Assembly: GCF_003970925.1 (NCBI RefSeq)
Contig: NZ_RWJF01000001.1
Span: 1,544,501 to 1,608,500 of the forward strand
DNA from: Sphingomonas ginkgonis
GTDB lineage: Bacteria > Pseudomonadota > Alphaproteobacteria > Sphingomonadales > Sphingomonadaceae
Reading direction: 5' to 3'
Length of the DNA stretch: 64,000 bases
How positions within the stretch are numbered: position 1 is the first letter of the stretch; every line of letters begins with the position of its first letter. A program made the position numbers and the translations under genes. Below the pieces are notes generated by a model, which saw only the letters and a program-made list of their open reading frames with translations, did no database searches and was not told the origin of the DNA. Positions 1 to 64,000 of the stretch are shown here, in pieces.

Positions 1-601
1 GCGGGCAAAGGTCGGCGACGTCGTCGACGATGTGGGTCGAGAGGATCACCACGACATTGTCGCCGATCGCGGCGAGCAGGTTGAGGAAGCGGTTGCGCTC
101 CTCCGGGTCTAGCCCGGCGGTCGGCTCGTCGACGATGATCAGTTCGGGGTTGCCGATCAACGCCTGGGCGATCCCGAAGCGCTGGCGCATGCCGCCCGAG
201 AAGCCGGCGATGGCCTTGTCGCGCACCGCCCAAAGGTTCGTCTGATTGAGCAAGGTCTCGACCACCGCCTTGCGGTCGGCCTTGCCGGTGATGCCCTTCA
301 GCACCGCCATCTGGTCGAGCATCGCATAGGCCGACACCCGCGGGTAGACGCCGAAGTCCTGCGGAAGGTAACCGAGCGTCCGTCGCAGCCGCTCGGGCTC
401 GGCGAGCACGTCGATGTCGCCGAAACGGATGGAGCCGGCAGTCGGTGCCTGCAGGCTGGCGACCGTGCGCATCAGGGTCGACTTGCCCGCGCCATTGGGC
501 CCGAGCAGACCGAACATCCCGCGCGGGATCGACAGGTTGACGTCGTCGAGCGCCTTGGTGCCGTTGGCGTAGGTGTGCGACAGGCCAGCGATTTCGAGCA
601 T
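1..601 (-). CDS. ABC transporter ATP-binding protein (C-terminal part outside window)
   Basis: This is the nucleotide-binding subunit of an ABC transporter and would power transport by a partner permease, probably encoded beyond the left edge. About 200 residues are visible, starting from an ATG at 601. Visible motifs are Walker A (GPNGAGKST, about residues 34-42), a Q-loop (LPQDFG), the signature SGGMRQR, Walker B (LIIVDEPTAGLD) and the H-loop (STH). The order and spacing are those of the DrrA/CcmA-like exporter ATPases. The gene runs off the window before its stop, so substrate and full length cannot be judged. The kinase gene at 842 is divergent, separated by about 240 bp. Confidence 0.9.
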   Translation of the reverse strand, partial: MLEIAGLSHTYANGTKALDDVNLSIPRGMFGLLGPNGAGKSTLMRTVASLQAPTAGSIRFGDIDVLAEPERLRRTLGYLPQDFGVYPRVSAYAMLDQMAVLKGITGKADRKAVVETLLNQTNLWAVRDKAIAGFSGGMRQRFGIAQALIGNPELIIVDEPTAGLDPEERNRFLNLLAAIGDNVVVILSTHIVDDVADLCP

Positions 602-823
602 TCTTCCCCCCAGACGAATGGCGCGCCAATACGGGCCGCTGTCAGTGAGACTGCCAAGATCGAACCGAACCGGCAATGCCGCTTCGACATTCCGACGAAC
701 GACCGGGAGGTCATCGCGATCGGGGTAGGCAGCAGGGTAGTTGCGGCAGATTTGTCACGTTCGACGGCCCCGCTGCCGCCCGGGTCGTGTAAGCCTGAAC
801 CTCTTGTTGTTGGGTAAGGATCG

Positions 824-837
824 CCGCTCTAGAGCGG
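824..837. repeat. 14-bp perfect palindrome just upstream of the hybrid kinase start
   Basis: CCGCTCTAGAGCGG is a perfect palindrome that ends four bases before the GTG proposed as the start of the kinase gene. It could be an operator or a small hairpin covering the ribosome-binding region. The rest of the 240-bp divergent region shows no other clear signal. Confidence 0.4.
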
Positions 838-841
838 GGTC

Positions 842-3007
842 GTGGTACGGCGTCTCCTCCAGTCAGTCCCGGGCTCGAGCCGCAACTTGCGCACGAAGGG
901 CATGCTGCTCGGCGTTGCCTGCATCCTGCTGATCATCCTCATCGGCATCCTACAACTACAGGTGGTGTGGGGAGAGAGCCGGCTGCTGGCGCAGGTACAG
1001 GAGAGCAATGCGCGCCACCGCACCGTCGCCTCCTATCTCTCGCTCCTGCAGGACGTCGAGACGGGACAGCGTGGCTATGTGGTGACCGGCAAGCCCGAGT
1101 TCCTCCAGCCGTTCGAGCATAGCGCCAGGCTGATTGGGCCGATCGAAGCCGAGTTGGTCGACTTCTACAAACCCCACAGCCCGGAAGGGCGGGATGTCGC
1201 CATCCTTGTCCGGCTCGGCCAGGCCAAGCTCGCCTTTTCGCGGCTGGTGATCGCCCGAAGACAGAGCGCTGGCGAAGAAGACGCAGCCGCGATCATCGGC
1301 CGCGGCGAGGGCAAGCGGCTGATGGACCGGGCGCGGATCGTCGCCGGTACTGTCGAGCGGCACGAGCGCGAGCATGCCAATGCGCTCGCCTTCGACCATT
1401 CGGGCGATCGCCAGCGGCTTCAGCTCGTGATCGTCGTCGCTGAGCTGCTGCTGCTGGCTGCGGCAGCGTCGCTCCTAGGCTCGCTGCTCGCCTCGATCCG
1501 CTCGATCGATCGCGCGCGGGACGAAGCCAGTGACAGTGCGCGTCGACAGAGCGCCATCTTCGAGAACGCCAGCGATGCGATGATGCTGCTCGACCACCGC
1601 GGCGACATCGAGACGGTGAACGTGGCCGCCGAGCAGCTGTTCGGTCATCCCCGAACAGAGATTATCGGCCGCTCCAATCGATTCCTGTTCGCGCAGCCCC
1701 CGCGCGAAGAGGACAGCCTTGCCTACCTCGATCGCCTCGCCCGCGAGGATGCGCGCACCGCCGCGACCCAGAACTTCGCCGGGCGGCGCGCCAACGGCAG
1801 CTTCGTCGAGGTCGAGGTGGTCACCACCCCCGTGCGCCTCAATGACGGCCTCCATTTTCTTGCGGTAGCGCGGGACTCGACGGAACGGCGCAAGGTCGAG
1901 CGGCTCAAGAGCGAGTTCGTCGCGACCGTCAGCCACGAGCTGCGCACGCCGTTAACTTCCATCGCCGGGTCGCTCGGACTGCTCTCGGGCGGTGCGGCCG
2001 GCGCGCTGCCCGACAAGGCGGCACGACTGATTGGGATCGCGCACAGCAATAGCCAGCGTCTGGTCCGCCTGATCAACGACATCCTCGACATCGAGAAAAT
2101 GGAGAGTGGCAAGGTGGTGTTCGAGCCGCAGCTCCTCCCGGTGGCGGCGCTGCTGGCGCAGGCGGTCCAAGCCAACCTCGGTTTCGCCGACCAGCATGGG
2201 GTCGGACTGCTGCTTGCCGAGGTCGCCGACAACGAGAGCATGATCGCCGACCCGGACCGCATGATGCAGGTCCTCACCAACCTTCTTTCCAACGCGATCA
2301 AATATTCGCCCAAGAACGGCACGGTGCGGATCACCAGCCATCGCGAGGGCGTTCGCCAGCGGATCAGCATTTCCGACGAGGGACCCGGCATTCCGGACGA
2401 GTTCCGCACCCGCATCTTCGGCAAGTTCGCGCAGGCGGACTCGACCGACACCCGGCTGATCGGCGGGACCGGGCTTGGCCTCGCGATCGTCAAGGAAATC
2501 GTCGAGCGGTCGGGCGGTCTGGTGTCGTTCGACAGCACGCCGGGGCAGGGCACCACCTTCCACATCGACCTGCCGACCCCCTTCGCGCTGCGCCGCCCGG
2601 TCGCCGCCGGGGACCAGCGGGTCCGGGCCGGGGACAAGCGCTGCCAGATCCTCCATGTGGAGGACGACGCAGACACGCTGCGGCTTGTCGCCAGCGCCTT
2701 CGACGGGCTGGCCGACGTCCATTCAACGCCAAGCGCGCAAGAGGCCCAGGCCTCGCTCTACCGCTTCCACTACGACGCGGTGATCCTCGACGTGACGATG
2801 CGCGATGGCAGCGGGCTCGATCTCGTCCCGCTGATCAGCGAGCTGGAGGGCGAGACGCCGATCGTGCTGTTCACCGCCGCCGACATCGGTCCTGCGACGC
2901 GCGCCGGGGTCGACGGGGTTCTCATCAAGTCGCGCTCGACCCTGGCGGACCTTGTCGCCACCGTGGAGCAGCTGCTGCACGGCGAACGGGAGCTGGCGGC
3001 CGAATGA
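842..3007 (+). CDS. Hybrid sensor histidine kinase (CHASE3-PAS-HisKA-HATPase-REC)
   Basis: A membrane sensor kinase of 721 residues that autophosphorylates and passes phosphate to its own receiver and probably to the Hpt protein two genes on. A transmembrane helix lies at about 21-43. A periplasmic CHASE3-like region follows, with its ETGQRGYVVTG signature near 73-83, then a second helix at about 193-217. Next come a PAS domain (about 235-345), HisKA with SHELRTP (His365), HATPase_c with the GTGLGL motif, and a C-terminal receiver (about 600-715) with LDVTM as its phosphorylation strand. The GTG at 842 keeps a basic N-terminus before the first helix; an ATG at 902 would start inside it. It overlaps the next gene by 4 nt. 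Confidence 0.9.
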   Translation: MVRRLLQSVPGSSRNLRTKGMLLGVACILLIILIGILQLQVVWGESRLLAQVQESNARHRTVASYLSLLQDVETGQRGYVVTGKPEFLQPFEHSARLIGPIEAELVDFYKPHSPEGRDVAILVRLGQAKLAFSRLVIARRQSAGEEDAAAIIGRGEGKRLMDRARIVAGTVERHEREHANALAFDHSGDRQRLQLVIVVAELLLLAAAASLLGSLLASIRSIDRARDEASDSARRQSAIFENASDAMMLLDHRGDIETVNVAAEQLFGHPRTEIIGRSNRFLFAQPPREEDSLAYLDRLAREDARTAATQNFAGRRANGSFVEVEVVTTPVRLNDGLHFLAVARDSTERRKVERLKSEFVATVSHELRTPLTSIAGSLGLLSGGAAGALPDKAARLIGIAHSNSQRLVRLINDILDIEKMESGKVVFEPQLLPVAALLAQAVQANLGFADQHGVGLLLAEVADNESMIADPDRMMQVLTNLLSNAIKYSPKNGTVRITSHREGVRQRISISDEGPGIPDEFRTRIFGKFAQADSTDTRLIGGTGLGLAIVKEIVERSGGLVSFDSTPGQGTTFHIDLPTPFALRRPVAAGDQRVRAGDKRCQILHVEDDADTLRLVASAFDGLADVHSTPSAQEAQASLYRFHYDAVILDVTMRDGSGLDLVPLISELEGETPIVLFTAADIGPATRAGVDGVLIKSRSTLADLVATVEQLLHGERELAAE

Positions 3008-3375
3008 CGAGCAAGATCCTTTATGTAGACGACGAGGCGGACATTCGCGAGTTGGCCTGCTTCGCGCTAGAACTGGACTCCGATTTTGACGTCCGCGACT
3101 GCGGCTCCGGGGCCGACGCGCTGGAGCTGGTGGCGGACTGGCGCCCCGACCTCGTCCTGCTCGACGTGATGATGCCGGCGATGGACGGGCCGACCACGCT
3201 TGCCCGGCTCCGCGAGGGTCCCGGAACGATGGCCGATGTCCCGGTCGTGTTCATCACCGCGCGGACCCAGACGGCGGAGGTCGAGCATCTCCGCTCGCTG
3301 GGCGCGGTTGGGGTGATAGGGAAGCCGTTCGATCCGATGACGCTGGCCGGGCAGGTCCGCGCCTTCCTGCCATGA
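3004..3375 (+). CDS. Single-domain response regulator (CheY-like)
   Basis: A 123-residue stand-alone receiver. The acidic pocket is VDDE at 8-11, the phospho-acceptor is Asp54 (LLDVMMP), a Thr lies in FITART and the conserved Lys in GKPF. There is no output domain, so it should act by phosphotransfer or protein contact. It overlaps the kinase gene upstream and the Hpt gene downstream by 4 nt each (ATGA), so the three are very probably co-translated and form one phosphorelay. Confidence 0.9.
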   Translation: MTSKILYVDDEADIRELACFALELDSDFDVRDCGSGADALELVADWRPDLVLLDVMMPAMDGPTTLARLREGPGTMADVPVVFITARTQTAEVEHLRSLGAVGVIGKPFDPMTLAGQVRAFLP

Positions 3376-3644
3376 CCTTCGACGATTTCCGCCGCCGCTA
3401 CCGAGAGAAGTGCGCGGGCGAGCTCGAGCCGCTCCGCGCCGCGCTGGCGGACGGGGACGAGCAACGCCTGCGGGATATCGGGCATCGCTTTGCCGGCAAC
3501 GGCGGGACGTTCGGCTATCCGGTGCTCAGCGATCTCGGCGCGGCGCTCGAGCAGGCGGTGGAGGAGCGGGCGGACCAGGCCGCGATCGCCGCCGCTGCAC
3601 GCGCGCTCATGTCCGAGCTGGAGGCGACGGCTCGGCACTCGTAA
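3372..3644 (+). CDS. Hpt-domain phosphotransfer protein
   Basis: A 90-residue all-helical protein with the histidine phosphotransfer signature: His38 in GHRFAGNGGTFGY. It would relay phosphate between the upstream hybrid kinase / receiver and a second receiver, plausibly the one encoded at 7096-7473. Its 3' end overlaps the 3' end of the convergent glycosyltransferase gene by 38 nt, which ties the two operons together physically. The partner receiver is inferred. Confidence 0.8.
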   Translation: MTFDDFRRRYREKCAGELEPLRAALADGDEQRLRDIGHRFAGNGGTFGYPVLSDLGAALEQAVEERADQAAIAAAARALMSELEATARHS

Positions 3645-5055
3645 AGCCCTTGCGGGTCATGGTTCCCCAGCCTTGCTTTTTGCGGAAGAATTGGAACATC
3701 CCCCATATCCGCCATAGATTGCTGAGCTGGCGGTAGCCGAAGTTCTCGACGATCGCGACGGCGGTCAGGATGATGAGGTCGCTGGCGCGGGGGAAGCGGC
3801 GGAGCTCGAACTCCTCGAGGATCAGCGTCGCCACGCTGACGAAGATGCCGAAGGTGAAGGTGATCGCCAGGAAGGCGAGCAGATATTCGACCGCGAGCAG
3901 CCCGACCGCCCACAGCAGCGGCACCAGCGCATAGCCGACCACCTCGACCACCGGCCCCATCACGTCGACGATCATGACCTGCCCGAAGCCGATGAAGCCG
4001 ATCCGCCCGTAGCGCGGGTTGAACAGCATGTCCCTGTGCTTGGCGAAGGTCTCGAGCGCCCCGCGCTGCCAGCGCGAGCGCTGCCGGCCAAGAATGGTGA
4101 GATCCTCCGGCGCCTCGGTCCAGCAGACCGGCTCCGGGATGAACTCGATCCGATATTCCTGCTTCAGGTCGCGCATGTGGCGATGGAGCTTGACCACCAG
4201 CTCCATGTCCTCGCCGACCGTGCCGTGGCTGTAGCCGCCGACCTCGAGCGCGAGCCGCCGCCGGAACAGCCCGAACGCGCCGGAGATGACGGTCAGCACC
4301 TGCATCCGGCTGAGCGCCAGCCGCGCCATCAGGAAGGCGCGCAGATATTCCATGATCTGAACGAGCGCGAGGAAGTTGGTGGGAAGGCGGACGCTCGTCA
4401 CCCGCCCGGCGGCGATGTGGCTGCCGTTGGCGAGGCGGATCGTGCCGCCGACCGCGACCATCTTCTCCGGCTCCTCGACGAAGGGCCGGACGGCGCGGAT
4501 CAGCGCGTCGCTCTCGAGCAGGCTGTCGGCATCGATCGAGCAGAAGAGGGGCGAGCGGGCGACGTTGATCCCGGCGTTGAGCGCGTCCGACTTGCCGCCA
4601 TTCTCCTTGTCCACGACCAGCAGGCGCGGCAGTCGCGGCGACGCGTAGAGGCCGCGGATCGGCTGATGCTGGACGGTGAGGTCGTGGTAGCGGTCGACCC
4701 GCTCCAGCCCGAAATGGCCGAGCAGCCGGGCGAGCGTGCCGTCCTTCGATCCGTCGTTGATGACGATCACCTCGAAGTCGGGATAGTGAAGGGCGAGCAG
4801 CGAGTTGACGCTCTCGACGATCGTCACCTCCTCGTTGAAGGCCGGGGCGAGCACGGCGATCGGCGGCGCCTGCTCGGCATAGCGCTGCCACAGCTGCGAG
4901 GAGCGGACGACGGGCGGTCGCTGCGCCAGCGACAGGCCGGCGAAGCCGAGCTGGACGATGTAGAAGCCGATCTGCAGCAGCCCCGTCCCGATCACCACCA
5001 GCGCGATGATCTCGGCGGAGGCGACCGCCCACCCGGACCATTCGATGTCCATCAT
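3607..5055 (-). CDS. Membrane family-2 glycosyltransferase (PgaC/BcsA-like)
   Basis: A processive-type inner-membrane glycosyltransferase of 482 residues, probably polymerising an exopolysaccharide. N-terminal helices lie at about 8-43. The GT-A domain carries NDGSKDGT (100-107), the metal-binding DADSLL (175-180), the catalytic GEDME (281-285) and a QRSRW motif (325-329) typical of processive enzymes. At least four C-terminal helices follow. The start is the first of two adjacent ATGs, overlapping the upstream HEAT gene stop as ATGA; a longer frame upstream has no family-like sequence. It lies last in an operon with a receiver, a YaiO-like barrel and a HEAT protein. The polymer it makes cannot be told from sequence. 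Confidence 0.88.
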   Translation of the reverse strand: MMDIEWSGWAVASAEIIALVVIGTGLLQIGFYIVQLGFAGLSLAQRPPVVRSSQLWQRYAEQAPPIAVLAPAFNEEVTIVESVNSLLALHYPDFEVIVINDGSKDGTLARLLGHFGLERVDRYHDLTVQHQPIRGLYASPRLPRLLVVDKENGGKSDALNAGINVARSPLFCSIDADSLLESDALIRAVRPFVEEPEKMVAVGGTIRLANGSHIAAGRVTSVRLPTNFLALVQIMEYLRAFLMARLALSRMQVLTVISGAFGLFRRRLALEVGGYSHGTVGEDMELVVKLHRHMRDLKQEYRIEFIPEPVCWTEAPEDLTILGRQRSRWQRGALETFAKHRDMLFNPRYGRIGFIGFGQVMIVDVMGPVVEVVGYALVPLLWAVGLLAVEYLLAFLAITFTFGIFVSVATLILEEFELRRFPRASDLIILTAVAIVENFGYRQLSNLWRIWGMFQFFRKKQGWGTMTRKGFTSAEPSPPART

Positions 5056-6038
5056 GCCGGCACGCCCTGTTCGGCGAGGGTCAGCCGCGCCGCGTCGCGG
5101 GCCCGCTCGGTGCCGCAGCGCGCGGTCTCGCCGAGCAGCCGGCGACCGGGTTCGCCCAGCCGGACCAGCGCCTCGCCGGCGCGGAAGCGGACCCACCAGT
5201 CGCCATCGTCGAGCATGGCGAGCAGCTTGTAGGAGAGTTCGTAGAGGCAGATCTTGCCCGCCGCCTCGGCCGCGGCGGCGCGGACGTACCAGGTCGGGCT
5301 GGCGAGATATTTGGTGACCGCGGGAGTGCCCGCCGGGTGCTGGAAGTTGCCGAGCACGCGAAGGTAGCGGGGCAGTTCCTCGCCGGACGGGTCGGCCGCC
5401 AGCGCGAGCGCGTTCACCACGGGCACGAGGCTGTAGTCGCCGGTCGCGCCGAGCGCCTCGATCGCGGCGGCCTTGACCGGCGGCGGCACGGCCGGATCGT
5501 CGATCAGCGCGCGCACCTCCGCTTGGCGTTCGCGGGCGATGTCGGCGAGCAGGCTGGTAATGAGCAGGCTGCGTTCGCTGGTGCCGAGCCGCAGCCGTTC
5601 GACCAGCAGGCCGACCGGAGGCGCGCGGTTGGAGTGGGCGAGCGCCAGCGCGGCGGCGAGGCGGACGTCGGGGCTGCGATCGTCCAGCGCGGCCTCGAGC
5701 GCGGCGGCGCTGTGATCGTCGGGGAAGTCGCCGAGCACCTCGGCGGCGGTGATCCGGGTGCGGGTCGCCCCCTTGATCAGCCGGCGGCGGAGCTCGGCGT
5801 CGATCCCGAGGCGGGTGGCGGTGGCGATGAACTGGTCACGCTCCTCGCCGCGCACCAGCTGGATCAGCTCGAGGCTGAGCTCGCCGAGCAGGCGCGGCGA
5901 TTCCTGGCTGAGCTGCGCCAGCTCCTCCTCGCTGCCGTCGCCGAGCAGCAGTGACAGGAAATGCCGGCGTTTCGCGACCAGCGCCTCGTGGCGATGCCCG
6001 GCGACGATCCGGGCAAGGATCAGCACCACCATGATCAT
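5052..6038 (-). CDS. Membrane-anchored HEAT-repeat protein
   Basis: At least 328 residues, made mainly of HEAT-like helical repeats: alternating Ala/Leu-rich helices with DxxxxVR turns, such as DDRSPDVRLAAALAL and ASPTWYVRAAAAEA, from about residue 90 to the end. It is probably a scaffold next to the glycosyltransferase. The first standard start codon (ATG 6038) gives only half a membrane helix. The same frame stays open upstream and encodes the missing hydrophobic half, so translation may start at a CTG at 6095 that overlaps the stop of the barrel gene (see findings). It overlaps the glycosyltransferase gene by 4 nt. The repeat fold is clear; the partner is not known. Confidence 0.8.
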   Translation of the reverse strand: MIMVVLILARIVAGHRHEALVAKRRHFLSLLLGDGSEEELAQLSQESPRLLGELSLELIQLVRGEERDQFIATATRLGIDAELRRRLIKGATRTRITAAEVLGDFPDDHSAAALEAALDDRSPDVRLAAALALAHSNRAPPVGLLVERLRLGTSERSLLITSLLADIARERQAEVRALIDDPAVPPPVKAAAIEALGATGDYSLVPVVNALALAADPSGEELPRYLRVLGNFQHPAGTPAVTKYLASPTWYVRAAAAEAAGKICLYELSYKLLAMLDDGDWWVRFRAGEALVRLGEPGRRLLGETARCGTERARDAARLTLAEQGVPA

Positions 6039-6091
6039 GATCGCCGCCGACGACAGCAGCAGCGAGGTGCCCCAGAGCTGGCGAAGCGCGA

Positions 6092-7096
6092 TCAGAACCG
6101 AACCCCGAGACCGAGCGAGAGATCGGTCCGGCTCGGGCCGAGGCTCTGGTCGACATGTGCCGCGGAGAGGCGCAGCTCGTGGCGGGGGTCGAGGGTGGCG
6201 GCGACCCCGCCGAAGACGGTCGTCACGCGGGTGACGATCCCTTCCGACGTGTCGGGCGCGCGGGCGGCGCCGGCGAACAGGCGCAGCCGCTCGCTGGCCT
6301 GGACGTCACCGCGGCCGAGCAGGCCGCTGCGATGCCGACCGTCGGCGAACAGGTTGATCCACTGGGCGGTGACCCAGGCGCGCCCGCCCGCGACATATTG
6401 CTGGACGCCGGGGACGAGGGTCTCGACCCGGCCGCTGGCGTAGCGCGCGGCGCGGGCGTCGAGGGTGAGCACGGTCGCCCGGCCACCGTCGGTCAGGCGC
6501 GCGGCGAGGCCGCCGCCGAGCTGCCAGCGGGGGCGGTAGTCGGCGCCCGGCGTGCCGCCGGCGCTGGCGTAGAGGTCGACCCGCGGCGACACGCGCGCAT
6601 CCACCCGCACCTCGCCATAGGTGTCGTCGAGCCCAAAGCGGCGGGTCGCCTCGATGCGGCCGGTGAGCGCGGTGCGCGCGTCGAGCTGGTAGCGCAGCTG
6701 GCCGTCGAGCTCGCGCCAGTCGGGTTGCCCGCGGACCGCGCTGGTGCCGGCATCGAGGTCGAGCCGCCAGCGCGGAACGACCTCGGCGCGGCGGCGGCGG
6801 GCGAGCGCGAGCCCGTCGCGCGCATCGGCATAGCCCGGAGCGCGGCGGAGCACTTCTGTGAAGGCGGCCGCGGCCGCGTCGGACCGGCCGAGCGCGAGCA
6901 GCGCATAGCCATATTGAACGCGCGCATCGACATTGCCGGGCTCGGCGGCGAGCAGCGGCTCGAGGAGCTGGACCGCGTCCTCGGGTCGGTGTGCCCGCCG
7001 CGCGGCAACGGCGCGATCATAGGCGGTCGGGTCCACCGCGGTGACGGGCAGGGGGGCGGCCGCGAGGGCCGCGGAGACCAGCAGAAGGACGGGCAT
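6092..7096 (-). CDS. TPR protein with YaiO-type outer-membrane beta-barrel
   Basis: A 334-residue exported protein. It has a signal peptide (MPVLLLVSAALAAAP), then two or three TPR units at about 25-105 (e.g. YGYALLALGRSDAAAAAF). A C-terminal beta-barrel of alternating strands follows and ends in Phe, as outer-membrane proteins do. The TPR-plus-barrel layout is that of YaiO and of exopolysaccharide export proteins such as PgaA. With the glycosyltransferase downstream this suggests passage of a polymer across the outer membrane. Its ATG overlaps the stop of the upstream receiver gene by 1 nt (TGATG). Confidence 0.8.
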   Translation of the reverse strand: MPVLLLVSAALAAAPLPVTAVDPTAYDRAVAARRAHRPEDAVQLLEPLLAAEPGNVDARVQYGYALLALGRSDAAAAAFTEVLRRAPGYADARDGLALARRRRAEVVPRWRLDLDAGTSAVRGQPDWRELDGQLRYQLDARTALTGRIEATRRFGLDDTYGEVRVDARVSPRVDLYASAGGTPGADYRPRWQLGGGLAARLTDGGRATVLTLDARAARYASGRVETLVPGVQQYVAGGRAWVTAQWINLFADGRHRSGLLGRGDVQASERLRLFAGAARAPDTSEGIVTRVTTVFGGVAATLDPRHELRLSAAHVDQSLGPSRTDLSLGLGVRF

Positions 7097-7473
7097 CAGC
7101 GCGCGATCAGCCGCAACAGCCGAGCCGCCAGCTCCTCGGGGATGAACGGCTTGGCGAGGTAGTCCGAGGCGCCGATCTCGAGCGCCTCGACGATGTCGCG
7201 CTCCTGCTTGCGCGCGGTGAGCATCAGCACGGGGAGCGCGCTGCCCTCGTCGCTCTCGCGGATCCGGCGGAGCACCTCGAAGCCGTCGACGACGGGCATC
7301 ATCGCGTCGAGCACCACCGCGTCCGGCCGTTCCGCCGCGATCGCGTCGAGCGCTTCGCGGCCGTCGCGGGCGAGGCGGACGCCGAACCCCTTGCGGCTCA
7401 GCCGATGGTGAAGAAGATCGAGCAGCAGCTCGTCATCATCACAGACCAGCACCTGACGCAAAGCATGACCCAT
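7096..7473 (-). CDS. Single-domain response regulator heading the polysaccharide operon
   Basis: A 125-residue receiver with CDDDE at 11-15, Asp56 (VVLDAMMP), Thr in LMLTARK and Lys in AKPF. It has no DNA-binding domain. It is the first gene of the receiver / barrel / HEAT / glycosyltransferase operon, so it probably controls these proteins directly, perhaps through phosphate from the convergent hybrid kinase and Hpt. The roughly 250 bp between it and the aminotransferase start shows no clear promoter. Confidence 0.85.
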   Translation of the reverse strand: MGHALRQVLVCDDDELLLDLLHHRLSRKGFGVRLARDGREALDAIAAERPDAVVLDAMMPVVDGFEVLRRIRESDEGSALPVLMLTARKQERDIVEALEIGASDYLAKPFIPEELAARLLRLIAR

Positions 7474-7725
7474 GACGCAACCCGCGGCTGTGGGGCGGCC
7501 CGAGCGACTTCCCCGGCGGAAGCGCTATCGGACTAATGGTTAACAGCTTACCAAACCCCCGTTCAGGAGCCAGTTTCTAACCCGAACCCGCAAGAGTGTT
7601 GCATCCGCTTCGGTGGGAAAACCGGATTGTCGGAAAAGCGCGTCCGGGCCGCAACAGTCGGCTTGGCGACGGAGCGCGGCGCAACCCGGTCGACCGGGCG
7701 CGGCAAAGCGCCTAGCAGGGCCGCG

Positions 7726-8880
7726 ATGAACCCCCTGTTCGAACAGATGCCGACGTCCGTGTTCGAGCGAATGAGCCTTGCCGCGACCGAACATGGCGCG
7801 GTCAACCTCGGCCAGGGCTTTCCCGACTTCGGCTGGCCGCCCGAGATCCTCGCGCAGGCGGCCGAGGCGCTGCTCCACCAGAGCAACCAGTATCCGCCCT
7901 CGCGCGGGCTGCCGCGGCTGCGCGAGGCGGTCGCCGACCATTACCGGCGCCACCAGGGACTGGCGCTCGGCAGCGACCATGTGGTGGTCACCAGCGGCGC
8001 GACCGAGGCGCTGGCGGCGGCGATCCTCGCGCTGGTCGAGCCGGGCGACGAGGCAATCATCTTCGCGCCCGCCTACGACGCCTACGCCCCGCTGGTGCGG
8101 CGCGCGGGCGGGGTGGTGCGCGAGGTCAAGCTGGCGGCGCCGGGCTGGCGGATCGAGGAGCAGGCGGTCGAGGCCGCGGTGAGCGACCGGACGCGCGTGA
8201 TCATCGTCAACAATCCGCACAACCCGACCGGCCGTCTGTTCGGCCGCGACGAACTGCAGGCGATCGCCGCGGTCGCGCAGCGGCACGACCTCATCGTCAT
8301 CACCGACGAGGTGTGGGAGCATCTGCTGCTGGGGAGCGAGCCGTTCGTGTCGATGGCGGCGCTGCCGGGCATGGCGGAGCGGACGATCAAGTGCGGGTCG
8401 GCGGGCAAGATCTTCTCGCTGACCGGGTGGAAGATCGGCTGGCTGGTCGCGCCGCCCGGGCTGGCGCGGGTGCTGACCCGGGCGCACCAGTATCTCGCCT
8501 TCGCCAGCCCGCCCAACCTCCAGCAGGCGGTGGCGTGGGGGCTGGCCGAGGGCGATGCCTGGCTGGCGCCGATGCGGGCCCGGTTCGCGCGCGGCCGTGA
8601 CCGGCTCGCGGCGGGGCTGGCCGCCGCCGGCTATGCCGTCCTGCCGAGCGAGGCGACCTATTTCTGCTGCGTCGACCTCGCCGCCTCGGGGCTGGCGCCG
8701 GACGACGAGGCGTTCGCGCAGGCGGCGGTGGAGCAGGCGGGGGTTGCGGTGATCCCGCTCAGCCCCTTCTACGAGGAGGCGCCCGAGCGCGGCTTCGTCC
8801 GGCTCTGCTTCGGCAAGCAGGACGCGACGCTCGATGCGGGGATCGCCGCGATGACCAAGGCCAGGGAGCTTGCCCGATGA
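7726..8880 (+). CDS. Class I/II PLP-dependent aminotransferase
   Basis: A 384-residue fold-type I aminotransferase close to kynurenine/glutamine transaminase and the YbdL methionine transaminase. Visible are NLGQGFPDF near the N-terminus, the NNPHNPTGR loop, the TDEVWEH motif and the PLP-binding lysine in SAGKIFSLTGWK. The ATG at 7726 matches the family start (MNPLFEQMP); the frame upstream is low-complexity Arg/Ala sequence. It overlaps amaB by 4 nt, so it may supply the amino-group step before the semialdehyde dehydrogenase. The exact substrate is inferred only from that coupling. Confidence 0.88.
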   Translation: MNPLFEQMPTSVFERMSLAATEHGAVNLGQGFPDFGWPPEILAQAAEALLHQSNQYPPSRGLPRLREAVADHYRRHQGLALGSDHVVVTSGATEALAAAILALVEPGDEAIIFAPAYDAYAPLVRRAGGVVREVKLAAPGWRIEEQAVEAAVSDRTRVIIVNNPHNPTGRLFGRDELQAIAAVAQRHDLIVITDEVWEHLLLGSEPFVSMAALPGMAERTIKCGSAGKIFSLTGWKIGWLVAPPGLARVLTRAHQYLAFASPPNLQQAVAWGLAEGDAWLAPMRARFARGRDRLAAGLAAAGYAVLPSEATYFCCVDLAASGLAPDDEAFAQAAVEQAGVAVIPLSPFYEEAPERGFVRLCFGKQDATLDAGIAAMTKARELAR

Positions 8881-10382
8881 CGACCGCCGGCGACGACGCC
8901 CGACTGATCCTCGAGCGGCTCGGCATCGGCGGCGGGGCGGGGCTCGACAGCCGCTCGCCGATCGACGGCTCGCTGCTCGGCTCGGTGAGCGCGGCGGGGG
9001 CGGCGGAGAGCGGGGCGGCGTGCGACGCCGCCGCGACGGCGTTCCGGCGCTGGCGGAGCGTCCCCGCGCCCCGCCGCGGCGAGCTGGTCCGGATGATCGG
9101 CGAGGAGCTTCGGCGCGAGAAGGAGACGCTGGCGCGGCTGGTGACGCTCGAGGCGGGCAAGATCGTCCAGGAGGGGCTGGGCGAGGTCCAGGAAATGATC
9201 GACATCTGCGACTTCGCGGTCGGGCTGTCGCGGCAGCTCTACGGGTCGACCATCGCCTCCGAGCGGCCCGAGCACCGGATGATGGAGCAATGGCATCCGC
9301 TCGGGCCCGTGCTGGTCATCTCCGCCTTCAACTTCCCGGTCGCGGTCTGGGCGTGGAACGCGGCGCTGGCGCTGGTGTGCGGCGATCCCGTCATCTGGAA
9401 GCCGAGCGAGAAGACGCCGCTGACCGCGGCCGCGACGATGGCGCTGGTCGGCCGCGCGCTCGAGCGGTTCGGGGCGGACGCGCCGCCGGGACTGGTGCAG
9501 TGCCTGCAGGGCGGGCGCGCGCTGGGCGAGCGGCTGGTCGACGACCCGCGGATCGCGCTCGTCTCGGCGACCGGGTCGACGGCGATGGGGCGCGCGGTCG
9601 GCCCGCGGGTCGCGCAGAGGTTCGGGCGGGTGCTGCTCGAGCTCGGCGGCAACAATGCGATGATCGTCGCGCCCTCGGCGGACCTCGAGCTGGCGGCGCG
9701 GGCGATCCTGTTCAGCGCGGTCGGGACGGCGGGCCAGCGCTGCACCACGCTGCGCCGGCTGATCGTCCACGAGAGCGTCGCGGCTGAGCTGAGCGGGCGG
9801 CTGGTCCGGCTCTTCGCGGGAATTGCGGTCGGCGATCCGCGCGACCCGGGGACCCTCATCGGGCCGCTGATCGACGCGTCCGCCTTCGCTGCGATGCAGC
9901 GGTCGCTGGACGAGTGGCGCGCGGCCGGGGCGCGGGTCCATGGCGGCGAGCTGGCCGAGGGACCGGACGGCGGCTGCTACGTTCGCCCGGCGCTGGTCGA
10001 GCTGGAGCCGCGCCACGGCAACCCGCAGCGCGAGGTGTTCGCGCCGATCCTCCAGCTGATGCGCTACAGCGCGCTGGAGGAGGCGATCGCGCTCAACAAC
10101 GCGGTGCCGCAGGGGCTGAGCTCGGCCATCTTCACCACCGACCTGCGCGAGGCCGAGCGGTTCCTCGCCGCGGCGGGCTCGGACTGCGGGATCGCCAACG
10201 TCAACATCGGGCCGTCCGGGGCCGAGATCGGCGGGGCGTTCGGCGGCGAGAAGGAGACGGGCGGCGGCCGGGAGAGCGGCTCGGACTCGTGGCGCGCCTA
10301 CATGCGGCGGCAGACCAGCACGGTGAACTACGGAACCGACCTGCCGCTGGCGCAGGGCATCCGCTTCGACGTCGCGCCCTGA
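8877..10382 (+). CDS. amaB: Aldehyde dehydrogenase, ALDH7 / alpha-aminoadipic semialdehyde dehydrogenase type
   Basis: A 501-residue NAD-dependent aldehyde dehydrogenase. The catalytic Glu lies in LELGGNNAM and the catalytic Cys in GTAGQRCTTLRR. The C-terminus has TGGGRESGSDSWRAYMRR followed by NYG, a signature of the ALDH7 family (antiquitin, AmaB), which oxidises 2-aminoadipate 6-semialdehyde in lysine and pipecolate breakdown. The length is normal. Translational coupling to the aminotransferase supports an amino-acid catabolic unit. The family call is strong; the lysine role is family knowledge. Confidence 0.9.
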   Translation: MTTAGDDARLILERLGIGGGAGLDSRSPIDGSLLGSVSAAGAAESGAACDAAATAFRRWRSVPAPRRGELVRMIGEELRREKETLARLVTLEAGKIVQEGLGEVQEMIDICDFAVGLSRQLYGSTIASERPEHRMMEQWHPLGPVLVISAFNFPVAVWAWNAALALVCGDPVIWKPSEKTPLTAAATMALVGRALERFGADAPPGLVQCLQGGRALGERLVDDPRIALVSATGSTAMGRAVGPRVAQRFGRVLLELGGNNAMIVAPSADLELAARAILFSAVGTAGQRCTTLRRLIVHESVAAELSGRLVRLFAGIAVGDPRDPGTLIGPLIDASAFAAMQRSLDEWRAAGARVHGGELAEGPDGGCYVRPALVELEPRHGNPQREVFAPILQLMRYSALEEAIALNNAVPQGLSSAIFTTDLREAERFLAAAGSDCGIANVNIGPSGAEIGGAFGGEKETGGGRESGSDSWRAYMRRQTSTVNYGTDLPLAQGIRFDVAP

Positions 10383-10389
10383 GCGGGGG

Positions 10390-11193
10390 TCAGGCGGCGA
10401 GCAGCTCGTTCCAGCGTTCGGGCAAGGCGGCGGACCAGGGGGCGAGCCGCTCGGGCTCGAGCGGGGCGGCGACCAGATACCCCTGGACCACGTCGCAGCC
10501 GAGATCGCGGAGGAGGCGGAGCTGCTCGGCGGTCTCGACCCCTTCCGCGGTGACGGTCAGGCCGAGCCCGTGCGCGAGGTCGATCATCGCCTTGACGATC
10601 ACCCGGCTGTCGCGGCTCTCCGGCGCGTCGGCGACGAAGAAGCGGTCGATCTTGACCTCGGTGAAGGGAAGCTGGCGGAGCTGCATCAGGCTCGAATAGC
10701 CGGTTCCGAAGTCGTCGATGGCGAGGCCGATGCCCTTGATCCTGAAGCGGGTCAGCGTGTCCATCAGCTTGATCAGCGGCTGGGTCGCCCCCTCGGTGAG
10801 CTCGAGCACCAGCCGGTCGGCCGGGACCTCCAGCGCGCGGCACATCCGCTCGACCAGGTCGGGGAAATCGAGGTGCTGCAGCGACAGCGCGGAGATGTTG
10901 AAGGCGAGGCAGGTGTCGAGCCCCTCGCCGCACCAGGCGAGCCACTGGCGGAGCGTGGTGCGCAGCCCCCACTGGGTGAGCGGGTCGATGAGGCCGTGGC
11001 GCTCGGCCAGCGGGACGAAGCGGGAGGGCGGGACGCTGCCGTAGCGGCTGTCCTCCCAGCGGACGAGGGCCTCGACCCGGACCAGCTTGCCATCCGACAG
11101 CCGGACCTTGGGCTGGTAGACCATCGACAGGCGATTGTTGATGAGGGCTCGCTCGAAGCCGTCCAACAGCCCGCGTTCGAGGCCGACGCGCAT
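10390..11193 (-). CDS. EAL-domain c-di-GMP phosphodiesterase
   Basis: A 267-residue stand-alone EAL protein. The residues needed for metal and substrate appear intact: EALVRW, the Asn of FNISA, ELTEG, DDFGTGYSS, VKIDRFF, AEGVET and QGY. It should hydrolyse c-di-GMP to pGpG. It has no sensory domain of its own. Its ATG overlaps the stop of the receiver gene upstream by 1 nt, so the receiver is the probable input. The convergent amaB gene ends 7 bp away. Confidence 0.9.
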   Translation of the reverse strand: MRVGLERGLLDGFERALINNRLSMVYQPKVRLSDGKLVRVEALVRWEDSRYGSVPPSRFVPLAERHGLIDPLTQWGLRTTLRQWLAWCGEGLDTCLAFNISALSLQHLDFPDLVERMCRALEVPADRLVLELTEGATQPLIKLMDTLTRFRIKGIGLAIDDFGTGYSSLMQLRQLPFTEVKIDRFFVADAPESRDSRVIVKAMIDLAHGLGLTVTAEGVETAEQLRLLRDLGCDVVQGYLVAAPLEPERLAPWSAALPERWNELLAA

Positions 11194-11582
11194 CAGTTCG
11201 CCGGCGTGGGCTTCAACCGGGTGAAGAGATCCTCGAGCGCCTCGAGCCGGGCCGGCTTCTCGAGCGGCCCGACCATGGTCAGCCCGAGCGCCTCGCCGAG
11301 GCGGAACGCGCTCTCCAGCACCCGCCGGTCGAACCCAGAGATGATCAGCACCGGGCCGTCGAACTGGTTCTCGGCCAGCAGGCGGAGCAGCTCGACTCCA
11401 TCCATTTCGGGCATGCCCAGGTCCAGCGCGACCATGTCCGGCCGCTCCGTCGTGAATTGCGAAAAGAAATCACGCTGATCGCGCGCAACCATCGGCTTAT
11501 AGCCGCAATGACGCGCCGCCGCGGCGACGTAATCGGCGAGTGCCGGTTCGTCGTCGATCAGCAGCAGCCGTGGCTGCTCCAT
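11193..11582 (-). CDS. Response regulator receiver, partner of the EAL protein
   Basis: A 129-residue receiver domain: LLIDDE (7-12), Asp54 (ALDLGMP), Ser in IISGF and Lys in EKPA. The ATG at 11582 puts the protein start at MEQPRLLLIDDE; a longer in-frame start would add 17 unlikely residues that lie across the inverted repeat. It is cotranslated with the EAL phosphodiesterase and divergent from the PilZ protein, so signal input, turnover and effector for c-di-GMP sit side by side. Confidence 0.87.
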   Translation of the reverse strand: MEQPRLLLIDDEPALADYVAAAARHCGYKPMVARDQRDFFSQFTTERPDMVALDLGMPEMDGVELLRLLAENQFDGPVLIISGFDRRVLESAFRLGEALGLTMVGPLEKPARLEALEDLFTRLKPTPAN

Positions 11583-11600
11583 CAAATCACCCTCATGATC

Positions 11601-11647
11601 GAACGTGTTGGGCGTTTTGATTGAGCGCGTCAAACGCCCAGTCGTTC
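11601..11647. promoter_or_regulatory. Long inverted repeat between the receiver/EAL operon and the PilZ gene
   Basis: The arms TGGGCGTTTTGA (11609-11620) and TCAAACGCCCA (11630-11640) pair except for one extra T. They are flanked by a further pair, GAACG (11601-11605) and CGTTC (11643-11647). A second, smaller repeat, ACCCGTT (11664) / AACGGGGT (11679), lies on the PilZ side. This is either a regulator site shared by the divergent operons or a leader hairpin of the receiver/EAL transcript. Confidence 0.55.
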
Positions 11648-11713
11648 CCGAAACGGAGTTTTAACCCGTTGGGCCGAAAACGGGGTGCAACAGTCCGCTA
11701 ACGGGAAGACTTC

Positions 11714-12415
11714 ATGCTGGCATCTCTCCTGCGACGGAGGTCGCACCGGACGTCCGAACAGGACGAGGCGGCCTTCGAGTCGACCACCTTCTCGCTGTCG
11801 ACCGCGGTGCCGCGGCCGGCCGAGCGGCGCGTCGACGATCGCCTCCTGCCGCTGCTCCGCGTCGCCAAGCTGATCGCCAGCGACCATGAGCAGCTTATCC
11901 GGGTCCGCAACATCTCCGCGGGCGGGCTGATGGCCGAGACCAGCCGCGAGGTGAAGGTCGGCGAGAAGATCGAGCTGGAGTTCTCGACCCAGAAGATCCC
12001 CTCGACCATCGTCTGGACGCGCGAGGGCACCTGCGGGCTCAAGTTCGACCAGAATGTCGACCTCGGCGAGCTGCTCGCCGGGCGCAAGCCGCGCCACGGC
12101 TTCCGCCCGCGGCCGCCGCGGCTGGAAGTCGACTGCAAGGCCTCGATCCGGGTCGGCAAGGTCTATTACACGGTCGACGTCCACGACATCTCGCTGGGCG
12201 GGATGAAGGTCATGCCTATCGAGGAATATTGCCTCGGCAAGGACGTGGTGGTGGTGGTCGAGAGCCTCCGGCCGATCCGCGGCAGCATCCGCTGGTTCTG
12301 CGACCGCCGGGCCGGGATCGTGTTCGACGAACCGCTGAGCTTCGACGAGCTGGCCGAGTGGGTCGGCAAGCGGCTCGAGCTCGCCAGCCTCAAGGCCAGC
12401 TACAAGCGCCACTGA
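11714..12415 (+). CDS. Tandem PilZ-domain protein
   Basis: A 233-residue soluble protein with two PilZ-like beta-barrels. The first (about 38-115) has an Arg-rich entry (ERRVDDR) and NISAGG. The second (about 130-215) has DISLGG preceded by RPRPPR. These match the RxxxR and (D/N)xSxxG signatures that bind c-di-GMP, the second Arg motif less well. It lies opposite a receiver/EAL operon, so it probably reads the c-di-GMP level that the EAL protein sets. The downstream target is unknown; flagellar genes lie elsewhere in the window. Confidence 0.85.
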   Translation: MLASLLRRRSHRTSEQDEAAFESTTFSLSTAVPRPAERRVDDRLLPLLRVAKLIASDHEQLIRVRNISAGGLMAETSREVKVGEKIELEFSTQKIPSTIVWTREGTCGLKFDQNVDLGELLAGRKPRHGFRPRPPRLEVDCKASIRVGKVYYTVDVHDISLGGMKVMPIEEYCLGKDVVVVVESLRPIRGSIRWFCDRRAGIVFDEPLSFDELAEWVGKRLELASLKASYKRH

Positions 12416-12436
12416 GCGCCGGCGCCGCCGTTCCTG

Positions 12437-12787
12437 CTAGTCGCGGTGGTCCTCGGCGACCCACACCGCGAGCTCGTTCCCGCCGGGATCGATGAAGTGG
12501 AAGCGTCGGCCGCCGGGAAAGGTGAAGATCGGCCGCGACAGCGTCCCGCCGTTGGCGAGCACCGCGTCGAGCGCTTCCTCGATGTCGTCGACCCGGATCA
12601 CCGGCAGCGGCGCCGACAGCGCCTCGTTGGGATCGCCCTGCAACCCGAGATCGACATCGCCGCTGGTGGTCGCCGAATAGTCCGGCCCGAACGCGGTGAA
12701 GGTCCAGCCGAAGGCCTTGCCGTAGAAGGCCGCGGTCAGTTCGTGCGCGGCGAGGCTCGGCAGCTCGACATAGTCGATCCGCGCCAT
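12437..12787 (-). CDS. VOC (glyoxalase/bleomycin-resistance fold) protein
   Basis: A 116-residue VOC-superfamily protein with one paired beta-alpha-beta-beta-beta unit (ELTAAFYGKAFGWTF; RVDDIEEALDAVLANGG; FIDPGGNELAVW). The FIDPGGN turn and a C-terminal Glu ligand position are typical of metal-binding members. The substrate is unknown. Its start overlaps the lexA stop (TGATG), so it is probably cotranscribed with lexA and under SOS control, which is unusual for this family. Confidence 0.8.
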   Translation of the reverse strand: MARIDYVELPSLAAHELTAAFYGKAFGWTFTAFGPDYSATTSGDVDLGLQGDPNEALSAPLPVIRVDDIEEALDAVLANGGTLSRPIFTFPGGRRFHFIDPGGNELAVWVAEDHRD

Positions 12788-13458
12788 CAGTAGCGCCGGA
12801 TCAGGCCGGCGAGCCGGCCCTGGATCTGCACCCGCCGGGGATCGTAGCGCTGCGCCTCGTAGCTGCGGTTGGCGGGATCGAGGCGGACCATCTGCCCTTC
12901 GCGCCGGAAGGTCTTGAGCGTCGCCTCGGCCCCGTCGATCAGCGCCACCACGATTTCGCCGTCGCGGGCAATGTCGACCTTGCGGATGAGCGCGAAGTCG
13001 CCGTCGAGAATGCCTTCCTCGACCATCGAATCCCCGGCGACCTCGAGCGCATAATGTTCACCCGGGCCGAGCAGCGCGGCGGGAACGGCGAACTGCTCCT
13101 GTCCCTGCAGCGCCTCGATCGGGGTGCCGGCCGCGATCCGCCCGTGCAGCGGGATCTCGATCGTGTCGTTGGCCGGGGTGCGCAGCGCCGGGGCGGGCCG
13201 AAGCTCGGGCGCGGCGGCGGGCCGGGCGCCGGCGGGCTTCGCCGCCTCGGGCATCCGCAGCACCTCGAGCGCGCGGGCGCGGTTGGGCAGGCGGCGGATG
13301 AACTTGCGCTCCTCAAGCGCCGAGATCAGCCGGTGGACCCCCGACTTGCTCTTGAGGTCGAGCGCCTCGCGCATCTCGTCGAAGCTGGGGCTCACCCCCG
13401 TCTCGCCAAGCCGGTCATGGATGAACTGGAGAAGTTCGTGCTGCTTGGCAGTAAGCAT
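12787..13458 (-). CDS. lexA: LexA repressor
   Basis: A 223-residue SOS repressor and self-cleaving peptidase. The N-terminal winged helix (1-65) contains GVSPSFDEM and KSGVHRLI. The Ala-Gly cleavage site lies in GRIAAGTP. The catalytic Ser is in GDSMVEEG and the Lys in GAEATLKTF. An Ala/Pro-rich linker (about 70-100) is longer than in E. coli, as usual in alphaproteobacteria. Directly upstream are three GAAC half-sites at 11-bp spacing, so the gene is very probably autoregulated. It is followed without a gap by the VOC gene. Confidence 0.95.
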
Positions 13459-13477
13459 GGTCGGAGCCCCGAAGAAG

Positions 13478-13503
13478 GAACGAACGGGGAACGTCTATCG
13501 AAC
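13478..13503 (-). promoter_or_regulatory. Overlapping SOS boxes upstream of lexA
   Basis: On the + strand GAAC occurs at 13478, 13489 and 13500, exactly 11 bp apart. This gives two overlapping copies of GAAC-N7-GAAC, which is GTTC-N7-GTTC on the lexA strand, the known alphaproteobacterial LexA site. An extra GAAC at 13482 is out of register. The block ends 20 bp before the lexA start and lies between trpG and lexA. Confidence 0.85.
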
Positions 13504-13516
13504 GTGCGACTCGGCG

Positions 13517-14083
13517 TCAAGCAGCCAGGCGGAGGAAGTTCTCGAGGAGATCGCGGCCCTGCTCGGAGGCTACGCTCTCCGGGTGGAACTGGACGCCGTG
13601 AACGGGCGCGGCGGGGTGGCGGAGGCCCATGATCGTCCCATCCTCGCTGTGCGCGTTGGCGACGAGGTCGGGACCCGGGACGGCGACCGCGAGCGAATGG
13701 TAGCGGGTCATGGTGAGCGGGGAGGGGAGCCGCTCGAACAAGCCGCTGCCGTCATGCGCCACCGCCGCGGTCTTGCCATGGACGGGGAGGGTCCGCTCGA
13801 CGCTGCCACCCGCGGCGAGCGCGATTGCCTGGTGGCCGAGGCAGACGCCGAGCAAGGGCCGGCGGGCGGCGATGCAGGCGGCGGCGAGCGGGACGGAGAT
13901 GCCGGCGTCCTCCGGCCCGGCCGGGCCAGGGGAAACCAGCAACGCGTCGGCATCGCTTGAAAGGGCGGCGGCGACGCTCAGTGCGTCATTGCGGACGACC
14001 GGGACCTCGGCGCCGAGGCTCAGCAGCTGGTCGACCAGCATGAAGGTGAAGCTGTCGACATTGTCGATCACCAGCACCTTCAC
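13517..14083 (-). CDS. trpG: Anthranilate / aminodeoxychorismate synthase glutamine amidotransferase subunit
   Basis: A 188-residue class I glutamine amidotransferase that delivers ammonia to TrpE or PabB. Visible are DNVDSFTF at the N-terminus, the oxyanion SPGPAGPEDAG, the nucleophile in GVCLGHQA, and the His-Glu pair in GVQFHPES. It lies 15 bp after ppiD. In many related genomes trpE sits between ppiD and trpG, and trpD, trpC and moa genes follow before lexA; here none of those is present. It may therefore serve folate, tryptophan, or both. Confidence 0.9.
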   Translation of the reverse strand: MKVLVIDNVDSFTFMLVDQLLSLGAEVPVVRNDALSVAAALSSDADALLVSPGPAGPEDAGISVPLAAACIAARRPLLGVCLGHQAIALAAGGSVERTLPVHGKTAAVAHDGSGLFERLPSPLTMTRYHSLAVAVPGPDLVANAHSEDGTIMGLRHPAAPVHGVQFHPESVASEQGRDLLENFLRLAA

Positions 14084-14098
14084 GGCCGGGTGTTTCGC

Positions 14099-16042
14099 CT
14101 ACTGCCCGCTGGTCAGCAGCCGCTGCCGCCCCTGCGCGATCGCGTCGGCGTTCCGGCGGGTGCCGAGGCTCTTCTGAGCGGCGCGGATGAACTGCTCGGC
14201 GAGCTCGCTCCCGGCCTGCTGGTTGAGCTGCGCCTGCTGCTGCGCGATCACGCTCGGGTTGGTGCGGGCGTCGCCGGCGACCACCCGGTCGGCCTTCACC
14301 AGGAAGAAGCCCTCGTCGTTCGGGGCAGCGACATATTGCGTCTTGCCGGCGGGCAGGCTGAACAGCATCCGCAGCGCGGGCGGGACATTGCCCTGGAGCT
14401 GGAGCAGCTGGATCCGGCGGGCGGTGACCGGCGCGGGCGCCGGGACCGGGACGCCGAGCGTCTTCACCGCCGCGGCGATGCTGCCGTTGCCGACGCGGGC
14501 GGCGATCGCCTGGGCGCTCGAGCGGGCCTTGTCGAGCGCGCCCTGGCGGACGAGGTCGGCGCGGACCTGGTCGCCGATCTGCGCCAGCGGAGCCGGCTGC
14601 GCCGCGGTGACCGGGCCGAGCGCCACCAGCGCATAGCCGGCATCGCCCTGCAGGTTGACCGCGGTGGGATCGTCGTCGGGCGACAGCGCGAAGCCTTCCT
14701 TGAGGACCGGCTGGAGCTCGGCCGGGAGCCTGAAGCCCGGCTGCGTGCGCGACTGGCCGTTGGCGAGCAGCGGCGGGGTCTCGCTGACCGGCAGCTTGTG
14801 CTTGGCGACCGTCTCGGTGAAGTTGGCGCCGTTGCTGAGCTCGTCCTCGACGGTGCCGACGAGATCCGCCAGCCCGTCCTTGGCCTTGTCGGCGCGGAGC
14901 TTGGCGGCGATCTCGGGGCGGGCCTCGTCGAGCGTCTTGCCGGCCTGGCGCTTGATCCCGTCGACCTTGACCACGACCCAGCCGAGCTCGGTCCTGATCG
15001 GGCCGACCACGCCGCCCGACGGCGCCGCGAAGGCGGCCGCGGCGACCTGCGCGTTGGTGAGGTTGGCGAGCGCGTCGCGGGTCTGGTCGCCGAGCGCGAT
15101 GTCGGCGGCGGCGAGCCCGGCGGGGGCGGCGGCCGCGGCGAACGGCGTGCCCGAGCGGACCTTGGCGGCGATCGCGTCGGCCTGCACCTTGTCGGCGACC
15201 ACCGCGCGGCTGATCCCGCGGGTCTCCTTCGCCGCATATTGCGCCTGGTTGGCCTGGTAGGCGGCGGCGATCTCTTGGTCGGTCGGGTTGACGTTGGGGA
15301 GCTGGTCGGGGCCGATCCGGGCGATCCGCAGCACGCGCTGCTCGGGGACGAGATAGCGGGCGCGGTTCTGGGTGTAATAGGCCTGGACCGCGGCCGGGGT
15401 CGGGGCGATCCCCGCCTCGAACGCCTTGGTCGGGATGAAGCCGACCTCGCCCTGGCGCAGCTCCAGCATCAGCGAGGCATAGGGCAGCGCCTGCCCGGTC
15501 GGCACGCGGGCCGAGGCGGCGGTCGGGACCACGATCATGCGCTGGAGCAGCGCGGTGCGGATCTCGTCGCGGACCTGCTGGTCGGTCAGCCGCTCCCGCG
15601 ACAGGAACTGCTGGTAGTTCTGCTCGCTGAACTTGCCGTCCAGCCCGTTGAGGCCGGGGATCTGCGCGATCTCGGCGTCGACCAGCTTGCGCGAGACGTC
15701 GAGGTCGGCCTTGTCGCCCATCGCCTGGACCGTCTTGTCCTGCAGCAGCGCCTCGATGATCGCGTCATAGTCGCCCGCGATCGTCGCATAGGTGGCGTTG
15801 GGGTTCTGCTGGCGGACCTGCTGCAGCCGCCGCTCGAGCGCGCGGTCGATGTCGGCCTGGGTCAGCGAGGTCGAGCCAACCTTGGCCACGCCGCCGCCGC
15901 CGCCGAACCAGCTGAACCCGCCGCCGCTCTGGATGCTGGTCACGTCGGCGAGCCCCCAGGCCGCGAGCATGGTGACGAGCAGGATGGCGAAGATGAATTG
16001 GCCGCCCTTGCTGTTGGAAACGCGGCGCAGTGTGGTCAGCAT
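14099..16042 (-). CDS. ppiD: Peptidylprolyl isomerase, PpiD/SurA-N type
   Basis: A 647-residue periplasmic folding factor anchored by one N-terminal helix (about 15-35, FIFAILLVTMLAAWG). A SurA-like chaperone region and a PPIC-like parvulin region lie in the middle (about 230-380), followed by a long helical C-terminal half. The ATG at 16042 gives MLTTLRRVSNSKGG, the usual family start; a longer start would add 22 residues. Ala/Gln/Pro-rich linkers are typical of alphaproteobacterial PpiD. It heads a probable ppiD-trpG unit and is divergent from tpiA. Confidence 0.88.
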   Translation of the reverse strand: MLTTLRRVSNSKGGQFIFAILLVTMLAAWGLADVTSIQSGGGFSWFGGGGGVAKVGSTSLTQADIDRALERRLQQVRQQNPNATYATIAGDYDAIIEALLQDKTVQAMGDKADLDVSRKLVDAEIAQIPGLNGLDGKFSEQNYQQFLSRERLTDQQVRDEIRTALLQRMIVVPTAASARVPTGQALPYASLMLELRQGEVGFIPTKAFEAGIAPTPAAVQAYYTQNRARYLVPEQRVLRIARIGPDQLPNVNPTDQEIAAAYQANQAQYAAKETRGISRAVVADKVQADAIAAKVRSGTPFAAAAAPAGLAAADIALGDQTRDALANLTNAQVAAAAFAAPSGGVVGPIRTELGWVVVKVDGIKRQAGKTLDEARPEIAAKLRADKAKDGLADLVGTVEDELSNGANFTETVAKHKLPVSETPPLLANGQSRTQPGFRLPAELQPVLKEGFALSPDDDPTAVNLQGDAGYALVALGPVTAAQPAPLAQIGDQVRADLVRQGALDKARSSAQAIAARVGNGSIAAAVKTLGVPVPAPAPVTARRIQLLQLQGNVPPALRMLFSLPAGKTQYVAAPNDEGFFLVKADRVVAGDARTNPSVIAQQQAQLNQQAGSELAEQFIRAAQKSLGTRRNADAIAQGRQRLLTSGQ

Positions 16043-16173
16043 CGGTCTCGGGATCGCTTCAAAGATCGGGAAAGCGGTGCCTTTAGAAGCCGCGGGGATC
16101 GGCTTCAAGCTTGGCCTTGGCGGGCCGGACCCCGATTGCTACGCGCTCCGCCAACGATCCGGAGGGGAAGAAC

Positions 16174-16941
16174 ATGCAACGTCGCAAGCTGGTGGCCGGC
16201 AACTGGAAGATGCACGGCACCGCCGCCGACCTCGACGAGGTGCGGGCGATCGCCGGCGCGGCAGCCCAGTTCGGCGGCCAGGTCGACGTGGCGCTGTGCT
16301 TGCCGGGAACGCTGATCCACCGCGCGGCGGACGCGGTGCCCGGCTTCCCGATCGGCGCGCAGGACGTGCACGCGAGCGAGAAGGGCGCCTTCACCGGCGA
16401 CACGTCGGTGGCGATGCTGCGCGATGCCGGCGCGGTGCTGACCATCGTCGGGCACAGCGAGCGGCGCGACCTGCACCGCGAGGACGATTCGGGCGTCAAG
16501 GCCAAGGCCGAGGCCGCGCTCGCCGCCGGGCTCGACGTGATCCTGTGCGTCGGCGAGAGCCTCGAGGAGCGCGAGGCCGGGCGCGCGGTGGCGACGGTGG
16601 CGGGGCAACTCGGCGGGTCGCTGCCGGAGCGGATCGACCCGGCCCACCTGGCGCTCGCCTACGAGCCGATCTGGGCGATCGGCACCGGCAAGGTCGCGAG
16701 CTGCGACGACATCGCGGAGATCCATGCCGCGATCCGCGCATTGCTGGTCGAACGCTTCGGCGCGGCGGGCGAGGGGGTGCGGATCCTCTACGGCGGCTCA
16801 GTCAAGGCGTCGAACGCGGGGGAGATCTTCGCGGTCGCCGACGTCGACGGTGCGCTGGTCGGCGGGGCCAGCCTCAAGGCCGCCGACTTCCTCCCGATCG
16901 TCGAGGCGGCGGCGCGCCCCGTTGAAAGCCGCGCCGCCTGA
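16174..16941 (+). CDS. tpiA: Triose-phosphate isomerase
   Basis: A 255-residue TIM-barrel enzyme that interconverts dihydroxyacetone phosphate and glyceraldehyde 3-phosphate. The catalytic residues lie in AGNWKMHG (Lys), GHSERR (His) and AYEPIWAIGTGK (Glu, with flexible loop 6). The phosphate site is YGGSVKASN. A strong ribosome-binding site (GGAGGGGAAG) precedes the ATG at 16174, which decides against the longer upstream frame. secG follows after 41 bp. Confidence 0.96.
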   Translation: MQRRKLVAGNWKMHGTAADLDEVRAIAGAAAQFGGQVDVALCLPGTLIHRAADAVPGFPIGAQDVHASEKGAFTGDTSVAMLRDAGAVLTIVGHSERRDLHREDDSGVKAKAEAALAAGLDVILCVGESLEEREAGRAVATVAGQLGGSLPERIDPAHLALAYEPIWAIGTGKVASCDDIAEIHAAIRALLVERFGAAGEGVRILYGGSVKASNAGEIFAVADVDGALVGGASLKAADFLPIVEAAARPVESRAA

Positions 16942-16982
16942 CGCTAAGTGGCCGGTTCAGCCCGCAGCGCAAGAAAGTCCCG

Positions 16983-17351
16983 ATGTTCAAGTTCCTCCTC
17001 ATCTTCCAGATCCTCGTCGGCGTCGGGCTGTGCAGCGTCATCCTGATGCAGCGCTCGGAAGGGGGCGGACTGGGCGTGGGCGGAAGCTCGTCGGGCTTCA
17101 TGACGGCGCGCGGCGCGGCCGACTTCCTGACCCGGATGACGGCGATCCTCGGCGGCGTGTTCATCGTGGTCTCGATCCTCATGGCGGCGCTCGCCGGGAT
17201 CAACCGCGAGCCGACCAAGATCGACACCTCGCTGGTCGGCAAGTCGAGCCCGATGGCGCCGACCACCAGCGGCACCCCGCCTACCGTCCCCGGCCCGGCG
17301 CAGACGCCGCCACAGTCGACCGGCAACGGCTCGGTCCCGCTCGCCCAGTAA
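16983..17351 (+). CDS. secG: Preprotein translocase subunit SecG
   Basis: A 122-residue inner-membrane protein of the SecYEG channel. Two helices (about 2-20 and 52-72) flank the conserved cytoplasmic loop with MQRSEGGGLGVGGSS, the SecG signature, and FMTARGAADFLTRMT. The C-terminus is a Pro/Thr/Ser-rich tail common in alphaproteobacteria. The tpiA-secG-pyrG order is standard in this group. Confidence 0.93.
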   Translation: MFKFLLIFQILVGVGLCSVILMQRSEGGGLGVGGSSSGFMTARGAADFLTRMTAILGGVFIVVSILMAALAGINREPTKIDTSLVGKSSPMAPTTSGTPPTVPGPAQTPPQSTGNGSVPLAQ

Positions 17352-17374
17352 GCCGCTTTTCGGCTGAATTTTCG

Positions 17375-17395
17375 GGGGCGTTGCAAAAACGCCCC
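17375..17395 (+). terminator. Hairpin between secG and pyrG
   Basis: GGGGCGTT (17375-17382) and AACGCCCC (17388-17395) form an 8-bp perfect stem with a 5-nt loop. There is no clear run of T after it, so it may be a weak terminator or an attenuating hairpin in the pyrG leader. Confidence 0.45.
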
Positions 17396-17422
17396 TTGCC
17401 CTATCGCGTCTCCAATCCCTAA

Positions 17423-19485
<2,063 letters not shown>

Positions 19486-19487
19486 GC

Positions 19488-19521
19488 TTGACTCCGGACC
19501 ATGGTACGGACCCCATATGAG
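19488..19521 (+). promoter_or_regulatory. MerR-type operator/promoter with long spacer
   Basis: A TTGACT -35 box (19488-19493) is followed by an imperfect dyad, CTCCGGACCATGGTACGGA, and an AT-rich -10 region around CATATG (19514-19519). The spacer is about 20 bp. The -35 box, the CTCCG...GTACGGA dyad and the overlong spacer match the layout of mercury-operon promoters, which MerR proteins activate by untwisting DNA. It drives the glutaredoxin-MauE gene. Confidence 0.7.
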
Positions 19522-19525
19522 GGGC

Positions 19526-20284
19526 ATGGACCGCGAGACAAGCATCGCCGCCGGTGCCAAGACCGCCGCGCTCTACCGCATGGTCATGCCGACCCATGTC
19601 TGTCCCTATGGGCTGAAGGCGCTGCACCTGCTGCGGTCGAAGGGCTATGCGGTCGAGGACCATTGGCTGAGGACCCGCGAGGAGACCGACGCCTTCAAGG
19701 CCGAGCATGGGGTCAAGACCACGCCGCAGGCATTCGTCGGCGGCGAGCGGATCGGCGGCTACGACGATCTGCGCCGCCACTTCGGCCAGCATGTGCCGGA
19801 GCTTGGAGAGACCAGCTACCGGCCGGTCATCGCGCTGTTCGCCATGACCGCGCTGATGGCGCTGGCGGCGAGCGCGGCGGTGTTCGGGACCCCCTTCACG
19901 ATCCGCGCGGGGGAGTGGTTCATCGCCTTCTCGATGTGCGTGCTGGGGCTCCTCAAGCTGCAGGACGTCGGGAAATTCTCGACCATGTTCCTCAACTACG
20001 ACCTGCTGGCGCGGCGCTGGGTGCCCTATGCGAGCCTCTATCCCTTCCTCGAAGGACTGGCCGGCGTGTTGATGATCTGGGGCGGGGCGCGCTGGCTCTC
20101 CGTGCCGATCGCGCTGGTCATCGGCGGGATCGGCGCGGTGTCGGTGGTGAAGGCGGTCTATGTCGACCGGCGCGAGCTCAAGTGCGCCTGCGTCGGCGGG
20201 TCGAGCAACGTGCCGCTGGGGTTCGTCTCGCTGACGGAGAATTTGATGATGGTCGCGATGGCGGCGTGGATGGCACTCGCCTAA
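19526..20284 (+). CDS. Glutaredoxin-MauE/DoxX fusion membrane protein
   Basis: A 252-residue protein. Residues about 14-95 form a glutaredoxin with a CPYG active site (Cys26), the cis-Pro motif TTPQ and GGERIGGYDDL for glutathione binding. About four membrane helices of MauE/DoxX type follow (about 103-250), with a CACVGG pair of cysteines. The layout suggests thiol-disulfide exchange at the inner membrane. The ATG at 19526 follows a GAGGGG ribosome-binding sequence closely; ATG 19517 is an alternative. Placement under a MerR operator points to response to a thiol-binding metal. Confidence 0.82.
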   Translation: MDRETSIAAGAKTAALYRMVMPTHVCPYGLKALHLLRSKGYAVEDHWLRTREETDAFKAEHGVKTTPQAFVGGERIGGYDDLRRHFGQHVPELGETSYRPVIALFAMTALMALAASAAVFGTPFTIRAGEWFIAFSMCVLGLLKLQDVGKFSTMFLNYDLLARRWVPYASLYPFLEGLAGVLMIWGGARWLSVPIALVIGGIGAVSVVKAVYVDRRELKCACVGGSSNVPLGFVSLTENLMMVAMAAWMALA

Positions 20285-20305
20285 TATGCGTTCGTTGGCC
20301 CATCG

Positions 20306-20608
20306 ATGACCCGCCTGTCCGTCCTCCTGCTGGCGTTCGCCGCGCTGCTGCTGTCCCCGTTCGGGCAGCAAGCCATGGCGGCCGGCCATTGCCTGGGGCG
20401 GCCCGCGGCGGCGCACCACATGGACGGGCATGGCGCCAAGCCGGCGACCGCCGCCGACGGCTGCTGCACAGCGCTGGTCGCGGCGCTTCCCGACCAGTCG
20501 TATCCGGCACCGGTGCCCCCCGCAGCCGCCGAGCGGCGCGAGCGCGCGCTGGTGGCGCAGCTGAGCGGGATCGAGCCCACCGGCCAGGACCCGCCTCCGC
20601 GCGGCTGA
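20306..20608 (+). CDS. Small exported His/Cys-rich protein
   Basis: A 100-residue protein with a signal peptide (about 1-25, ending QAMAAG). A short stretch rich in possible metal ligands follows (GHC, HHMDGHG, GCC) before a Pro/Ala-rich tail. It is not recognised by name; the layout recalls small periplasmic copper proteins such as CopL. It begins 21 bp after the glutaredoxin-MauE gene and is followed 51 bp on by the Met/His-rich protein, so a role in periplasmic metal binding is reasonable but unproven. Confidence 0.6.
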   Translation: MTRLSVLLLAFAALLLSPFGQQAMAAGHCLGRPAAAHHMDGHGAKPATAADGCCTALVAALPDQSYPAPVPPAAAERRERALVAQLSGIEPTGQDPPPRG

Positions 20609-20659
20609 GCCCGGGCCGGCGACCGTGCCGGCCGAGCTGATGCCATTCGGAGAAGAGAC

Positions 20660-22240
20660 GTGAAGATCCTGTTGTTTTCGGCCGCCTCGGCGCTCGCGCT
20701 CGCCGCGACCCCAGCGGCCGCCCAGATGATGACCATGCCCGGCATGACCATGGACCATGGCCAGCACCGGCGAGCGGCGAAGAAGCCGGCTATCGCGAAG
20801 AAGACGGTTGTGAAGAAGACGGTCGCGAAGAAGACCGTTGCCAAGAAGCCCAGTGCCGCCAGCCCCGCAGCGCCCCACGCGGGGCACGGCGTCGCCATGC
20901 CGGCAACTGACGATCGCTCCATGCCGATTGGCCAGGGTTCGATGCCGATGGACCATGGCTCCATGCCGATGGGCGGAGGCTCGATGCCGATGGCCGTTCC
21001 GGGCGGTCCGGCCCAGCCCGCCATGCCGATGGATCATGGCTCGATGGCAGGCATGGACCATGGCGCGATGGCGGGCATGCACGACATGAAGGCGGGGCTC
21101 GGGCCTTACTCGATGAACCGCGAGGCGTCGGGCACCAGCTGGCAGCCCGACACGTCCAACCACATGGGCGTGATGGCGATGGCGGGCGGCTGGCACCTGA
21201 TGGGGATGGGCGTGCTCAACCTCGTCGCCGACACTCAGGGCTCGCGGCGCGGGGCGGACAAGCTGTTTCCCTCCGGCATGCTGATGGGGATGGCGCAGCA
21301 TCCGCTCGGCGACGGTACGCTGCAGTTCAAGGCGATGCTCAGTCCCGATCCGATCATGGGCAAGCGCGGCTACCCGCTGCTGCTCGCCAGCGGCGAGACG
21401 GCGGACGGGGTGACCCGGCTGGTGGACCGCCAGCACCCGCACGACTTCTTCATGGAGCTTTCGGCGAGCGTCTCGCAGAATGTCGGCCGGAAGGGCAGCG
21501 TCTTCCTCTACGCCGGGCTGCCGGGCGAGCCGGCGTTCGGGCCGCCGACCTTCATGCACCGCGAATCGATCATGGACTCGCCCGAGGCGCCGATCGCCCA
21601 CCACTGGCTCGACAGCACCCACATCAGCTTCGGAGTGCTGACCGCCGGCGCGGTGCTCGGCAACGCCAAGGTCGAGGTCAGCCGCTTCAACGGGCGCGAG
21701 CCGGACCAGCACCGCTGGAACATCGAGACGGGGCCGCTCGATTCCACCGCGGTCCGCCTGTCGTGGAACCCGACCCGCGAGCTCTCGCTGCAGGGGAGCT
21801 GGGGGCATTTCAAGGATCCCGAGCAGCTCGAGCCCGGAGTCGACCAGGAGCGGCTGTCAGCCAGCGCCATCTACACGCGACAGATCGGCCCCGACCTTCA
21901 CTGGTCGACCACGCTCGCCTGGGGGCGCAAGACGGTCGAGCACCACAAGGACGATGCCTTCGTCCTCGAAAGCTCGGTCCGCAAGGGCGAGTGGACCGTC
22001 TTTGGTCGCGGCGAGGTGACCGAGAACAGCGAGCTGCTCGACACGGCCGAGCATGGGCCGTCGTTCCGCGTCGGCAAGGTCTCGCTCGGCGCGGTGCGCG
22101 ACGTGCCGGTGGCGGAGCATGTCGCGCTCGGGGTTGGCGCCCTCGCCAGCGTCAATTTTCTCCCTGCCGACCTCGCGCCCCTTTATGGCGGCCGGCATCC
22201 GCTCGGCGCGATGGGGTTTGTTCGGATGAAGGTTAATTAA
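20660..22240 (+). CDS. Met/His-rich exported protein with barrel-like C-terminal domain
   Basis: A 526-residue protein with a signal peptide (about 1-21). A Met/His region (about 22-150) repeats MPM, DHGSM and MDHG units and is interrupted by a Lys/Thr block of KKTV-type repeats. A domain of about 370 residues follows, with beta-strand-like alternation and HPHDFFMELSAS. The Met/His motifs are those of periplasmic copper binders (CopA/PcoA-like). The large domain resembles outer-membrane proteins near copper genes, but I cannot name it. Position after the CueR-like regulator supports a copper role. Confidence 0.68.
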   Translation: MKILLFSAASALALAATPAAAQMMTMPGMTMDHGQHRRAAKKPAIAKKTVVKKTVAKKTVAKKPSAASPAAPHAGHGVAMPATDDRSMPIGQGSMPMDHGSMPMGGGSMPMAVPGGPAQPAMPMDHGSMAGMDHGAMAGMHDMKAGLGPYSMNREASGTSWQPDTSNHMGVMAMAGGWHLMGMGVLNLVADTQGSRRGADKLFPSGMLMGMAQHPLGDGTLQFKAMLSPDPIMGKRGYPLLLASGETADGVTRLVDRQHPHDFFMELSASVSQNVGRKGSVFLYAGLPGEPAFGPPTFMHRESIMDSPEAPIAHHWLDSTHISFGVLTAGAVLGNAKVEVSRFNGREPDQHRWNIETGPLDSTAVRLSWNPTRELSLQGSWGHFKDPEQLEPGVDQERLSASAIYTRQIGPDLHWSTTLAWGRKTVEHHKDDAFVLESSVRKGEWTVFGRGEVTENSELLDTAEHGPSFRVGKVSLGAVRDVPVAEHVALGVGALASVNFLPADLAPLYGGRHPLGAMGFVRMKVN

Positions 22241-22252
22241 CGGTTCGCTAGC

Positions 22253-22277
22253 GGAACAGTCGTGGCGGTGACCTGTT
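22253..22277 (+). promoter_or_regulatory. EcfG-type general stress promoter
   Basis: GGAAC (22253-22257) and GTT (22275-22277) are separated by 17 bp, matching the alphaproteobacterial EcfG consensus GGAAC-N16/17-GTT. It lies about 30 bp before the ATG of the 47-residue membrane protein, a type often controlled by the general stress response. Confidence 0.6.
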
Positions 22278-22305
22278 CATCGGGCAGATTCGCAGGAGGA
22301 ACCTA

Positions 22306-22449
22306 ATGCTAGCCATCATAGCCATTATCCTGATCGTTCTCTGGCTTGGCGGCTTCGCCCTGCATGTCGGCGGCGGGCTCATTCATATCCTGCTGGTGAT
22401 CGGTGTGATCGTGCTCATCGTCCACTTCCTCCGCGGCCGCGGCGTTTGA
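22306..22449 (+). CDS. Small two-helix membrane protein, lmo0937/DUF5670 family
   Basis: A 47-residue protein made almost wholly of hydrophobic residues: a first helix (LAIIAIILIVLWLGGFAL), the turn HVGGGLIH, and a second helix ending in HFLRGRGV. It matches the lmo0937/DUF5670 family of stress-associated miniproteins. The ribosome-binding site AGGAGGA lies 6 nt before the ATG, and an EcfG-type promoter lies upstream. The function is unknown. Confidence 0.8.
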   Translation: MLAIIAIILIVLWLGGFALHVGGGLIHILLVIGVIVLIVHFLRGRGV

Positions 22450-22468
22450 TCGTCTGATCGACTGACGG

Positions 22469-22494
22469 GCGGAGCCTGCCATTGCGGGCTCCGC
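22469..22494 (+). terminator. Hairpin after the stress miniprotein gene
   Basis: GCGGAGCC (22469-22476) and GGCTCCGC (22487-22494) form a perfect 8-bp stem with a 10-nt loop, 20 bp after the stop. No T-run follows. Its right arm overlaps the proposed -35 box of trxB. Confidence 0.55.
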
Positions 22495-22510
22495 ACCGCT
22501 TGCCTAGATG
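22482..22510 (+). promoter_or_regulatory. Candidate trxB promoter
   Basis: TTGCGG (22482-22487) and TAGATG (22505-22510) lie 17 bp apart. If used, transcription would start near 22517, three bases before ATG 22520. The ATG inside the -10 box (22508) could then not be the start codon, and the mRNA would be nearly leaderless. Confidence 0.4.
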
Positions 22511-22519
22511 CGTCCGGGT

Positions 22520-23488
22520 ATGAGCAACACCGTCTCGACCCGCATGCTGATTCTCGGTTCCGGCCCGGCCGGGCTGACCGCCGCCATCTACGCCGCGCGC
22601 GCCGGCCTCTCGCCCATCGTGGTGCAGGGCATCCAGCCCGGCGGGCAGCTCACCACCACCACCGACGTCGAGAATTATCCCGGCTTCCGCGAGGTCATCC
22701 AGGGCCCGTGGCTGGTCGAGGAGATGCAGGCCCAGGCCGAGCATGTCGGCACCAAGATGGTGTGGGATCATATCAGCGCGGTCGACCTCAAGCAGCGGCC
22801 GTTCCGGCTGACCGGCGACAGCGGCACCACCTATGTCGCCGACACGCTGGTGATCGCGACCGGCGCGCAGGCCAAGTGGCTGGGGCTGCCGTCCGAGGAG
22901 CATATGAAGGGCAAGGGCGCGAGCGCCTGCGCGACCTGCGACGGCTTCTTCTATCGCGGCAAGAAAGTCGCGGTGATCGGCGGCGGCAACACCGCGGTGG
23001 AGGAGGCGCTCTACCTCACCAACCACAGCCACGACGTGACCCTGATCCATCGCCGCGACAGCCTTCGCGCCGAGAAGATCCTGCAGGACCGGTTGTTCGC
23101 GCACCCCGGGATCAAGGTGATCTGGAACCACAAAGTGACCGAGTTCCTCGCCGGCGGGACGCCCGAGGCGCTGGTCGGGCTCGAGCTCCAGGACACCCGC
23201 ACCGGCGCGACCCGCACGCTCGACGTCGAGGGCGCGTTCGTCGCGATCGGGCACCACCCGGCGACCGAGCTGTTCACCGGCCAGCTCGAAGTCGACGACG
23301 ACGGCTACCTCAAGGTCGAGACCGGCTCGACCCGCACCTCGATCCCCGGCGTGTTCGCTTGCGGCGACGTGATGGACAAGATCTACCGCCAGGCGGTGAC
23401 GGCGGCCGGCACTGGCTGCATGGCTGCGCTCGACGCCGAGCGGTGGCTCGCCGAGCAGGAGTTCGAGGCGCTGCAGGCGGCGGAGTAG
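22520..23488 (+). CDS. trxB: Thioredoxin-disulfide reductase
   Basis: A 322-residue FAD/NADPH flavoenzyme that reduces thioredoxin. It shows the FAD motif GSGPAGLTAA, the redox pair in CATCDGFF, the NADPH motif GGGNTAVEEA and the C-terminal FAD motif FACGDVMD. ATG 22520 gives the family-like start MSNTVSTRMLILGSGPAG; ATG 22508 would add four residues. The length is normal. Confidence 0.95.
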   Translation: MSNTVSTRMLILGSGPAGLTAAIYAARAGLSPIVVQGIQPGGQLTTTTDVENYPGFREVIQGPWLVEEMQAQAEHVGTKMVWDHISAVDLKQRPFRLTGDSGTTYVADTLVIATGAQAKWLGLPSEEHMKGKGASACATCDGFFYRGKKVAVIGGGNTAVEEALYLTNHSHDVTLIHRRDSLRAEKILQDRLFAHPGIKVIWNHKVTEFLAGGTPEALVGLELQDTRTGATRTLDVEGAFVAIGHHPATELFTGQLEVDDDGYLKVETGSTRTSIPGVFACGDVMDKIYRQAVTAAGTGCMAALDAERWLAEQEFEALQAAE

Positions 23489-23517
23489 GCTTCGCCGCCG
23501 AGCGGCCGTGTCGCCGC

Positions 23518-23811
23518 TCAGCCGTTTCGGAGCGGGGCCGGCAGCTTGCTGTCGGGCAGTTTCGCGACGAGGTGATCCTTGATGATCGCGGCGCAGTCCG
23601 CGTCGCCGGCATGCACCATTTCCTCGCCGGCCTGGTAGGACAGCTGGTCATATTTGATCGACCGCACGAACTGCAGTTCCTCGCCCTCTAGCGGGCGAAA
23701 GAGCGAGTTCTGCCGCAGCGGGCATTCCGTGCAGTCAACGAACACCGGGCGGTCGTCCCTTCTCCGGGCGGTGGCATCCTTGCCCCATTCGATGTCCTCT
23801 CTCTCCACCAA
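23518..23811 (-). pseudogene. Truncated Crp/Fnr-family regulator (N-terminal fragment)
   Basis: A 97-residue frame. Residues about 22-70 (FVDCTECPLRQNSLFRPL, then GEELQFVRSIK and YQAGEEMVHAGD) match the start of sphingomonad Crp/Fnr-type regulators. The similarity then stops: the rest of the cyclic-nucleotide-binding barrel and the whole helix-turn-helix are missing, replaced by about 27 unrelated residues before the stop. There is no room for the remainder because trxB ends 29 bp away. It is best read as a deletion remnant, though a short protein could still be made. Confidence 0.65.
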
Positions 23812-23931
23812 CGAAGCGTTCCTTTGTCAAAGGGGTGGCCGCTCCGCGACAGTCTAAATTGAGACCCTTGAGGCGGGCCGACGGCTTACGCAGAGCCAGC
23901 GCCCGGCAGTGACCGGAGAGGGCTGCGGCGG

Positions 23932-24040
23932 ATGGAGCGATATATTTTCATGTCTGCGACGGCCGGGAATATCCCGACCTTCAGGGCACCCTCCTGCCCG
24001 ACAGCGAGGCCGTGCGGCGGGAGGCCGTCCGGTTCGCGGG
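23932..24040 (+). pseudogene. Frameshifted, truncated DUF6894 remnant
   Basis: An ATG at 23932 opens MERYIF and then the frame breaks. In the next frame the sequence reads HVCDGREYPDLQGT, then LLPDSEAVRREAVRFAG, which with MERY matches the start of DUF6894 proteins (typically RYFFHVHDG...ELPD...REAVR.AG). Loss of one base near 23950 explains the shift. The similarity ends near 24040, before the usual second half. The surrounding 254 bp (23812-24065) holds no other gene that I can support. Confidence 0.65.
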
Positions 24041-24065
24041 GCCGCGCCCGGCCGGGCGCCCGCGC

Positions 24066-24341
24066 TCAGCGCCCGCGCACGCGCTCCACGAAGGCGAGCA
24101 GCGAACCATAGGTGAGGAAGTCCTCGGCCTCGACCTCGTCGTCCTCGATGGTGAGGTGGAAGCGGTCCTCGATCCCGGTCAGCAGGTTGGCGACCGCCAT
24201 GGAGTCGAACTCGGGCAAAGCGCCGAACAGCTCGAGGTCGCGGGTCAGCGCGGCGACGCGGTCGGCGGGGAGGCCGAGCACGTCGGCGAGCAGGCCGCGA
24301 AGCGCGGGGTCGAGGTCTTGCTGCGCGCGGGCGGCGTTCAT
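24066..24341 (-). CDS. Acyl carrier protein
   Basis: A 91-residue four-helix carrier. The phosphopantetheine site is Ser47 in EFDSMAVANL, followed by the acidic helix typical of ACPs (EDRFHLTIEDDEVEAEDF). It is not the housekeeping AcpP by sequence: no PDSLD core and a different N-terminus. It lies 40 bp downstream of fliX in the same direction, next to the flagellar cluster, with no synthase nearby. It may serve lipid or sugar modification elsewhere. Confidence 0.85.
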   Translation of the reverse strand: MNAARAQQDLDPALRGLLADVLGLPADRVAALTRDLELFGALPEFDSMAVANLLTGIEDRFHLTIEDDEVEAEDFLTYGSLLAFVERVRGR

Positions 24342-24381
24342 GGCGGGGCGCCCTAGACAATGCTGCGGTGCAGCGCAACGT

Positions 24382-24804
24382 TCAGCCCGGCGGGCGGCGT
24401 TCCAGCTTGGCGAGCTCGACCAGGATCCGAAGCTCGATCTCCTGTTCGAGCGCGGCGAGATCCGGGTCGTCCGAGCGGCGGCGCCCGCGCGCCCAGTCGC
24501 GAAGCATGCGGATGCGTTCGGGCGGCACGCTGCCGTGGACCAGCGCTCGGCGCAGCGCGTCCAGCCCGTCGAGCCCGCGCTCGGCCTCGCGCGGGCCCGC
24601 GCCCCGGCCGGGCGTCCCGGCGTCCGTGGCGGCGAGGGTGACCAGCATCGCCACCGAGGGCGCGATGCCGCCGACCTGTCCGGGCTGCGCGGCCGGCGGG
24701 ACTGGCGGGGCCGGCTGCGCGAAGGAGGCGGGGCGGGCATCCGGCTTCTCGGCCGGGGCGAGCAGCGCCGACTGGAGCAGGGCCGTGACTGCATCCACCT
24801 GCAT
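24382..24804 (-). CDS. fliX: Flagellar assembly regulator FliX
   Basis: A 140-residue protein with an Ala/Pro-rich N-terminal half and a conserved helical C-terminus: LDALRRALVHGSV, then DPDLAALEQEIELRILVELAKLE, here interrupted only for quoting. This C-terminal pattern is that of alphaproteobacterial FliX, which in Caulobacter couples flagellar assembly to the sigma-54 activator FlbD. The position divergent from flgI also matches what I recall for Caulobacter. The start at 24804 has a weak ribosome-binding site. Confidence 0.78.
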   Translation of the reverse strand: MQVDAVTALLQSALLAPAEKPDARPASFAQPAPPVPPAAQPGQVGGIAPSVAMLVTLAATDAGTPGRGAGPREAERGLDGLDALRRALVHGSVPPERIRMLRDWARGRRRSDDPDLAALEQEIELRILVELAKLERRPPG

Positions 24805-24835
24805 TTCGGACGGGCCTTTCGAACCGAGGCGTCTG

Positions 24836-24850
24836 CTCTTCCTATAAGAG
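24836..24850. promoter_or_regulatory. CCTATAA motif with inverted repeat between fliX and flgI
   Basis: CTCTT-CCTAT-AAGAG is an inverted repeat of 5-bp arms. The same core CCTATAA recurs in the other divergent flagellar intergenic region at 29731. It may be a promoter -10 region or an operator shared by the flagellar operons. No sigma-54 -24/-12 element was seen here. Confidence 0.4.
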
Positions 24851-24885
24851 AAGGGCGGTCCGGCCCGGCCGCGGAGGAGCGGTTT

Positions 24886-25989
24886 TTGACGAGCATCTCG
24901 ACACGGCTGGCCCTCTCCGCCGCGCTAACGGCCGCGCTGCCCGGCTGGGCAGCGGCGGCGAGCCCGCGGATCAAGGACATCGTCAGCGTCGAGAATGTCC
25001 GTGCCAACCAGCTGGTCGGCTACGGGCTGGTGGTCGGGCTGGCGGGCACCGGCGACCGGCTGCTCAACTCGCCCTTCACCGAGGAATCGATGCAGTCGAT
25101 GCTCGAGCGGCTGGGCGTCAACGTCCGCGGCTCGCAGATGCGGATCCAGAACGTCGCGGCGGTGACCCTGACCGCCTCGCTCCCGCCGTTCGCGCGGGCG
25201 GGGTCGACCATCGACGTGCAGGTCTCCGCGCTGGGCGATGCGAGCAGCCTGCAGGGCGGGACCCTGCTGGCGGCGCCGCTCAAGGGGCTCGACGGGCAGG
25301 TCTATGCGATGGCGCAGGGACCGGTCGCGGTGAGCGGCTTCAAGGCGCAGGGCGCGGCGGCCAAGGTCAACCGCGGGGTGCTGACCAGCGCGCGGATCGC
25401 GGACGGGGCGATCGTCGAGCGGGAGGTCGCCTTCAGCCTGGCTTCGGCGGGCTCGCTCAAGCTGGCGCTGCGCAACCCCGACTTCACCACCGCGCAGCGG
25501 GTCGCCGGCGCGATCGACCGCCGCTTTCCCGGCGCCGCGCGGGTGCTGGACCCGGCGACGGTCGAGCTTCGCCCGGCCCCCGGGACCTCCCTGATCGACA
25601 CCTACAGCCAGGTCGAGAATGTCGAGGTCGCGGTCGACCAGCCGGCGCGGATCATCATCAACGAGGCGGCGGGCACGGTCGTGATGAGCGCCGACGTGCG
25701 GATCAGCCCGGTCGCGATCGCGCAGGGCGGGCTGACGATCAGCGTCAGCGAGGCGCCGCAGGTTGCGCAGCCGGCCCCGCTGTCGGGCGGCGAGACGGCC
25801 ACCGTGCCGCGCACCGCGGTCCAGGTCGACGACGGCGGCGGCAAGTCGCTGGCGATGGTCGAGGGCGCCTCGCTTCGCGAGCTGGTCACCGGGCTGAACG
25901 CGCTCGGCGTCTCGCCGCGCGACCTCATCACCATCCTCCAGGCGGTCAAGAGCGCCGGAGCCCTCCAGACCGACATCGAGGTCCAATGA
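24886..25989 (+). CDS. flgI: Flagellar P-ring protein FlgI
   Basis: A 367-residue periplasmic protein that forms the P ring around the flagellar rod. It has a signal peptide (about 1-24, LALSAALTAALPGWAAAA), then the FlgI signatures RIKDIVSVENVRANQLVGYG and LVVGLAGTGD. The C-terminus ends LNALGVSPRDLITILQA. No ATG lies near this point; a TTG at 24886 preceded by GGAGGAG gives the correct mature start and length. The rod-binding gene follows with a 4-nt overlap. Confidence 0.93.
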   Translation: MTSISTRLALSAALTAALPGWAAAASPRIKDIVSVENVRANQLVGYGLVVGLAGTGDRLLNSPFTEESMQSMLERLGVNVRGSQMRIQNVAAVTLTASLPPFARAGSTIDVQVSALGDASSLQGGTLLAAPLKGLDGQVYAMAQGPVAVSGFKAQGAAAKVNRGVLTSARIADGAIVEREVAFSLASAGSLKLALRNPDFTTAQRVAGAIDRRFPGAARVLDPATVELRPAPGTSLIDTYSQVENVEVAVDQPARIIINEAAGTVVMSADVRISPVAIAQGGLTISVSEAPQVAQPAPLSGGETATVPRTAVQVDDGGGKSLAMVEGASLRELVTGLNALGVSPRDLITILQAVKSAGALQTDIEVQ

Positions 25990-26282
25990 GCTTCCTCCAG
26001 CCTATTCGCGCCGCCGCGGCCCTCCCGACCTCGTCCCTGCCGGTCGCAGGCGGGGCGGAGAAGGTGGCGCGCGACTTCGAGGCGATTTTCGCCGGGCAGC
26101 TCGCCAAGCTGATGCTGGAGAGCGTCAGCGTCGACAGCCAGTTCGGCGGCGGCCACGGCGAGGAGATGTTCCGCGGCATGCTCGCCGAGCGGCTGGGCGA
26201 GGAGATCACCCGCAACGGCAGCTTCGGGCTGAAGGCCGCGGTGCTCGCGCAGATCCAGCAGATCCAGGACCAGATGAAATGA
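25986..26282 (+). CDS. Rod-binding protein (FlgJ N-terminal domain type, CheL-like)
   Basis: A 98-residue protein equal to the rod-capping N-terminal domain of FlgJ, without the muramidase domain, as usual in alphaproteobacteria. Visible are ARDFEAIFAGQLAKLMLESV and the loop FGGGHGEEMFRGMLAER, followed by a helical end. It overlaps flgI and the FlgN-like gene by 4 nt each, so the three are translated together. Confidence 0.87.
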   Translation: MSFLQPIRAAAALPTSSLPVAGGAEKVARDFEAIFAGQLAKLMLESVSVDSQFGGGHGEEMFRGMLAERLGEEITRNGSFGLKAAVLAQIQQIQDQMK

Positions 26283-26689
26283 GCGAGGCGATGGTCGAGG
26301 CGATGGAGGCGCTGACCGCCCTGATGGACGAGGAATGCACGCTGCTGAAGGGCGGCGTCGACCACCAGGGGGTCGCCGCGATCGCCGCCGCCAAGCAGAA
26401 GCTCACCGCCAGGCTCGAGGCGCAGACCGTCTTCCTCGACCGGGAGGAGCCGGGCTGGCGCGAGCGGCTGTCGCCCGAGATGCTCCACCTCACGAGGCAG
26501 ATGCAGCAGTCGGCGGCGCGCAACGCGGCGATGCTCCGGCGGCAGATCGAGCTGTCGCGCGACCTGCTCGACGCGATCGCCGCGGAGGCGCAGCGGCTGA
26601 CCGGGCTGCGGGTCGACACCTATGGCGACCAGGGCGCGATCAGCCGGTTCGACCAGCCGGCGCCGCTGGCGATCAACGCCCGCGCCTAG
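26279..26689 (+). CDS. FlgN-like flagellar export chaperone
   Basis: A 136-residue helical protein with long amphipathic helices (MVEAMEALTALMDEECTLLK, then AAAKQKLTARLEAQ). The length and helix pattern fit FlgN/FlbY-type chaperones that hold hook-associated proteins before export. Sequence identity to the family is weak by eye; position after flgI and the rod-binding gene supports the call. Its stop shares the CTAG tetranucleotide with the stop of convergent flgB. Confidence 0.65.
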   Translation: MSEAMVEAMEALTALMDEECTLLKGGVDHQGVAAIAAAKQKLTARLEAQTVFLDREEPGWRERLSPEMLHLTRQMQQSAARNAAMLRRQIELSRDLLDAIAAEAQRLTGLRVDTYGDQGAISRFDQPAPLAINARA

Positions 26690-27099
26690 CTGCCGCCGGT
26701 CCGCCCGAGCGCGGTCTTCATCAGCTGCATCTGCTTGCGATAGAGATTGGTCAGCACCGCGAAGTCGGCCTGGACCTGCCCCAGCCGGAGCAGCTGGTCC
26801 TCGAGCGAGACATTGTTGCCGTCGGGCTTGGTCTCGCTGACGTCGGGATCGAGGATCGTCGGGGTCGAGGAAGGCGTTGCGCCGAGCGCGGCCATGGCGC
26901 TGGTGACCCGGACGGTGGGGCGCTGGACGGCAACGCCGGAGCGAATGTCGAGCAAGGCGCCGAAGTCCGGCTCGCCGAGGGTTCGGGCCTCGAAGCCCGG
27001 CGTATCGCTGTTGGCGACATTCTCGGCGATGACCTTCTGCCGCTCCGACAGGTGTCGCATCGCGGCGGCGATCCCGTCGACGAGACGCAGGCCTCCCAT
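26686..27099 (-). CDS. flgB: Flagellar basal-body rod protein FlgB
   Basis: A 137-residue rod protein. The N-terminal helix carries AENVANSDTPGFEAR, the signature of rod/hook family proteins. The C-terminal helix (EDQLLRLGQVQADFAVLTNL, then YRKQMQLMKTALG) packs against it. It lies alone here, without flgC and fliE, which normally follow. Its ATG overlaps the stop of the 870-residue gene upstream (TGATG), so it depends on that transcript. Confidence 0.88.
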   Translation of the reverse strand: MGGLRLVDGIAAAMRHLSERQKVIAENVANSDTPGFEARTLGEPDFGALLDIRSGVAVQRPTVRVTSAMAALGATPSSTPTILDPDVSETKPDGNNVSLEDQLLRLGQVQADFAVLTNLYRKQMQLMKTALGRTGGS

Positions 27100-29711
27100 C
27101 AGGCGCCGAGCCTCGCCAGCGCGTCGCGGTAGCGGGCGAGCTGCGCGGCCTGGTAGGGCGAGACCCGCCCGCCGCGGCCGGCGCCGTCGACCAGCGCCGC
27201 CTTGTTGTCGTCCCAGTAGAGCGAGTGGAAGGCGGTCTGGCTGGTCGACAGCGCCGCCTTGATGCGGTCGAGCGCAAGTGCGGCGGAGGGCGCGTCGGAG
27301 AGGTTGAGCGCGGCGCTGAGCTCGAGGCTGTAATGCCCGCCGGGGCGGACCCGCGGCGCCCGCGACGGGAGTGGGGCGTCGGCGGTGAGCCGGGCCGGCT
27401 CGAGCCCGAGCTTGGCCAGCGCGTCGCGGCCGTCTGGCCCCCGGAGCAGTTCGACGGTGTGACCGGGGGCGACCTCGATGCGCAAATCGCGGCCGTCCCC
27501 GGTCGTCGCGGCGGAGATGGGAACATTGGCTCCCGCCGCTTTCCGAAGCTTGTCGACGAGGCTGGACAGCGTGTCCGCGGCGTCGATGCTGACCCGCCTG
27601 AGCGCGCCGCCGTCGACCCGCAGCGCCAGCTGGTCGCCGGGGCGGAGGCTGGTGGTGGCGACCAGTCGCTCGCTGTCGGGCGGGTTGATCCAGCCCTGGT
27701 GGAAGCCGAGCGCCTCGACCGCGCCGCCGCCGCCGGCCGCGACCGAGAGCGAGACCGGCTCCATCCGGCTCGCCGCGCGGCCCCACTGCCGGACCGGGCC
27801 GAGGCTGCCGTCGGCGGGGTCGATGCGGGCGACGAAGGCGTCGAGCGCGCCGACCCGGGCGTCGCCGAGCACCCCGTCGGTCCGCCCGCCGGCGAACAGC
27901 GCGCCGTCGACGAAGGCGAGGCTGTCGACCCGGTCGGAGCCGGCGCTGGCGATGCTGGTCGTCCCGGCGAGCGCGAGGTCGGGGCCGATGCGGAGGACCA
28001 GCCCGTCGCCCGCGGCATGGCCGCCAACGGCAACGGAGGTCCCGTCGACCGCGAGCGCCTGCGCGTCGATCAACCCGAGGTCGAGCGTGCCGAGATCGGC
28101 GCCGAGCGCGGCCGGATCGAGCCGGCGGAGGGTGGCGGCGGCGCCGTTCTGGGTGAGCAGCAGCAGCCGCCCGCCGGAGTCTTCCCCGAGCGCCCGCACG
28201 ATCGAGCCCGCGATGCTCCGCCGCTCGGCGATCCGCCCGTCGGGGTCGAGGCGGGCGAGCAGGGCGGAGCCGTCGGCCGAGCGGCCGCCGACCACCACGC
28301 TGCCGTCGCCGAGCGCCGTTACCGCGGTGGCGCTGTCCGCGCCGACCGAGCGGATCAGCGTGGCGGAGCGCTCGTCGCCGGCCTCGTCGAAGCGGACGAC
28401 CAGCATGTCGCCGTCGCTCGACTGGCCGTCGAAACTGCCTTCGACCGTCCCGGCGACGACCACGCCGCCGTCGGGCGCCAGGCTGATCGCGGCGCCGGCG
28501 GCGGTGTCGGTCGCGCCGAGGCTGCGCTGCCAGACCAGACCCCCGTCGCTGCCGAGCTTGGTGAGAACGAGATCGCCGCGACCATTGCCGATGTTGGTGC
28601 CGAGATCGCCCGGGGTCGTTCCGACCAGATAGGTGAAGCCCTGGGCGTCGGTGACGCTGGCGGCGGTGAGGAGGGGCGCGGCGGCCGGCGCGACGCTCGC
28701 GCCGGCGATCGACGCGAGCCTCGCCTCCGCGCTGGCCGCCGGGTCGAGCGCCGACAGGCTCGCCACGGTGCGCCGCTCGAGCGTGCCGGCGGGATCGTCG
28801 AAGCGGAAGATGCCGGTCGCGGTGGGCGCCTCGAGCGTGCTTCGCCCGCTCGCCGCGACCAGCGCGTCGGGAGCCCCCTGCTGCTCGATCGCCACCTGCT
28901 CGACGTCGCTGTCGAGCTGGAGCCCCCAGCCATTCTCCTGCCGGACCGCCTCGAACCGCGCTCGCCACTTGGGAATGGGATCGCCGCCGGTGTCGAGCGC
29001 CACGCTGCCGTCGGCGGTCAGGCGGGGGATGGAGGCGATCGCCGCGTTGAGCATGGCGGTGATGCTGTCGAGCGTCGGCGGTTGCGGGCCGTGGCTGAGG
29101 TCGACGGTGACCCGGTCGAGGCTGGTGACGCTGCGCAGGGTGATGGTGAAGACCTCGGTGCCGCCGAGCCCGGGCAGCGCATCGCTGCGCAGCTTGACGA
29201 TCGCGCGCCCGGGCAGCTCGAGCACCGGGCTGCGGCCAGCGGCGACGCTATCGGCGCGGCGCGCGGCGACCCCGAAGGCGATGGTCAGCCGGTCGGCTGG
29301 CGCGCTGGCGAGGAAGGACTGGAGCTCGCCAAGGCCGTGGGCGAAGCTGGCCTGCAGCTGGCGGCGGGTCGCGTCGGTGGCGCCGGGCTCGGCCGCGCCC
29401 TCGGCGAGCACCCGCAGCCGGTCGAGCGCCTTCCAGGTGATGAAGGCGCTGGAGACGTCGTCGGGCAGCCCGCGCGCGGCGTCGGGGCGGTCGATCAGCG
29501 AGGCCAGCCGGCGGACCGCCGCGAGCTGGGTCGAGGCGGGGAGGGCGGAGCCGGGCTCCTTCCACGGCGGGGTGACGGGGGCGAGCGTGAACTGCGCTTT
29601 GGCCTGGCGGACGGCGCGGCTCTCGACCGGCGCGGAGAGGCCTGCCGCGAAGGCGGGAGTGCCGCCGCTCAGCATCGCCAGACCGATCAGACCATTGTTG
29701 AGGTCGGGCAC
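27099..29711 (-). CDS. Large flagellar-locus protein: beta-propeller repeats plus flagellin-IN-like region
   Basis: An 870-residue protein that starts with GTG after AAGGA and has no Sec signal. Residues about 330-660 hold beta-propeller-like repeats (GSDGGLVWQRSLG, LAPDGGVVVAGTVEG, LGDGSVVVGGRSADGS). About 690-790 resembles a flagellin-IN module (SIDAADTLSSLVDKLRKAAG, then DGRDLRIEVAPGHTVEL). The last 80 residues are helical (LDRIKAALSTSQTAFHSLYW). It is translationally coupled to flgB. The Caulobacter regulatory protein FlaEY is a possible relative by size and location, from memory. It could be exported by the flagellar apparatus and help build or regulate the filament. Confidence 0.75.
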   Translation of the reverse strand: MPDLNNGLIGLAMLSGGTPAFAAGLSAPVESRAVRQAKAQFTLAPVTPPWKEPGSALPASTQLAAVRRLASLIDRPDAARGLPDDVSSAFITWKALDRLRVLAEGAAEPGATDATRRQLQASFAHGLGELQSFLASAPADRLTIAFGVAARRADSVAAGRSPVLELPGRAIVKLRSDALPGLGGTEVFTITLRSVTSLDRVTVDLSHGPQPPTLDSITAMLNAAIASIPRLTADGSVALDTGGDPIPKWRARFEAVRQENGWGLQLDSDVEQVAIEQQGAPDALVAASGRSTLEAPTATGIFRFDDPAGTLERRTVASLSALDPAASAEARLASIAGASVAPAAAPLLTAASVTDAQGFTYLVGTTPGDLGTNIGNGRGDLVLTKLGSDGGLVWQRSLGATDTAAGAAISLAPDGGVVVAGTVEGSFDGQSSDGDMLVVRFDEAGDERSATLIRSVGADSATAVTALGDGSVVVGGRSADGSALLARLDPDGRIAERRSIAGSIVRALGEDSGGRLLLLTQNGAAATLRRLDPAALGADLGTLDLGLIDAQALAVDGTSVAVGGHAAGDGLVLRIGPDLALAGTTSIASAGSDRVDSLAFVDGALFAGGRTDGVLGDARVGALDAFVARIDPADGSLGPVRQWGRAASRMEPVSLSVAAGGGGAVEALGFHQGWINPPDSERLVATTSLRPGDQLALRVDGGALRRVSIDAADTLSSLVDKLRKAAGANVPISAATTGDGRDLRIEVAPGHTVELLRGPDGRDALAKLGLEPARLTADAPLPSRAPRVRPGGHYSLELSAALNLSDAPSAALALDRIKAALSTSQTAFHSLYWDDNKAALVDGAGRGGRVSPYQAAQLARYRDALARLGA

Positions 29712-29724
29712 CGCGCTCGTCCTT

Positions 29725-29744
29725 TCTCCGCCTATAATAGGAGA
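29725..29744. promoter_or_regulatory. CCTATAATAGG palindrome between the propeller gene and fliG
   Basis: An 11-bp palindrome CCTATAATAGG (29731-29741), with outer TCTCC / GGAGA arms, lies in the 87-bp divergent region. It shares the CCTATAA core and pyrimidine-rich left flank with the fliX/flgI site. It may serve as a -10 region for either gene or as an operator. Confidence 0.4.
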
Positions 29745-29798
29745 GGCGCGGCGACGGGCGGCGGAAGGCCGGTCAAATTGCCGCAGGGGGACAGATCA

Positions 29799-30833
29799 AT
29801 GGCGGCAGCCGGGCCGGTGGTCGAACCGGCCGAGCTCAAGAAATTCAGTGGACCGCAACGGGCGGCGGCGCTGCTGCTCGTCCTCGGCAAGGACCATGGC
29901 GCGCCGATCTGGGAGGCGCTGCAGGTGGAGGAGGTCAAGGAGCTCTCCGCCGCCATGTCGCAGCTGGGCCGGCTGCCGGCGCATGTGGTCGAGTATCTGC
30001 TGGTCCAGTTCTCGAGCGAGATCAGCAGCATGTCGTCGCTGCACGGCAGCTACGAGACGACCGAGCGGCTGCTGTCGGACATGCTCCCCGACGACCGGGT
30101 GAAGGAGATCATGGACGATATCCGCGGCCCGTCCGGCCGCACCATGTGGGACAAGCTCAGCAATGTCGGCGAGGGGCTGCTCGCCGGCTTCCTCCGCCAG
30201 GAACATCCGCAGACGGTCGCGGTGATCCTCTCCAAGCTGCGCCCCGACCATGCCGCGCGGGTGCTGGCCGAGCTGCCGCGCGACTTCGGGGTCGAGGTGG
30301 TGACCCGGATGCTCCAGAGCGACATCGTCCAGAAGGAGGTGATCGCGCGGGTCGAGCAGACGCTGAAGACCGAGTTCATGAACAACCTGTCGCGCACCTC
30401 GGTCCGCGACCCGCACGAGAGCATGGCCGAGCTGTTCAACGCGATGGACCGCTCGACCGAGGAGTCGATACTCGGCGCGCTGGAGGAGAAGGCGCCGGAG
30501 AGCGCGGAGCGGATCCGCTCGCTGATGTTCACCTTCGAGGACCTGACCAAGCTGCTCCCGCCGGCGATCGCGGCGGTGGTGAAATCGGCCGACAAGAAGG
30601 TGATGGCGCTGGCGCTGAAGGGCGCGCCGGAGGACGCCCGCAAGGTCTTCTTCGGCGGGATGACCGAGCGCGCCGCGGCGCTGCTCAAGGAGGACATCGC
30701 CAACATGGGCCCGGTCCGCGCCCGCGACTGCGAGGAGGCGCAGGGCGAACTGGTCCGGCTCGCCAAGGGGATGGGCGACCGCGGCGAGATCATGCTGGTC
30801 GATCCCAAGAGCGACGATGCCCTCATCATGTGA
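29799..30833 (+). CDS. fliG: Flagellar motor switch protein FliG
   Basis: A 344-residue rotor protein that couples the stator torque to the C ring. It shows the N-terminal domain (SGPQRAAALLLVLGKDHG), the middle-domain motif EHPQTVAVILSKL, and the C-terminal domain with MFTFEDL and the charged ridge helix that contacts the stator. The length is normal. A GCAGGGGGA ribosome-binding site precedes ATG 29799. fliH starts inside the last codons (17 nt overlap); fliF and fliI are not in the window. Confidence 0.95.
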   Translation: MAAAGPVVEPAELKKFSGPQRAAALLLVLGKDHGAPIWEALQVEEVKELSAAMSQLGRLPAHVVEYLLVQFSSEISSMSSLHGSYETTERLLSDMLPDDRVKEIMDDIRGPSGRTMWDKLSNVGEGLLAGFLRQEHPQTVAVILSKLRPDHAARVLAELPRDFGVEVVTRMLQSDIVQKEVIARVEQTLKTEFMNNLSRTSVRDPHESMAELFNAMDRSTEESILGALEEKAPESAERIRSLMFTFEDLTKLLPPAIAAVVKSADKKVMALALKGAPEDARKVFFGGMTERAAALLKEDIANMGPVRARDCEEAQGELVRLAKGMGDRGEIMLVDPKSDDALIM

Positions 30834-31443
30834 GCCCTTCCGGCTGGAGCCGCTGCTCGACGTGCCGACGCCGATCGTGGCGGCGGACCCGGCGACGGCG
30901 GCGCGGCGGCAACGCGAGGAGGCGGCGCTCGAGCGGGCCCGGCAGGAGGGGCGCGAGGCCGCGTTCGCCGCCTGCCGGGCGGAACGCGAGAGCGTGCTGG
31001 CGGAAGCGGCGCGGCAGATCGCCGAGCGGCTCGGGCGCTGCGAGCAGGAGCTGGAGCGGCTCGCCGCGGCGCAGGCGGAGGCGGCCGCGGCGCTGGCGGT
31101 CGAGGCGGCGGACTATCTCGCCGCGCAGGCGCTTGAGCGGGCACCGGCGGCGGCGATCGGCGGCGCGCTCGATCGCGCGCTGAGCCAGGCGGGGCGGGGG
31201 GTCGCGCTCAAGCTGAGGATCCACCCCGAGCTCGTCGAGGCGGTCGAGGCCCTGGTCGCCGAGCGGCAGGCGGGGGAGCGGCGGCGGCTGCAGGTCCAGG
31301 TCGGGGCCGACCCGTCGCTCGCGCCCGGCGATGCGCGGATCGACTGGGAGAGCGGCGCGCTCCGGCTCGACCGCGCGGCACGGCGGGCGGCGCTGGAGGC
31401 GGAACTCGCCGCGCTGGCGTCGGACCCGACCGCGGCCGGCTAG
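30817..31443 (+). CDS. fliH: FliH-like flagellar export regulator
   Basis: A 208-residue protein with a long coiled-coil middle rich in Ala, Arg and Glu (about 28-110) and a C-terminal V-ATPase E-subunit-like domain (LRIHPELVEAVEALV; WESGALRLD). FliH holds the export ATPase FliI in check. Position right after fliG supports the call. The frame overlaps fliG by 17 nt and the only usable start is ATG 30817. Confidence 0.82.
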   Translation: MPSSCEPFRLEPLLDVPTPIVAADPATAARRQREEAALERARQEGREAAFAACRAERESVLAEAARQIAERLGRCEQELERLAAAQAEAAAALAVEAADYLAAQALERAPAAAIGGALDRALSQAGRGVALKLRIHPELVEAVEALVAERQAGERRRLQVQVGADPSLAPGDARIDWESGALRLDRAARRAALEAELAALASDPTAAG

Positions 31444-31444
31444 A

Positions 31445-32398
31445 TCAGCGGCACAGCCGCGCCCGCGCGGCGCGATATTCCTCGGTCAGCCGGGCGACCA
31501 GCTCGCCCGCCGGCTGGACCCGGTCAATCGCCCCGATGCCCTGGCCCGAGCCCCAGATGTCGCGCCACGCCTTGGCGCCGGCGCTGGACTGGAAGCTCAT
31601 CGCCTCCGGGCCGGCCTGGGGGAGATTGTCGGGATCGAGCCCGGCCGCGACGATCGAGCCGCGGAGATAGTTGCCGTGGATCCCGGTGAAGAGGTTGGAA
31701 TAGACGATGTCGGCGGCGCGACCGTCGACGATCCCCTGCTTGTAGGAGGGATCGGCCCGCGCCTCGTCGGTGGCGATGAAGGGCGAGCCGATATAGGCGA
31801 AGTCCGCGCCCATCGCCTGCGCGGCGAGCACCGCGCTGCCGCTGGCGATCGAGCCCGACAGCGCCAGCGGGCCGTCGAACCACTGGCGGATCTCCTGCAC
31901 CAGCGCGAAGGGGGAGAGGCGGCCGGCATGGCCGCCGGCGCCGGCGGCCACCGCGATCAGCCCGTCGGCGCCCTTCTCGATCGCCTTGCGCGCGAAGCGG
32001 TCGTCGATGATGTCGTGGAGGGTGATGCCGCCCCAGCCGTGGACGGCCTGGTTGAGCTCCGCGCGCGCGCCGAGCGAGGTGATGACCAGCGGCACCTTCC
32101 ATTTCTCGCAGGTGGCGACGTCGGCCTCGAAGCGGTCGTTGGAGCGATGGACGATCTGGTTGACGGCAAAGGGCGCCGAGGGCGCGTCGGGATGGTCGCG
32201 GTCGTGCTCGGCGAGGCTTTCGCTGATCTCGTGAATCCACTCGTCGAGCTGGCTCTGCGGCCGCGCGTTCAGCGCCGGGAAGCTGCCGACGATCCCCGCC
32301 TTGCACTGGGCGATCACCAGCTGCGGGTTGGACACGATGAACAGCGGCGCGCCGACGACGGGCAGCCGCAGTCGGTCAAACAGGCTCGGCACGCTCAT
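31445..32398 (-). CDS. Nitronate monooxygenase / 2-nitropropane dioxygenase-like protein
   Basis: A 317-residue FMN-dependent TIM-barrel enzyme. It has the N-terminal LPVVGAPLFIVSNPQLV, the FMN-phosphate segment AGAGGHAGR, and the MGADFAYIGSPFI strand. The family oxidises alkyl nitronates; many members have unknown substrates. ATG 32398 gives MSVPSLFDRLRLPVVG, the usual start; ATG 32407 with AAGGGGGG just before it is an alternative. It ends 1 bp from the fliH stop and lies downstream of the epimerase. Confidence 0.88.
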   Translation of the reverse strand: MSVPSLFDRLRLPVVGAPLFIVSNPQLVIAQCKAGIVGSFPALNARPQSQLDEWIHEISESLAEHDRDHPDAPSAPFAVNQIVHRSNDRFEADVATCEKWKVPLVITSLGARAELNQAVHGWGGITLHDIIDDRFARKAIEKGADGLIAVAAGAGGHAGRLSPFALVQEIRQWFDGPLALSGSIASGSAVLAAQAMGADFAYIGSPFIATDEARADPSYKQGIVDGRAADIVYSNLFTGIHGNYLRGSIVAAGLDPDNLPQAGPEAMSFQSSAGAKAWRDIWGSGQGIGAIDRVQPAGELVARLTEEYRAARARLCR

Positions 32399-32421
32399 CC
32401 CGCTCATTCCCCCCTTGTTGT

Positions 32422-33420
32422 TCAGACGCCGTGGAAGTCGCGATACCAGCGGACGAACCGCGGCACGCCTTCGTCGATGGTCGTGGTCGGCGCATAGCCA
32501 TGGTCGCGCTGGATCGCGCTGATGTCGGCGAAGGTGTCGCGGACGTCGCCGGGCTGCATGCCCTCGAAGTGCCGGACGGCCTCGCGGCCGAGCTGCTGCT
32601 CGAGCAGGCCGACCACCTTCATCAGGTCCTCGGAGCGGTTGTTGCCGATGTTGTAGAGCGCATGGGGCGAGCGGCTGCCGCCCGCCTTCTCGCGGCCGTC
32701 GTCGGCCGGCGGTCCTTCGAGGCAGGCGATGACCCCGGCGACGATGTCGTCGATGTAGGTGAAGTCGCGGCGCATCTGGCCCTCGCCGAAGATCCGGATC
32801 GGCCGGCCCTCGAGGATCGCCTTGGTGAAGATCCACATCATCATGTCGGGGCGGCCCCACGGGCCGTAGACGGTGAAGAAGCGCAGGCCCGTCTGGGGAA
32901 GGCGGTAGAGATGGGCGTAGCTTTCGCTGATCAGCTCGTCCGACTTCTTGGTCGCGGCGTAGAGCGAGAGCGGCTGGTCGACCCGGTCCTCGACCCGGAA
33001 GGGCAGCGTCTCGTTACCGCCATAGACCGAGGAGGAGGACGCGTAGACGAGGTGCCGGACGGCGCGGTGGCGGCCCAGCTCGAGCAGGTTGAGGTGGCCG
33101 ACGAGGTTGGAGCGGACGTAGGCGCGCGGGTGGTCGATGCTGTAGCGGACGCCAGCCTGCGCGCCGAGGTGGACGATGCGGTCGAACTCGACCCCGTCGA
33201 GCGCCCGGTCGAGCGCCTCATGCTCGGCGAAGTCGGTGCGGCGGAAGGCGAAGGCGTCGCCATAGTCCGCCGTCAGCCGAGCCAGCCGGGCCTCCTTGAG
33301 CGCGGGATCGTAATAGTCGTTGACGTTATCGATGCCGACCACCCGCTCGCCGCGCTCGAGCAGGAGGCGGGCGGTGGTCGAGCCGATGAATCCGGCGACG
33401 CCGGTCACGAGAATCGTCAT
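32422..33420 (-). CDS. NAD-dependent sugar epimerase, UDP-glucuronate 4-epimerase type
   Basis: A 332-residue extended short-chain dehydrogenase. It shows the NAD motif TGVAGFIGS, the family segment DNVNDYYDPALKEARL, the Ser of YASSSSVYGGN and the YAATK catalytic pair. This subtype interconverts UDP-glucuronate and UDP-galacturonate for polysaccharide or LPS. No glycosyltransferase lies next to it. The upstream region shares an inverted repeat with the divergent PDZ operon. Confidence 0.88.
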   Translation of the reverse strand: MTILVTGVAGFIGSTTARLLLERGERVVGIDNVNDYYDPALKEARLARLTADYGDAFAFRRTDFAEHEALDRALDGVEFDRIVHLGAQAGVRYSIDHPRAYVRSNLVGHLNLLELGRHRAVRHLVYASSSSVYGGNETLPFRVEDRVDQPLSLYAATKKSDELISESYAHLYRLPQTGLRFFTVYGPWGRPDMMMWIFTKAILEGRPIRIFGEGQMRRDFTYIDDIVAGVIACLEGPPADDGREKAGGSRSPHALYNIGNNRSEDLMKVVGLLEQQLGREAVRHFEGMQPGDVRDTFADISAIQRDHGYAPTTTIDEGVPRFVRWYRDFHGV

Positions 33421-33438
33421 GCGATCTGCTCATAGCGA

Positions 33439-33504
33439 TGCTTAGACACGGTTCCAGTCTACCCACGGAATGACCAAAGCTTAAGTGGCCCGCTTGTCTA
33501 AGCA
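33439..33504. promoter_or_regulatory. Widely spaced 10-bp inverted repeat, epimerase / PDZ operon intergenic
   Basis: TGCTTAGACA (33439-33448) and TGTCTAAGCA (33495-33504) are perfect inverted copies 46 bp apart in the 153-bp divergent region. The two half-sites face both promoters, as expected for a dimeric regulator that controls both genes, possibly the OmpR-type regulator encoded downstream. Confidence 0.55.
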
Positions 33505-33573
33505 ATGTCATGGCCGGCGCTTCGATGTTCGCGAGATCGAGCCTTCCCGTCCCGCTTGCCTGCCCGTTCCGCC

Positions 33574-33969
33574 ATGCCGACTGAGCGAGGGTTTCCCTTC
33601 GCCTGGCTGGTGGTCGGCGCGAGCCTGGTCATCCTGCTCGTGCTGGTCTGCGCGGTGAGCCTCAGCGGCCCGCTCCACCTGCTCCAGCAGGGGCAGCCGC
33701 AGACCGCGCTGGGGATGACCCTGTCGCAGGGTGACCGGCAGGGCGGGGTGTTGGTCACCAGCCTCCAGCAGCGCGGTCCGGCGGAGCGCGGCGGGATCGA
33801 GGTCGGCGACCGCATCATCAGCGTCGATCACCGCCCCGCCATGTCGGCCGCAGCCGTCGGCGACGCCGTGCGTTCATCGCCTTCGAACATGATTCATCTG
33901 CAGGTCATGCATGATGGGCGTGAACATGTGGTGCAGCTAAGCAGGCAAGGGAGCCCTCATGAGTCATAA
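33574..33969 (+). CDS. Membrane-anchored PDZ-domain protein
   Basis: A 131-residue protein with one N-terminal helix (about 9-32, WLVVGASLVILLVLVCAVS) and a PDZ domain (about 43-125) with LGMTLSQ, GPAERGGIEVGDRIISVDH and an Ile-His-Leu-Gln strand. There is no protease domain. ATG 33574 is chosen over a longer frame without a family-like start. It overlaps the response-regulator gene by 11 nt, so it probably acts with this two-component pair, perhaps as a periplasmic sensor or accessory. Confidence 0.78.
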   Translation: MPTERGFPFAWLVVGASLVILLVLVCAVSLSGPLHLLQQGQPQTALGMTLSQGDRQGGVLVTSLQQRGPAERGGIEVGDRIISVDHRPAMSAAAVGDAVRSSPSNMIHLQVMHDGREHVVQLSRQGSPHES

Positions 33970-34642
33970 GCTTCTCGTCGTCGAGGACGATGAATCGACA
34001 GCGGCTTACATCGAGAAGGGTTTGCGGGAGGAGGGCTTCACGATCGACCGCTGCGGAAACGGGCGCGACGCGCTGTTCCTCGCCACCGACGGGAGCTACG
34101 ACGCGATCGTACTCGACCGCATGTTGCCGGGGATGGACGGGATGGCGGTGCTGGGCGGCCTGCGCGCGGCGGGGATCGAGACGCCGGTGCTGATCCTGTC
34201 CGCGCTGGCGACCGCCGAGGACCGGGTCACCGGGCTCACCGCCGGGTCGGACGACTATCTCACCAAGCCCTTCTCCTTCGCCGAGCTGCTCGCCCGGCTG
34301 CGGCTGCTGCTGCGCCGCTCCAAGGGCGTGCAGCCGGTCACCAAGCTCGACTGCGCCGACCTCCAGATGGACCTGCTGTCGCGCAAGGTGCGGCGGGGCG
34401 AGCGGATGATCACGCTCCAGCCGCGCGAGTTCCGGCTGCTCGAGTTCCTGCTCCGCCACGTCAACCAGGTGGTGACCCGGACCATGCTGCTCGAGGGCGT
34501 GTGGGACTATCACTTCGATCCAGGGACCAACGTCATCGACGTGCACATCTCGCGGCTGCGGCGGAAGATCGACGTTCCGGGCGAGCCGGTGCTGCTCCAC
34601 ACGGTTCGCGGCGCGGGGTATCGGCTCGGCCTCGGCGACTAG
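33959..34642 (+). CDS. OmpR-family response regulator
   Basis: A 227-residue transcription factor with a receiver (EDDE at 9-12, Asp53 in VLDRMLP, Lys in TKPF) and a winged-helix output domain (about 128-225, LQPREFRLLEFLL; VIDVHISRLRRKID; VRGAGYRLG). The stop is followed at once by the GTG of the kinase gene. It very probably binds near its own operon; the inverted repeat at 33439-33504 is a candidate site. Confidence 0.93.
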   Translation: MSHKLLVVEDDESTAAYIEKGLREEGFTIDRCGNGRDALFLATDGSYDAIVLDRMLPGMDGMAVLGGLRAAGIETPVLILSALATAEDRVTGLTAGSDDYLTKPFSFAELLARLRLLLRRSKGVQPVTKLDCADLQMDLLSRKVRRGERMITLQPREFRLLEFLLRHVNQVVTRTMLLEGVWDYHFDPGTNVIDVHISRLRRKIDVPGEPVLLHTVRGAGYRLGLGD

Positions 34643-36025
34643 GTGAGGGCAGTGCTCTCCCGCCTGCGGTCGCCGATGGCGGCGTTCACGCTGCTGGTCT
34701 TCGCGCTGCAGCTGCTGGCGGTGGGCGGACTCTTCTTCTTCGTCGAGCGGTCGAGCCTCGCGGCGCAGCAGCAGGATGAGCGGAGCGACACCGCCGAGCT
34801 GCGCGACGCGCTGCTCGACAATTATCGAGCCGGCGGCCGGGCGGCGCTGGTGGACGCGATCGACGTTCGGCTCGGCGAGATCAGAACCGAGGCCGAGGTC
34901 ATCCTGCTGGAGGGCAAGAACGGCGAGGAGCTGGCCGGCAATCTCTCCGACTGGCCGGCCAGCATCCCGTTCAACGCGGCGTGGCGCGAGATCGAGCTCT
35001 ACCGCAAGAACTCGCAGGCGCCGGCCGCGGTCGGGCTGATCGCCACCTCGCTTCCCGACGGTTCCAGCCTGCTGACCGGCCATGTGATCGAGGGCAGCCG
35101 GGCCACCCGCACCGCCTATCGCGAGGCGCTGCTCGACGCGCTGCTGATCTCCGTTCCGCTGGCGCTGCTGATCGCCGGCATCGCCGAGCTGTTCATCTCG
35201 CGCCGGCTGGCGAAGGTCGCGCGCACCGTGCGCGGGGTCCGCGACGGCGACCTCTCGGAGCGGGTCGCCGCCGGCCGCAGCGGCGATGCGTTCGAGCGGC
35301 TCGGGTCCGAGGTCAACGCGATGCTGGACCAGATCGAGGACCTGATCCGCGAGCTGCGCAACCTGACCGACGGGCTCGCGCACGACCTTCGCTCGCCGCT
35401 GACCCGGCTCAAGCTCAAGATCGACCAGGGGTTTGCCGTGGCCCAGACGGAGCGTGGCCGGACCGTGCTCCAGTCGATCGCGCAGGAGGCCGACGTGCTG
35501 CTGGCGATGCTCTCGACGACGCTGGAGATCAGCCGCGCCGAGGCGGGGATCGGCCGCCAGCAGCTCGCCAAGGTCAATCTTTCCGAGCTGCTCGCCGACC
35601 TGTGCGAGCTGTACGAGCCGGTGGCGGAGGAGCGCGGGTTCGAGCTGACGACGACCATCCCGCCGGCCGTCCGGCTGCTGGTACAGCGGGACCAGGTGGC
35701 GCGGGCCGTCGCCAACCTGCTGGACAACGCCACCCTCTACGCCAGCGGGGGAAGCCAGATCGGGGTCGAGCTGGTTCGCCGTTCGGGCGGGGCCGACATC
35801 ATCGTCAGCGACAATGGCCCGGGCATTCCCGAGCAGCGCCACGCCGAAGCGCTCAAGCGGTTCGGGCGGCTCGACCCCTCGCGGCATCTCCCCGGATCGG
35901 GCCTCGGCCTGACGCTGGCGGACGCGGTCGCCCGCTTCCACGACGGCCACCTCCTCCTCCAGGACGGCGGCCCGGGGCTGCGGGTGGTCATCCAGCTGCG
36001 GACCGAGGGAACGGCGGGCGACTAG
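34643..36025 (+). CDS. Sensor histidine kinase of the PDZ operon
   Basis: A 460-residue membrane kinase. Helices at about 12-33 and 163-185 enclose a periplasmic domain of about 130 residues. HAMP (about 186-240) is followed by HisKA with LAHDLRSPLTRLK (His248) and HATPase_c with NLLDNATLYAS and GSGLGL. The GTG start directly follows the regulator stop. The kinase and regulator form a clear pair; the signal is unknown, with the PDZ protein a possible input. Confidence 0.92.
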   Translation: MRAVLSRLRSPMAAFTLLVFALQLLAVGGLFFFVERSSLAAQQQDERSDTAELRDALLDNYRAGGRAALVDAIDVRLGEIRTEAEVILLEGKNGEELAGNLSDWPASIPFNAAWREIELYRKNSQAPAAVGLIATSLPDGSSLLTGHVIEGSRATRTAYREALLDALLISVPLALLIAGIAELFISRRLAKVARTVRGVRDGDLSERVAAGRSGDAFERLGSEVNAMLDQIEDLIRELRNLTDGLAHDLRSPLTRLKLKIDQGFAVAQTERGRTVLQSIAQEADVLLAMLSTTLEISRAEAGIGRQQLAKVNLSELLADLCELYEPVAEERGFELTTTIPPAVRLLVQRDQVARAVANLLDNATLYASGGSQIGVELVRRSGGADIIVSDNGPGIPEQRHAEALKRFGRLDPSRHLPGSGLGLTLADAVARFHDGHLLLQDGGPGLRVVIQLRTEGTAGD

Positions 36026-36064
36026 GCCGGTTTGCCCTTTCCACGATGTGAAGGGTGAGCGTTG

Positions 36065-37357
36065 ATGGCAGGGCAGGGCAAGGCGTCTCCGGACGATCGC
36101 GGGCGGAACGCGCAGACGCCCTGGTCGATGCCGTGGAGCGGATGGAAGGACGTGCTGCTCCGGACCGCCAAGGAATCCGGCAAGGACAATGTCGGGCTGG
36201 TCGCAGCGGGGGTCGCCTTCTACGCCTTCCTCTCGCTGGTCCCGCTGCTCGGCGCGCTGGTGCTGACCTATGGCTTCATCGCCGACCCGCACACGGTGGT
36301 GCAGAACATGCAGTCGCTCACCCGGGTGCTGCCGGCCGACGCGGCCAAGCTGATCGGCGACCAGCTGCTCGGCGTGGTCAAAACGTCCGGCGGCAAGAAG
36401 GGGATCGGGATCATCGCCGCTCTCGGTATCGCGATCTTCGGCGCGCGCAACGCCGCGGGCTCGCTGATCATCGCGCTCAACATTGCCTATGAGGAGGAGG
36501 AGAAGCGGAGTTTCGTCCGGGTCACTCTGCTCGCACTGATGATGACCGCAGCCGGGATCGTGGCGGCGCTGCTGGCCATGCTAGCCTTCTCGGTGCTCGG
36601 CTTCCTCGAGGCGCTGCTGCCGAACACGGCCGGGATCGTCCTGATCGTAACGAAGCTGTTGTCCTACGCACTGATGCTCGCCGCCGCCGCCGCCGCCGCG
36701 GCGACACTGTACCGCTACGCGCCGAGCCGCGATCGGGCGCGCTGGACCTGGCTCACCCCGGGTTCGCTGTTCAGCGCGCTCGGCTGGCTGATCCTGACCG
36801 TGGGGTTCGGCATCTACGTCGCCAACTTCGGCAGCTACGGCAAGACGTACGGGTCGCTCGCCTCGGTGGTGGTGCTGCTGACCTGGATCTACCTGTCCAG
36901 CTACGTCTTCCTGTTTGGCGCCGAGCTCAACAGCGAGTTCGAGCACCAGACCCAGGCGGACACGACGCGGGGCGCGCCCAAGCCGCTCGGCGGCCGGGGA
37001 GCGTGGTCCGCGGACCATGTCGCGAGCGGCGCCGACGATGCGGGCAAGGAGGGCGAGCAGAGTCCTGCGGGGGGCGACACCGCGACGGGCCATGAGCCCC
37101 GGACCGCGGGCGCGAAGCCCGGCGAGCCTGTTCCGGCCGGGCGCCCGCGCATCGTCGAGGACAAGGACCATCCCTATCTCGCCTCGCGGCTGACCGCGCG
37201 GTCGGCGCGCATCGCCGGTCTGCCCAAGATCGGGGTGGTCGGGTCGGTGCTGTCCACCGCCGGCCTGTCGCTGCTCCGGCGCAAGGGGCGGGCGCCCGCG
37301 GGCGCGGTGCTGCTCGGCACCGCCGGGCTCCTCGCCTGGCTCCGGCGGGAACGCTAG
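36065..37357 (+). CDS. YihY/BrkB-family membrane protein
   Basis: A 430-residue inner-membrane protein. About six helices (about 45-295) include the family pieces AAGVAFYAFLSLVPLLGAL and YGSLASVVVLLTWIYLSSY, then FGAELNSEFE. A hydrophilic tail rich in Ala, Gly and Pro (about 300-365) leads to a last hydrophobic stretch. The family has no settled function. GAAGGGTGAG precedes ATG 36065. Confidence 0.88.
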   Translation: MAGQGKASPDDRGRNAQTPWSMPWSGWKDVLLRTAKESGKDNVGLVAAGVAFYAFLSLVPLLGALVLTYGFIADPHTVVQNMQSLTRVLPADAAKLIGDQLLGVVKTSGGKKGIGIIAALGIAIFGARNAAGSLIIALNIAYEEEEKRSFVRVTLLALMMTAAGIVAALLAMLAFSVLGFLEALLPNTAGIVLIVTKLLSYALMLAAAAAAAATLYRYAPSRDRARWTWLTPGSLFSALGWLILTVGFGIYVANFGSYGKTYGSLASVVVLLTWIYLSSYVFLFGAELNSEFEHQTQADTTRGAPKPLGGRGAWSADHVASGADDAGKEGEQSPAGGDTATGHEPRTAGAKPGEPVPAGRPRIVEDKDHPYLASRLTARSARIAGLPKIGVVGSVLSTAGLSLLRRKGRAPAGAVLLGTAGLLAWLRRER

Positions 37358-37414
37358 CGAAGACCCGGTCCTTGGGGTAAGCGAAGCGCCGGGGAGTTCG
37401 GGTAAGCGGGTGTA

Positions 37415-40099
37415 ATGGCGAGAGATTTACGGGACGGAAGTGACGTTCCTGAAGCGGTAGGGTTCCTCCAGGGGCGCGGCGAGGTGCCCGCCCTGCTGCG
37501 TGGTTTGGACTGGCGCGGGCATCAGCTCGGGCCGCCGGAGAACTGGCCACCGGAGCTGAAGACCGCGGTGGCGATGATGCTGGGCAGCCAGCAGCCGATG
37601 TTCCTCGTCTGGGGTCCGGAGCGCGTCTACCTCTACAATGACGCGCTGCGGGTGCAGCTCGGCGACCGTCATCCGGCGGCGCTCGGGCGCGACTGGCTCG
37701 AGGTGTGGCCGGAGCGGCGCGAGCGGCTGCTCGGCCTGCTCGCCTGCCTCTCCGAGGGAAAAACGGTGACCCAGTCCTCCTACGAGGTGGTCACCGAACA
37801 CAACGGCCATGCCGAGAAGGCGACCTACAGCTTCAGCTTCTCGCCGATCGCCGGCGCCGAGGGGCGACCCGGCGGTTACTGCTGCTTCGTCTCGGAGATC
37901 ACCGACCGGCTGTCGACCGAGCGCAAGCTGGCCGATGCCGAGAAACGGCTACGGACCGAGGAGGAGCGGGTCGAGCTCGCCCAGCAGACCGGCGCTATCC
38001 TCGGGACTTGGGACTGGGACATCGCCAACGATGTGGTGATCGCCGACCAGCGCTTCGCGCACAGCTTCGGGCTGGACCGGGCGGAGTGCGAGGCGGGACT
38101 GCCGATCGATCGCTATCTCGAGTCCATTCACCCAGACGACCTGCAAGGCCTGGAGGCGGCGATCGCCGCAGCGCTGGTCGAAGGGGATCGCTTCACCCAT
38201 CGCTACCGGGTTCGCCGGGCCGACGGCGAGTTCCAGTGGGTCGAAGCGCTCGGCCGGGTCGAGCGAGAGGCGGACGGTAAGGCCAAGCGCTTTCCCGGCG
38301 TGCTGCTCAACATCGAGGAGCGGCGGCGCCAGCAGCTCGCGCTGCAGGAGAGCGAGGCCAAGTTCCAGGCGATCGCAAACTCGATCGACCAGATGATCTG
38401 GGTCACCCAGTCGAACGGCTATCACGAATATTACAACGACCGCTGGTACGAATATACGGGCGTCTCGCGCGGGTCGACCGACGGGGAGGAGTGGAACGGC
38501 ATGTTCCACCCCGACGACCAGGAGCGGGCCTGGGCGGTGTGGCGCCACTGCCTGGAGACGGGCGAACCCTATCACATCGAATATCGCCTGCGGCACCGGT
38601 CGGGCGAATATCGCTGGGTAATCGGCCGCGCGCAGTGCCAGAGGGACGAGCAGGGAGCGATCGCCCGCTGGTATGGTACCTGCACCGACATCCACGACCA
38701 GCGGATGGCCGAGGAGGAGCTGCTCCGGACCAGCTCGCTGCTGCGGCTGATCGGCGAGAGTACCCCCGATCTTATCTACGCCAAGGACCGCGACGGGCGC
38801 CTGCTCTATGCCAACCCGGCAGTCGGCCGGGCGCTCGGGCGCGAGAATGTCATCGGGCTCAATGCCTATGACTATGCGGTCGACCGCTCGGAAGCAGACG
38901 CGATCATGGAGAATGAGCGCCGTATCATGGAGAGCGGCGAGACAGTGGAACGCGACGAGCTGCTGACCTCGGAAGACGGGATGCAGCGGTATTTCCGTAC
39001 GACCAAGGCCCCGCTGCGGGCGAGCGACGGCACCACCATCGGGATCGCGGCCATCACCGAGGACGTCACCAAGCGGCGCATCGCCGAAGAACGCGAGCGG
39101 CTGCTGGTGCAGGAGGTCGACCATCGCGCCAAGAACCTGCTCGGGGTGGTCCAGTCGGTCGTCCAGCTCACCCGCGCCGAGACGATCGGCGCGTTCAAGG
39201 AAGCGGTCGCGGGGCGGATCCAGTCGCTGGCGCGCGCCCACAGCCTGCTCGCCTCCGAACGCTGGGACGGCGTCAACCTCCGGTCGCTGATGATCGAGGA
39301 ACTGGCCGGGTTCGACCAGGCCGGTCGGGTCAGCATCAGCGGGCCGGCCCTGCGGCTGCGGCCGGCGGCATCGCAGGCGCTGGCGCTATGCGTCCACGAA
39401 CTCGCGACCAACGCGGCGAAATATGGCGCCCTGTCGGTGCCGGGCGGGACGCTCGAGGTGCACTGGGAGATCAGCCGGCCGGACGGCGCGGCGTGGCTCT
39501 GCTTCAGTTGGAACGAGCGCGGCGGTCCGCTAGCCGAGCCGCCCTCCCGCCAGGGCTTCGGGTCGACCGTCATCAAGACGTCGATCGAGCGGCAGCTGGG
39601 CGGACGGTTGGCAATGAACTGGGAGCGGCATGGGCTCGAGTGCCGGATCGAGATCCCAGCCGACCAGCTTGCCGATGCCGCGCCGTCGAGCGAGGCGGGC
39701 GAGGGCGAGACACTCGAGCTGACCGAGGTCCATATGCCGGTCTCGGGCAAGCGGATCCTCATCGTCGAGGACGAGGCGCTGATCTCCATGCAGATCGAGC
39801 AGGTCGTTCGTCAGCTCGGCTTCACGGCGCTGGGGCCGGCCGGCTCGGTCGACCAGGCGCTGGAGGTGCTCGCGACGGAGGCGGTGGACGCGGCGGTGAT
39901 CGATGTCAGCCTGGGCCGGGAGCGGAGCGATCCGCTGGCCGACGAACTGGCCGAGCGCGGGATCCCGTTCGTCGTCTGCACCGGCTATGCGACGCCGGTC
40001 AGCCGCTCGGTCGAGAAGGCCGTCGATACGCTTGGCAAGCCGATCGACCCCGCCACGCTGAAGCGGGTGCTCCAGCGGGCGGTATCGGTGAAGCCCTAG
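37415..40099 (+). CDS. Hybrid HWE-family histidine kinase with multiple PAS domains and a C-terminal receiver
   Basis: An 894-residue soluble kinase. PAS-type sensor units cover about 40-555 (TWDWDIANDVVIADQRF; WYEYTGVSRGS; DLIYAKDRDGRLLYANP). The HWE transmitter follows with EVDHRAKNLL (His570), HELATNAAKYGALS and the WNE motif after LCFS. A receiver (about 775-890) has VEDEALISMQ, Asp830 and GKPID. HWE kinases are common in the alphaproteobacterial general stress and light pathways; no PhyR lies nearby. The 3' end overlaps rpoH by 4 nt, tail to tail. Confidence 0.92.
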   Translation: MARDLRDGSDVPEAVGFLQGRGEVPALLRGLDWRGHQLGPPENWPPELKTAVAMMLGSQQPMFLVWGPERVYLYNDALRVQLGDRHPAALGRDWLEVWPERRERLLGLLACLSEGKTVTQSSYEVVTEHNGHAEKATYSFSFSPIAGAEGRPGGYCCFVSEITDRLSTERKLADAEKRLRTEEERVELAQQTGAILGTWDWDIANDVVIADQRFAHSFGLDRAECEAGLPIDRYLESIHPDDLQGLEAAIAAALVEGDRFTHRYRVRRADGEFQWVEALGRVEREADGKAKRFPGVLLNIEERRRQQLALQESEAKFQAIANSIDQMIWVTQSNGYHEYYNDRWYEYTGVSRGSTDGEEWNGMFHPDDQERAWAVWRHCLETGEPYHIEYRLRHRSGEYRWVIGRAQCQRDEQGAIARWYGTCTDIHDQRMAEEELLRTSSLLRLIGESTPDLIYAKDRDGRLLYANPAVGRALGRENVIGLNAYDYAVDRSEADAIMENERRIMESGETVERDELLTSEDGMQRYFRTTKAPLRASDGTTIGIAAITEDVTKRRIAEERERLLVQEVDHRAKNLLGVVQSVVQLTRAETIGAFKEAVAGRIQSLARAHSLLASERWDGVNLRSLMIEELAGFDQAGRVSISGPALRLRPAASQALALCVHELATNAAKYGALSVPGGTLEVHWEISRPDGAAWLCFSWNERGGPLAEPPSRQGFGSTVIKTSIERQLGGRLAMNWERHGLECRIEIPADQLADAAPSSEAGEGETLELTEVHMPVSGKRILIVEDEALISMQIEQVVRQLGFTALGPAGSVDQALEVLATEAVDAAVIDVSLGRERSDPLADELAERGIPFVVCTGYATPVSRSVEKAVDTLGKPIDPATLKRVLQRAVSVKP

Positions 40100-41004
40100 G
40101 CGGCGGGGAGGAGCCGCTGCTCGCCGGCGAGGCGCAGCAGCGCGGCCTGCAGCTTCTCGAACGCGCGCACCTCGATCTGGCGGATCCGCTCGCGGCTGAC
40201 ATTGTAGACCTGGCTCAGCTCCTCGAGCGTCTTGGGCTCGTCGGCCAGCCGCCGCTCGGCGAGGATATGCTTCTCGCGGTCGTTGAGGCTGTCCATCGCC
40301 GAGACCAGCAGGTCGTGGCGGACGCGGCGCTCCTCGTCATCGGCGATCGTCTCGTCCTGCAGCGGGCCGCTGTCGACCAGAAAGTCCTGCCACTGGCCCT
40401 CGCCATCCTCGTTGCTCTTGAGCGGAGCGTTGAGGCTGGTGTCGCCGCCCATCGACATGCGGCGGTTCATCGAGACGACCTCGTCCTCCGTCACGCCGAG
40501 ATCCTTGGCGATCTTGGCGACGTCGGCGGGCTTGAGGTCGCCCTCCTCGAAGGCGTCGATCTGGTTCTTCATCCGCCGCAGGTTGAAGAAGAGCTTCTTC
40601 TGCGCCGCGGTGGTGCCCATCTTCACCAGGCTCCACGAGCGGAGGATGAATTCCTGGATGGACGCGCGGATCCACCACATGGCGTAGGTTGCCAGGCGGA
40701 AGCCGCGGTCGGGCTCGAACTTCTTGACGCCCTGCATCAGGCCGATGTTGCCCTCGGAGATGAGCTCCGAGACCGGCAACCCGTAGCCGCGGTAGCCCAT
40801 GGCGATCTTGGCCACGAGGCGCAGGTGCGAGTTCACCAGCCGCGCCGCGGCATCGGTATCGCCATGCTCGGTCCAGCGCTTGGCGAGCATGAACTCCTCT
40901 TCCGGAGCGAGGATCGGAAATTTCTTGATTTCCGATAGATAGCGGTTGAGCCCGGCCTCCCCGCCAGTGGCGGGAATGGAAAGAGCCCCTTTCGCCTGTG
41001 CCAT
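40096..41004 (-). CDS. rpoH: RNA polymerase heat-shock sigma factor RpoH
   Basis: A 302-residue sigma-70-family factor. Region 2 has SEGNIGLMQGVKKFEPDRGF and RLATYAMWWIRASIQEFIL, followed by the RpoH box QKKLFFNLR, which marks sigma-32. Region 4 ends with VSRERIRQIEVRAFEKL. The length is normal. It directs chaperone and protease genes; the J-domain protein at 49179 is not linked to it by position. A small hairpin lies in its 5' leader. Confidence 0.95.
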   Translation of the reverse strand: MAQAKGALSIPATGGEAGLNRYLSEIKKFPILAPEEEFMLAKRWTEHGDTDAAARLVNSHLRLVAKIAMGYRGYGLPVSELISEGNIGLMQGVKKFEPDRGFRLATYAMWWIRASIQEFILRSWSLVKMGTTAAQKKLFFNLRRMKNQIDAFEEGDLKPADVAKIAKDLGVTEDEVVSMNRRMSMGGDTSLNAPLKSNEDGEGQWQDFLVDSGPLQDETIADDEERRVRHDLLVSAMDSLNDREKHILAERRLADEPKTLEELSQVYNVSRERIRQIEVRAFEKLQAALLRLAGEQRLLPAA

Positions 41005-41025
41005 GTTTACCCTAACCCTTTCTCG

Positions 41026-41049
41026 GGCAGGAGGGCCGTGAGCCCTGCC
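41026..41049 (-). other. Hairpin between rluD and rpoH
   Basis: GGCAG (41026) / CTGCC (41045) and an inner GGGC / GCCC pair form an imperfect stem in the 60 bp between the rluD stop and the rpoH start. It could end the rluD transcript or be an rpoH leader structure. No T-run follows. Confidence 0.3.
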
Positions 41050-41064
41050 GCCACCTTTGCTTTC

Positions 41065-42078
41065 TTATACACGAAGTGCCGTGAACAGTTCCTGCATATC
41101 GACCGGAATGGGGCTTTCGAACGACAGGCGGTGCTTGGTCACGGGATGGGTGAAGCCCAGCCCGGCGGCGTGAAGCGCCTGTCGTTGAAAGCCCAATTCG
41201 GCGAGGATCGCCCGGTTTCCCTTGTTTCGCCCATAGACCTGATCGCCCAGCAGCGGATGGCCGATGGAGGCCATGTGGACCCGCACCTGATGGGTCCGGC
41301 CGGTCTCGAGCCGGCACTCGACCTCGGCCGCGTCACGGAAGCGCTCGACCAGCTTCCAGTGGGTTACCGCCCGCTTGCCACGGTCGGCCGCGACGATCGC
41401 AATCTTCTTGCGATCAGTCGCCGAGCGGGCGAGATTGGCCTCGATCCGGCCTTCGCCGACCCGCGGCACCCCGTTCACCAAAGCGACGTAGCGGCGGTCG
41501 ATGCTGTGCGCCGCGAACTGCCGGGCGAGGCCCTCGTGCGCGACGTCGGTCTTGGCGACCACCAGTAGCCCCGACGTGTCCTTGTCGATGCGGTGGACGA
41601 TCCCCGGACGGGCGACTCCGCCGATGCCGCTGAGCTGCCCGGCGCAATGGTGGAGCAGGGCGTTGACCAGCGTTCCGTCGGGATTGCCGGCGGCGGGATG
41701 GACGACCAGCCTGGCCGGCTTGTCGACGACCAGCAGATGCTCGTCCTCGTGGACGATGGCGAGCGGGATGTCCTGCGGCTCGTTGTGGGCCGCCGCGGGT
41801 TCGGGAACGGCCAGTCGGAACTGCTCGCCGCCGCGGACCTTGAGCGCCGGATCGCGCAGACTGGCCTCGCCGAGGGTCAGCGCGCCCGAGCGGACCAGCG
41901 CCTTCAGCCGCTCGCGCGACAGAGTGGGGAGGGCATCCGCCAGAGCGCGGTCGAGCCGCCACCCCGCATGTTCGGCGCCGAGCGCCACCTCGATGATGTT
42001 GGACCCCCGGTCATTCGAAGTCCGATATGGGGTGAATTCCCGTTGCTTCAAGATGCTTGCGTGCTCGCCGGCAATCAT
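41065..42078 (-). CDS. rluD: Ribosomal large-subunit pseudouridine synthase, RluD type
   Basis: An RluA/RluD-family enzyme of up to 337 residues. The S4-like N-terminal domain has WRLDRALADALPTLSRERLK. The catalytic Asp lies in HRIDKDTSGLLVV, with LETGRTHQVRVH and HPLLGDQVYG further on. It modifies uridines of 23S rRNA. The start is uncertain: ATG 42078 lies only 14 bp from the divergent chpT start and adds unmatched residues; a GTG at 41988 gives a more usual N-terminus. Confidence 0.9.
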   Translation of the reverse strand: MIAGEHASILKQREFTPYRTSNDRGSNIIEVALGAEHAGWRLDRALADALPTLSRERLKALVRSGALTLGEASLRDPALKVRGGEQFRLAVPEPAAAHNEPQDIPLAIVHEDEHLLVVDKPARLVVHPAAGNPDGTLVNALLHHCAGQLSGIGGVARPGIVHRIDKDTSGLLVVAKTDVAHEGLARQFAAHSIDRRYVALVNGVPRVGEGRIEANLARSATDRKKIAIVAADRGKRAVTHWKLVERFRDAAEVECRLETGRTHQVRVHMASIGHPLLGDQVYGRNKGNRAILAELGFQRQALHAAGLGFTHPVTKHRLSFESPIPVDMQELFTALRV

Positions 42079-42092
42079 CAACAACGCGCTTC

Positions 42093-42737
42093 ATGAACGC
42101 CATCGATCTCGCCAGCCTTCTCTGCTCCCGGCTCTGCCATGACCTGCTGTCCCCGATCGGGGCGCTCAACAACGGTATCGAGCTGCTGGCGGACGAGCAG
42201 GACCCGGAGATGCGCGAGCGATGCCTCGAGCTGCTGGCGGAGAGCGCCCGGGCCAGCGCGAACAAGCTGAAATTCTTCCGCCTCGCGTTCGGGGCCGGCG
42301 GCGGGTTCGGGGCGGAGATCGATACCCGCGAGGCGAAGGCGGCGCTCGAGGGGCTGTTCGGGCCCGAGCGGCGGATCGAGCTCGGCTGGATGGTCGAGGC
42401 CGACAAGCTGCCCAAGGATGCGGTCAAGCTGCTGCTCAACCTCGCCATGATCGCGGGCGACGCGCTGGTCCGCGGCGGCCGCCTGGACATCGGCGGCGAG
42501 CGGCAGGACGGGGGCGTCGAGCTGGTGATCCGCGCCGAGGGCCCGCGGATCCTGCTCGATCCGGTGCTTCGGCAGACGCTGGCGGGAACGATGGACGGGC
42601 ATGTCGAGCCGCGGGCGGCCGGCGCCTGGCTGGCGCGCGGGCTTGCGACCGGCGCCGGCGGCTCGATCCAGCTGTCCGGAATGGAGGAAGAGGTGCTGCT
42701 GATCGGCGCCAACCTGCCCGGTCCAGCTTCGAGTTAA
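42093..42737 (+). CDS. chpT: Histidine phosphotransferase ChpT
   Basis: A 214-residue dimeric phosphotransferase of the CckA-ChpT-CtrA cell-cycle relay. The active-site helix reads LCSRLCHDLLSPIGALNNGI, with the phosphorylated His in LCHDL. The C-terminal half is a degenerate ATPase-like fold (LLLNLAMIAGDALVRGG). In sphingomonads this relay mainly controls motility genes. It lies directly before cheA, with a CtrA-like site between them. Confidence 0.9.
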   Translation: MNAIDLASLLCSRLCHDLLSPIGALNNGIELLADEQDPEMRERCLELLAESARASANKLKFFRLAFGAGGGFGAEIDTREAKAALEGLFGPERRIELGWMVEADKLPKDAVKLLLNLAMIAGDALVRGGRLDIGGERQDGGVELVIRAEGPRILLDPVLRQTLAGTMDGHVEPRAAGAWLARGLATGAGGSIQLSGMEEEVLLIGANLPGPASS

Positions 42738-42739
42738 AG

Positions 42740-42755
42740 TCAACACCGCCTTAAC
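42740..42755 (+). promoter_or_regulatory. CtrA-like box upstream of cheA
   Basis: TCAA (42740-42743), seven bases, then TTAAC (42751-42755). This is one base from the CtrA consensus TTAA-N7-TTAA. It lies about 50 bp before the cheA start and after chpT, whose product phosphorylates CtrA. Confidence 0.45.
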
Positions 42756-42805
42756 GGTTTGCCCGCATAAGCAGCGCTTGAAGGCGCGCGTTTCGCGGGG
42801 GACCA

Positions 42806-45133
42806 GTGGACGATCTGATTGCCGATTTTGTCGCGGAATGCCGCGAGATGCTGGAAGCGGTGGGCGGCGAGATCGTCGCCTGGGAAGCGGAGCCTGGCAA
42901 TCGGGCGCGGCTCGATTCCATCTTCCGCTTCGTCCACACGGTGAAGGGCAACTGCGGCTTCTTCGAGTTCCCGCGCCTTGAATCGCTGAGCCATGCCGCC
43001 GAGGACGCGCTTGCCGATGTCCGGGCCGGACGGCGCCAGGCCGATGCCGCGCTGGTCAGCGCGGTGCTCGCGATCATCGACCGTATTTCCGAGATGGTGG
43101 CCGCGATCGACACCGGCGGGGAGGTCCCCGCGGGCGACGATAGCGCGCTGATCCTCGCGCTTGCGCCCGGCTCGGAGCAGCTGCTCGCGCCAGCGGCGGC
43201 GCCGGCCGAGAGCGGCGGAACGAAGGCGGTGGCGGCGCCGCGCACGATCCGCCTGTCGGTCGAGCTGCTCGACCGGGTGATGAGCACGGTTTCGGACATG
43301 GTGCTCGCCCGCAACGAGCTGTCGCGGCGGCTGCGCGACACCCAGGGCGACGTCGCGGTCGAAGGCGCGTTCGAGCGGCTGTCGGCGATCATCGCCGAGA
43401 TGCGCGACGCGATCACCCGCACCCGCATGCAGCGGATCGAGAATCTCTTCGTCGGGCTGCCACGGATGGTCCGCGACCTGTCGGCGGAGCTCGGCAAGCA
43501 GGTGCTGGTCGACGTCGACGGCGGGGACGTGGAGCTCGATCGCGAGATGATCGAGATGATCCGCGACCCGCTGACGCATATCGTCCGCAACGCAATCGAC
43601 CACGGGATCGAGAAGCCCGGCGAGCGGCTCAAGGCCGGCAAGCGCGAGACCGGACTGCTGTCCGTCTCGGCGCGCCAGTCGGGCAACCAGATCCTCATCG
43701 ACATCACCGACGACGGCCGCGGGATCGATGCCGGGCGGCTGGTCGAGAAGGCCGTGGCGAACGGGCTGCTCGAGCGGAGCGAGGCGGCGCGGCTCTCGAC
43801 CAAGGAGAAGCTGGCGCTGATCTTCGAGGCGGGCTTGTCGACCGCGACCGCCGTCACCAACATCTCCGGCCGCGGGGTCGGGATGGACGTCGTGCGCTCC
43901 AACGTTGAGCGGATCGGCGGAACGGTCGAGATCGACAGCAAGCCCGAGCAGGGCACGCGGATGACCCTGCGGGTTCCGCTGACCTTGACCATCATCCCGG
44001 CGCTGACCGTGTCTATCGGACAGCAGCATTTCGCCATTCCGCGCACCGCGATTGACGAGATCGTCCGTGCCCGCGGCGAGAGCGTCGAACTGTCGCAGGT
44101 CGGCGGCGCCGGAGTGGCGACGATCCGCGGCCGGCGCGTGCCGGAAATCGCCCTGGCCGACGTGCTCGGCCTGCCGAGCGAGCTGCGCGACGAGGAGCGG
44201 ACGCTGGTGGTGATCCGCCCGGCGGGCGGCGACGTCTATGCGCTGGCGGTGGACCGGATCCACGATCATGAGGAACTGGTGGTCAAGCCCGCGGCGCCGG
44301 CCGTGATGGCGACCGGCCTCTATGCCGGGACCACCCTGGCCGACGACGGCAGCCCGATCCTCCTGTTCGACCCTGCCGGCTTGGCGCGGGTCGGCGGAGT
44401 GCGGCTCGAGGCCCAGGAGCGCGGCGCCCGGATCTTCGAGGAAGCGGGGCGCAAGCGCGAAGACGTGGCGACTCAGGTGCTGCTGTTCCGCGGCCTCGGC
44501 GGCGAGCGCCGGGCTGTCCGGCTGGCGATCGTCGACCGCATCGAGGAAGTACCCGCCTCGTCGATCAAGATGAGCGCCGGGCAACTGCGGGTGCAGCTGG
44601 GCGAGGTAATCCTGCCGCTCGTCGGACTGGTCGAGCCGCCGGTCGAGGGCAAGGTGCGGGTGTTCCGCCTCAACGACGGCCACCAGGAAGTGGGCTATGC
44701 CTTCCACGAGGTCATCGACCTCGAGGCGCTCGCCTCGCAGGTCATGCCGGCCGAGACGCCGGGGGTGATCGGCGGCGTCGCGCTGATCGCCGGGGAACCA
44801 GCCGAGATCATCGACGCGCACTGGCTGTTCGCGCGTCATTCTGCGCATAGCCGGACCGCGTCGGCCTCGGTCTGCCGGCTCCCGGCGGGCGACCCGTGGA
44901 TCCAGAACATGCTCCGGCCGATCGTCGAGGCCGCGGGATATCGCGTGGTGTCCGGCGAGGACGAGCCGGCCGACATCGTCATCGTCCAGGACGGCAAGTC
45001 CGAGCCGGCCGCGACCGGCGGCAAGCTGATCCGTCTCCGCTCCGACCCCGAGGCGGGCGAGGGCGATGGCAGCATCTACCGCTACGACCGGGCGGGGCTG
45101 CTCGCCGCCCTCCACTCCGCGGCGGGAGCCTGA
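42806..45133 (+). CDS. cheA: Chemotaxis histidine kinase CheA with degenerate C-terminal receiver
   Basis: A 775-residue chemotaxis kinase. P1 (Hpt) has His44 in FRFVHTVKGNC. The dimerisation region (about 150-205) contains LLDRVMSTVSDMVLARNEL. HATPase follows (about 260-400, HIVRNAIDHGIE, GRGVGMDVV), then a CheW-like domain (about 405-545). The last 85 residues look like a receiver (DPWIQNMLRPIVEAAGYRVV, PADIVIVQDG) that has lost most acidic and Lys positions. A P2 domain is lacking or short. GTG 42806 follows GCGGGGGA. Confidence 0.93.
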   Translation: MDDLIADFVAECREMLEAVGGEIVAWEAEPGNRARLDSIFRFVHTVKGNCGFFEFPRLESLSHAAEDALADVRAGRRQADAALVSAVLAIIDRISEMVAAIDTGGEVPAGDDSALILALAPGSEQLLAPAAAPAESGGTKAVAAPRTIRLSVELLDRVMSTVSDMVLARNELSRRLRDTQGDVAVEGAFERLSAIIAEMRDAITRTRMQRIENLFVGLPRMVRDLSAELGKQVLVDVDGGDVELDREMIEMIRDPLTHIVRNAIDHGIEKPGERLKAGKRETGLLSVSARQSGNQILIDITDDGRGIDAGRLVEKAVANGLLERSEAARLSTKEKLALIFEAGLSTATAVTNISGRGVGMDVVRSNVERIGGTVEIDSKPEQGTRMTLRVPLTLTIIPALTVSIGQQHFAIPRTAIDEIVRARGESVELSQVGGAGVATIRGRRVPEIALADVLGLPSELRDEERTLVVIRPAGGDVYALAVDRIHDHEELVVKPAAPAVMATGLYAGTTLADDGSPILLFDPAGLARVGGVRLEAQERGARIFEEAGRKREDVATQVLLFRGLGGERRAVRLAIVDRIEEVPASSIKMSAGQLRVQLGEVILPLVGLVEPPVEGKVRVFRLNDGHQEVGYAFHEVIDLEALASQVMPAETPGVIGGVALIAGEPAEIIDAHWLFARHSAHSRTASASVCRLPAGDPWIQNMLRPIVEAAGYRVVSGEDEPADIVIVQDGKSEPAATGGKLIRLRSDPEAGEGDGSIYRYDRAGLLAALHSAAGA

Positions 45134-45137
45134 TCCG

Positions 45138-45578
45138 ATGAACGACCTTCTCCTCATCGTCACCATCGGCGGCCAGCGCGTCGCGCTTCCCGCGGCGCAG
45201 GTGGAATCGGTGGTCGAGCTCGACACGCTGATCCCGGTCCCGCGCGCGGCCCCGCACGTCGCCGGCCTGTCGGCGCTGCGCAGCCGGGTGCTGACAGTGA
45301 TCGACTGCATGCGCTCGCTGGGGCTCGGGACGTCGGACGCCGCGGACGGGATCCGCGAAGCCGCCGTCGTCGAGCTCGACGGCCATCATTACGCGCTGCT
45401 CGTCGACGGGGTCGAGGACGTGGTCGACGCGACCGGCGACCCGGCTCCGCTGCGGGGGGCCATGGGACCGGGCTGGGAGCGGGTCAGCCTCGGGCTGGTC
45501 GAGACCGGCGAGGGCGCGCTTCTGCTGGTCGACGTCGCCGCGCTGATCGCCGGCAACGACCAGCGCGCCGCAGCTTAA
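45138..45578 (+). CDS. cheW: Chemotaxis coupling protein CheW
   Basis: A 146-residue CheW adaptor that links receptors to CheA. It shows the two five-stranded barrels: LLIVTIGGQRVALPAAQVES, GLSALRSRVLTVIDC and the VDGVEDVVD loop. It starts 4 bp after cheA. It is shorter at the C-terminus than E. coli CheW but complete as a fold. Confidence 0.9.
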   Translation: MNDLLLIVTIGGQRVALPAAQVESVVELDTLIPVPRAAPHVAGLSALRSRVLTVIDCMRSLGLGTSDAADGIREAAVVELDGHHYALLVDGVEDVVDATGDPAPLRGAMGPGWERVSLGLVETGEGALLLVDVAALIAGNDQRAAA

Positions 45579-45633
45579 GCAACTGGTTATCTTTGCCAAT
45601 TAGGTCCGTCACTTCGAACTATCTGGAAACGCC

Positions 45634-45999
45634 ATGAAGACCTGCCTCATCGTCGACGATAGCAAGGTGATCCGCAAGGTCGCCCGGCACATCCTCGAGA
45701 CCCTCGACTTTCAGGTCGAGGAGGCGGCCGATGGCCGCGAAGCCCTGACCCGCTGCGAGAGCAGCATGCCCGACGTGGTGCTGCTCGACTGGAACATGCC
45801 GGTCATGAGCGGCATGGAGTTCCTCAAGCTGCTTCGCCAGCGCGGGCACGACGACCAGCCCAAGGTGGTGTTCTGCACCACCGAGAACGACATGGCGCAC
45901 ATCCGGGCCGCGCTCGATGCGGGCGCCGACGAATATGTGATGAAGCCGTTCGACCGGGAAACGCTGCACATCAAGCTCCAGCTCGTCGGCGTCGCCTGA
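45634..45999 (+). CDS. cheY: Chemotaxis response regulator CheY
   Basis: A 121-residue receiver: VDDSKVIRKV, phospho-acceptor in LLDWNMP, Thr in FCTTEND and Lys in MKPFD. It lies between cheW and cheB, so it is the probable output of CheA to the motor switch (FliG is at 29799; FliM is not in the window). A 55-bp gap with a TTAA-rich stretch precedes it. Confidence 0.92.
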   Translation: MKTCLIVDDSKVIRKVARHILETLDFQVEEAADGREALTRCESSMPDVVLLDWNMPVMSGMEFLKLLRQRGHDDQPKVVFCTTENDMAHIRAALDAGADEYVMKPFDRETLHIKLQLVGVA

Positions 46000-46009
46000 G
46001 GCTCGGGCG

Positions 46010-47113
46010 ATGAGCTCGGCGGCAGCCCGCTCCGACCCGCCTGGCGGGGCCCGGACGCGTCCGATCCGGCTGATGCTGGTGGACGATTCGCTCGTGGCCC
46101 GGGCGGTGCTCTCGCGGATGCTGGAGAGCGACGGCGGGTTCGAGATCGCGGCCGTGGCAGGGACCGCCGAGGACGCGATCGAGGCGCTGGCGCACGTTCG
46201 GGTCGACATCATCCTGCTCGACCTCGAAATGCCGGGCGCGGGCGGGCTGAAGATGCTCCCGCACATCATCGCGGCGGCGCGGGGGGCGCGGGTGATGATC
46301 GTCTCCTCGCTCGCCGAGGAAGGGGCGGAGCAGACCATCGCCGCCCTGGCGCTCGGCGCCGCCGACACGTTGCCCAAGCCGGGTACCGGCCGATTCAACG
46401 GCCGCTTCTCCGAAGTCCTGCTGAGCCGCCTGCGGGCGCTCGGCCATGCCGAGGCGACCGCCGCCGAGCCGGTCGAGCAGCGCCGTGCGGAGCGGCCCGC
46501 CACGCCGATCCGAAGCCCGTTGCGCGCGATGAGCAACGATCGGCTGCAGCTTCTCGCGATCGGTGCGTCCACCGGCGGAATCCACGCGCTTGGCGCCTTC
46601 TTCGCCGCGCTGCCGATGCGGATCGGGGTTCCGATCCTCGTGACCCAGCATCTGCCGAGCCCGTTCATGACCGTGTTCGCGCGGCAGTTGGCCTCGCCCG
46701 CGCGGCGCCGCGTGCTGGTCGCGGAGGACGGGATGGACCTGCTGCCCGACCTGGTGCTGGTCGCGCCCGGCGATGCGCATCTCACGGTCGAGCTCCTCGG
46801 CGACGCGCCGCGGGTGCGGCTCGATCGCCGCGCGGCCAAGAGCGGCTGCCTGCCCTCGGTCGACCCGATGTTCGCGACGGCCGGCGCCGCCTATGGCACG
46901 GGGGCGCTCGGCGTCGTCCTGTCCGGCATGGGCCGCGACGGAACGGAAGGGTCACAGCGGCTGGTCGCCTGTGGCGGGTCGGTAATCGTCCAGGACGAGC
47001 CGACCTGCGCCGTGTGGGGAATGCCCCGCGCGGTCGCCGAAGCGGGGCTCGCCGCGGCGATCCTGCCCCCCGACAAGCTTGCCCGGCGGGTCGCGACCCG
47101 CGTCGGAGATTGA
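46010..47113 (+). CDS. cheB: Chemotaxis protein-glutamate methylesterase CheB
   Basis: A 367-residue receptor demethylase/deamidase. The N-terminal receiver (about 18-140) has VDDSLVAR and LLDLEMPGAGG. The C-terminal catalytic domain (about 175-360) has the Ser in IGASTGGI, the His in TQHLPSPF and the Asp in GMGRDGTEG. It ends with QDEPTCAVWGMPRAV, the family signature. It is active only when phosphorylated by CheA. Confidence 0.95.
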   Translation: MSSAAARSDPPGGARTRPIRLMLVDDSLVARAVLSRMLESDGGFEIAAVAGTAEDAIEALAHVRVDIILLDLEMPGAGGLKMLPHIIAAARGARVMIVSSLAEEGAEQTIAALALGAADTLPKPGTGRFNGRFSEVLLSRLRALGHAEATAAEPVEQRRAERPATPIRSPLRAMSNDRLQLLAIGASTGGIHALGAFFAALPMRIGVPILVTQHLPSPFMTVFARQLASPARRRVLVAEDGMDLLPDLVLVAPGDAHLTVELLGDAPRVRLDRRAAKSGCLPSVDPMFATAGAAYGTGALGVVLSGMGRDGTEGSQRLVACGGSVIVQDEPTCAVWGMPRAVAEAGLAAAILPPDKLARRVATRVGD

Positions 47114-47116
47114 TTA

Positions 47117-47971
47117 ATGGAGCTGAGCGACAGTTCGACGCGTATCCTCGCCGGCCTCCTCGAAGCCAGAACCGGACAGCAGCTGACGATGAACCGCCGG
47201 TGGCGGCTCGAGACGGCGCTGAGCGGACTCCTGCGCGAGCGCGGCATCGCGACCATCGACGAGTTGATCACCATCCTGGTGATGGGTCGTGAGCCGGGGC
47301 TAGCCAACCAGGTGGTCGAAGCCTTGCTGAACAACGAGACTTACTTCTTTCGCGATCGCAGTCCGTTCGACCTCCTCGCCCGCCACGCGCTGCCGCTGCT
47401 GCGCCAGGCGCGGGCCAAGGAGAAGCGGGTGCGGATCTGGTCGGCCGGCTGCTCGACCGGGCAGGAAGTCTATTCGATGGCGATGCTGTTCGCCGAGGAA
47501 CAGGCGAGCTGGGCCGGATGGACGGTCGACATTCTCGGGACCGACGTGTCGCAGCAGGCGATCGACCGGGCTCGCGAGGGCGTCTACTCGCAATTCGAGG
47601 TGCAGCGCGGGCTGGCGATCACCCAGACGATCAAGTGGTTCGCAGAGCAGGGAAGCCAGTGGCGCGCCGCCGATAGCCTGCGCAAGAGCCTTCGCTTCCA
47701 GACCCACAACATCCTCGAGGGACCGCCGCACCCGGGCGGGTTCGACATCATCCTGTGCCGCAACGTGCTCCTCTATCTCTCGCCGGAGACGCGGCGGAAG
47801 GCGTTCGACCGGCTGTCCTCCGCCCTGGTCAGCGACGGCTGGTTGATGCTCGGCGCGGGCGAGACGGTGATCGGGCAGACCGACAAGCTGCTGTCCGACA
47901 AGAATGCGCGTGGCCTCTACGTGCATGCCGCCAACAGCGGCCAGGCGGAGCGCCGGGCGGGTCGCGGCTGA
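47117..47971 (+). CDS. cheR: Chemotaxis protein methyltransferase CheR
   Basis: A 284-residue SAM-dependent receptor methylase. The N-terminal helical domain has NNETYFFRD. The SAM-binding domain has WSAGCSTGQEVYS, DILGTDVSQQAID and CRNVLLYLS. Three bases separate it from cheB. The cheA-W-Y-B-R set is complete for adaptation; cheD and receptors are not in the window. Confidence 0.95.
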   Translation: MELSDSSTRILAGLLEARTGQQLTMNRRWRLETALSGLLRERGIATIDELITILVMGREPGLANQVVEALLNNETYFFRDRSPFDLLARHALPLLRQARAKEKRVRIWSAGCSTGQEVYSMAMLFAEEQASWAGWTVDILGTDVSQQAIDRAREGVYSQFEVQRGLAITQTIKWFAEQGSQWRAADSLRKSLRFQTHNILEGPPHPGGFDIILCRNVLLYLSPETRRKAFDRLSSALVSDGWLMLGAGETVIGQTDKLLSDKNARGLYVHAANSGQAERRAGRG

Positions 47972-48019
47972 GCCGCGCAAGGGGTTGACCGGCGGCGCTT
48001 TTCCGTGCGCTTGTGAAGC

Positions 48020-48709
48020 ATGAAATTCATCGACCGGCCGTCGCCCAACCATGACGAGCGCCAACTGGCCGTGTCGATGATCGTCCTCCACTATACCGGC
48101 ATGCCGGATTGCGGCGGCGCGCTCGACCGGATGACCTCGCCCGAGGCCAAGGTCAGCGCGCACTACTGCGTCGACGAGGACGGCAGCGTCTACCGGCTGG
48201 TCGACGAGGAACGCCGCGCATGGCACGCCGGCCGCAGCTACTGGCGCGGGACGACCGACGTGAATTCGGCCAGCGTCGGGATCGAGATCGTCAACCCGGG
48301 CCACGAGTTCGGCTATCGCGCCTTCCCCGACGAGCAGGTGGCGGCGGTGGTCGGCCTCGTCACCCGGATCAAGGAGCGGCATGGAATCAGCCGCGGCAAC
48401 GTGGTCGGGCACAGCGACGTCGCGCCGACCCGCAAGGAAGATCCGGGCGAGCTCTTCCCGTGGGAAGTGCTGGCGCGGCGGCGCCTCGCCTTGCCGAGCC
48501 CGACCCGCAACCTGATTGACCCCTACTGGACCGACGCCGCCTTCCTGCTCGCGCTCGAGCGGTTCGGCTATGACGTGACCGACAGCCAGAAGGCGGTGAT
48601 CGCCTTTCAGCGGCGCTTCCGCCCCGACATGATCGACGGGGTCATCGACGGGGAGTGCCGGGCGAAGCTGCTCGCGCTCCTCCTGCCGCGGCCGACTGGC
48701 GAACCCTGA
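48020..48709 (+). CDS. N-acetylmuramoyl-L-alanine amidase, AmiD/Amidase_2 type
   Basis: A 229-residue zinc amidase that cleaves the stem peptide from peptidoglycan. Ligands are visible in IVLHYTG (His24) and GHSDVAPTRKEDPG, with SVGIEIVNPG in between. A small peptidoglycan-binding domain (about 170-225) ends the protein (VIAFQRRFRPDMIDGVID). No signal peptide is clear. It stops just before the RNase P RNA promoter region. Confidence 0.9.
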   Translation: MKFIDRPSPNHDERQLAVSMIVLHYTGMPDCGGALDRMTSPEAKVSAHYCVDEDGSVYRLVDEERRAWHAGRSYWRGTTDVNSASVGIEIVNPGHEFGYRAFPDEQVAAVVGLVTRIKERHGISRGNVVGHSDVAPTRKEDPGELFPWEVLARRRLALPSPTRNLIDPYWTDAAFLLALERFGYDVTDSQKAVIAFQRRFRPDMIDGVIDGECRAKLLALLLPRPTGEP

Positions 48710-48730
48710 TCCGCGCGGCTATAGCGCGGG

Positions 48731-49127
48731 GGCCAGAGGGCCGGGCGACCGCGGGCGCCGGAGTTGATCCGGGGCACGAGGAAAGTCCGGGCTCCACGGA
48801 ACAACGGTGCCGGGTAACGCCCGGCGGGTCGCCGCGAGGCGGCTCAGGGACAGTGCCACAGAAAGCATACCGCCCGTTCTCGAGCGGGTAAGGGCGAAAG
48901 GGTGCGGCAAGAGCGCACCGCGCTTCCGGCAACGGCAAGCGGCACGGTAAACCCCACCGGGTGCAAGACCGAATAGGGGCGACGAGGGATGCACAATCCC
49001 GGGGCTGTTCCGGCCCGTCGCCCGGGTTGGTTGCTTGAGCCCCTCCGCAAGGACGGGCCTAGAGGAATGGTCGCCCATCCGCCTTCGCGGGCGGTGGACA
49101 GAACCCGGCTTACAGGCCCTCTGGCGC
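48731..49127 (+). ncRNA. rnpB: RNase P RNA, bacterial class A
   Basis: The catalytic RNA of RNase P, about 397 nt. The 5' GCCAGAGGGCC (48732-48742) pairs with the 3' GGCCCTCTGGC (49115-49125) to form P1. The conserved core is present: GAGGAAAGTCCGGGCTCC near 48778, ACAGAAA near 48849, GGTAAACCCCACCGGGTGCA, TAGAGGAATGG near 49060 and GACAGAACCCGGCTTACAGG before P1. A TATAGC -10-like box lies at 48720-48725. Open frames on both strands across this segment are chance. Confidence 0.96.
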
Positions 49128-49178
49128 ATCATCGCGGACGCTCGCAAAAGCGGACGCAATTTTCTAATTAGGGCCGCG

Positions 49179-49721
49179 ATGGTACGGCAAACTCGTTCGG
49201 ACGATTGGGGATTCCCGCGTTGGCGGTCCTATGGTGACAAGCAGCGCGGCGCGGCGCGCATCCGGCTGTGCGATCGCGAAGGCTGCGAGGAGGCCGGCGA
49301 CCGGCCCGCGCCCAAGAGCCCCAACAGCCCCGACCGCTGGTATTTCTGTGAGGCGCATGCCGCCGAGTACAACAAGAACTGGAATTACTTCGAGGGACTG
49401 GACGCCGAGGCGGCGGCCGAGCGCGAGCGGAGCGAGAGCGCCGGGGCGCGCGGCTATCGGCATTCCTCGCACTGGCAGTGGGGTGGAGCGGGGGACGGCA
49501 GCCGGAGCCGCGACGAGATGCGCGCGCTCGACGCGCTGGACCTCAACAGCGATGCGGACATGACCGCGATCAAGACGGCCTATCGCCGGCTCGCCAAGGA
49601 ACATCATCCCGATGTCCGCCCCGGCGACGAGCAGGCGGCCAAGCGCTTCCAGCAGGTGCAGGCCGCCTATGACGTGCTGCGCAAGGCGGAGGAACGAAGG
49701 GCGGCGGGCGACGCCGCCTAA
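49179..49721 (+). CDS. C-terminal J-domain (DnaJ-like) protein with Cys/His N-terminus
   Basis: A 180-residue protein. The J domain is at the C-terminus (about 113-175) with the essential HPD (HHPDVRPG), so it should stimulate a DnaK-type chaperone. The N-terminal part has DDWGFPRWRSYG and a CDREGC...FCEAH pattern, three Cys and one His that may bind zinc, followed by YNKNWNYFEGL. The same N-terminus occurs in other alphaproteobacteria, from memory. ATG 49179 is chosen; the longer frame runs into rnpB. It overlaps the thioesterase gene by 4 nt at the 3' end. Confidence 0.87.
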   Translation: MVRQTRSDDWGFPRWRSYGDKQRGAARIRLCDREGCEEAGDRPAPKSPNSPDRWYFCEAHAAEYNKNWNYFEGLDAEAAAERERSESAGARGYRHSSHWQWGGAGDGSRSRDEMRALDALDLNSDADMTAIKTAYRRLAKEHHPDVRPGDEQAAKRFQQVQAAYDVLRKAEERRAAGDAA

Positions 49722-50140
49722 ACCCCGTCGAGCATGAAGGTGCCCGCGCTTCGGGCGATCGGCCGGTCCGGGTCGCCGCCGTGCGCCACCCCCGACACGA
49801 AGGCGATCTGGCGGGTGATGCTGGTGCAGTGGCAGCGGGCCACGACGGTCTCGCCGCGAACGGCGGGACGGAGATAGTCGAGGCGGAGGTCGAGCGTGAC
49901 GCTCGGCCGGTAGGCGCCGAGGGCAGTCCATACCGACACTCCGGAGCAGGTGTCGACGAGGCTGACGATCGGTCCCGAGGCCATGATCCCGCTGCTCGAG
50001 AAAGCGACCAGCTCCGGACGCCAGGGAAGGGCCATCTCGACCCAATCGTCGCCAGCGGCGCGGAACTGGAGCCCGATCGCCTTGGCGTGACCGACGTGGC
50101 GCGCCATCTCGAAGAAGCTGGCGATATCGAATCCGCTCAC
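49718..50140 (-). CDS. PaaI-family hotdog thioesterase
   Basis: A 140-residue hotdog-fold protein: the central helix SGIMASGPIVSLVDTCSGVSV and strands SVTLDLRLDYLRPAVRGE and VARCHCTSI. The family hydrolyses acyl- or aryl-CoA esters; the substrate is unknown. It overlaps the sufE gene by 4 nt and is last in the run that begins at pspA. Confidence 0.85.
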   Translation of the reverse strand: MSGFDIASFFEMARHVGHAKAIGLQFRAAGDDWVEMALPWRPELVAFSSSGIMASGPIVSLVDTCSGVSVWTALGAYRPSVTLDLRLDYLRPAVRGETVVARCHCTSITRQIAFVSGVAHGGDPDRPIARSAGTFMLDGV

Positions 50141-50547
50141 GCGAGCCGTGCCGCCGTGTCCCTGATCAGCGCGATCATGTTGGGAATGCCCTGCGTCCGG
50201 TTGGACGAGAGCTGGCGCGACAGGTCGAACCGGGCGAGCTCAGTCGGGATGTCCATCGCCAGGATTTCCTCTGCGGGCCGGTCCTGCACCGCCGACAGCA
50301 CCAGCGCCACAATCCCCTTGGTGATCGCGGCATTGCTGTCGGCGAGGAAATGGAGGCGATGATCCGGCTGCGGCATGGCGTAGAGCCAGACCGACGCCGA
50401 GCAGCCGCGCACCTTGGTCGAGTCGGTCTTGAGTGGATCGGGCATCGGCTCGAGCGAGCGGCCCAGCTCGATCAGCAGCCGATAGCGTTCCTCGCCGTCC
50501 AGCAGCTCATAATCGTCGAAGATGTCGGACAGCGCGGGGAGGGTCAT
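50137..50547 (-). CDS. sufE: Cysteine desulfuration protein SufE
   Basis: A 136-residue sulfur acceptor that takes persulfide sulfur from SufS for Fe-S cluster assembly. The active Cys49 is in KVRGCSASVW. The rest (YELLDGEERYRLLIELGR; RTQGIPNMIALI) fits the family. It lies 19 bp after the last small psp-linked gene, without the other suf genes. Confidence 0.93.
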   Translation of the reverse strand: MTLPALSDIFDDYELLDGEERYRLLIELGRSLEPMPDPLKTDSTKVRGCSASVWLYAMPQPDHRLHFLADSNAAITKGIVALVLSAVQDRPAEEILAMDIPTELARFDLSRQLSSNRTQGIPNMIALIRDTAARLA

Positions 50548-50566
50548 GGCCAGCGCCTAGCAGAGC

Positions 50567-50812
50567 CTAGCGGTGGCGCAATTCCTCGATCTGGCGCGAG
50601 AGCGTGTCCTCTTTCTCGACCGCGATCCGCTCGAGCACCTGGATCCGGTCTTTGAGCTGGCGGACCTCGTCGCGAAGCTGGCGGGTCTCGACGCCGGCAT
50701 CTGCGTCCACCTCGGGATGCTCCCAGCGGTGCCGGACCCGCATGCGCTGCTTCATCAGGGTGAACAGGAACACCATGCCCAGGACGGTCAGCACGAACTC
50801 GAACGGGTTCAT
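50567..50812 (-). CDS. Psp-operon small membrane protein, fifth paralogue (short type)
   Basis: An 81-residue protein with one N-terminal helix (about 3-19, FEFVLTVLGMVFLFTLM), a basic RMRVRHRWEHP segment and a coiled coil ending in RIQVLERIAVEKEDTLSRQ and IEELR. The ending matches the shared tail of its neighbours but lacks the exact IVTDRG. The start follows AAGGA. It resembles PspB in size and layout. It is the most diverged of the five and the last before sufE. Confidence 0.8.
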   Translation of the reverse strand: MNPFEFVLTVLGMVFLFTLMKQRMRVRHRWEHPEVDADAGVETRQLRDEVRQLKDRIQVLERIAVEKEDTLSRQIEELRHR

Positions 50813-50818
50813 CGGTCC

Positions 50819-51094
50819 TTACTCTCCCACCGAGAGGCGCGGCCTGGCCCGCAGCGCCTCGATCTGCGACGCGGTCTCGAGCCCGCGATCGGTGACGATC
50901 TGCTCGAGGATTCGTACCCGGTGCTCCAGCTCCATGTTGCTGGCCGCATATTGCGCCGTCTTCTCTGCCACCACGCGGGCCTCCACTTCCAGCCTCTTCT
51001 CGCGCAGGTTGAACCAGCGGCGCGCGAGATAGAGGAGCAAGATGGTGGGGAGCAGGAAGGCAATCAACAGGCCGAAAACGTCACCGGGTTCCAT
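50819..51094 (-). CDS. Psp-operon small membrane protein, type B (second copy)
   Basis: A 91-residue protein: a helix (about 8-24, LLIAFLLPTILLLYLAR), then a coiled coil with VVAEKTAQYAASN and the tail RVRILEQIVTDRG / ASQIEALR. It pairs with the gene at 51453 through AEK(S/T)AQYA. Its ATG overlaps the stop of the preceding type A gene by 1 nt (TAATG). The role is unknown; it is probably part of the PspA membrane-stress complex. Confidence 0.82.
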   Translation of the reverse strand: MEPGDVFGLLIAFLLPTILLLYLARRWFNLREKRLEVEARVVAEKTAQYAASNMELEHRVRILEQIVTDRGLETASQIEALRARPRLSVGE

Positions 51095-51432
51095 TATGCA
51101 TCTCCAAGTTGGCGCGGGGATGGCTGCCTGCGCAGCGCCTCGATCTGGGCGGCCGTCTCGAGCCCCCGGTCGGTGACGATCTCCTCGACCGTCTCGACCC
51201 GGCCCGCGAGCCGGTCGAGGTCACTGCGAAGGCGGGCATTCTCCGCGACAAGGGTTCTGATCTGATCAAGCGCCGCCTCGCCGGCCACCGGGTGCGCCGG
51301 CTTGCCGAAGCTGTCGAGCGGATAGCCGTGCCGAACCCGAAGCCAGGTCGTGAAGATCCAGCCGCAGACCGCGACCAGCCCAACCAGGATGCCAAGGACG
51401 GGAATCAAGCCGATGACCTGATCCATCATCAT
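51094..51432 (-). CDS. Psp-operon small membrane protein, type A (second copy)
   Basis: A protein of up to 112 residues: a helix (about 6-31, LIPVLGILVGLVAVCGW), the motif RHGYPLDSFGKPAHP, and a coiled coil ending RVETVEEIVTDRG / AAQIEALR. It matches the gene at 51747 (KNGYPL...GMPIHP). Three ATGs stand in a row at 51432, 51429 and 51426; the AGGGAG ribosome-binding site best fits the second or third. Confidence 0.82.
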   Translation of the reverse strand: MMMDQVIGLIPVLGILVGLVAVCGWIFTTWLRVRHGYPLDSFGKPAHPVAGEAALDQIRTLVAENARLRSDLDRLAGRVETVEEIVTDRGLETAAQIEALRRQPSPRQLGDA

Positions 51433-51452
51433 CTCTCCCTGTTATGGCGGGC

Positions 51453-51734
51453 TTACCGCTGTTCGCCCTGACCGATCGGAACGACCGGCTGACGGCGGAG
51501 CGCCTCGATCTGCGCCGCGGTCTCGACGCCGCGATCGGTGACGATCTCCTCGAGCACCCGGAGGCGCTGTTCGATGCGCTCGACATGCTGGGCATATTGC
51601 GCGCTCTTCTCGGCGGCGAGGCCGGTCTGCGCGTCGAGCTGACGCTCCTTGACCCGGATCCACATCTTGAACGGCGCGATCCCGATCGCGGCAAGCGGGA
51701 TCAATACCCAGATCCAGCTGGCGACATCATGCAT
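51453..51734 (-). CDS. Psp-operon small membrane protein, type B (first copy)
   Basis: A 93-residue protein: a helix (about 6-24, SWIWVLIPLAAIGIAPF), then a coiled coil with LAAEKSAQYAQHVER and the tail RLRVLEEIVTDRG / AAQIEALRRQ. It is clearly paralogous to the gene at 50819. AGGGGACCCCT, a short palindrome, covers the preceding stop codon and the ribosome-binding site. Confidence 0.82.
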   Translation of the reverse strand: MHDVASWIWVLIPLAAIGIAPFKMWIRVKERQLDAQTGLAAEKSAQYAQHVERIEQRLRVLEEIVTDRGVETAAQIEALRRQPVVPIGQGEQR

Positions 51735-51746
51735 GACAGGGGTCCC

Positions 51747-52082
51747 CTAGTTACGAGTGATCTGCAGCGCGTCGATTTCGCGCGACAATTGCGAAGGCTG
51801 GTCGGTGACGATCCGCTCGACCGTCTCCAGCCGGTCCTTGATCGAACCAATCTCGGCCTTGAGCTGGGCATTCTCGCTGGTCAGGAGCTTGATCCGTTCG
51901 ACCGCTTCCTGGTCGCTCTTCGGGTGGATCGGCATGCCCCAGGCGTTTTGCAGCGGATAGCCGTTCTTGATCTTGAGCCAGGTGTGCATGAGCGACCCGC
52001 CGACCCCGATCGCGACGATCGCGACGACGAGGGGAAGGATGCGCAGGACGAACTCGAAGGCGGCGCTGACTTCCGGATCCAT
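51747..52082 (-). CDS. Psp-operon small membrane protein, type A (first copy)
   Basis: A 111-residue protein: an N-terminal helix (about 14-35, RILPLVVAIVAIGVGGSLM), the motif KNGYPLQNAWGMPIHP, and a coiled coil (about 62-105) ending RLETVERIVTDQP / LSREIDALQ. It is the first gene after pspC (30-bp gap). The tail resembles that of PspC (RLADVETYVTT...LEREIEQLR), suggesting common origin or contact with the same partner. Confidence 0.82.
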   Translation of the reverse strand: MDPEVSAAFEFVLRILPLVVAIVAIGVGGSLMHTWLKIKNGYPLQNAWGMPIHPKSDQEAVERIKLLTSENAQLKAEIGSIKDRLETVERIVTDQPSQLSREIDALQITRN

Positions 52083-52112
52083 GGTCGTTCTTCTCCCTAT
52101 TGGCTGACGCCG

Positions 52113-52505
52113 CTAGCGCAGCTGCTCGATCTCGCGTTCGAGCGAGCGGTTGCTGGTGGTGACATAGGTTTCGACGTCGGCCAGCCGGCGGTCAATCTCG
52201 CGCAGCCGGGCGCGGATGTTGCGCGCGCTGGACGAGGGCGACTGGCGGACGCCTTGCCAGAAGCGGTCCTCCTCAGGGGTCGCCGTCGCGAACTCACGCG
52301 GCTTGTCCTCGGCGATCCAGCCGGTGATGAAATAGGCCGGGATCAGCACGCCGGCGCCGCCCATCACGCAGGCCAGCACGAACATGATCCGGACCAGGTT
52401 GACGTCCATCCCGGCATAGTCGGCGATCCCGGCGCAGACGCCCATCACCTTGCCGTTGCGCTTGTCCTTGTAGAAGCGGGTGCGGCTGGGAGGCTGGACG
52501 CTCAT
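52113..52505 (-). CDS. pspC: Phage shock protein C
   Basis: A 130-residue inner-membrane protein. The PspC domain is FYKDKRNGKVMGVCAGIADY, then VNLVRIMFVLACVMGGAGV, LIPAYFITGWIA. A helical tail (about 95-130) ends RLADVETYVTT / LEREIEQLR. PspC with PspB senses membrane stress and recruits PspA. ATG 52505 overlaps the pspB stop as ATGA; a longer frame upstream is not PspC-like. Confidence 0.93.
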   Translation of the reverse strand: MSVQPPSRTRFYKDKRNGKVMGVCAGIADYAGMDVNLVRIMFVLACVMGGAGVLIPAYFITGWIAEDKPREFATATPEEDRFWQGVRQSPSSSARNIRARLREIDRRLADVETYVTTSNRSLEREIEQLR

Positions 52506-52801
52506 CGACGGGTCTCCTGCATGGCCCGGCTGCGCTCCAGCTCGGCGCGGATCGCGTCGACGCTGTTGTCGGGCAGGCACTGCTGCCGCCAGCCGGGATT
52601 CTCGGCGTTCATGATCCGCTCGATCGAGCAGAGCCGGTCGTCGAGACGGCGGGCCATCTCGTGCAGCTCGTCGAGCAGCTTCTCGTCGCTGTCGGTCAGC
52701 TTCGCGCTGCTCTTCCACTTGGTGACATAGTGGAAGATCAGCCACGGCAGGCCCAGGAACAGGACCGTGATGGCGATCAGCGGGACGAAAACCTCTTCCA
52801 T
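52502..52801 (-). CDS. pspB: Phage shock protein B
   Basis: A 99-residue protein with an N-terminal helix (about 4-25, FVPLIAITVLFLGLPWLIFHY) followed by a coiled coil with LHEMARRLDDRLCSIERIM and NPGWRQQ, the PspB signature. The extra C-terminal part (about 75-99) is longer than in E. coli PspB. The gap to pspA is 4 bp, and it overlaps pspC. Confidence 0.9.
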   Translation of the reverse strand: MEEVFVPLIAITVLFLGLPWLIFHYVTKWKSSAKLTDSDEKLLDELHEMARRLDDRLCSIERIMNAENPGWRQQCLPDNSVDAIRAELERSRAMQETRR

Positions 52802-52805
52802 GTGA

Positions 52806-53474
52806 CTATTTCCCCTTGGCGGCGAGGGCCGCCTTCATCTGTTCAAGTTCCTTGTTGACCGACTCCGACGCGCGGAGCTCGGCGATCTCCTCCTCCAGGC
52901 TCTTCGGCCCGGCCATTCCCATCGCATCGGCACGCCCCTCGGCGAAGTCCGCGCGCCGCTCGAGCAGCTCGAAGCGGCTCATCGCGTCGCCCGTGCGGCT
53001 GCCGTTCAGCACCTCGTTGGTGCGGGCGCGGGTCATCGCGCTGTCCATCCGGCTGCTGATCGAGTTCTGCCGGGCCCGCGCCTCGCGGATCTTGCCCATC
53101 AGCTTGGCGATGTCCGCCTCATAGCCCTTGAGCGTGTCGTCGATCGTGGCGCACTCGCCCTTGAGACCGGCCGCCATGTCGGCCGCCTTCTGCCGCTCGA
53201 TCAGCGCCGCCTTGGCGAGATCCTCGCGCTCCTTGCTGAGCGCCAGTTCGGCCTTCTCGGTCCAGCTGTCCTGAAGCGTCTCGAGCTTGCCGATCGCCCG
53301 GCGCATTTCCTTGCCGTCGGCGATGCAGCGCGCCGCCGAGGCGCGGACCTCGACGAGGGTCTCCTCCATTTCCAGGATGATCATGCGGATCATCCGCGAG
53401 GGATCCTCGGCGCGGTCGAGCAGCTCGGCGAAATTGGCTGCCATGATGTCCCGCGTTCGGGAAAAGATGCTCAT
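52806..53474 (-). CDS. pspA: Phage shock protein A
   Basis: A 222-residue ESCRT-III-like protein of long helices. It opens with MSIFSRTRDIMAANFAELLD and RAEDPSRMIRMIILEMEETL, the PspA signature, and continues as coiled coil (about 25-185). In enterobacteria it both inhibits PspF and coats damaged membrane. It heads the operon, with a sigma-54 promoter about 50 bp upstream and pspF divergent. Confidence 0.96.
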   Translation of the reverse strand: MSIFSRTRDIMAANFAELLDRAEDPSRMIRMIILEMEETLVEVRASAARCIADGKEMRRAIGKLETLQDSWTEKAELALSKEREDLAKAALIERQKAADMAAGLKGECATIDDTLKGYEADIAKLMGKIREARARQNSISSRMDSAMTRARTNEVLNGSRTGDAMSRFELLERRADFAEGRADAMGMAGPKSLEEEIAELRASESVNKELEQMKAALAAKGK

Positions 53475-53522
53475 CCGTCACTCCGTATTCGAAAAGCAGG
53501 GCCCTGTGCTTTGTCCCATCGA

Positions 53523-53538
53523 TGCAGGGAGCGTGCCA
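53523..53538 (-). promoter_or_regulatory. Sigma-54 promoter of the psp operon
   Basis: On the minus strand TGGCACG (53538-53532), four bases, then CTGCA (53527-53523), matches the -24/-12 consensus TGGCACG-N4-TTGCA with one difference. It lies about 50 bp before the pspA start. The divergent PspF protein is the expected activator. The roughly 110 bp between it and pspF would hold the upstream activator sites, which I cannot delimit. Confidence 0.8.
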
Positions 53539-53651
53539 AATGCCCGCTTTCGGCCAATGTCCTCCCGAGTTCTGCGAACGAACCAACGGACGCTTGGCGA
53601 GCCGTACGAACCATCTTGCCAAAGCATGGGATTTCCCGCCAACTCGCAGCC

Positions 53652-54710
53652 ATGGAACGGACCCAGCAGTTCGTCGGCCAGAGCCTCGCCTTCCTCGACG
53701 CCGTCGAGCGGACCAGCCGTGCCGCGCCACTCAATCGGCCGGTGCTGGTGATCGGCGAGCGCGGGACGGGCAAGGAGCTGATCGCAGAGCGCCTCCACCA
53801 CCTGTCGACCCGCTGGGCGGGGCCGCTGGTGACGATGAACTGCGCCGCGCTTCCGGAGAACCTGATCGAGGCCGAGCTGTTCGGGCATGAGGCGGGCAGT
53901 TTCACCGGTGCGGCCAAGACTCGCAAGGGGCGGTTCGAGGAGGCCGACGGGGGGACGCTGTTCCTGGACGAGCTGGCGACGCTCTCCTCGCCGGCGCAGG
54001 ACCGGCTGCTGCGGGCGGTCGAATATGGCGAGGTGACCCGGATCGGCGCCTCCAAGCCGGTGCGGGTCGACGTCCGCATCGTCGCCGCCACCAACGAGCA
54101 TCTTCCCGGGCTGGTCGAGCGGGGCAAGTTCCGGGCCGACCTCCTCGACCGGCTGAGCTTCGAGGTGGTGACCCTGCCGCCGCTGCGGCTGCGCACCGGC
54201 GACGTGCCGTTGCTGGCCGAGCATTTCGCCCGGCGCATGGCGGCCGAGCTGGAATGGCCGGGCTGGCCGGGTTTCTCGCCGGAGGCGCTGGCGACGCTCG
54301 ACGGCTATGGCTGGCCGGGCAATGTGCGCGAGCTTCGCAACGTGGTCGAGCGCGCGGTCTACCGGCACGAGGACCCGGAGCGGACGGTCGACGAAATCGT
54401 CTTCGATCCCTTCGCCTCGCCGTGGGCGCCGCAGCGGACCACGCCGACGCTGGTCCACCCGGTCCAGGCGCCGGGGCCGGAGCCGGTCGTCGAGACCGCC
54501 CCGGCCGCGGCGGCGGGGGTGGCGGGCGAGGAGGTCAACGACTTCCGGGCGGCGGTCACCCAGTTCGAGCGGGGCGTGCTGGAGGATGCGCTGGCGAAGA
54601 ACCGCTACAACCAGCGGGCGACCGCGGCCGCGCTCAGCCTCAGCTACGACCAGCTCCGCCATGCGCTGAAGCGTCACCAGCTGCTCGACCGCGAAGCGGC
54701 GGCGGGCTGA
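53652..54710 (+). CDS. pspF: Psp operon activator PspF (sigma-54-dependent)
   Basis: A 352-residue AAA+ enhancer-binding protein without a regulatory N-terminal domain, like PspF. Walker A is GERGTGKE (35-42), the sigma-54 contact loop GSFTGA (82-87, a variant of GAFTGA), and Walker B GTLFLDE (101-107). The C-terminal helix-turn-helix is RATAAALSLSYDQLRHALKR. ATG 53652 matches the family start; the longer frame would cross the pspA promoter. Confidence 0.93.
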   Translation: MERTQQFVGQSLAFLDAVERTSRAAPLNRPVLVIGERGTGKELIAERLHHLSTRWAGPLVTMNCAALPENLIEAELFGHEAGSFTGAAKTRKGRFEEADGGTLFLDELATLSSPAQDRLLRAVEYGEVTRIGASKPVRVDVRIVAATNEHLPGLVERGKFRADLLDRLSFEVVTLPPLRLRTGDVPLLAEHFARRMAAELEWPGWPGFSPEALATLDGYGWPGNVRELRNVVERAVYRHEDPERTVDEIVFDPFASPWAPQRTTPTLVHPVQAPGPEPVVETAPAAAAGVAGEEVNDFRAAVTQFERGVLEDALAKNRYNQRATAAALSLSYDQLRHALKRHQLLDREAAAG

Positions 54711-54747
54711 ACGACCGTCCGCGAAGGACCAGCGCCGGCCGGGCGCG

Positions 54748-54775
54748 TTGACTTGTCCCCGCCGCGGCGTAGGGC
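54748..54775 (+). promoter_or_regulatory. Candidate sodB promoter
   Basis: TTGACT (54748-54753) and TAGGGC (54770-54775) are 16 bp apart. An inverted repeat CCCCGCC (54757-54763) / GGCGGGG (54773-54779) overlaps the spacer and -10 region and could be an operator. The sodB ATG follows 31 bp later. Confidence 0.4.
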
Positions 54776-54806
54776 GGGGTATCCCCAAACCCCGAGGAGC
54801 CCTTCC

Positions 54807-55412
54807 ATGGCCTATGAAGTTGCCCCGCTGCCGTACGACTATGCCGCGCTGGCGCCGACCATCGACGAGCAGACGATGCGGCTGCACCACGACAAGCACC
54901 ACCAGACCTATGTCGACAACCTCAACAAGGCGGTGGACGGCGACAGCAATCTCCAGGGCAAGAGCCTGGAGGAACTGCTGCAGCAGGCGAGCAAGCTTCC
55001 GCCGGTCGTCCGCAACAATGGCGGCGGCCACTGGAACCACAGCTTCTTCTGGGAGACGATGAGCCCAGACGGCGGCACGCCGGGCGGCGACCTGCTCAAG
55101 GCCATCAATGGCAAGTGGGGCTCGTTCGACAGCTTCCAGGAGCAGTTCAACGCCAAGGGCGCGGGCCAGTTCGGCTCGGGCTGGGTCTGGCTCGCCGGTC
55201 GCGGCAACGAGCTGGAGGTGCTGTCGACGCCGAACCAGGACAACCCGCTGATGGACGTGGTCGAGGGCGGCTATACCCCGATCCTCGGCAACGACGTGTG
55301 GGAGCACGCCTATTACCTCACCTACAACAATCGCCGCGCCGACTATCTCAAGGCGTGGTGGAACGTGGTGAACTGGGACAAGGCCAACGAGCGGTTCGCC
55401 CGGCTCGGCTGA
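54807..55412 (+). CDS. sodB: Superoxide dismutase, Fe/Mn type
   Basis: A 201-residue cytoplasmic superoxide dismutase. Metal ligands lie in [20 protein letters not shown] and the [11 protein letters not shown] motif (Asp and His). [10 protein letters not shown] supports the Fe-type, as does the short N-terminus. A CGAGGAGC ribosome-binding site precedes ATG 54807. Confidence 0.94.
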
Positions 55413-55437
55413 GGCCCGACGGTGACCGGCTGGAGGC

Positions 55438-56199
55438 TCAGGCCTTCAGCCGGTAGCCGGTGCGGAAGATCCACCAGACCAGCGCGACGCACACCGCCAG
55501 GAAGGCGAAGGTCGCGCCCAGCGCGGTCCCGACCGCCACGTCCGCGGTGCCGAAGAAGGTCCAGCGGAAGGCGTTGATGAGGTAGACCACGGGGTTGAAC
55601 AGCGTCACCGTCCGCCACGGCTCCTGGAGCATGGTGATCGAGTAGAAGGCGCCGCCGAGGAAGGTCATCGGCATGATCACCAGCAGCGGGATGATCTGGA
55701 GCTGCTCGAACCCCTTGGCCCAGACCCCGACGATGAAGCCGAACAGGCAGAAGGTCACCGCGACCAGCAGCAGGTAGAGCAGCATCAGCACGGGGTGCGC
55801 AACGCTCACCGAGACGAACAGGTGTGCGGTGATAAAGATGACGAGCGCGACCGCGCTGCCCTTGGTCGCCGCGGCGCCGACATAGCCGACCACCGTCTCG
55901 AATGCCGACAGCGGCGCGGAGAGAATCTCGTAGATGGTCCCGGTAAAGCGCGGCATGTAGATGCCGAAGCTGCCGTTGAAGATGCTCTCGTTGAACAGGC
56001 TCAGCATCATCAGCCCGGGGACGATGAAGCTGCCATAATCGATCCCGTTCACCTCGCGGATGCGGCCGCCGATCGCCGAGCCGAAGACGATGAAGTAGAG
56101 GGTGGTGGTGATCACCGGCACCGCGAGCCCGGTCCACAGCGTCCGCCGGAAGCGGTGCATCTCGAACTTGTAGATCGCCCAGATCCCGCGCCAGTTCAT
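55438..56199 (-). CDS. ABC-2 type transporter permease
   Basis: A 253-residue membrane protein with about six helices (e.g. [39 protein letters not shown]) and the family segment [17 protein letters not shown]. It overlaps the ATPase gene by 4 nt and forms an exporter with it. It is last in the dapF-to-permease run. The substrate is unknown. Confidence 0.9.
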
Positions 56200-57140
56200 G
56201 CGGCCGCTCCCGAGCGCTGCTGATGGATCAGCCCGACGAAGATGTCCTCCAGGCTCGATTCATGGGTGTCGAGGTCCTTGAAGCCGATGCCGGCGTCGCG
56301 CAGCGCGGCGAGCAGCGAGGGCACGCCGGTGCGCTCGGCCCGGCTGTCGAAGCGGTAGACGAGCTCGCGGCGGTCGTCGGAAAGGCGGAGGTTCCACTCG
56401 GCGAGCGAGGGCGGGATGGCCGCGAGCGGTTCGGCGAGGTGGAGCACCAAGTCCTTGTGGCCGAGCTTCTTCATCAGCTCGCGCTTTTCCTCGACGAGGA
56501 TCAGCTCGCCCTTGTTGATGACCCCGACGCGGTCGGCCATCTCCTCGGCTTCCTCGATATAGTGGGTAGTGAGGATGATGGTGGTGCCCTGGTCGCGCAG
56601 GCGGCGGACCATCGCCCACATGTCGCGGCGGAGTTCGACGTCGACCCCGGCCGTGGGCTCGTCGAGGAACAGGATCTCGGGCTCGTGGGCGAGCGCCTTG
56701 GCGATCATCACCCGGCGCTTCATCCCGCCCGACAATTCCTTCATGATCGTCTTGCGCTTGTCCCACAGCGACAAAGCGCGGAGGACCTCCTCGATCTTGG
56801 CCGGGTTGCGCGGCTTGCCGAACAGCTCGCGGCTGAAGCTGACGGTCGACCAGACCGGTTCGAAGGCGTCAGTGGTCAGTTCCTGCGGGACCAGCCCGAT
56901 CCGGCTGCGCGCGCGGCGATAGTCGCTGCGCCAGTCGGCGCCGTCGACCAGCACGGTGCCGGTCGAGGCGTTGACCAGCCCGCAGACGATCGAGATCAGC
57001 GTCGTCTTGCCCGCGCCGTTGGGGCCGAGCAGCGCGAAGATCTCCCCGCGCTCGATATCGAGGTCGACGGTCTTCAGCGCCTCGGTGCCGCTGTCGTAGC
57101 GCTTGGACAGGCCGCGGATGGAGAGGACGGGATCGCTCAC
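56196..57140 (-). CDS. ABC transporter ATP-binding protein
   Basis: A 314-residue ATPase: Walker [11 protein letters not shown]-loop VPQEL, signature LSGGMKRR, Walker [12 protein letters not shown] and H-loop TTHYIEE. A C-terminal extension of about 80 residues is typical of ABC-2 exporters. The start is a GTG at 57140 overlapping the stop of yciB (GTGA); the longer frame lies across yciB. Confidence 0.93.
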
Positions 57141-57757
57141 TCGATCGGCGCCGGTTCGCTCGCCTGCTCGGCCTCGTCGCGGTTGAGGCCGTGGCGCAGG
57201 AGCATCGGCACGTTCAGCGCGGCGAACAGGAAGGTAAGGGGGAGCGCGCCCCACAGCTTGAACCCGACCCAGAAGTCGGTGGTGGTGAGCCGCCATACCG
57301 TCTCGTTGAGCGCGGCCATGAACAGGAAGAACAGGGACCAGTTGCGGGTGAGCTTGCGCCAGCCTTCCTCCTCCAGCCCCGGGTAGGCGCTGCCGAGCAC
57401 CTGCTTGAGGATCGGGCGGCCGCTCAACAGCCCGAAGCCGAGGATGCCGGAGACGAGGAGATAGTAGATGGTCGGCTTGATCTTGATGAAGGTCTCGTTG
57501 TGGAGCCAGATGGTCAGCCCGCCGAGCACCACCACCATCACGCCGGAGAACCAGAGGAGCGGCGAGATGCGGCGGTAGCGGATCGCCGAGAAGAGCATCG
57601 CGGCGATCATCGCGACGATGAAAGCGCCGGTCGCGACGAAGATGCGCATCACGTGCGGGACGGGCGCGGCATAGTTGGCGATGAAGAAGACGAGCAGCGG
57701 CCCGACGTCGATCAGCAGCCGGCCGAAGCCGCTCGGCTCTTCCTGGGCGCGGCTCAT
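57137..57757 (-). CDS. yciB: Septation-type inner-membrane protein YciB/IspZ
   Basis: A 206-residue protein with five or six helices ([58 protein letters not shown]). The KPTI and NETVWR motifs mark the family. The role is in cell envelope synthesis or division and is not well defined. It overlaps ftsY and the ABC gene by 4 nt each. Confidence 0.93.
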
Positions 57758-58671
57758 GCCGGGGGCAGCCCGGCAATGGCGCGAGCGACCGCGCGCGGGT
57801 CGAACGGGCGAAGGTCGTCGACGCCCTCGCCGACCCCGATGGCGTGGATGGGAAGGCCGAACTGCTCGGCCGCCGCGACCATGATGCCGCCGCGCGCCGT
57901 CCCGTCGAGCTTGGTCATGATCAGCCCGGTCACCCCCGCCGTCTCCCGGAATACCTTGATCTGGTTGAGCGCATTCTGGCCGGTCGTGGCGTCGAGCACC
58001 AGCACCACGTCGTGCGGCGCTTCCGGGTTGAGCCGGCCGAGCACGCGGCGGACCTTGGCCAGCTCGTCCATCAGGTGCGACTTGTTCTGGAGACGGCCGG
58101 CGGTGTCGACGATCAGCGCGTCGATCCCGGTTGCGGCAGCCTGCTTGACCCCGTCGAACACGATCCCCGCCGCGTCGCCGCCTTCCTTGCCGGCGATCAC
58201 CGGGGCGTGGATCCGCTCACCCCAGATTTTGAGCTGCTCGATCGCGGCGGCGCGAAAGGTGTCGCCGGCCGCCAGCATGACGCCATAGTCCTGCTCCTGC
58301 AGCCAGTGGCCGAGCTTGCCGATGGTGGTCGTCTTGCCCGAGCCGTTGACGCCGATGACGAGCACGACGTGCGGTCTTGGAAAGCCGGTGACCTCGAGCG
58401 GGCGGGCGACCGGGGCGAGGATCTTCTCGATCTCCTCGGCGAGGATGGTGCGCAGCCCGCGCTCGTCGAGCTGCTCGAACCGGCGCGCGGCGATGGCCTC
58501 GCGGATCCGCCGGGACGCCTCCGGACCGAGGTCCGAGGCGATCAGCGCCTCCTCGATATCGTCGAGCGTCGAGGTGTCGAGCGCCTGGCGGGTGGCGAGC
58601 CCGGTGAGATTGTCGCCGATGCGCTCGGCGGTCTTGGCGAAGCCGCCGCGCAGGCGGTCCATCCAGCTCAT
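57754..58671 (-). CDS. ftsY: Signal recognition particle receptor FtsY
   Basis: A 305-residue SRP GTPase that docks ribosomes to the membrane. The N domain (about 1-85) is followed by the G domain with [26 protein letters not shown] and [10 protein letters not shown]. The long acidic A domain of E. coli is absent, as in many alphaproteobacteria. ATG 58671 overlaps the mtaB stop (ATGA). Its partner ffh is at 62465. Confidence 0.96.
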
Positions 58672-59813
58672 GCGAATTGTCCGATCAGATGGTCGGCCGT
58701 CCGGCCGGTGAGTTGAATGGCGCCCATGTCGCCTCTCGCGGAGCCGCTGACAAGGATCGGCGCGAACGTGTCGCTGTGGCCCTTCTCCCTGTTCTCGATC
58801 AGGCCGTGAACGGTCGTTCCGACCAGCCCGTCGAGCCAGGAGGAGCGCCGCTCCGCCGCCCGCGCGCGAAGCTCGGCGGCACGCGCCTTGACCGTCTCGC
58901 GCGGCAGCTGCGGCATGCGCGCGGCGGGCGTGTCCGGCCGGGCGGAGAAGGGGAAGACATGCGCGGCGATCACGTCGCATTCGTCGAGCAGGCTGACGAG
59001 ACTGGCGAAGGCGGCTTCGCTCTCGGTGGGAAAGCCGGCGATCAGGTCGGCGCCGATCGTCGCGTCGGGCCGGGCGGTCTTGATCCGCTCGACGAGGCGA
59101 ACCGCGTCGCGCCGTAAATGCCGCCGCTTCATGCGCTTGAGGATGAGGTCGTCGCCATGCTGCAGCGAGAGATGAAAGTGCGGCATCAGCCGCGGCTCGC
59201 CGGCGACCAGCTCGAGCAAGGCGTCGTCGATCTCGACGCTGTCGAGCGAGGAGAGGCGGAGGCGCTGGAGGCGTGGCTCGGCGGCGAGCAGGGCCTGGCA
59301 GAGCCGCCCTAGCCCGCCCTGGTAGTCGGTAATGTCGACCCCTGTCAGAACGATCTCGCGGGCGCTGGAGTCAAGCTCGCTGCGGACCGCGTCGAGGATG
59401 GCGGGGAAAGGGAGGGAGCGGCTGGGTCCGCGCGCCTGCCAGATCGAGCAGAAGGTGCAGCGATGGTCGCAACCGGTCTGCACCGCGACGAAGCTGCGGA
59501 CGCGCGCGCGGTAGCCAGCGGCGGTGGCGAGTGGCGCGGCGAAGTCGCGGGTCTCGACCGCGTCCACCTCGGGCATGGCGGCGAAGCGCTGCGGCTCCAG
59601 TTGCACGGCGCAGCCGGCGACGACGATCCGGGCGGCGGGCCGCTCGCGCCGGGCGCGGCGGATCGCCTGCGCGGTCTGGCGCACCGCCTCGTTGGTGACG
59701 GCGCAGCTGTTGACGATCAGCGTGTCGCCGTCTGTGGCCGCGAAGCGCTTCTTGAGCGTCTCGCTCTCGGCGAAGTTGAGCCGGCAGCCGAGCGTAATCG
59801 CCTCGACGCTCAC
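58668..59813 (-). CDS. mtaB: tRNA t6A37 methylthiotransferase MtaB
   Basis: A 381-residue radical-SAM enzyme that adds methylthio to t6A37 of tRNA. The N-terminal domain has three cluster cysteines (GCRLN, NSCAVT, AGCAVQ). The radical-SAM cluster is CDHRCTFC. A TRAM domain is short or absent at the C-terminus. It overlaps ftsY and dapF by 4 nt each. Confidence 0.93.
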   Translation of the reverse strand: MSVEAITLGCRLNFAESETLKKRFAATDGDTLIVNSCAVTNEAVRQTAQAIRRARRERPAARIVVAGCAVQLEPQRFAAMPEVDAVETRDFAAPLATAAGYRARVRSFVAVQTGCDHRCTFCSIWQARGPSRSLPFPAILDAVRSELDSSAREIVLTGVDITDYQGGLGRLCQALLAAEPRLQRLRLSSLDSVEIDDALLELVAGEPRLMPHFHLSLQHGDDLILKRMKRRHLRRDAVRLVERIKTARPDATIGADLIAGFPTESEAAFASLVSLLDECDVIAAHVFPFSARPDTPAARMPQLPRETVKARAAELRARAAERRSSWLDGLVGTTVHGLIENREKGHSDTFAPILVSGSARGDMGAIQLTGRTADHLIGQFA

Positions 59814-60601
59814 AGCGCGATTTCGCCCGAGAAGACGTGGGTGGCGGCGCCGGTCATCCGAATGGGCTCGCTGGGTGCCCAGGCGACCCTCAACGTCCCG
59901 CCGGTCATTCGGACCTCGACCGGTGAGACCGCGCGGCGGGCGCGGATCGCGGCCACCGCGGTCGCGCAGGCACCCGTTCCGCAGGCGCGGGTGAGGCCGG
60001 CACCGCGCTCCCAGGTGCGCAGCTGGAGGGCGCCGTCGGGCGCGATGCTGGCGACGTTGACGTTGATGCGCTCGGGGAAGGCGGGATCATGCTCGATCGC
60101 CGGTCCCAGCTCGTCGAGCGAGACCGTGGCGCTGTCGGGGACGAAGAAGACGAGGTGCGGGTTGCCGACGCTGAGCGCCGCTGGGCCTTCCAGCGGGCCC
60201 CAGCGCATCGGCAGGGCGGCCGTGTCCATCGGGTAGTCGAGCGGGACCTCGTCCCAGCCGAACCGCGGCTCGCCGAGACTGACCTCGATCCGGTCGCCGG
60301 CCGCGCTGCCGCTGAGCAGGCCGCCGGCGGTCTCGATGGTCCGCGCCCCGGTCAGCGCCACCACGCAGCGCGTGGCATTGCCGCAACTCTGCACCTCGGA
60401 CCCGTCGTGGTTCCAGATCCGCATCCGCAGCTCGGCGCGGTCGGAGGGTTCGAGCAGGATCAGCTGGTCGCAGCCGATTCCGAGCTGCCGGTCGGCCAGT
60501 CGCCGGGCGAGCGTGGCATCCATGGCGAGCGCTTCCCGGCGCGCGTCGAAGATGACGAAGTCGTTTCCGAGCCCTTCCATCTTGTCGAACCGTCGGCGCA
60601 T
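59810..60601 (-). CDS. dapF: Diaminopimelate epimerase
   Basis: A 263-residue epimerase that makes meso-diaminopimelate for lysine and peptidoglycan. The two catalytic cysteines are Cys73 (QSCGNATRC) and Cys207 (RACGTGAC). The start MRRRFDKMEGLGNDFVIFD is family-like. It heads the dapF-mtaB-ftsY-yciB-ABC run. The divergent barrel protein starts about 210 bp away. Confidence 0.95.
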   Translation of the reverse strand: MRRRFDKMEGLGNDFVIFDARREALAMDATLARRLADRQLGIGCDQLILLEPSDRAELRMRIWNHDGSEVQSCGNATRCVVALTGARTIETAGGLLSGSAAGDRIEVSLGEPRFGWDEVPLDYPMDTAALPMRWGPLEGPAALSVGNPHLVFFVPDSATVSLDELGPAIEHDPAFPERINVNVASIAPDGALQLRTWERGAGLTRACGTGACATAVAAIRARRAVSPVEVRMTGGTLRVAWAPSEPIRMTGAATHVFSGEIAL

Positions 60602-60667
60602 CCGCCGCGACTTAGGTAAGCCCCGCCACGCTGTCCACCGGGGCCATGTTCATCTGCTGTTCACTTT

Positions 60668-60699
60668 GGGCAACAGCTCACCGCGGATTTGTTGCCCAT
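60668..60699. repeat. Inverted repeat between dapF and the outer-membrane protein gene
   Basis: TGGGCAACA (60668-60676) and TGTTGCCCA (60691-60699) are perfect 9-bp arms with a 14-nt spacer. A competing CTGTT / AACAG pair overlaps the left arm. It could be an operator for dapF or the barrel gene. No other signal stands out in the 209-bp gap. Confidence 0.45.
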
Positions 60700-60810
60700 C
60701 GGCCACAGTACGGTCGCCTTCGCCTTCGCAGGTGCGGAATTCATCGAACCTCCGCCGTCCTGCCTTGTTGAGCGGGCTCCCCTGCGGAACCACGAAGGAC
60801 TTGAATACTC

Positions 60811-61704
60811 ATGCGTAAATATCTCCTCGCAGCGGCGACGGCCATGGCCATCGCTTCTCCGGCCATGGCCCGCGACGGCGCGCCCTACGCCGGCGTCGAG
60901 GGCGGCATTCTCTTTCCCCGGAATCTGAATTTCGACCTCACCACCACCAACAGCGCGAACACGACCACCACGTCGTACAACCGGGGAACGAGCGTCGATC
61001 TCAAGCGCGGCTATGACGTCGACGCCCTGCTCGGCTACGACTTCGGCTTCTTCCGGCTCGAGGGCGAGCTCGGCTACAAGCGCTCGCGGATCCGCAGCGT
61101 CACCGCCAGCAGCGCGCTGACGACCGACCTGTCGACCGCGACCGGCACGACCGTCACCAGCGGCAGCTTCGCGACCGGCGGCCATGCGCGCGTCTACTCG
61201 GCGATGCTGAACGGCCTGTTCGACATCGGCTCGCCCGACAGCCTGAACTTCTATGCCGGCGGCGGCGCCGGCCGGGCCCGGGTCAAGATGCTCGGCGACC
61301 GCGACACGGCATGGGCGTGGCAGGGGATCGCCGGCGTGCGTTACCCGATCACCCCGAACGTCGATCTCGGCCTCAAGTATCGCTACTTCCAGACCGGCAA
61401 GCTGAACTTCGTCGAGAATGCGACCTTCGCGCCGTCGACGACCAACTACAGCTTCGACCAGCGCGGCAAGTTCAAGTCGCACAGTCTGCTCGCCAGCCTG
61501 GTGTTCAACTTCGGCGGCAGCGATGCGGCCCCGCCGCCTCCGCCGCCGCCGCCGCCGGCACCAGTGGCGGAACCCGCCCCGGCCCCGGCTCCGGCGACCC
61601 AGACCTGCCCGGACGGGTCGGTGATCGACGTGACCGCGGTCTGCCCGGCGCCGCCGCCGCCGCCGCCCCCGCCGCCGCCGCCGCCCGCTCCCGAGCGCGG
61701 CTAA
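60811..61704 (+). CDS. Outer-membrane beta-barrel protein with Pro-rich tail
   Basis: A 297-residue exported protein. It has a signal peptide (about 1-21, LLAAATAMAIASPAMA), then an OmpA/Opa-like eight-stranded barrel (about 25-235; YAGVEGGILFPRNL, RVYSAMLNGLFDIG, FNFGG at the end). The tail has Pro runs, CPDGSVIDVTAVCP (a two-Cys loop) and ends PAPERG. The OmpA peptidoglycan-binding domain is missing, as in many sphingomonad homologues. A strong terminator follows. Confidence 0.87.
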   Translation: MRKYLLAAATAMAIASPAMARDGAPYAGVEGGILFPRNLNFDLTTTNSANTTTTSYNRGTSVDLKRGYDVDALLGYDFGFFRLEGELGYKRSRIRSVTASSALTTDLSTATGTTVTSGSFATGGHARVYSAMLNGLFDIGSPDSLNFYAGGGAGRARVKMLGDRDTAWAWQGIAGVRYPITPNVDLGLKYRYFQTGKLNFVENATFAPSTTNYSFDQRGKFKSHSLLASLVFNFGGSDAAPPPPPPPPPAPVAEPAPAPAPATQTCPDGSVIDVTAVCPAPPPPPPPPPPPPAPERG

Positions 61705-61732
61705 GCCGTCGGCCGGAACCAGCTGACCGAAC

Positions 61733-61773
61733 GAAGGCCTCTCGCCCCGCAAGGGCGGGGGGCCTTCTCCTTT
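61733..61773 (+). terminator. Rho-independent terminator after the barrel gene
   Basis: GAAGGCC (61733-61739) pairs with GGCCTTC (61761-61767), with an inner GCCC / GGGC pair, then TCCTTT. The GC-rich stem and pyrimidine tail make a convincing terminator 28 bp after the stop. Confidence 0.8.
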
Positions 61774-61828
61774 GCGGCGCCTTTCTCTAGGGCCGTCGAG
61801 ACTTACTTCCACGAAAGCCCGCCCGACC

Positions 61829-62284
61829 ATGGCCAGAGCCGCCATCGACGTAATGCAGTCCGTCATCTTCTCCGCCGTGCTCGACGCCATCGCGGCGCTC
61901 AAGACGGCGTCGAACGGGCTTCCCAACCAGCTCATCCGCGATCTCCAGGCGATCCACCCGAACACCACGTTCGAGGACCTGCCGAAGGAGCTGCAGCAGG
62001 CGATCGGGCAGAGCGTGCGCAGCGCCTTCACCCAGCTCCTCAAGGAGGGCTATGCGGTGGCCCCCAAGGGCGAACAGACGATGACCCGGCCGCTCGACCG
62101 GGTGCCCGAGCGCGAGCGGCGCCAGCCCGGCGACCGGCCGCCGGGCGATCGCCGTCCGCCGCGCGGTCCGCGACCCGGCGGCTCCGGCCGACCCGGCGGC
62201 GGTGGCGGCAGGCCCGGCGGCGGACGCCCCGGCGGCGGTCGTCCGGGCGGGGGCGGCGGCGGCGGTTCCAAGCCGCGGCCCTGA
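61829..62284 (+). CDS. Conserved protein with Gly/Arg/Pro low-complexity tail
   Basis: A 151-residue protein. The first 80 residues are helical and ordered (MQSVIFSAVLDAIAALKTA; GLPNQLIRDLQAIH; QSVRSAFTQLLKEGY). The last 60 residues are a low-complexity tail of Arg-Pro-Gly units (GGRPGG repeats), like RGG-type RNA-binding tails. I do not recognise the family. ATG 61829 is chosen over a longer frame. It lies between two strong terminators, so it is its own unit. Confidence 0.7.
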   Translation: MARAAIDVMQSVIFSAVLDAIAALKTASNGLPNQLIRDLQAIHPNTTFEDLPKELQQAIGQSVRSAFTQLLKEGYAVAPKGEQTMTRPLDRVPERERRQPGDRPPGDRRPPRGPRPGGSGRPGGGGGRPGGGRPGGGRPGGGGGGGSKPRP

Positions 62285-62296
62285 CCCGCCTTCCTT

Positions 62297-62338
62297 GACG
62301 GGAGGGCGCCCGTCGCCTAAGCGCCCGCCCGTCGTTTT
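62297..62338 (+). terminator. Rho-independent terminator before ffh
   Basis: GACGGGAGGGCGC (62297-62309) pairs with GCGCCCGCCCGTC (62321-62333) with one mismatch, followed by GTTTTCG. It ends the transcript of the Gly/Arg-tailed protein. The following 126 bp to ffh show no clear RNA element. Confidence 0.8.
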
Positions 62339-62464
62339 CGACAAAACATCGATGAGCGTCCCTCGGGACACGCTGGCCGGCGAGGTTTCGCCCGCCGGCG
62401 TCGTTTGCGTTTGGCCCTGCGCCAGCCGCTTCCCACATGGGACGCTCGTCATGGGAGTGAGTGG

Positions 62465-63952
62465 ATGTTCGACACGCTGAGCGACCGCCTTTCGGGGGTC
62501 TTCGACAAGCTTCGGGGGCGCGGTGCGCTGACCGAGGCCGACGTGCGCTCGGCGATGCGCGAGGTGCGCGTGGCGCTGCTCGAGGCGGACGTCGCGCTGC
62601 CGGTGGCGCGCGAGTTCGTCGACCGGGCGACCGAGAAGGCGGTCGGCCAGGAGGTTCTGCGCTCGGTCACGCCGGGGCAGATGGTCGTCAAGATCGTCCA
62701 TGACGCGCTGGTCGAGATGCTCGGCGCGGACAGCAGCGAGCTCAATCTCGCGGTCACGCCGCCGGCGGTGGTCATGATGGTCGGGCTCCAGGGCTCGGGC
62801 AAGACGACCACCACCGCCAAGCTCGCCCGGCGCCTGTCGGAGCGCGAGCGCAAGAAGGTGCTGATGGCCTCGCTCGACGTCGCCCGGCCGGCGGCGCAGG
62901 AGCAGCTGGCGGTGCTCGGGCGCCAGGCGAGCGTCGACACGCTGCCGATCGTGCCCGGCCAGTCGCCGGTCGAGATCGCCGCCCGCGCGCTGCAGTCGGC
63001 GCGGCTGCAGGGCTATGACGTCCTCCTCCTCGACACCGCGGGCCGGCTCCACGTCGACGATGCGCTGATGGGCGAGATGAAGGCGGTCGCCGCCACCTCG
63101 AAGCCGGCCGAGACGCTGCTGGTGGTCGACAGCCTGACCGGCCAGGACGCGGTCAATGTCGCCAAGGGCTTCGCGGCCGAGGTCGAGCTGTCCGGCGTGA
63201 TCCTGACCCGGATGGACGGCGATGCCCGCGGCGGCGCGGCGCTGTCGATGCGCGCGGTCACCGGCAAGCCGATCAAGTTCGCCGGCACCGGCGAGGGGCT
63301 GGACGCGATCGAGGCCTTCCATCCCGAGCGGGTCGCCGGGCGGATCCTCGGCATGGGCGACGTGGTCAGCCTGGTCGAGCGCGCCGCCGAGACGATCCAG
63401 GTCGAGGACGCGGAGAAGCTCGCGGCCAAGATGGCCAAGGGCAAGTTCGACCTCGACGACCTCCGGATGCAGATCGCGCAGATGCAGCGGATGGGCGGGC
63501 TCGGCGCGCTGGCCGGGATGCTTCCCGGGCTGAAGGGCGTGAAGGGCGCGATGGACAAGGCGCAGGACGGCAAGGCGCTCATTCACCTCGAGGCGATGAT
63601 GAGCTCGATGACCGCGAAGGAGCGGGCCAAGCCGGAGCTGATCAACGCCAAGCGCAAGATCCGCATCGCCAAGGGCAGCGGGACCACCGTCCAGGAGGTC
63701 AACCGGCTGCTGAAGATGCACCAGGAAATGTCGACCGCCATGAAGCGGCTCAAGAAGATGGGCGGTCTCGGCAAGCTCGCGGCGATGTTCGGCGGCGGCG
63801 GCGGCGGTCCAGCGGGCGGACTCGGCGGACTGCTCGGCGGGGCTGGTGGCGCGGGCGGGCTCGGCGGGGCGGGGGGTGCGGGAGCGCTTCCCGGGCTCGG
63901 CGGCGCGCCGTTCAACATGCCGCTCGGTTTCGACAAGTTCGGCAAGAAATAA
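62465..63952 (+). CDS. ffh: Signal recognition particle protein Ffh
   Basis: A 495-residue SRP GTPase. NG domain: GLQGSGKTTTTAKLA, DTAGRLHVDDAL, TRMDGDARGG. The Met-rich M domain (about 330-440; LRMQIAQMQRMGGLGALAGM, MLPGLKG) binds 4.5S RNA and signal sequences. The C-terminus is an unusually Gly-rich stretch (about 440-480). ATG 62465 follows GGGAGTGAG; a longer frame starts in the leader. rpsP follows 26 bp later. Confidence 0.96.
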   Translation: MFDTLSDRLSGVFDKLRGRGALTEADVRSAMREVRVALLEADVALPVAREFVDRATEKAVGQEVLRSVTPGQMVVKIVHDALVEMLGADSSELNLAVTPPAVVMMVGLQGSGKTTTTAKLARRLSERERKKVLMASLDVARPAAQEQLAVLGRQASVDTLPIVPGQSPVEIAARALQSARLQGYDVLLLDTAGRLHVDDALMGEMKAVAATSKPAETLLVVDSLTGQDAVNVAKGFAAEVELSGVILTRMDGDARGGAALSMRAVTGKPIKFAGTGEGLDAIEAFHPERVAGRILGMGDVVSLVERAAETIQVEDAEKLAAKMAKGKFDLDDLRMQIAQMQRMGGLGALAGMLPGLKGVKGAMDKAQDGKALIHLEAMMSSMTAKERAKPELINAKRKIRIAKGSGTTVQEVNRLLKMHQEMSTAMKRLKKMGGLGKLAAMFGGGGGGPAGGLGGLLGGAGGAGGLGGAGGAGALPGLGGAPFNMPLGFDKFGKK

Positions 63953-63978
63953 ATCAAGCTAGAAGAAGGAATTACAAC

Positions 63979-64000
63979 ATGGCTCTTTCCATTCGTCTCG
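63979..64000 (+). CDS. rpsP: 30S ribosomal protein S16, first codons only
   Basis: The frame MALSIRL starts at 63979 after AGAAGAAGGA and runs off the window. These residues and the place after ffh match alphaproteobacterial rpsP. Confidence 0.85.

Follow-up and report, generated by a model that had tools for sequence, protein, structure and literature searches.

The window, by which we mean the whole 64,000-nucleotide stretch of Sphingomonas ginkgonis DNA analysed here, contains a phage-shock (psp) locus in which pspA, pspB and pspC are followed by five small genes, A1, B1, A2, B2 and E, referred to below as the array. The features of the locus are as follows.

53511..54710, plus strand: pspF, divergent, a σ54 enhancer-binding activator (TIGR02974, 483.9 bits against a cut-off of 443.55)
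53523..53538, minus strand: σ54-type promoter, TGGCACG-N4-CTGCA, 48 bp upstream of the pspA start codon
52806..53474, minus strand: pspA (TIGR02977, 250.8 bits against 242.95)
52502..52801, minus strand: pspB (PF06667, 89.4 bits against 25.6)
52113..52505, minus strand: pspC with a C-terminal tail (TIGR02978, 131.2 bits against 104)
51747..52082, minus strand: A1, class A, 111 aa; TM helix, GYPL...WG...P loop, coiled coil, VERIVTD...IxxL tail
51453..51734, minus strand: B1, class B, 93 aa; TM helix, AEKxAQYA, LExIVTD tail
51094..51432, minus strand: A2, class A, 112 aa; from ORF, paralogue alignment and class sorting
50819..51094, minus strand: B2, class B, 91 aa; overlaps A2 by 1 base
50567..50812, minus strand: E, class E, 81 aa; final array gene
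50137..50547, minus strand: sufE, by synteny the marker of the array end across the family

The minus-strand order is pspA, pspB, pspC, A1, B1, A2, B2, E, sufE, the product of the last being taken as SufE from its sequence. There is one 4 bp gap and one 4 bp overlap within pspABC, the gaps after pspC measure 30, 12, 20, −1 and 6 bp, and 19 bp separate the array from sufE. With these short or overlapping gaps and one predicted σ54-type site upstream of pspA, A1-B1-A2-B2-E and pspABC look like a single operon. A preliminary description of this DNA had reported five small membrane/coiled-coil genes as an extension of a psp operon, and five minus-strand ORFs of 81–112 aa are indeed present at the places it gave; its overall extent of 50567–52505, however, reaches the start of pspC at 52505, and the five genes themselves occupy 50567–52082.

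The site at 53523–53538 has one mismatch to the σ54 consensus and the other three matches in the window have two each, the total of four being not above chance (mean 7.45). A looser σ54 pattern occurs near pspA in 85 of 116 loci, compared with 23 of 605 random control segments of the same loci. Between 50000 and 53800 we found neither a minus-strand terminator-like site nor a σ70-like site. The likely start of pspF is the ATG at 53652; profile matches begin near residues 45–55. Elsewhere in the window, a minus-strand ORF at 48719–49159 contains ACKPGSVHRPRRRMGDHSSR and presumably resembles a repeated intergenic element translated by chance.

Kinship, architecture and turnover of the array genes

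A1 and A2 align with a score of 186 (z 19.1) and B1 and B2 with a score of 178 (z 15.3), values reached by 0/400 window-shuffled controls in either case, in agreement with the earlier proposal that each pair consists of paralogues. The preliminary description overlooked that all five proteins are interrelated: every cross pair gives a z of 3.9–13.0, with at most 1 in 400 shuffles as high, a motif R[LVI]xx[LV]ExI...IxxL near the C-terminus is common to all five, and B1 and A2 are near-identical in a C-terminal segment (21 of 26 residues). Together with their relatives in other genomes, the genes fall into five classes, A, B, K, E and Z, in the loose order [A/B/K]n-E-Z. The tail test was confined to members of classes A, K, B and E with a recognised anchor, which 8 of 389 did not have.

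An N-terminal membrane helix followed by a long helix, in keeping with the architecture described earlier, is supported by hydropathy and by the structure model of A1. In this model (mean pLDDT 81.2, pTM 0.33, built from 16 sequences), helices 3–40, holding the membrane segment, and 55–110 are joined by a loop at 41–54 with the GYPL..WG..P motif. Among 65 aligned members of class A, the residues G41, Y42, P43, G49, P54, E70, N71, R84, E89, I91 and L106 are invariant. The K/R count is higher after the helix than before it in 384 of 386 sequences, and by hydropathy and the positive-inside rule the array proteins are predicted to be single-pass inner-membrane proteins with the N-terminus out and the coiled coil in the cytoplasm. 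In the 18 best-matching pairs taken from six close same-genus pairs of loci in relatives, dN was below dS throughout, with ratios of 0.04–0.81, six of them above 0.4.

The A-B-A-B succession had suggested that a two-gene unit was duplicated and that the fifth gene is a diverged extra copy, and neither idea is supported by comparison with relatives. In the tree, the closest neighbours of A1, A2, B1 and B2 are genes of other species and not the partner copy in the same genome: A1 and A2 are 3.3 apart, compared with 0.5–1.3 to the nearest A1-like genes elsewhere and 1.3 to the nearest for A2, and B1 and B2 are likewise 3.3 apart, compared with 0.4–1.0 for the nearest to B1 and 0.8 for the nearest to B2. 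Since the copies lie nearer to those of other species and the A-B-A-B order occurs in 1 of 98 arrays, a recent two-gene duplication is unsupported. By nearest distance, the gene after A1 is of B2 type in nine genus loci and of B1 type in six, S. ginkgonis included. Tree support is uneven, being good for B1 (group of 10, 0.99) and B2 (group of 23, 0.98) and weak for A2 (0.19). The fifth gene belongs to class E, a class that closes the array in 36 of 39 genus loci and occurs in 60 of 62 loci from other members of the family. Arrays differ even between loci with closely similar PspA, namely BBEAKE and BEAKE (PspA 97.2% identical) and BBEE and BE (95.8%). Four loci with no psp genes (L148–L151) were excluded from the tree and the class tables; a single genome (G025) contributed both L058 and L059, and a single broken one (G011) both L044 and L071.

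Distant homology to PspB and the PspC tail

All five proteins fall below the curated cut-offs for PspB. With PF06667 (cut-off 25.6) the E gene gives 14.4 bits (E 0.041) and the other four are unlisted; with TIGR02976 (cut-off 51.7) A1 gives 12.5, B1 19.0 (E 0.0012), A2 14.1 and E 14.3 bits, and B2 is unlisted. The PspC profile TIGR02978 has a sub-threshold match to A1 (E 0.0018) in the PspC tail, and further sub-threshold Pfam and NCBIfam matches are to coiled-coil families such as ZapB. None of the five matches the PspC domain PF04024 in Pfam. PspD, PspE and PspG are small extra products of the Psp regulon, and the array proteins have no profile match under those names in Pfam or NCBIfam at E up to 1.

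Profile–profile comparison with hhalign (one comparison each) relates the class alignments to PspB at 85.6% for A, 95.3% for K, 92.6% for B and 91.9% for E, and to PspC, from TM2 to the tail and over nearly the full length, at 95.8, 94.1, 91.9 and 94.8%, respectively; against PspA the values reach at most 6.1%. Reversed controls stay below 20% except for A against PspC (49 and 42%). With PspB as the query A gives 76.2%, and with PspC from other families alone the values are 69.2–90.4%. Class Z joins B and E at 94–96%, and gives 3.9% with PspB directly. PspB and the PspC tail match each other at 70–88%, or at 21–25% if one side is drawn from other families only. These comparisons make the array genes distant relatives of PspB and the PspC tail, neither unrelated receptors nor a new kind of gene.

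Two placements were rejected. FtsB has the same architecture, and its values (A 3.1, K 56.1, B 18.4, E 8.4%) do not amount to profile homology with the FtsB/DivIC family, class K being ambiguous at 56.1%. Membership of the PspB family proper fails on the curated cut-offs, although profile–profile homology and the predicted one-TM/coiled-coil architecture agree with it. Like PspB, the array proteins have a single N-terminal membrane helix, a predicted N-out/C-in topology, a cytoplasmic coiled coil, a place in the psp operon and an R-h-x-x-h-E core, which is non-specific and also found in most PspA. Unlike PspB, they score under the cut-offs, carry class-specific loops, have a PspC-like end (IVTD...IEALR) where PspB has its own, and occur in up to 8 copies. 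Their alignment with PspC extends from TM2 across the coiled coil into the tail, but they are free-standing and without the PspC domain. On these sequence comparisons, the genes are best called PspB/PspC-tail-like, not PspB.

In the open-licence literature searched, we found no published description of the array. Ravi et al., 2024 (PMC11237479), in the passages available, devotes one sentence to PspB duplicates in psp operons, without an array, classes, order or lineage, and describes PspC fused to a divergent C-terminal PspB. The main text of Popp et al., 2022 (PMC9239133), contains no word starting with 'sphingo'.

Distribution and dependence on the psp genes

A search with the five-row alignment gave 2–6 matches each in 37 of 37 genus genomes searched, and also hit 16 of 24 genomes from the order's other families. 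The psp loci were then read in 36 other genus genomes and in 60 other family genera, the latter being 60, taken mostly in listing order, of the 137 genomes with a PspB match among 149 family genomes. An iterated profile found 1–6 array genes in every one of the 38 genus pspB loci, and 1–8 in 59 of the 60 other genera, which confirms that relatives carry arrays beside pspABC. Among loci with an identified sufE, no copy falls outside the pspC–sufE interval in 36/36 of the genus and 53/55 of other genera. One genome, G109, retains pspABC without an array and is a true exception. A second PspB match lies 0.7–2.3 kb from the first in 12 of the 149 family genomes, six of them above the Pfam cut-off.

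Outside the order, 16 of 17 alphaproteobacterial loci above the cut-off were taken, and array genes are absent from 15 of these, including two (L140 and L141) in which no pspC was found. One locus of a different alphaproteobacterial family (L132:3426-3914) has, after pspC, a free-standing TM protein whose tail resembles that of PspC, and also a second PspB; such an array may have begun there in parallel. Among 20 loci of sister families within the order, two have a single E-class gene and one more has a second PspB; sufE starts 565–687 nt after the pspC start in seven, lies 1.9–4.4 kb away in seven and was not found in six. This spacing suggests that pspABC-sufE is perhaps the ancestral order, into which the array was later inserted. 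Stand-alone E-like genes with no adjacent psp gene were also seen (L148:4896-5168, L153:1495-1725, L163:1498-1788 and L164:1495-1737), one of them directly after a gene that by eye is rpoD-like, as well as in three genomes of one other family of the phylum. The array may have descended from such a gene.

Twelve family genomes have no PspB match, and nine of these (90–100% complete, from seven genera) also have no PspA, PspC or array. Of the other three, G125 has its array next to a pspC that opens a contig, and G141 (66% complete) has one on a contig of 3.9 kb, so that both absences look like assembly breaks. G100 (L216:2806-4407) has pspA, a pspC of 88 aa, a B-class gene (75.8 bits) and an E-class gene (67.8 bits), with no PspB match. 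S. ginkgonis itself has a second operon outside the window (C1:2668517-2669990, equal to L221:518-1991, minus strand), pspA2-pspC2-Z, with no PspB; pspA2 is 65% identical to pspA over 219 residues, pspC2 27% identical to pspC over 126, and Z scores 93.0 bits. Matches to Z occur in 68 of 71 genus genomes. In the eight best-scoring loci from these 68 genomes, S. ginkgonis included, pspA-like and pspC2-like genes precede Z in all eight, none has a PspB match, and seven have a σ54-like site upstream of the operon. Of all our observations, the pspA2-pspC2-Z operon points most strongly to an array-class protein working with a PspA and a PspC instead of PspB. Beside these operons, we noted a small secreted-looking ORF immediately before pspA in G100 and, upstream of pspA2, an ORF containing a signal-peptide-like stretch (L221:1954-2298, minus strand), to which Zymomonas ZMO1062, called pspD in two papers and numbered beside pspA, may, at a guess, be similar.

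Possible functions of the array

The preliminary description had put forward, as a hypothesis, a stack of PspA receptors or a stress-sensing membrane scaffold. The reading we favour, with modest confidence, is that the array is a bank of alternative PspB-type subunits for PspC and PspA. The genes, their conservation, their co-loss with Psp and their distant homology are observed; binding to PspC and PspA is inferred. The array proteins would be made from the predicted PspF/σ54 operon and would pair with PspC, PspB and one another by way of their membrane helices and coiled coils. Jointly, they could offer PspA several docking or sensing surfaces, freeing PspF and holding PspA at the membrane, and thereby bring several inputs into one PspA–PspF switch. 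E (and Z) would serve as basal subunits, with A, B and K as the variable ones, and species that swap, gain and lose modules would thereby adjust the range of envelope stresses sensed or the amount of PspA retained. In E. coli, PspB binds itself and PspC via membrane regions, and a putative leucine zipper of PspC is required for PspA interaction and signalling (PMC3068692); an interaction of PspB with ArcB is also described (PMC2764110). A further proposal, possible though doubtful in our judgement, is that in sphingomonads the single classical PspB has been replaced by a modular, fast-shuffling receptor cassette ([A/B/K]n-E-Z), a species-specific combinatorial sensor around PspC/PspA, and that PspB can become dispensable, as in G100 and in pspA2-pspC2-Z.

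The array proteins might instead be effectors and not sensors, that is, membrane-anchored coiled coils, assembled as hetero-oligomers, which make the inner membrane stiffer or tether it once the operon is switched on, as PspG or PspD may do, with PspA–PspF signalling passing via PspB and PspC only. The array genes come after pspC at the operon end, their copy number varies as for dose-dependent effectors, and the juxtamembrane GYPL..WG..P loop of class A (G41, Y42, P43, G49 and P54 in 65/65) could bind lipid or another partner. We nonetheless consider this rather unlikely, since the distant homology is to signalling parts, PspB and the PspC tail, and an array-class gene remains where PspB is absent. 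That the proteins are partners of something outside the Psp circuit, using the operon just for stress-dependent expression, appears improbable: lone E-like genes do exist elsewhere, both in sister families and in a small number of further genomes of the phylum, but nine family genomes without PspA, PspB and PspC have no array match, and Z accompanies pspA2-pspC2 in the eight best-scoring loci from the 68 genomes with Z matches.

Least probable, and in our view very much so, is that the array is a set of tandem duplicates under weak constraint, retained through drift and without separate roles for the copies. The rapid turnover (BBEAKE vs BEAKE, BBEE vs BE) and the dN/dS above 0.4 in 6 of 18 pairs would be expected of such genes, whereas a dN smaller than dS in all 18 pairs, with ratios as low as 0.04, the positions invariant across genera and the presence of the E gene in 36/39 and 60/62 loci argue for constraint.

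To our knowledge, it is not yet settled how membrane damage is sensed by PspB and PspC and how they release PspF. The natural arrays, sometimes without PspB, form a ready set of variants for mapping the surfaces that contact PspA and PspC. The bank of PspB-type subunits also offers a likely role for small proteins that, like these five, lie below every curated Pfam and NCBIfam cut-off. Family members carry differing gene mixes at the same place, and so may build differing versions of the sensor; the sphingomonads would then be a lineage in which the sensor side has diversified and PspA has stayed similar.
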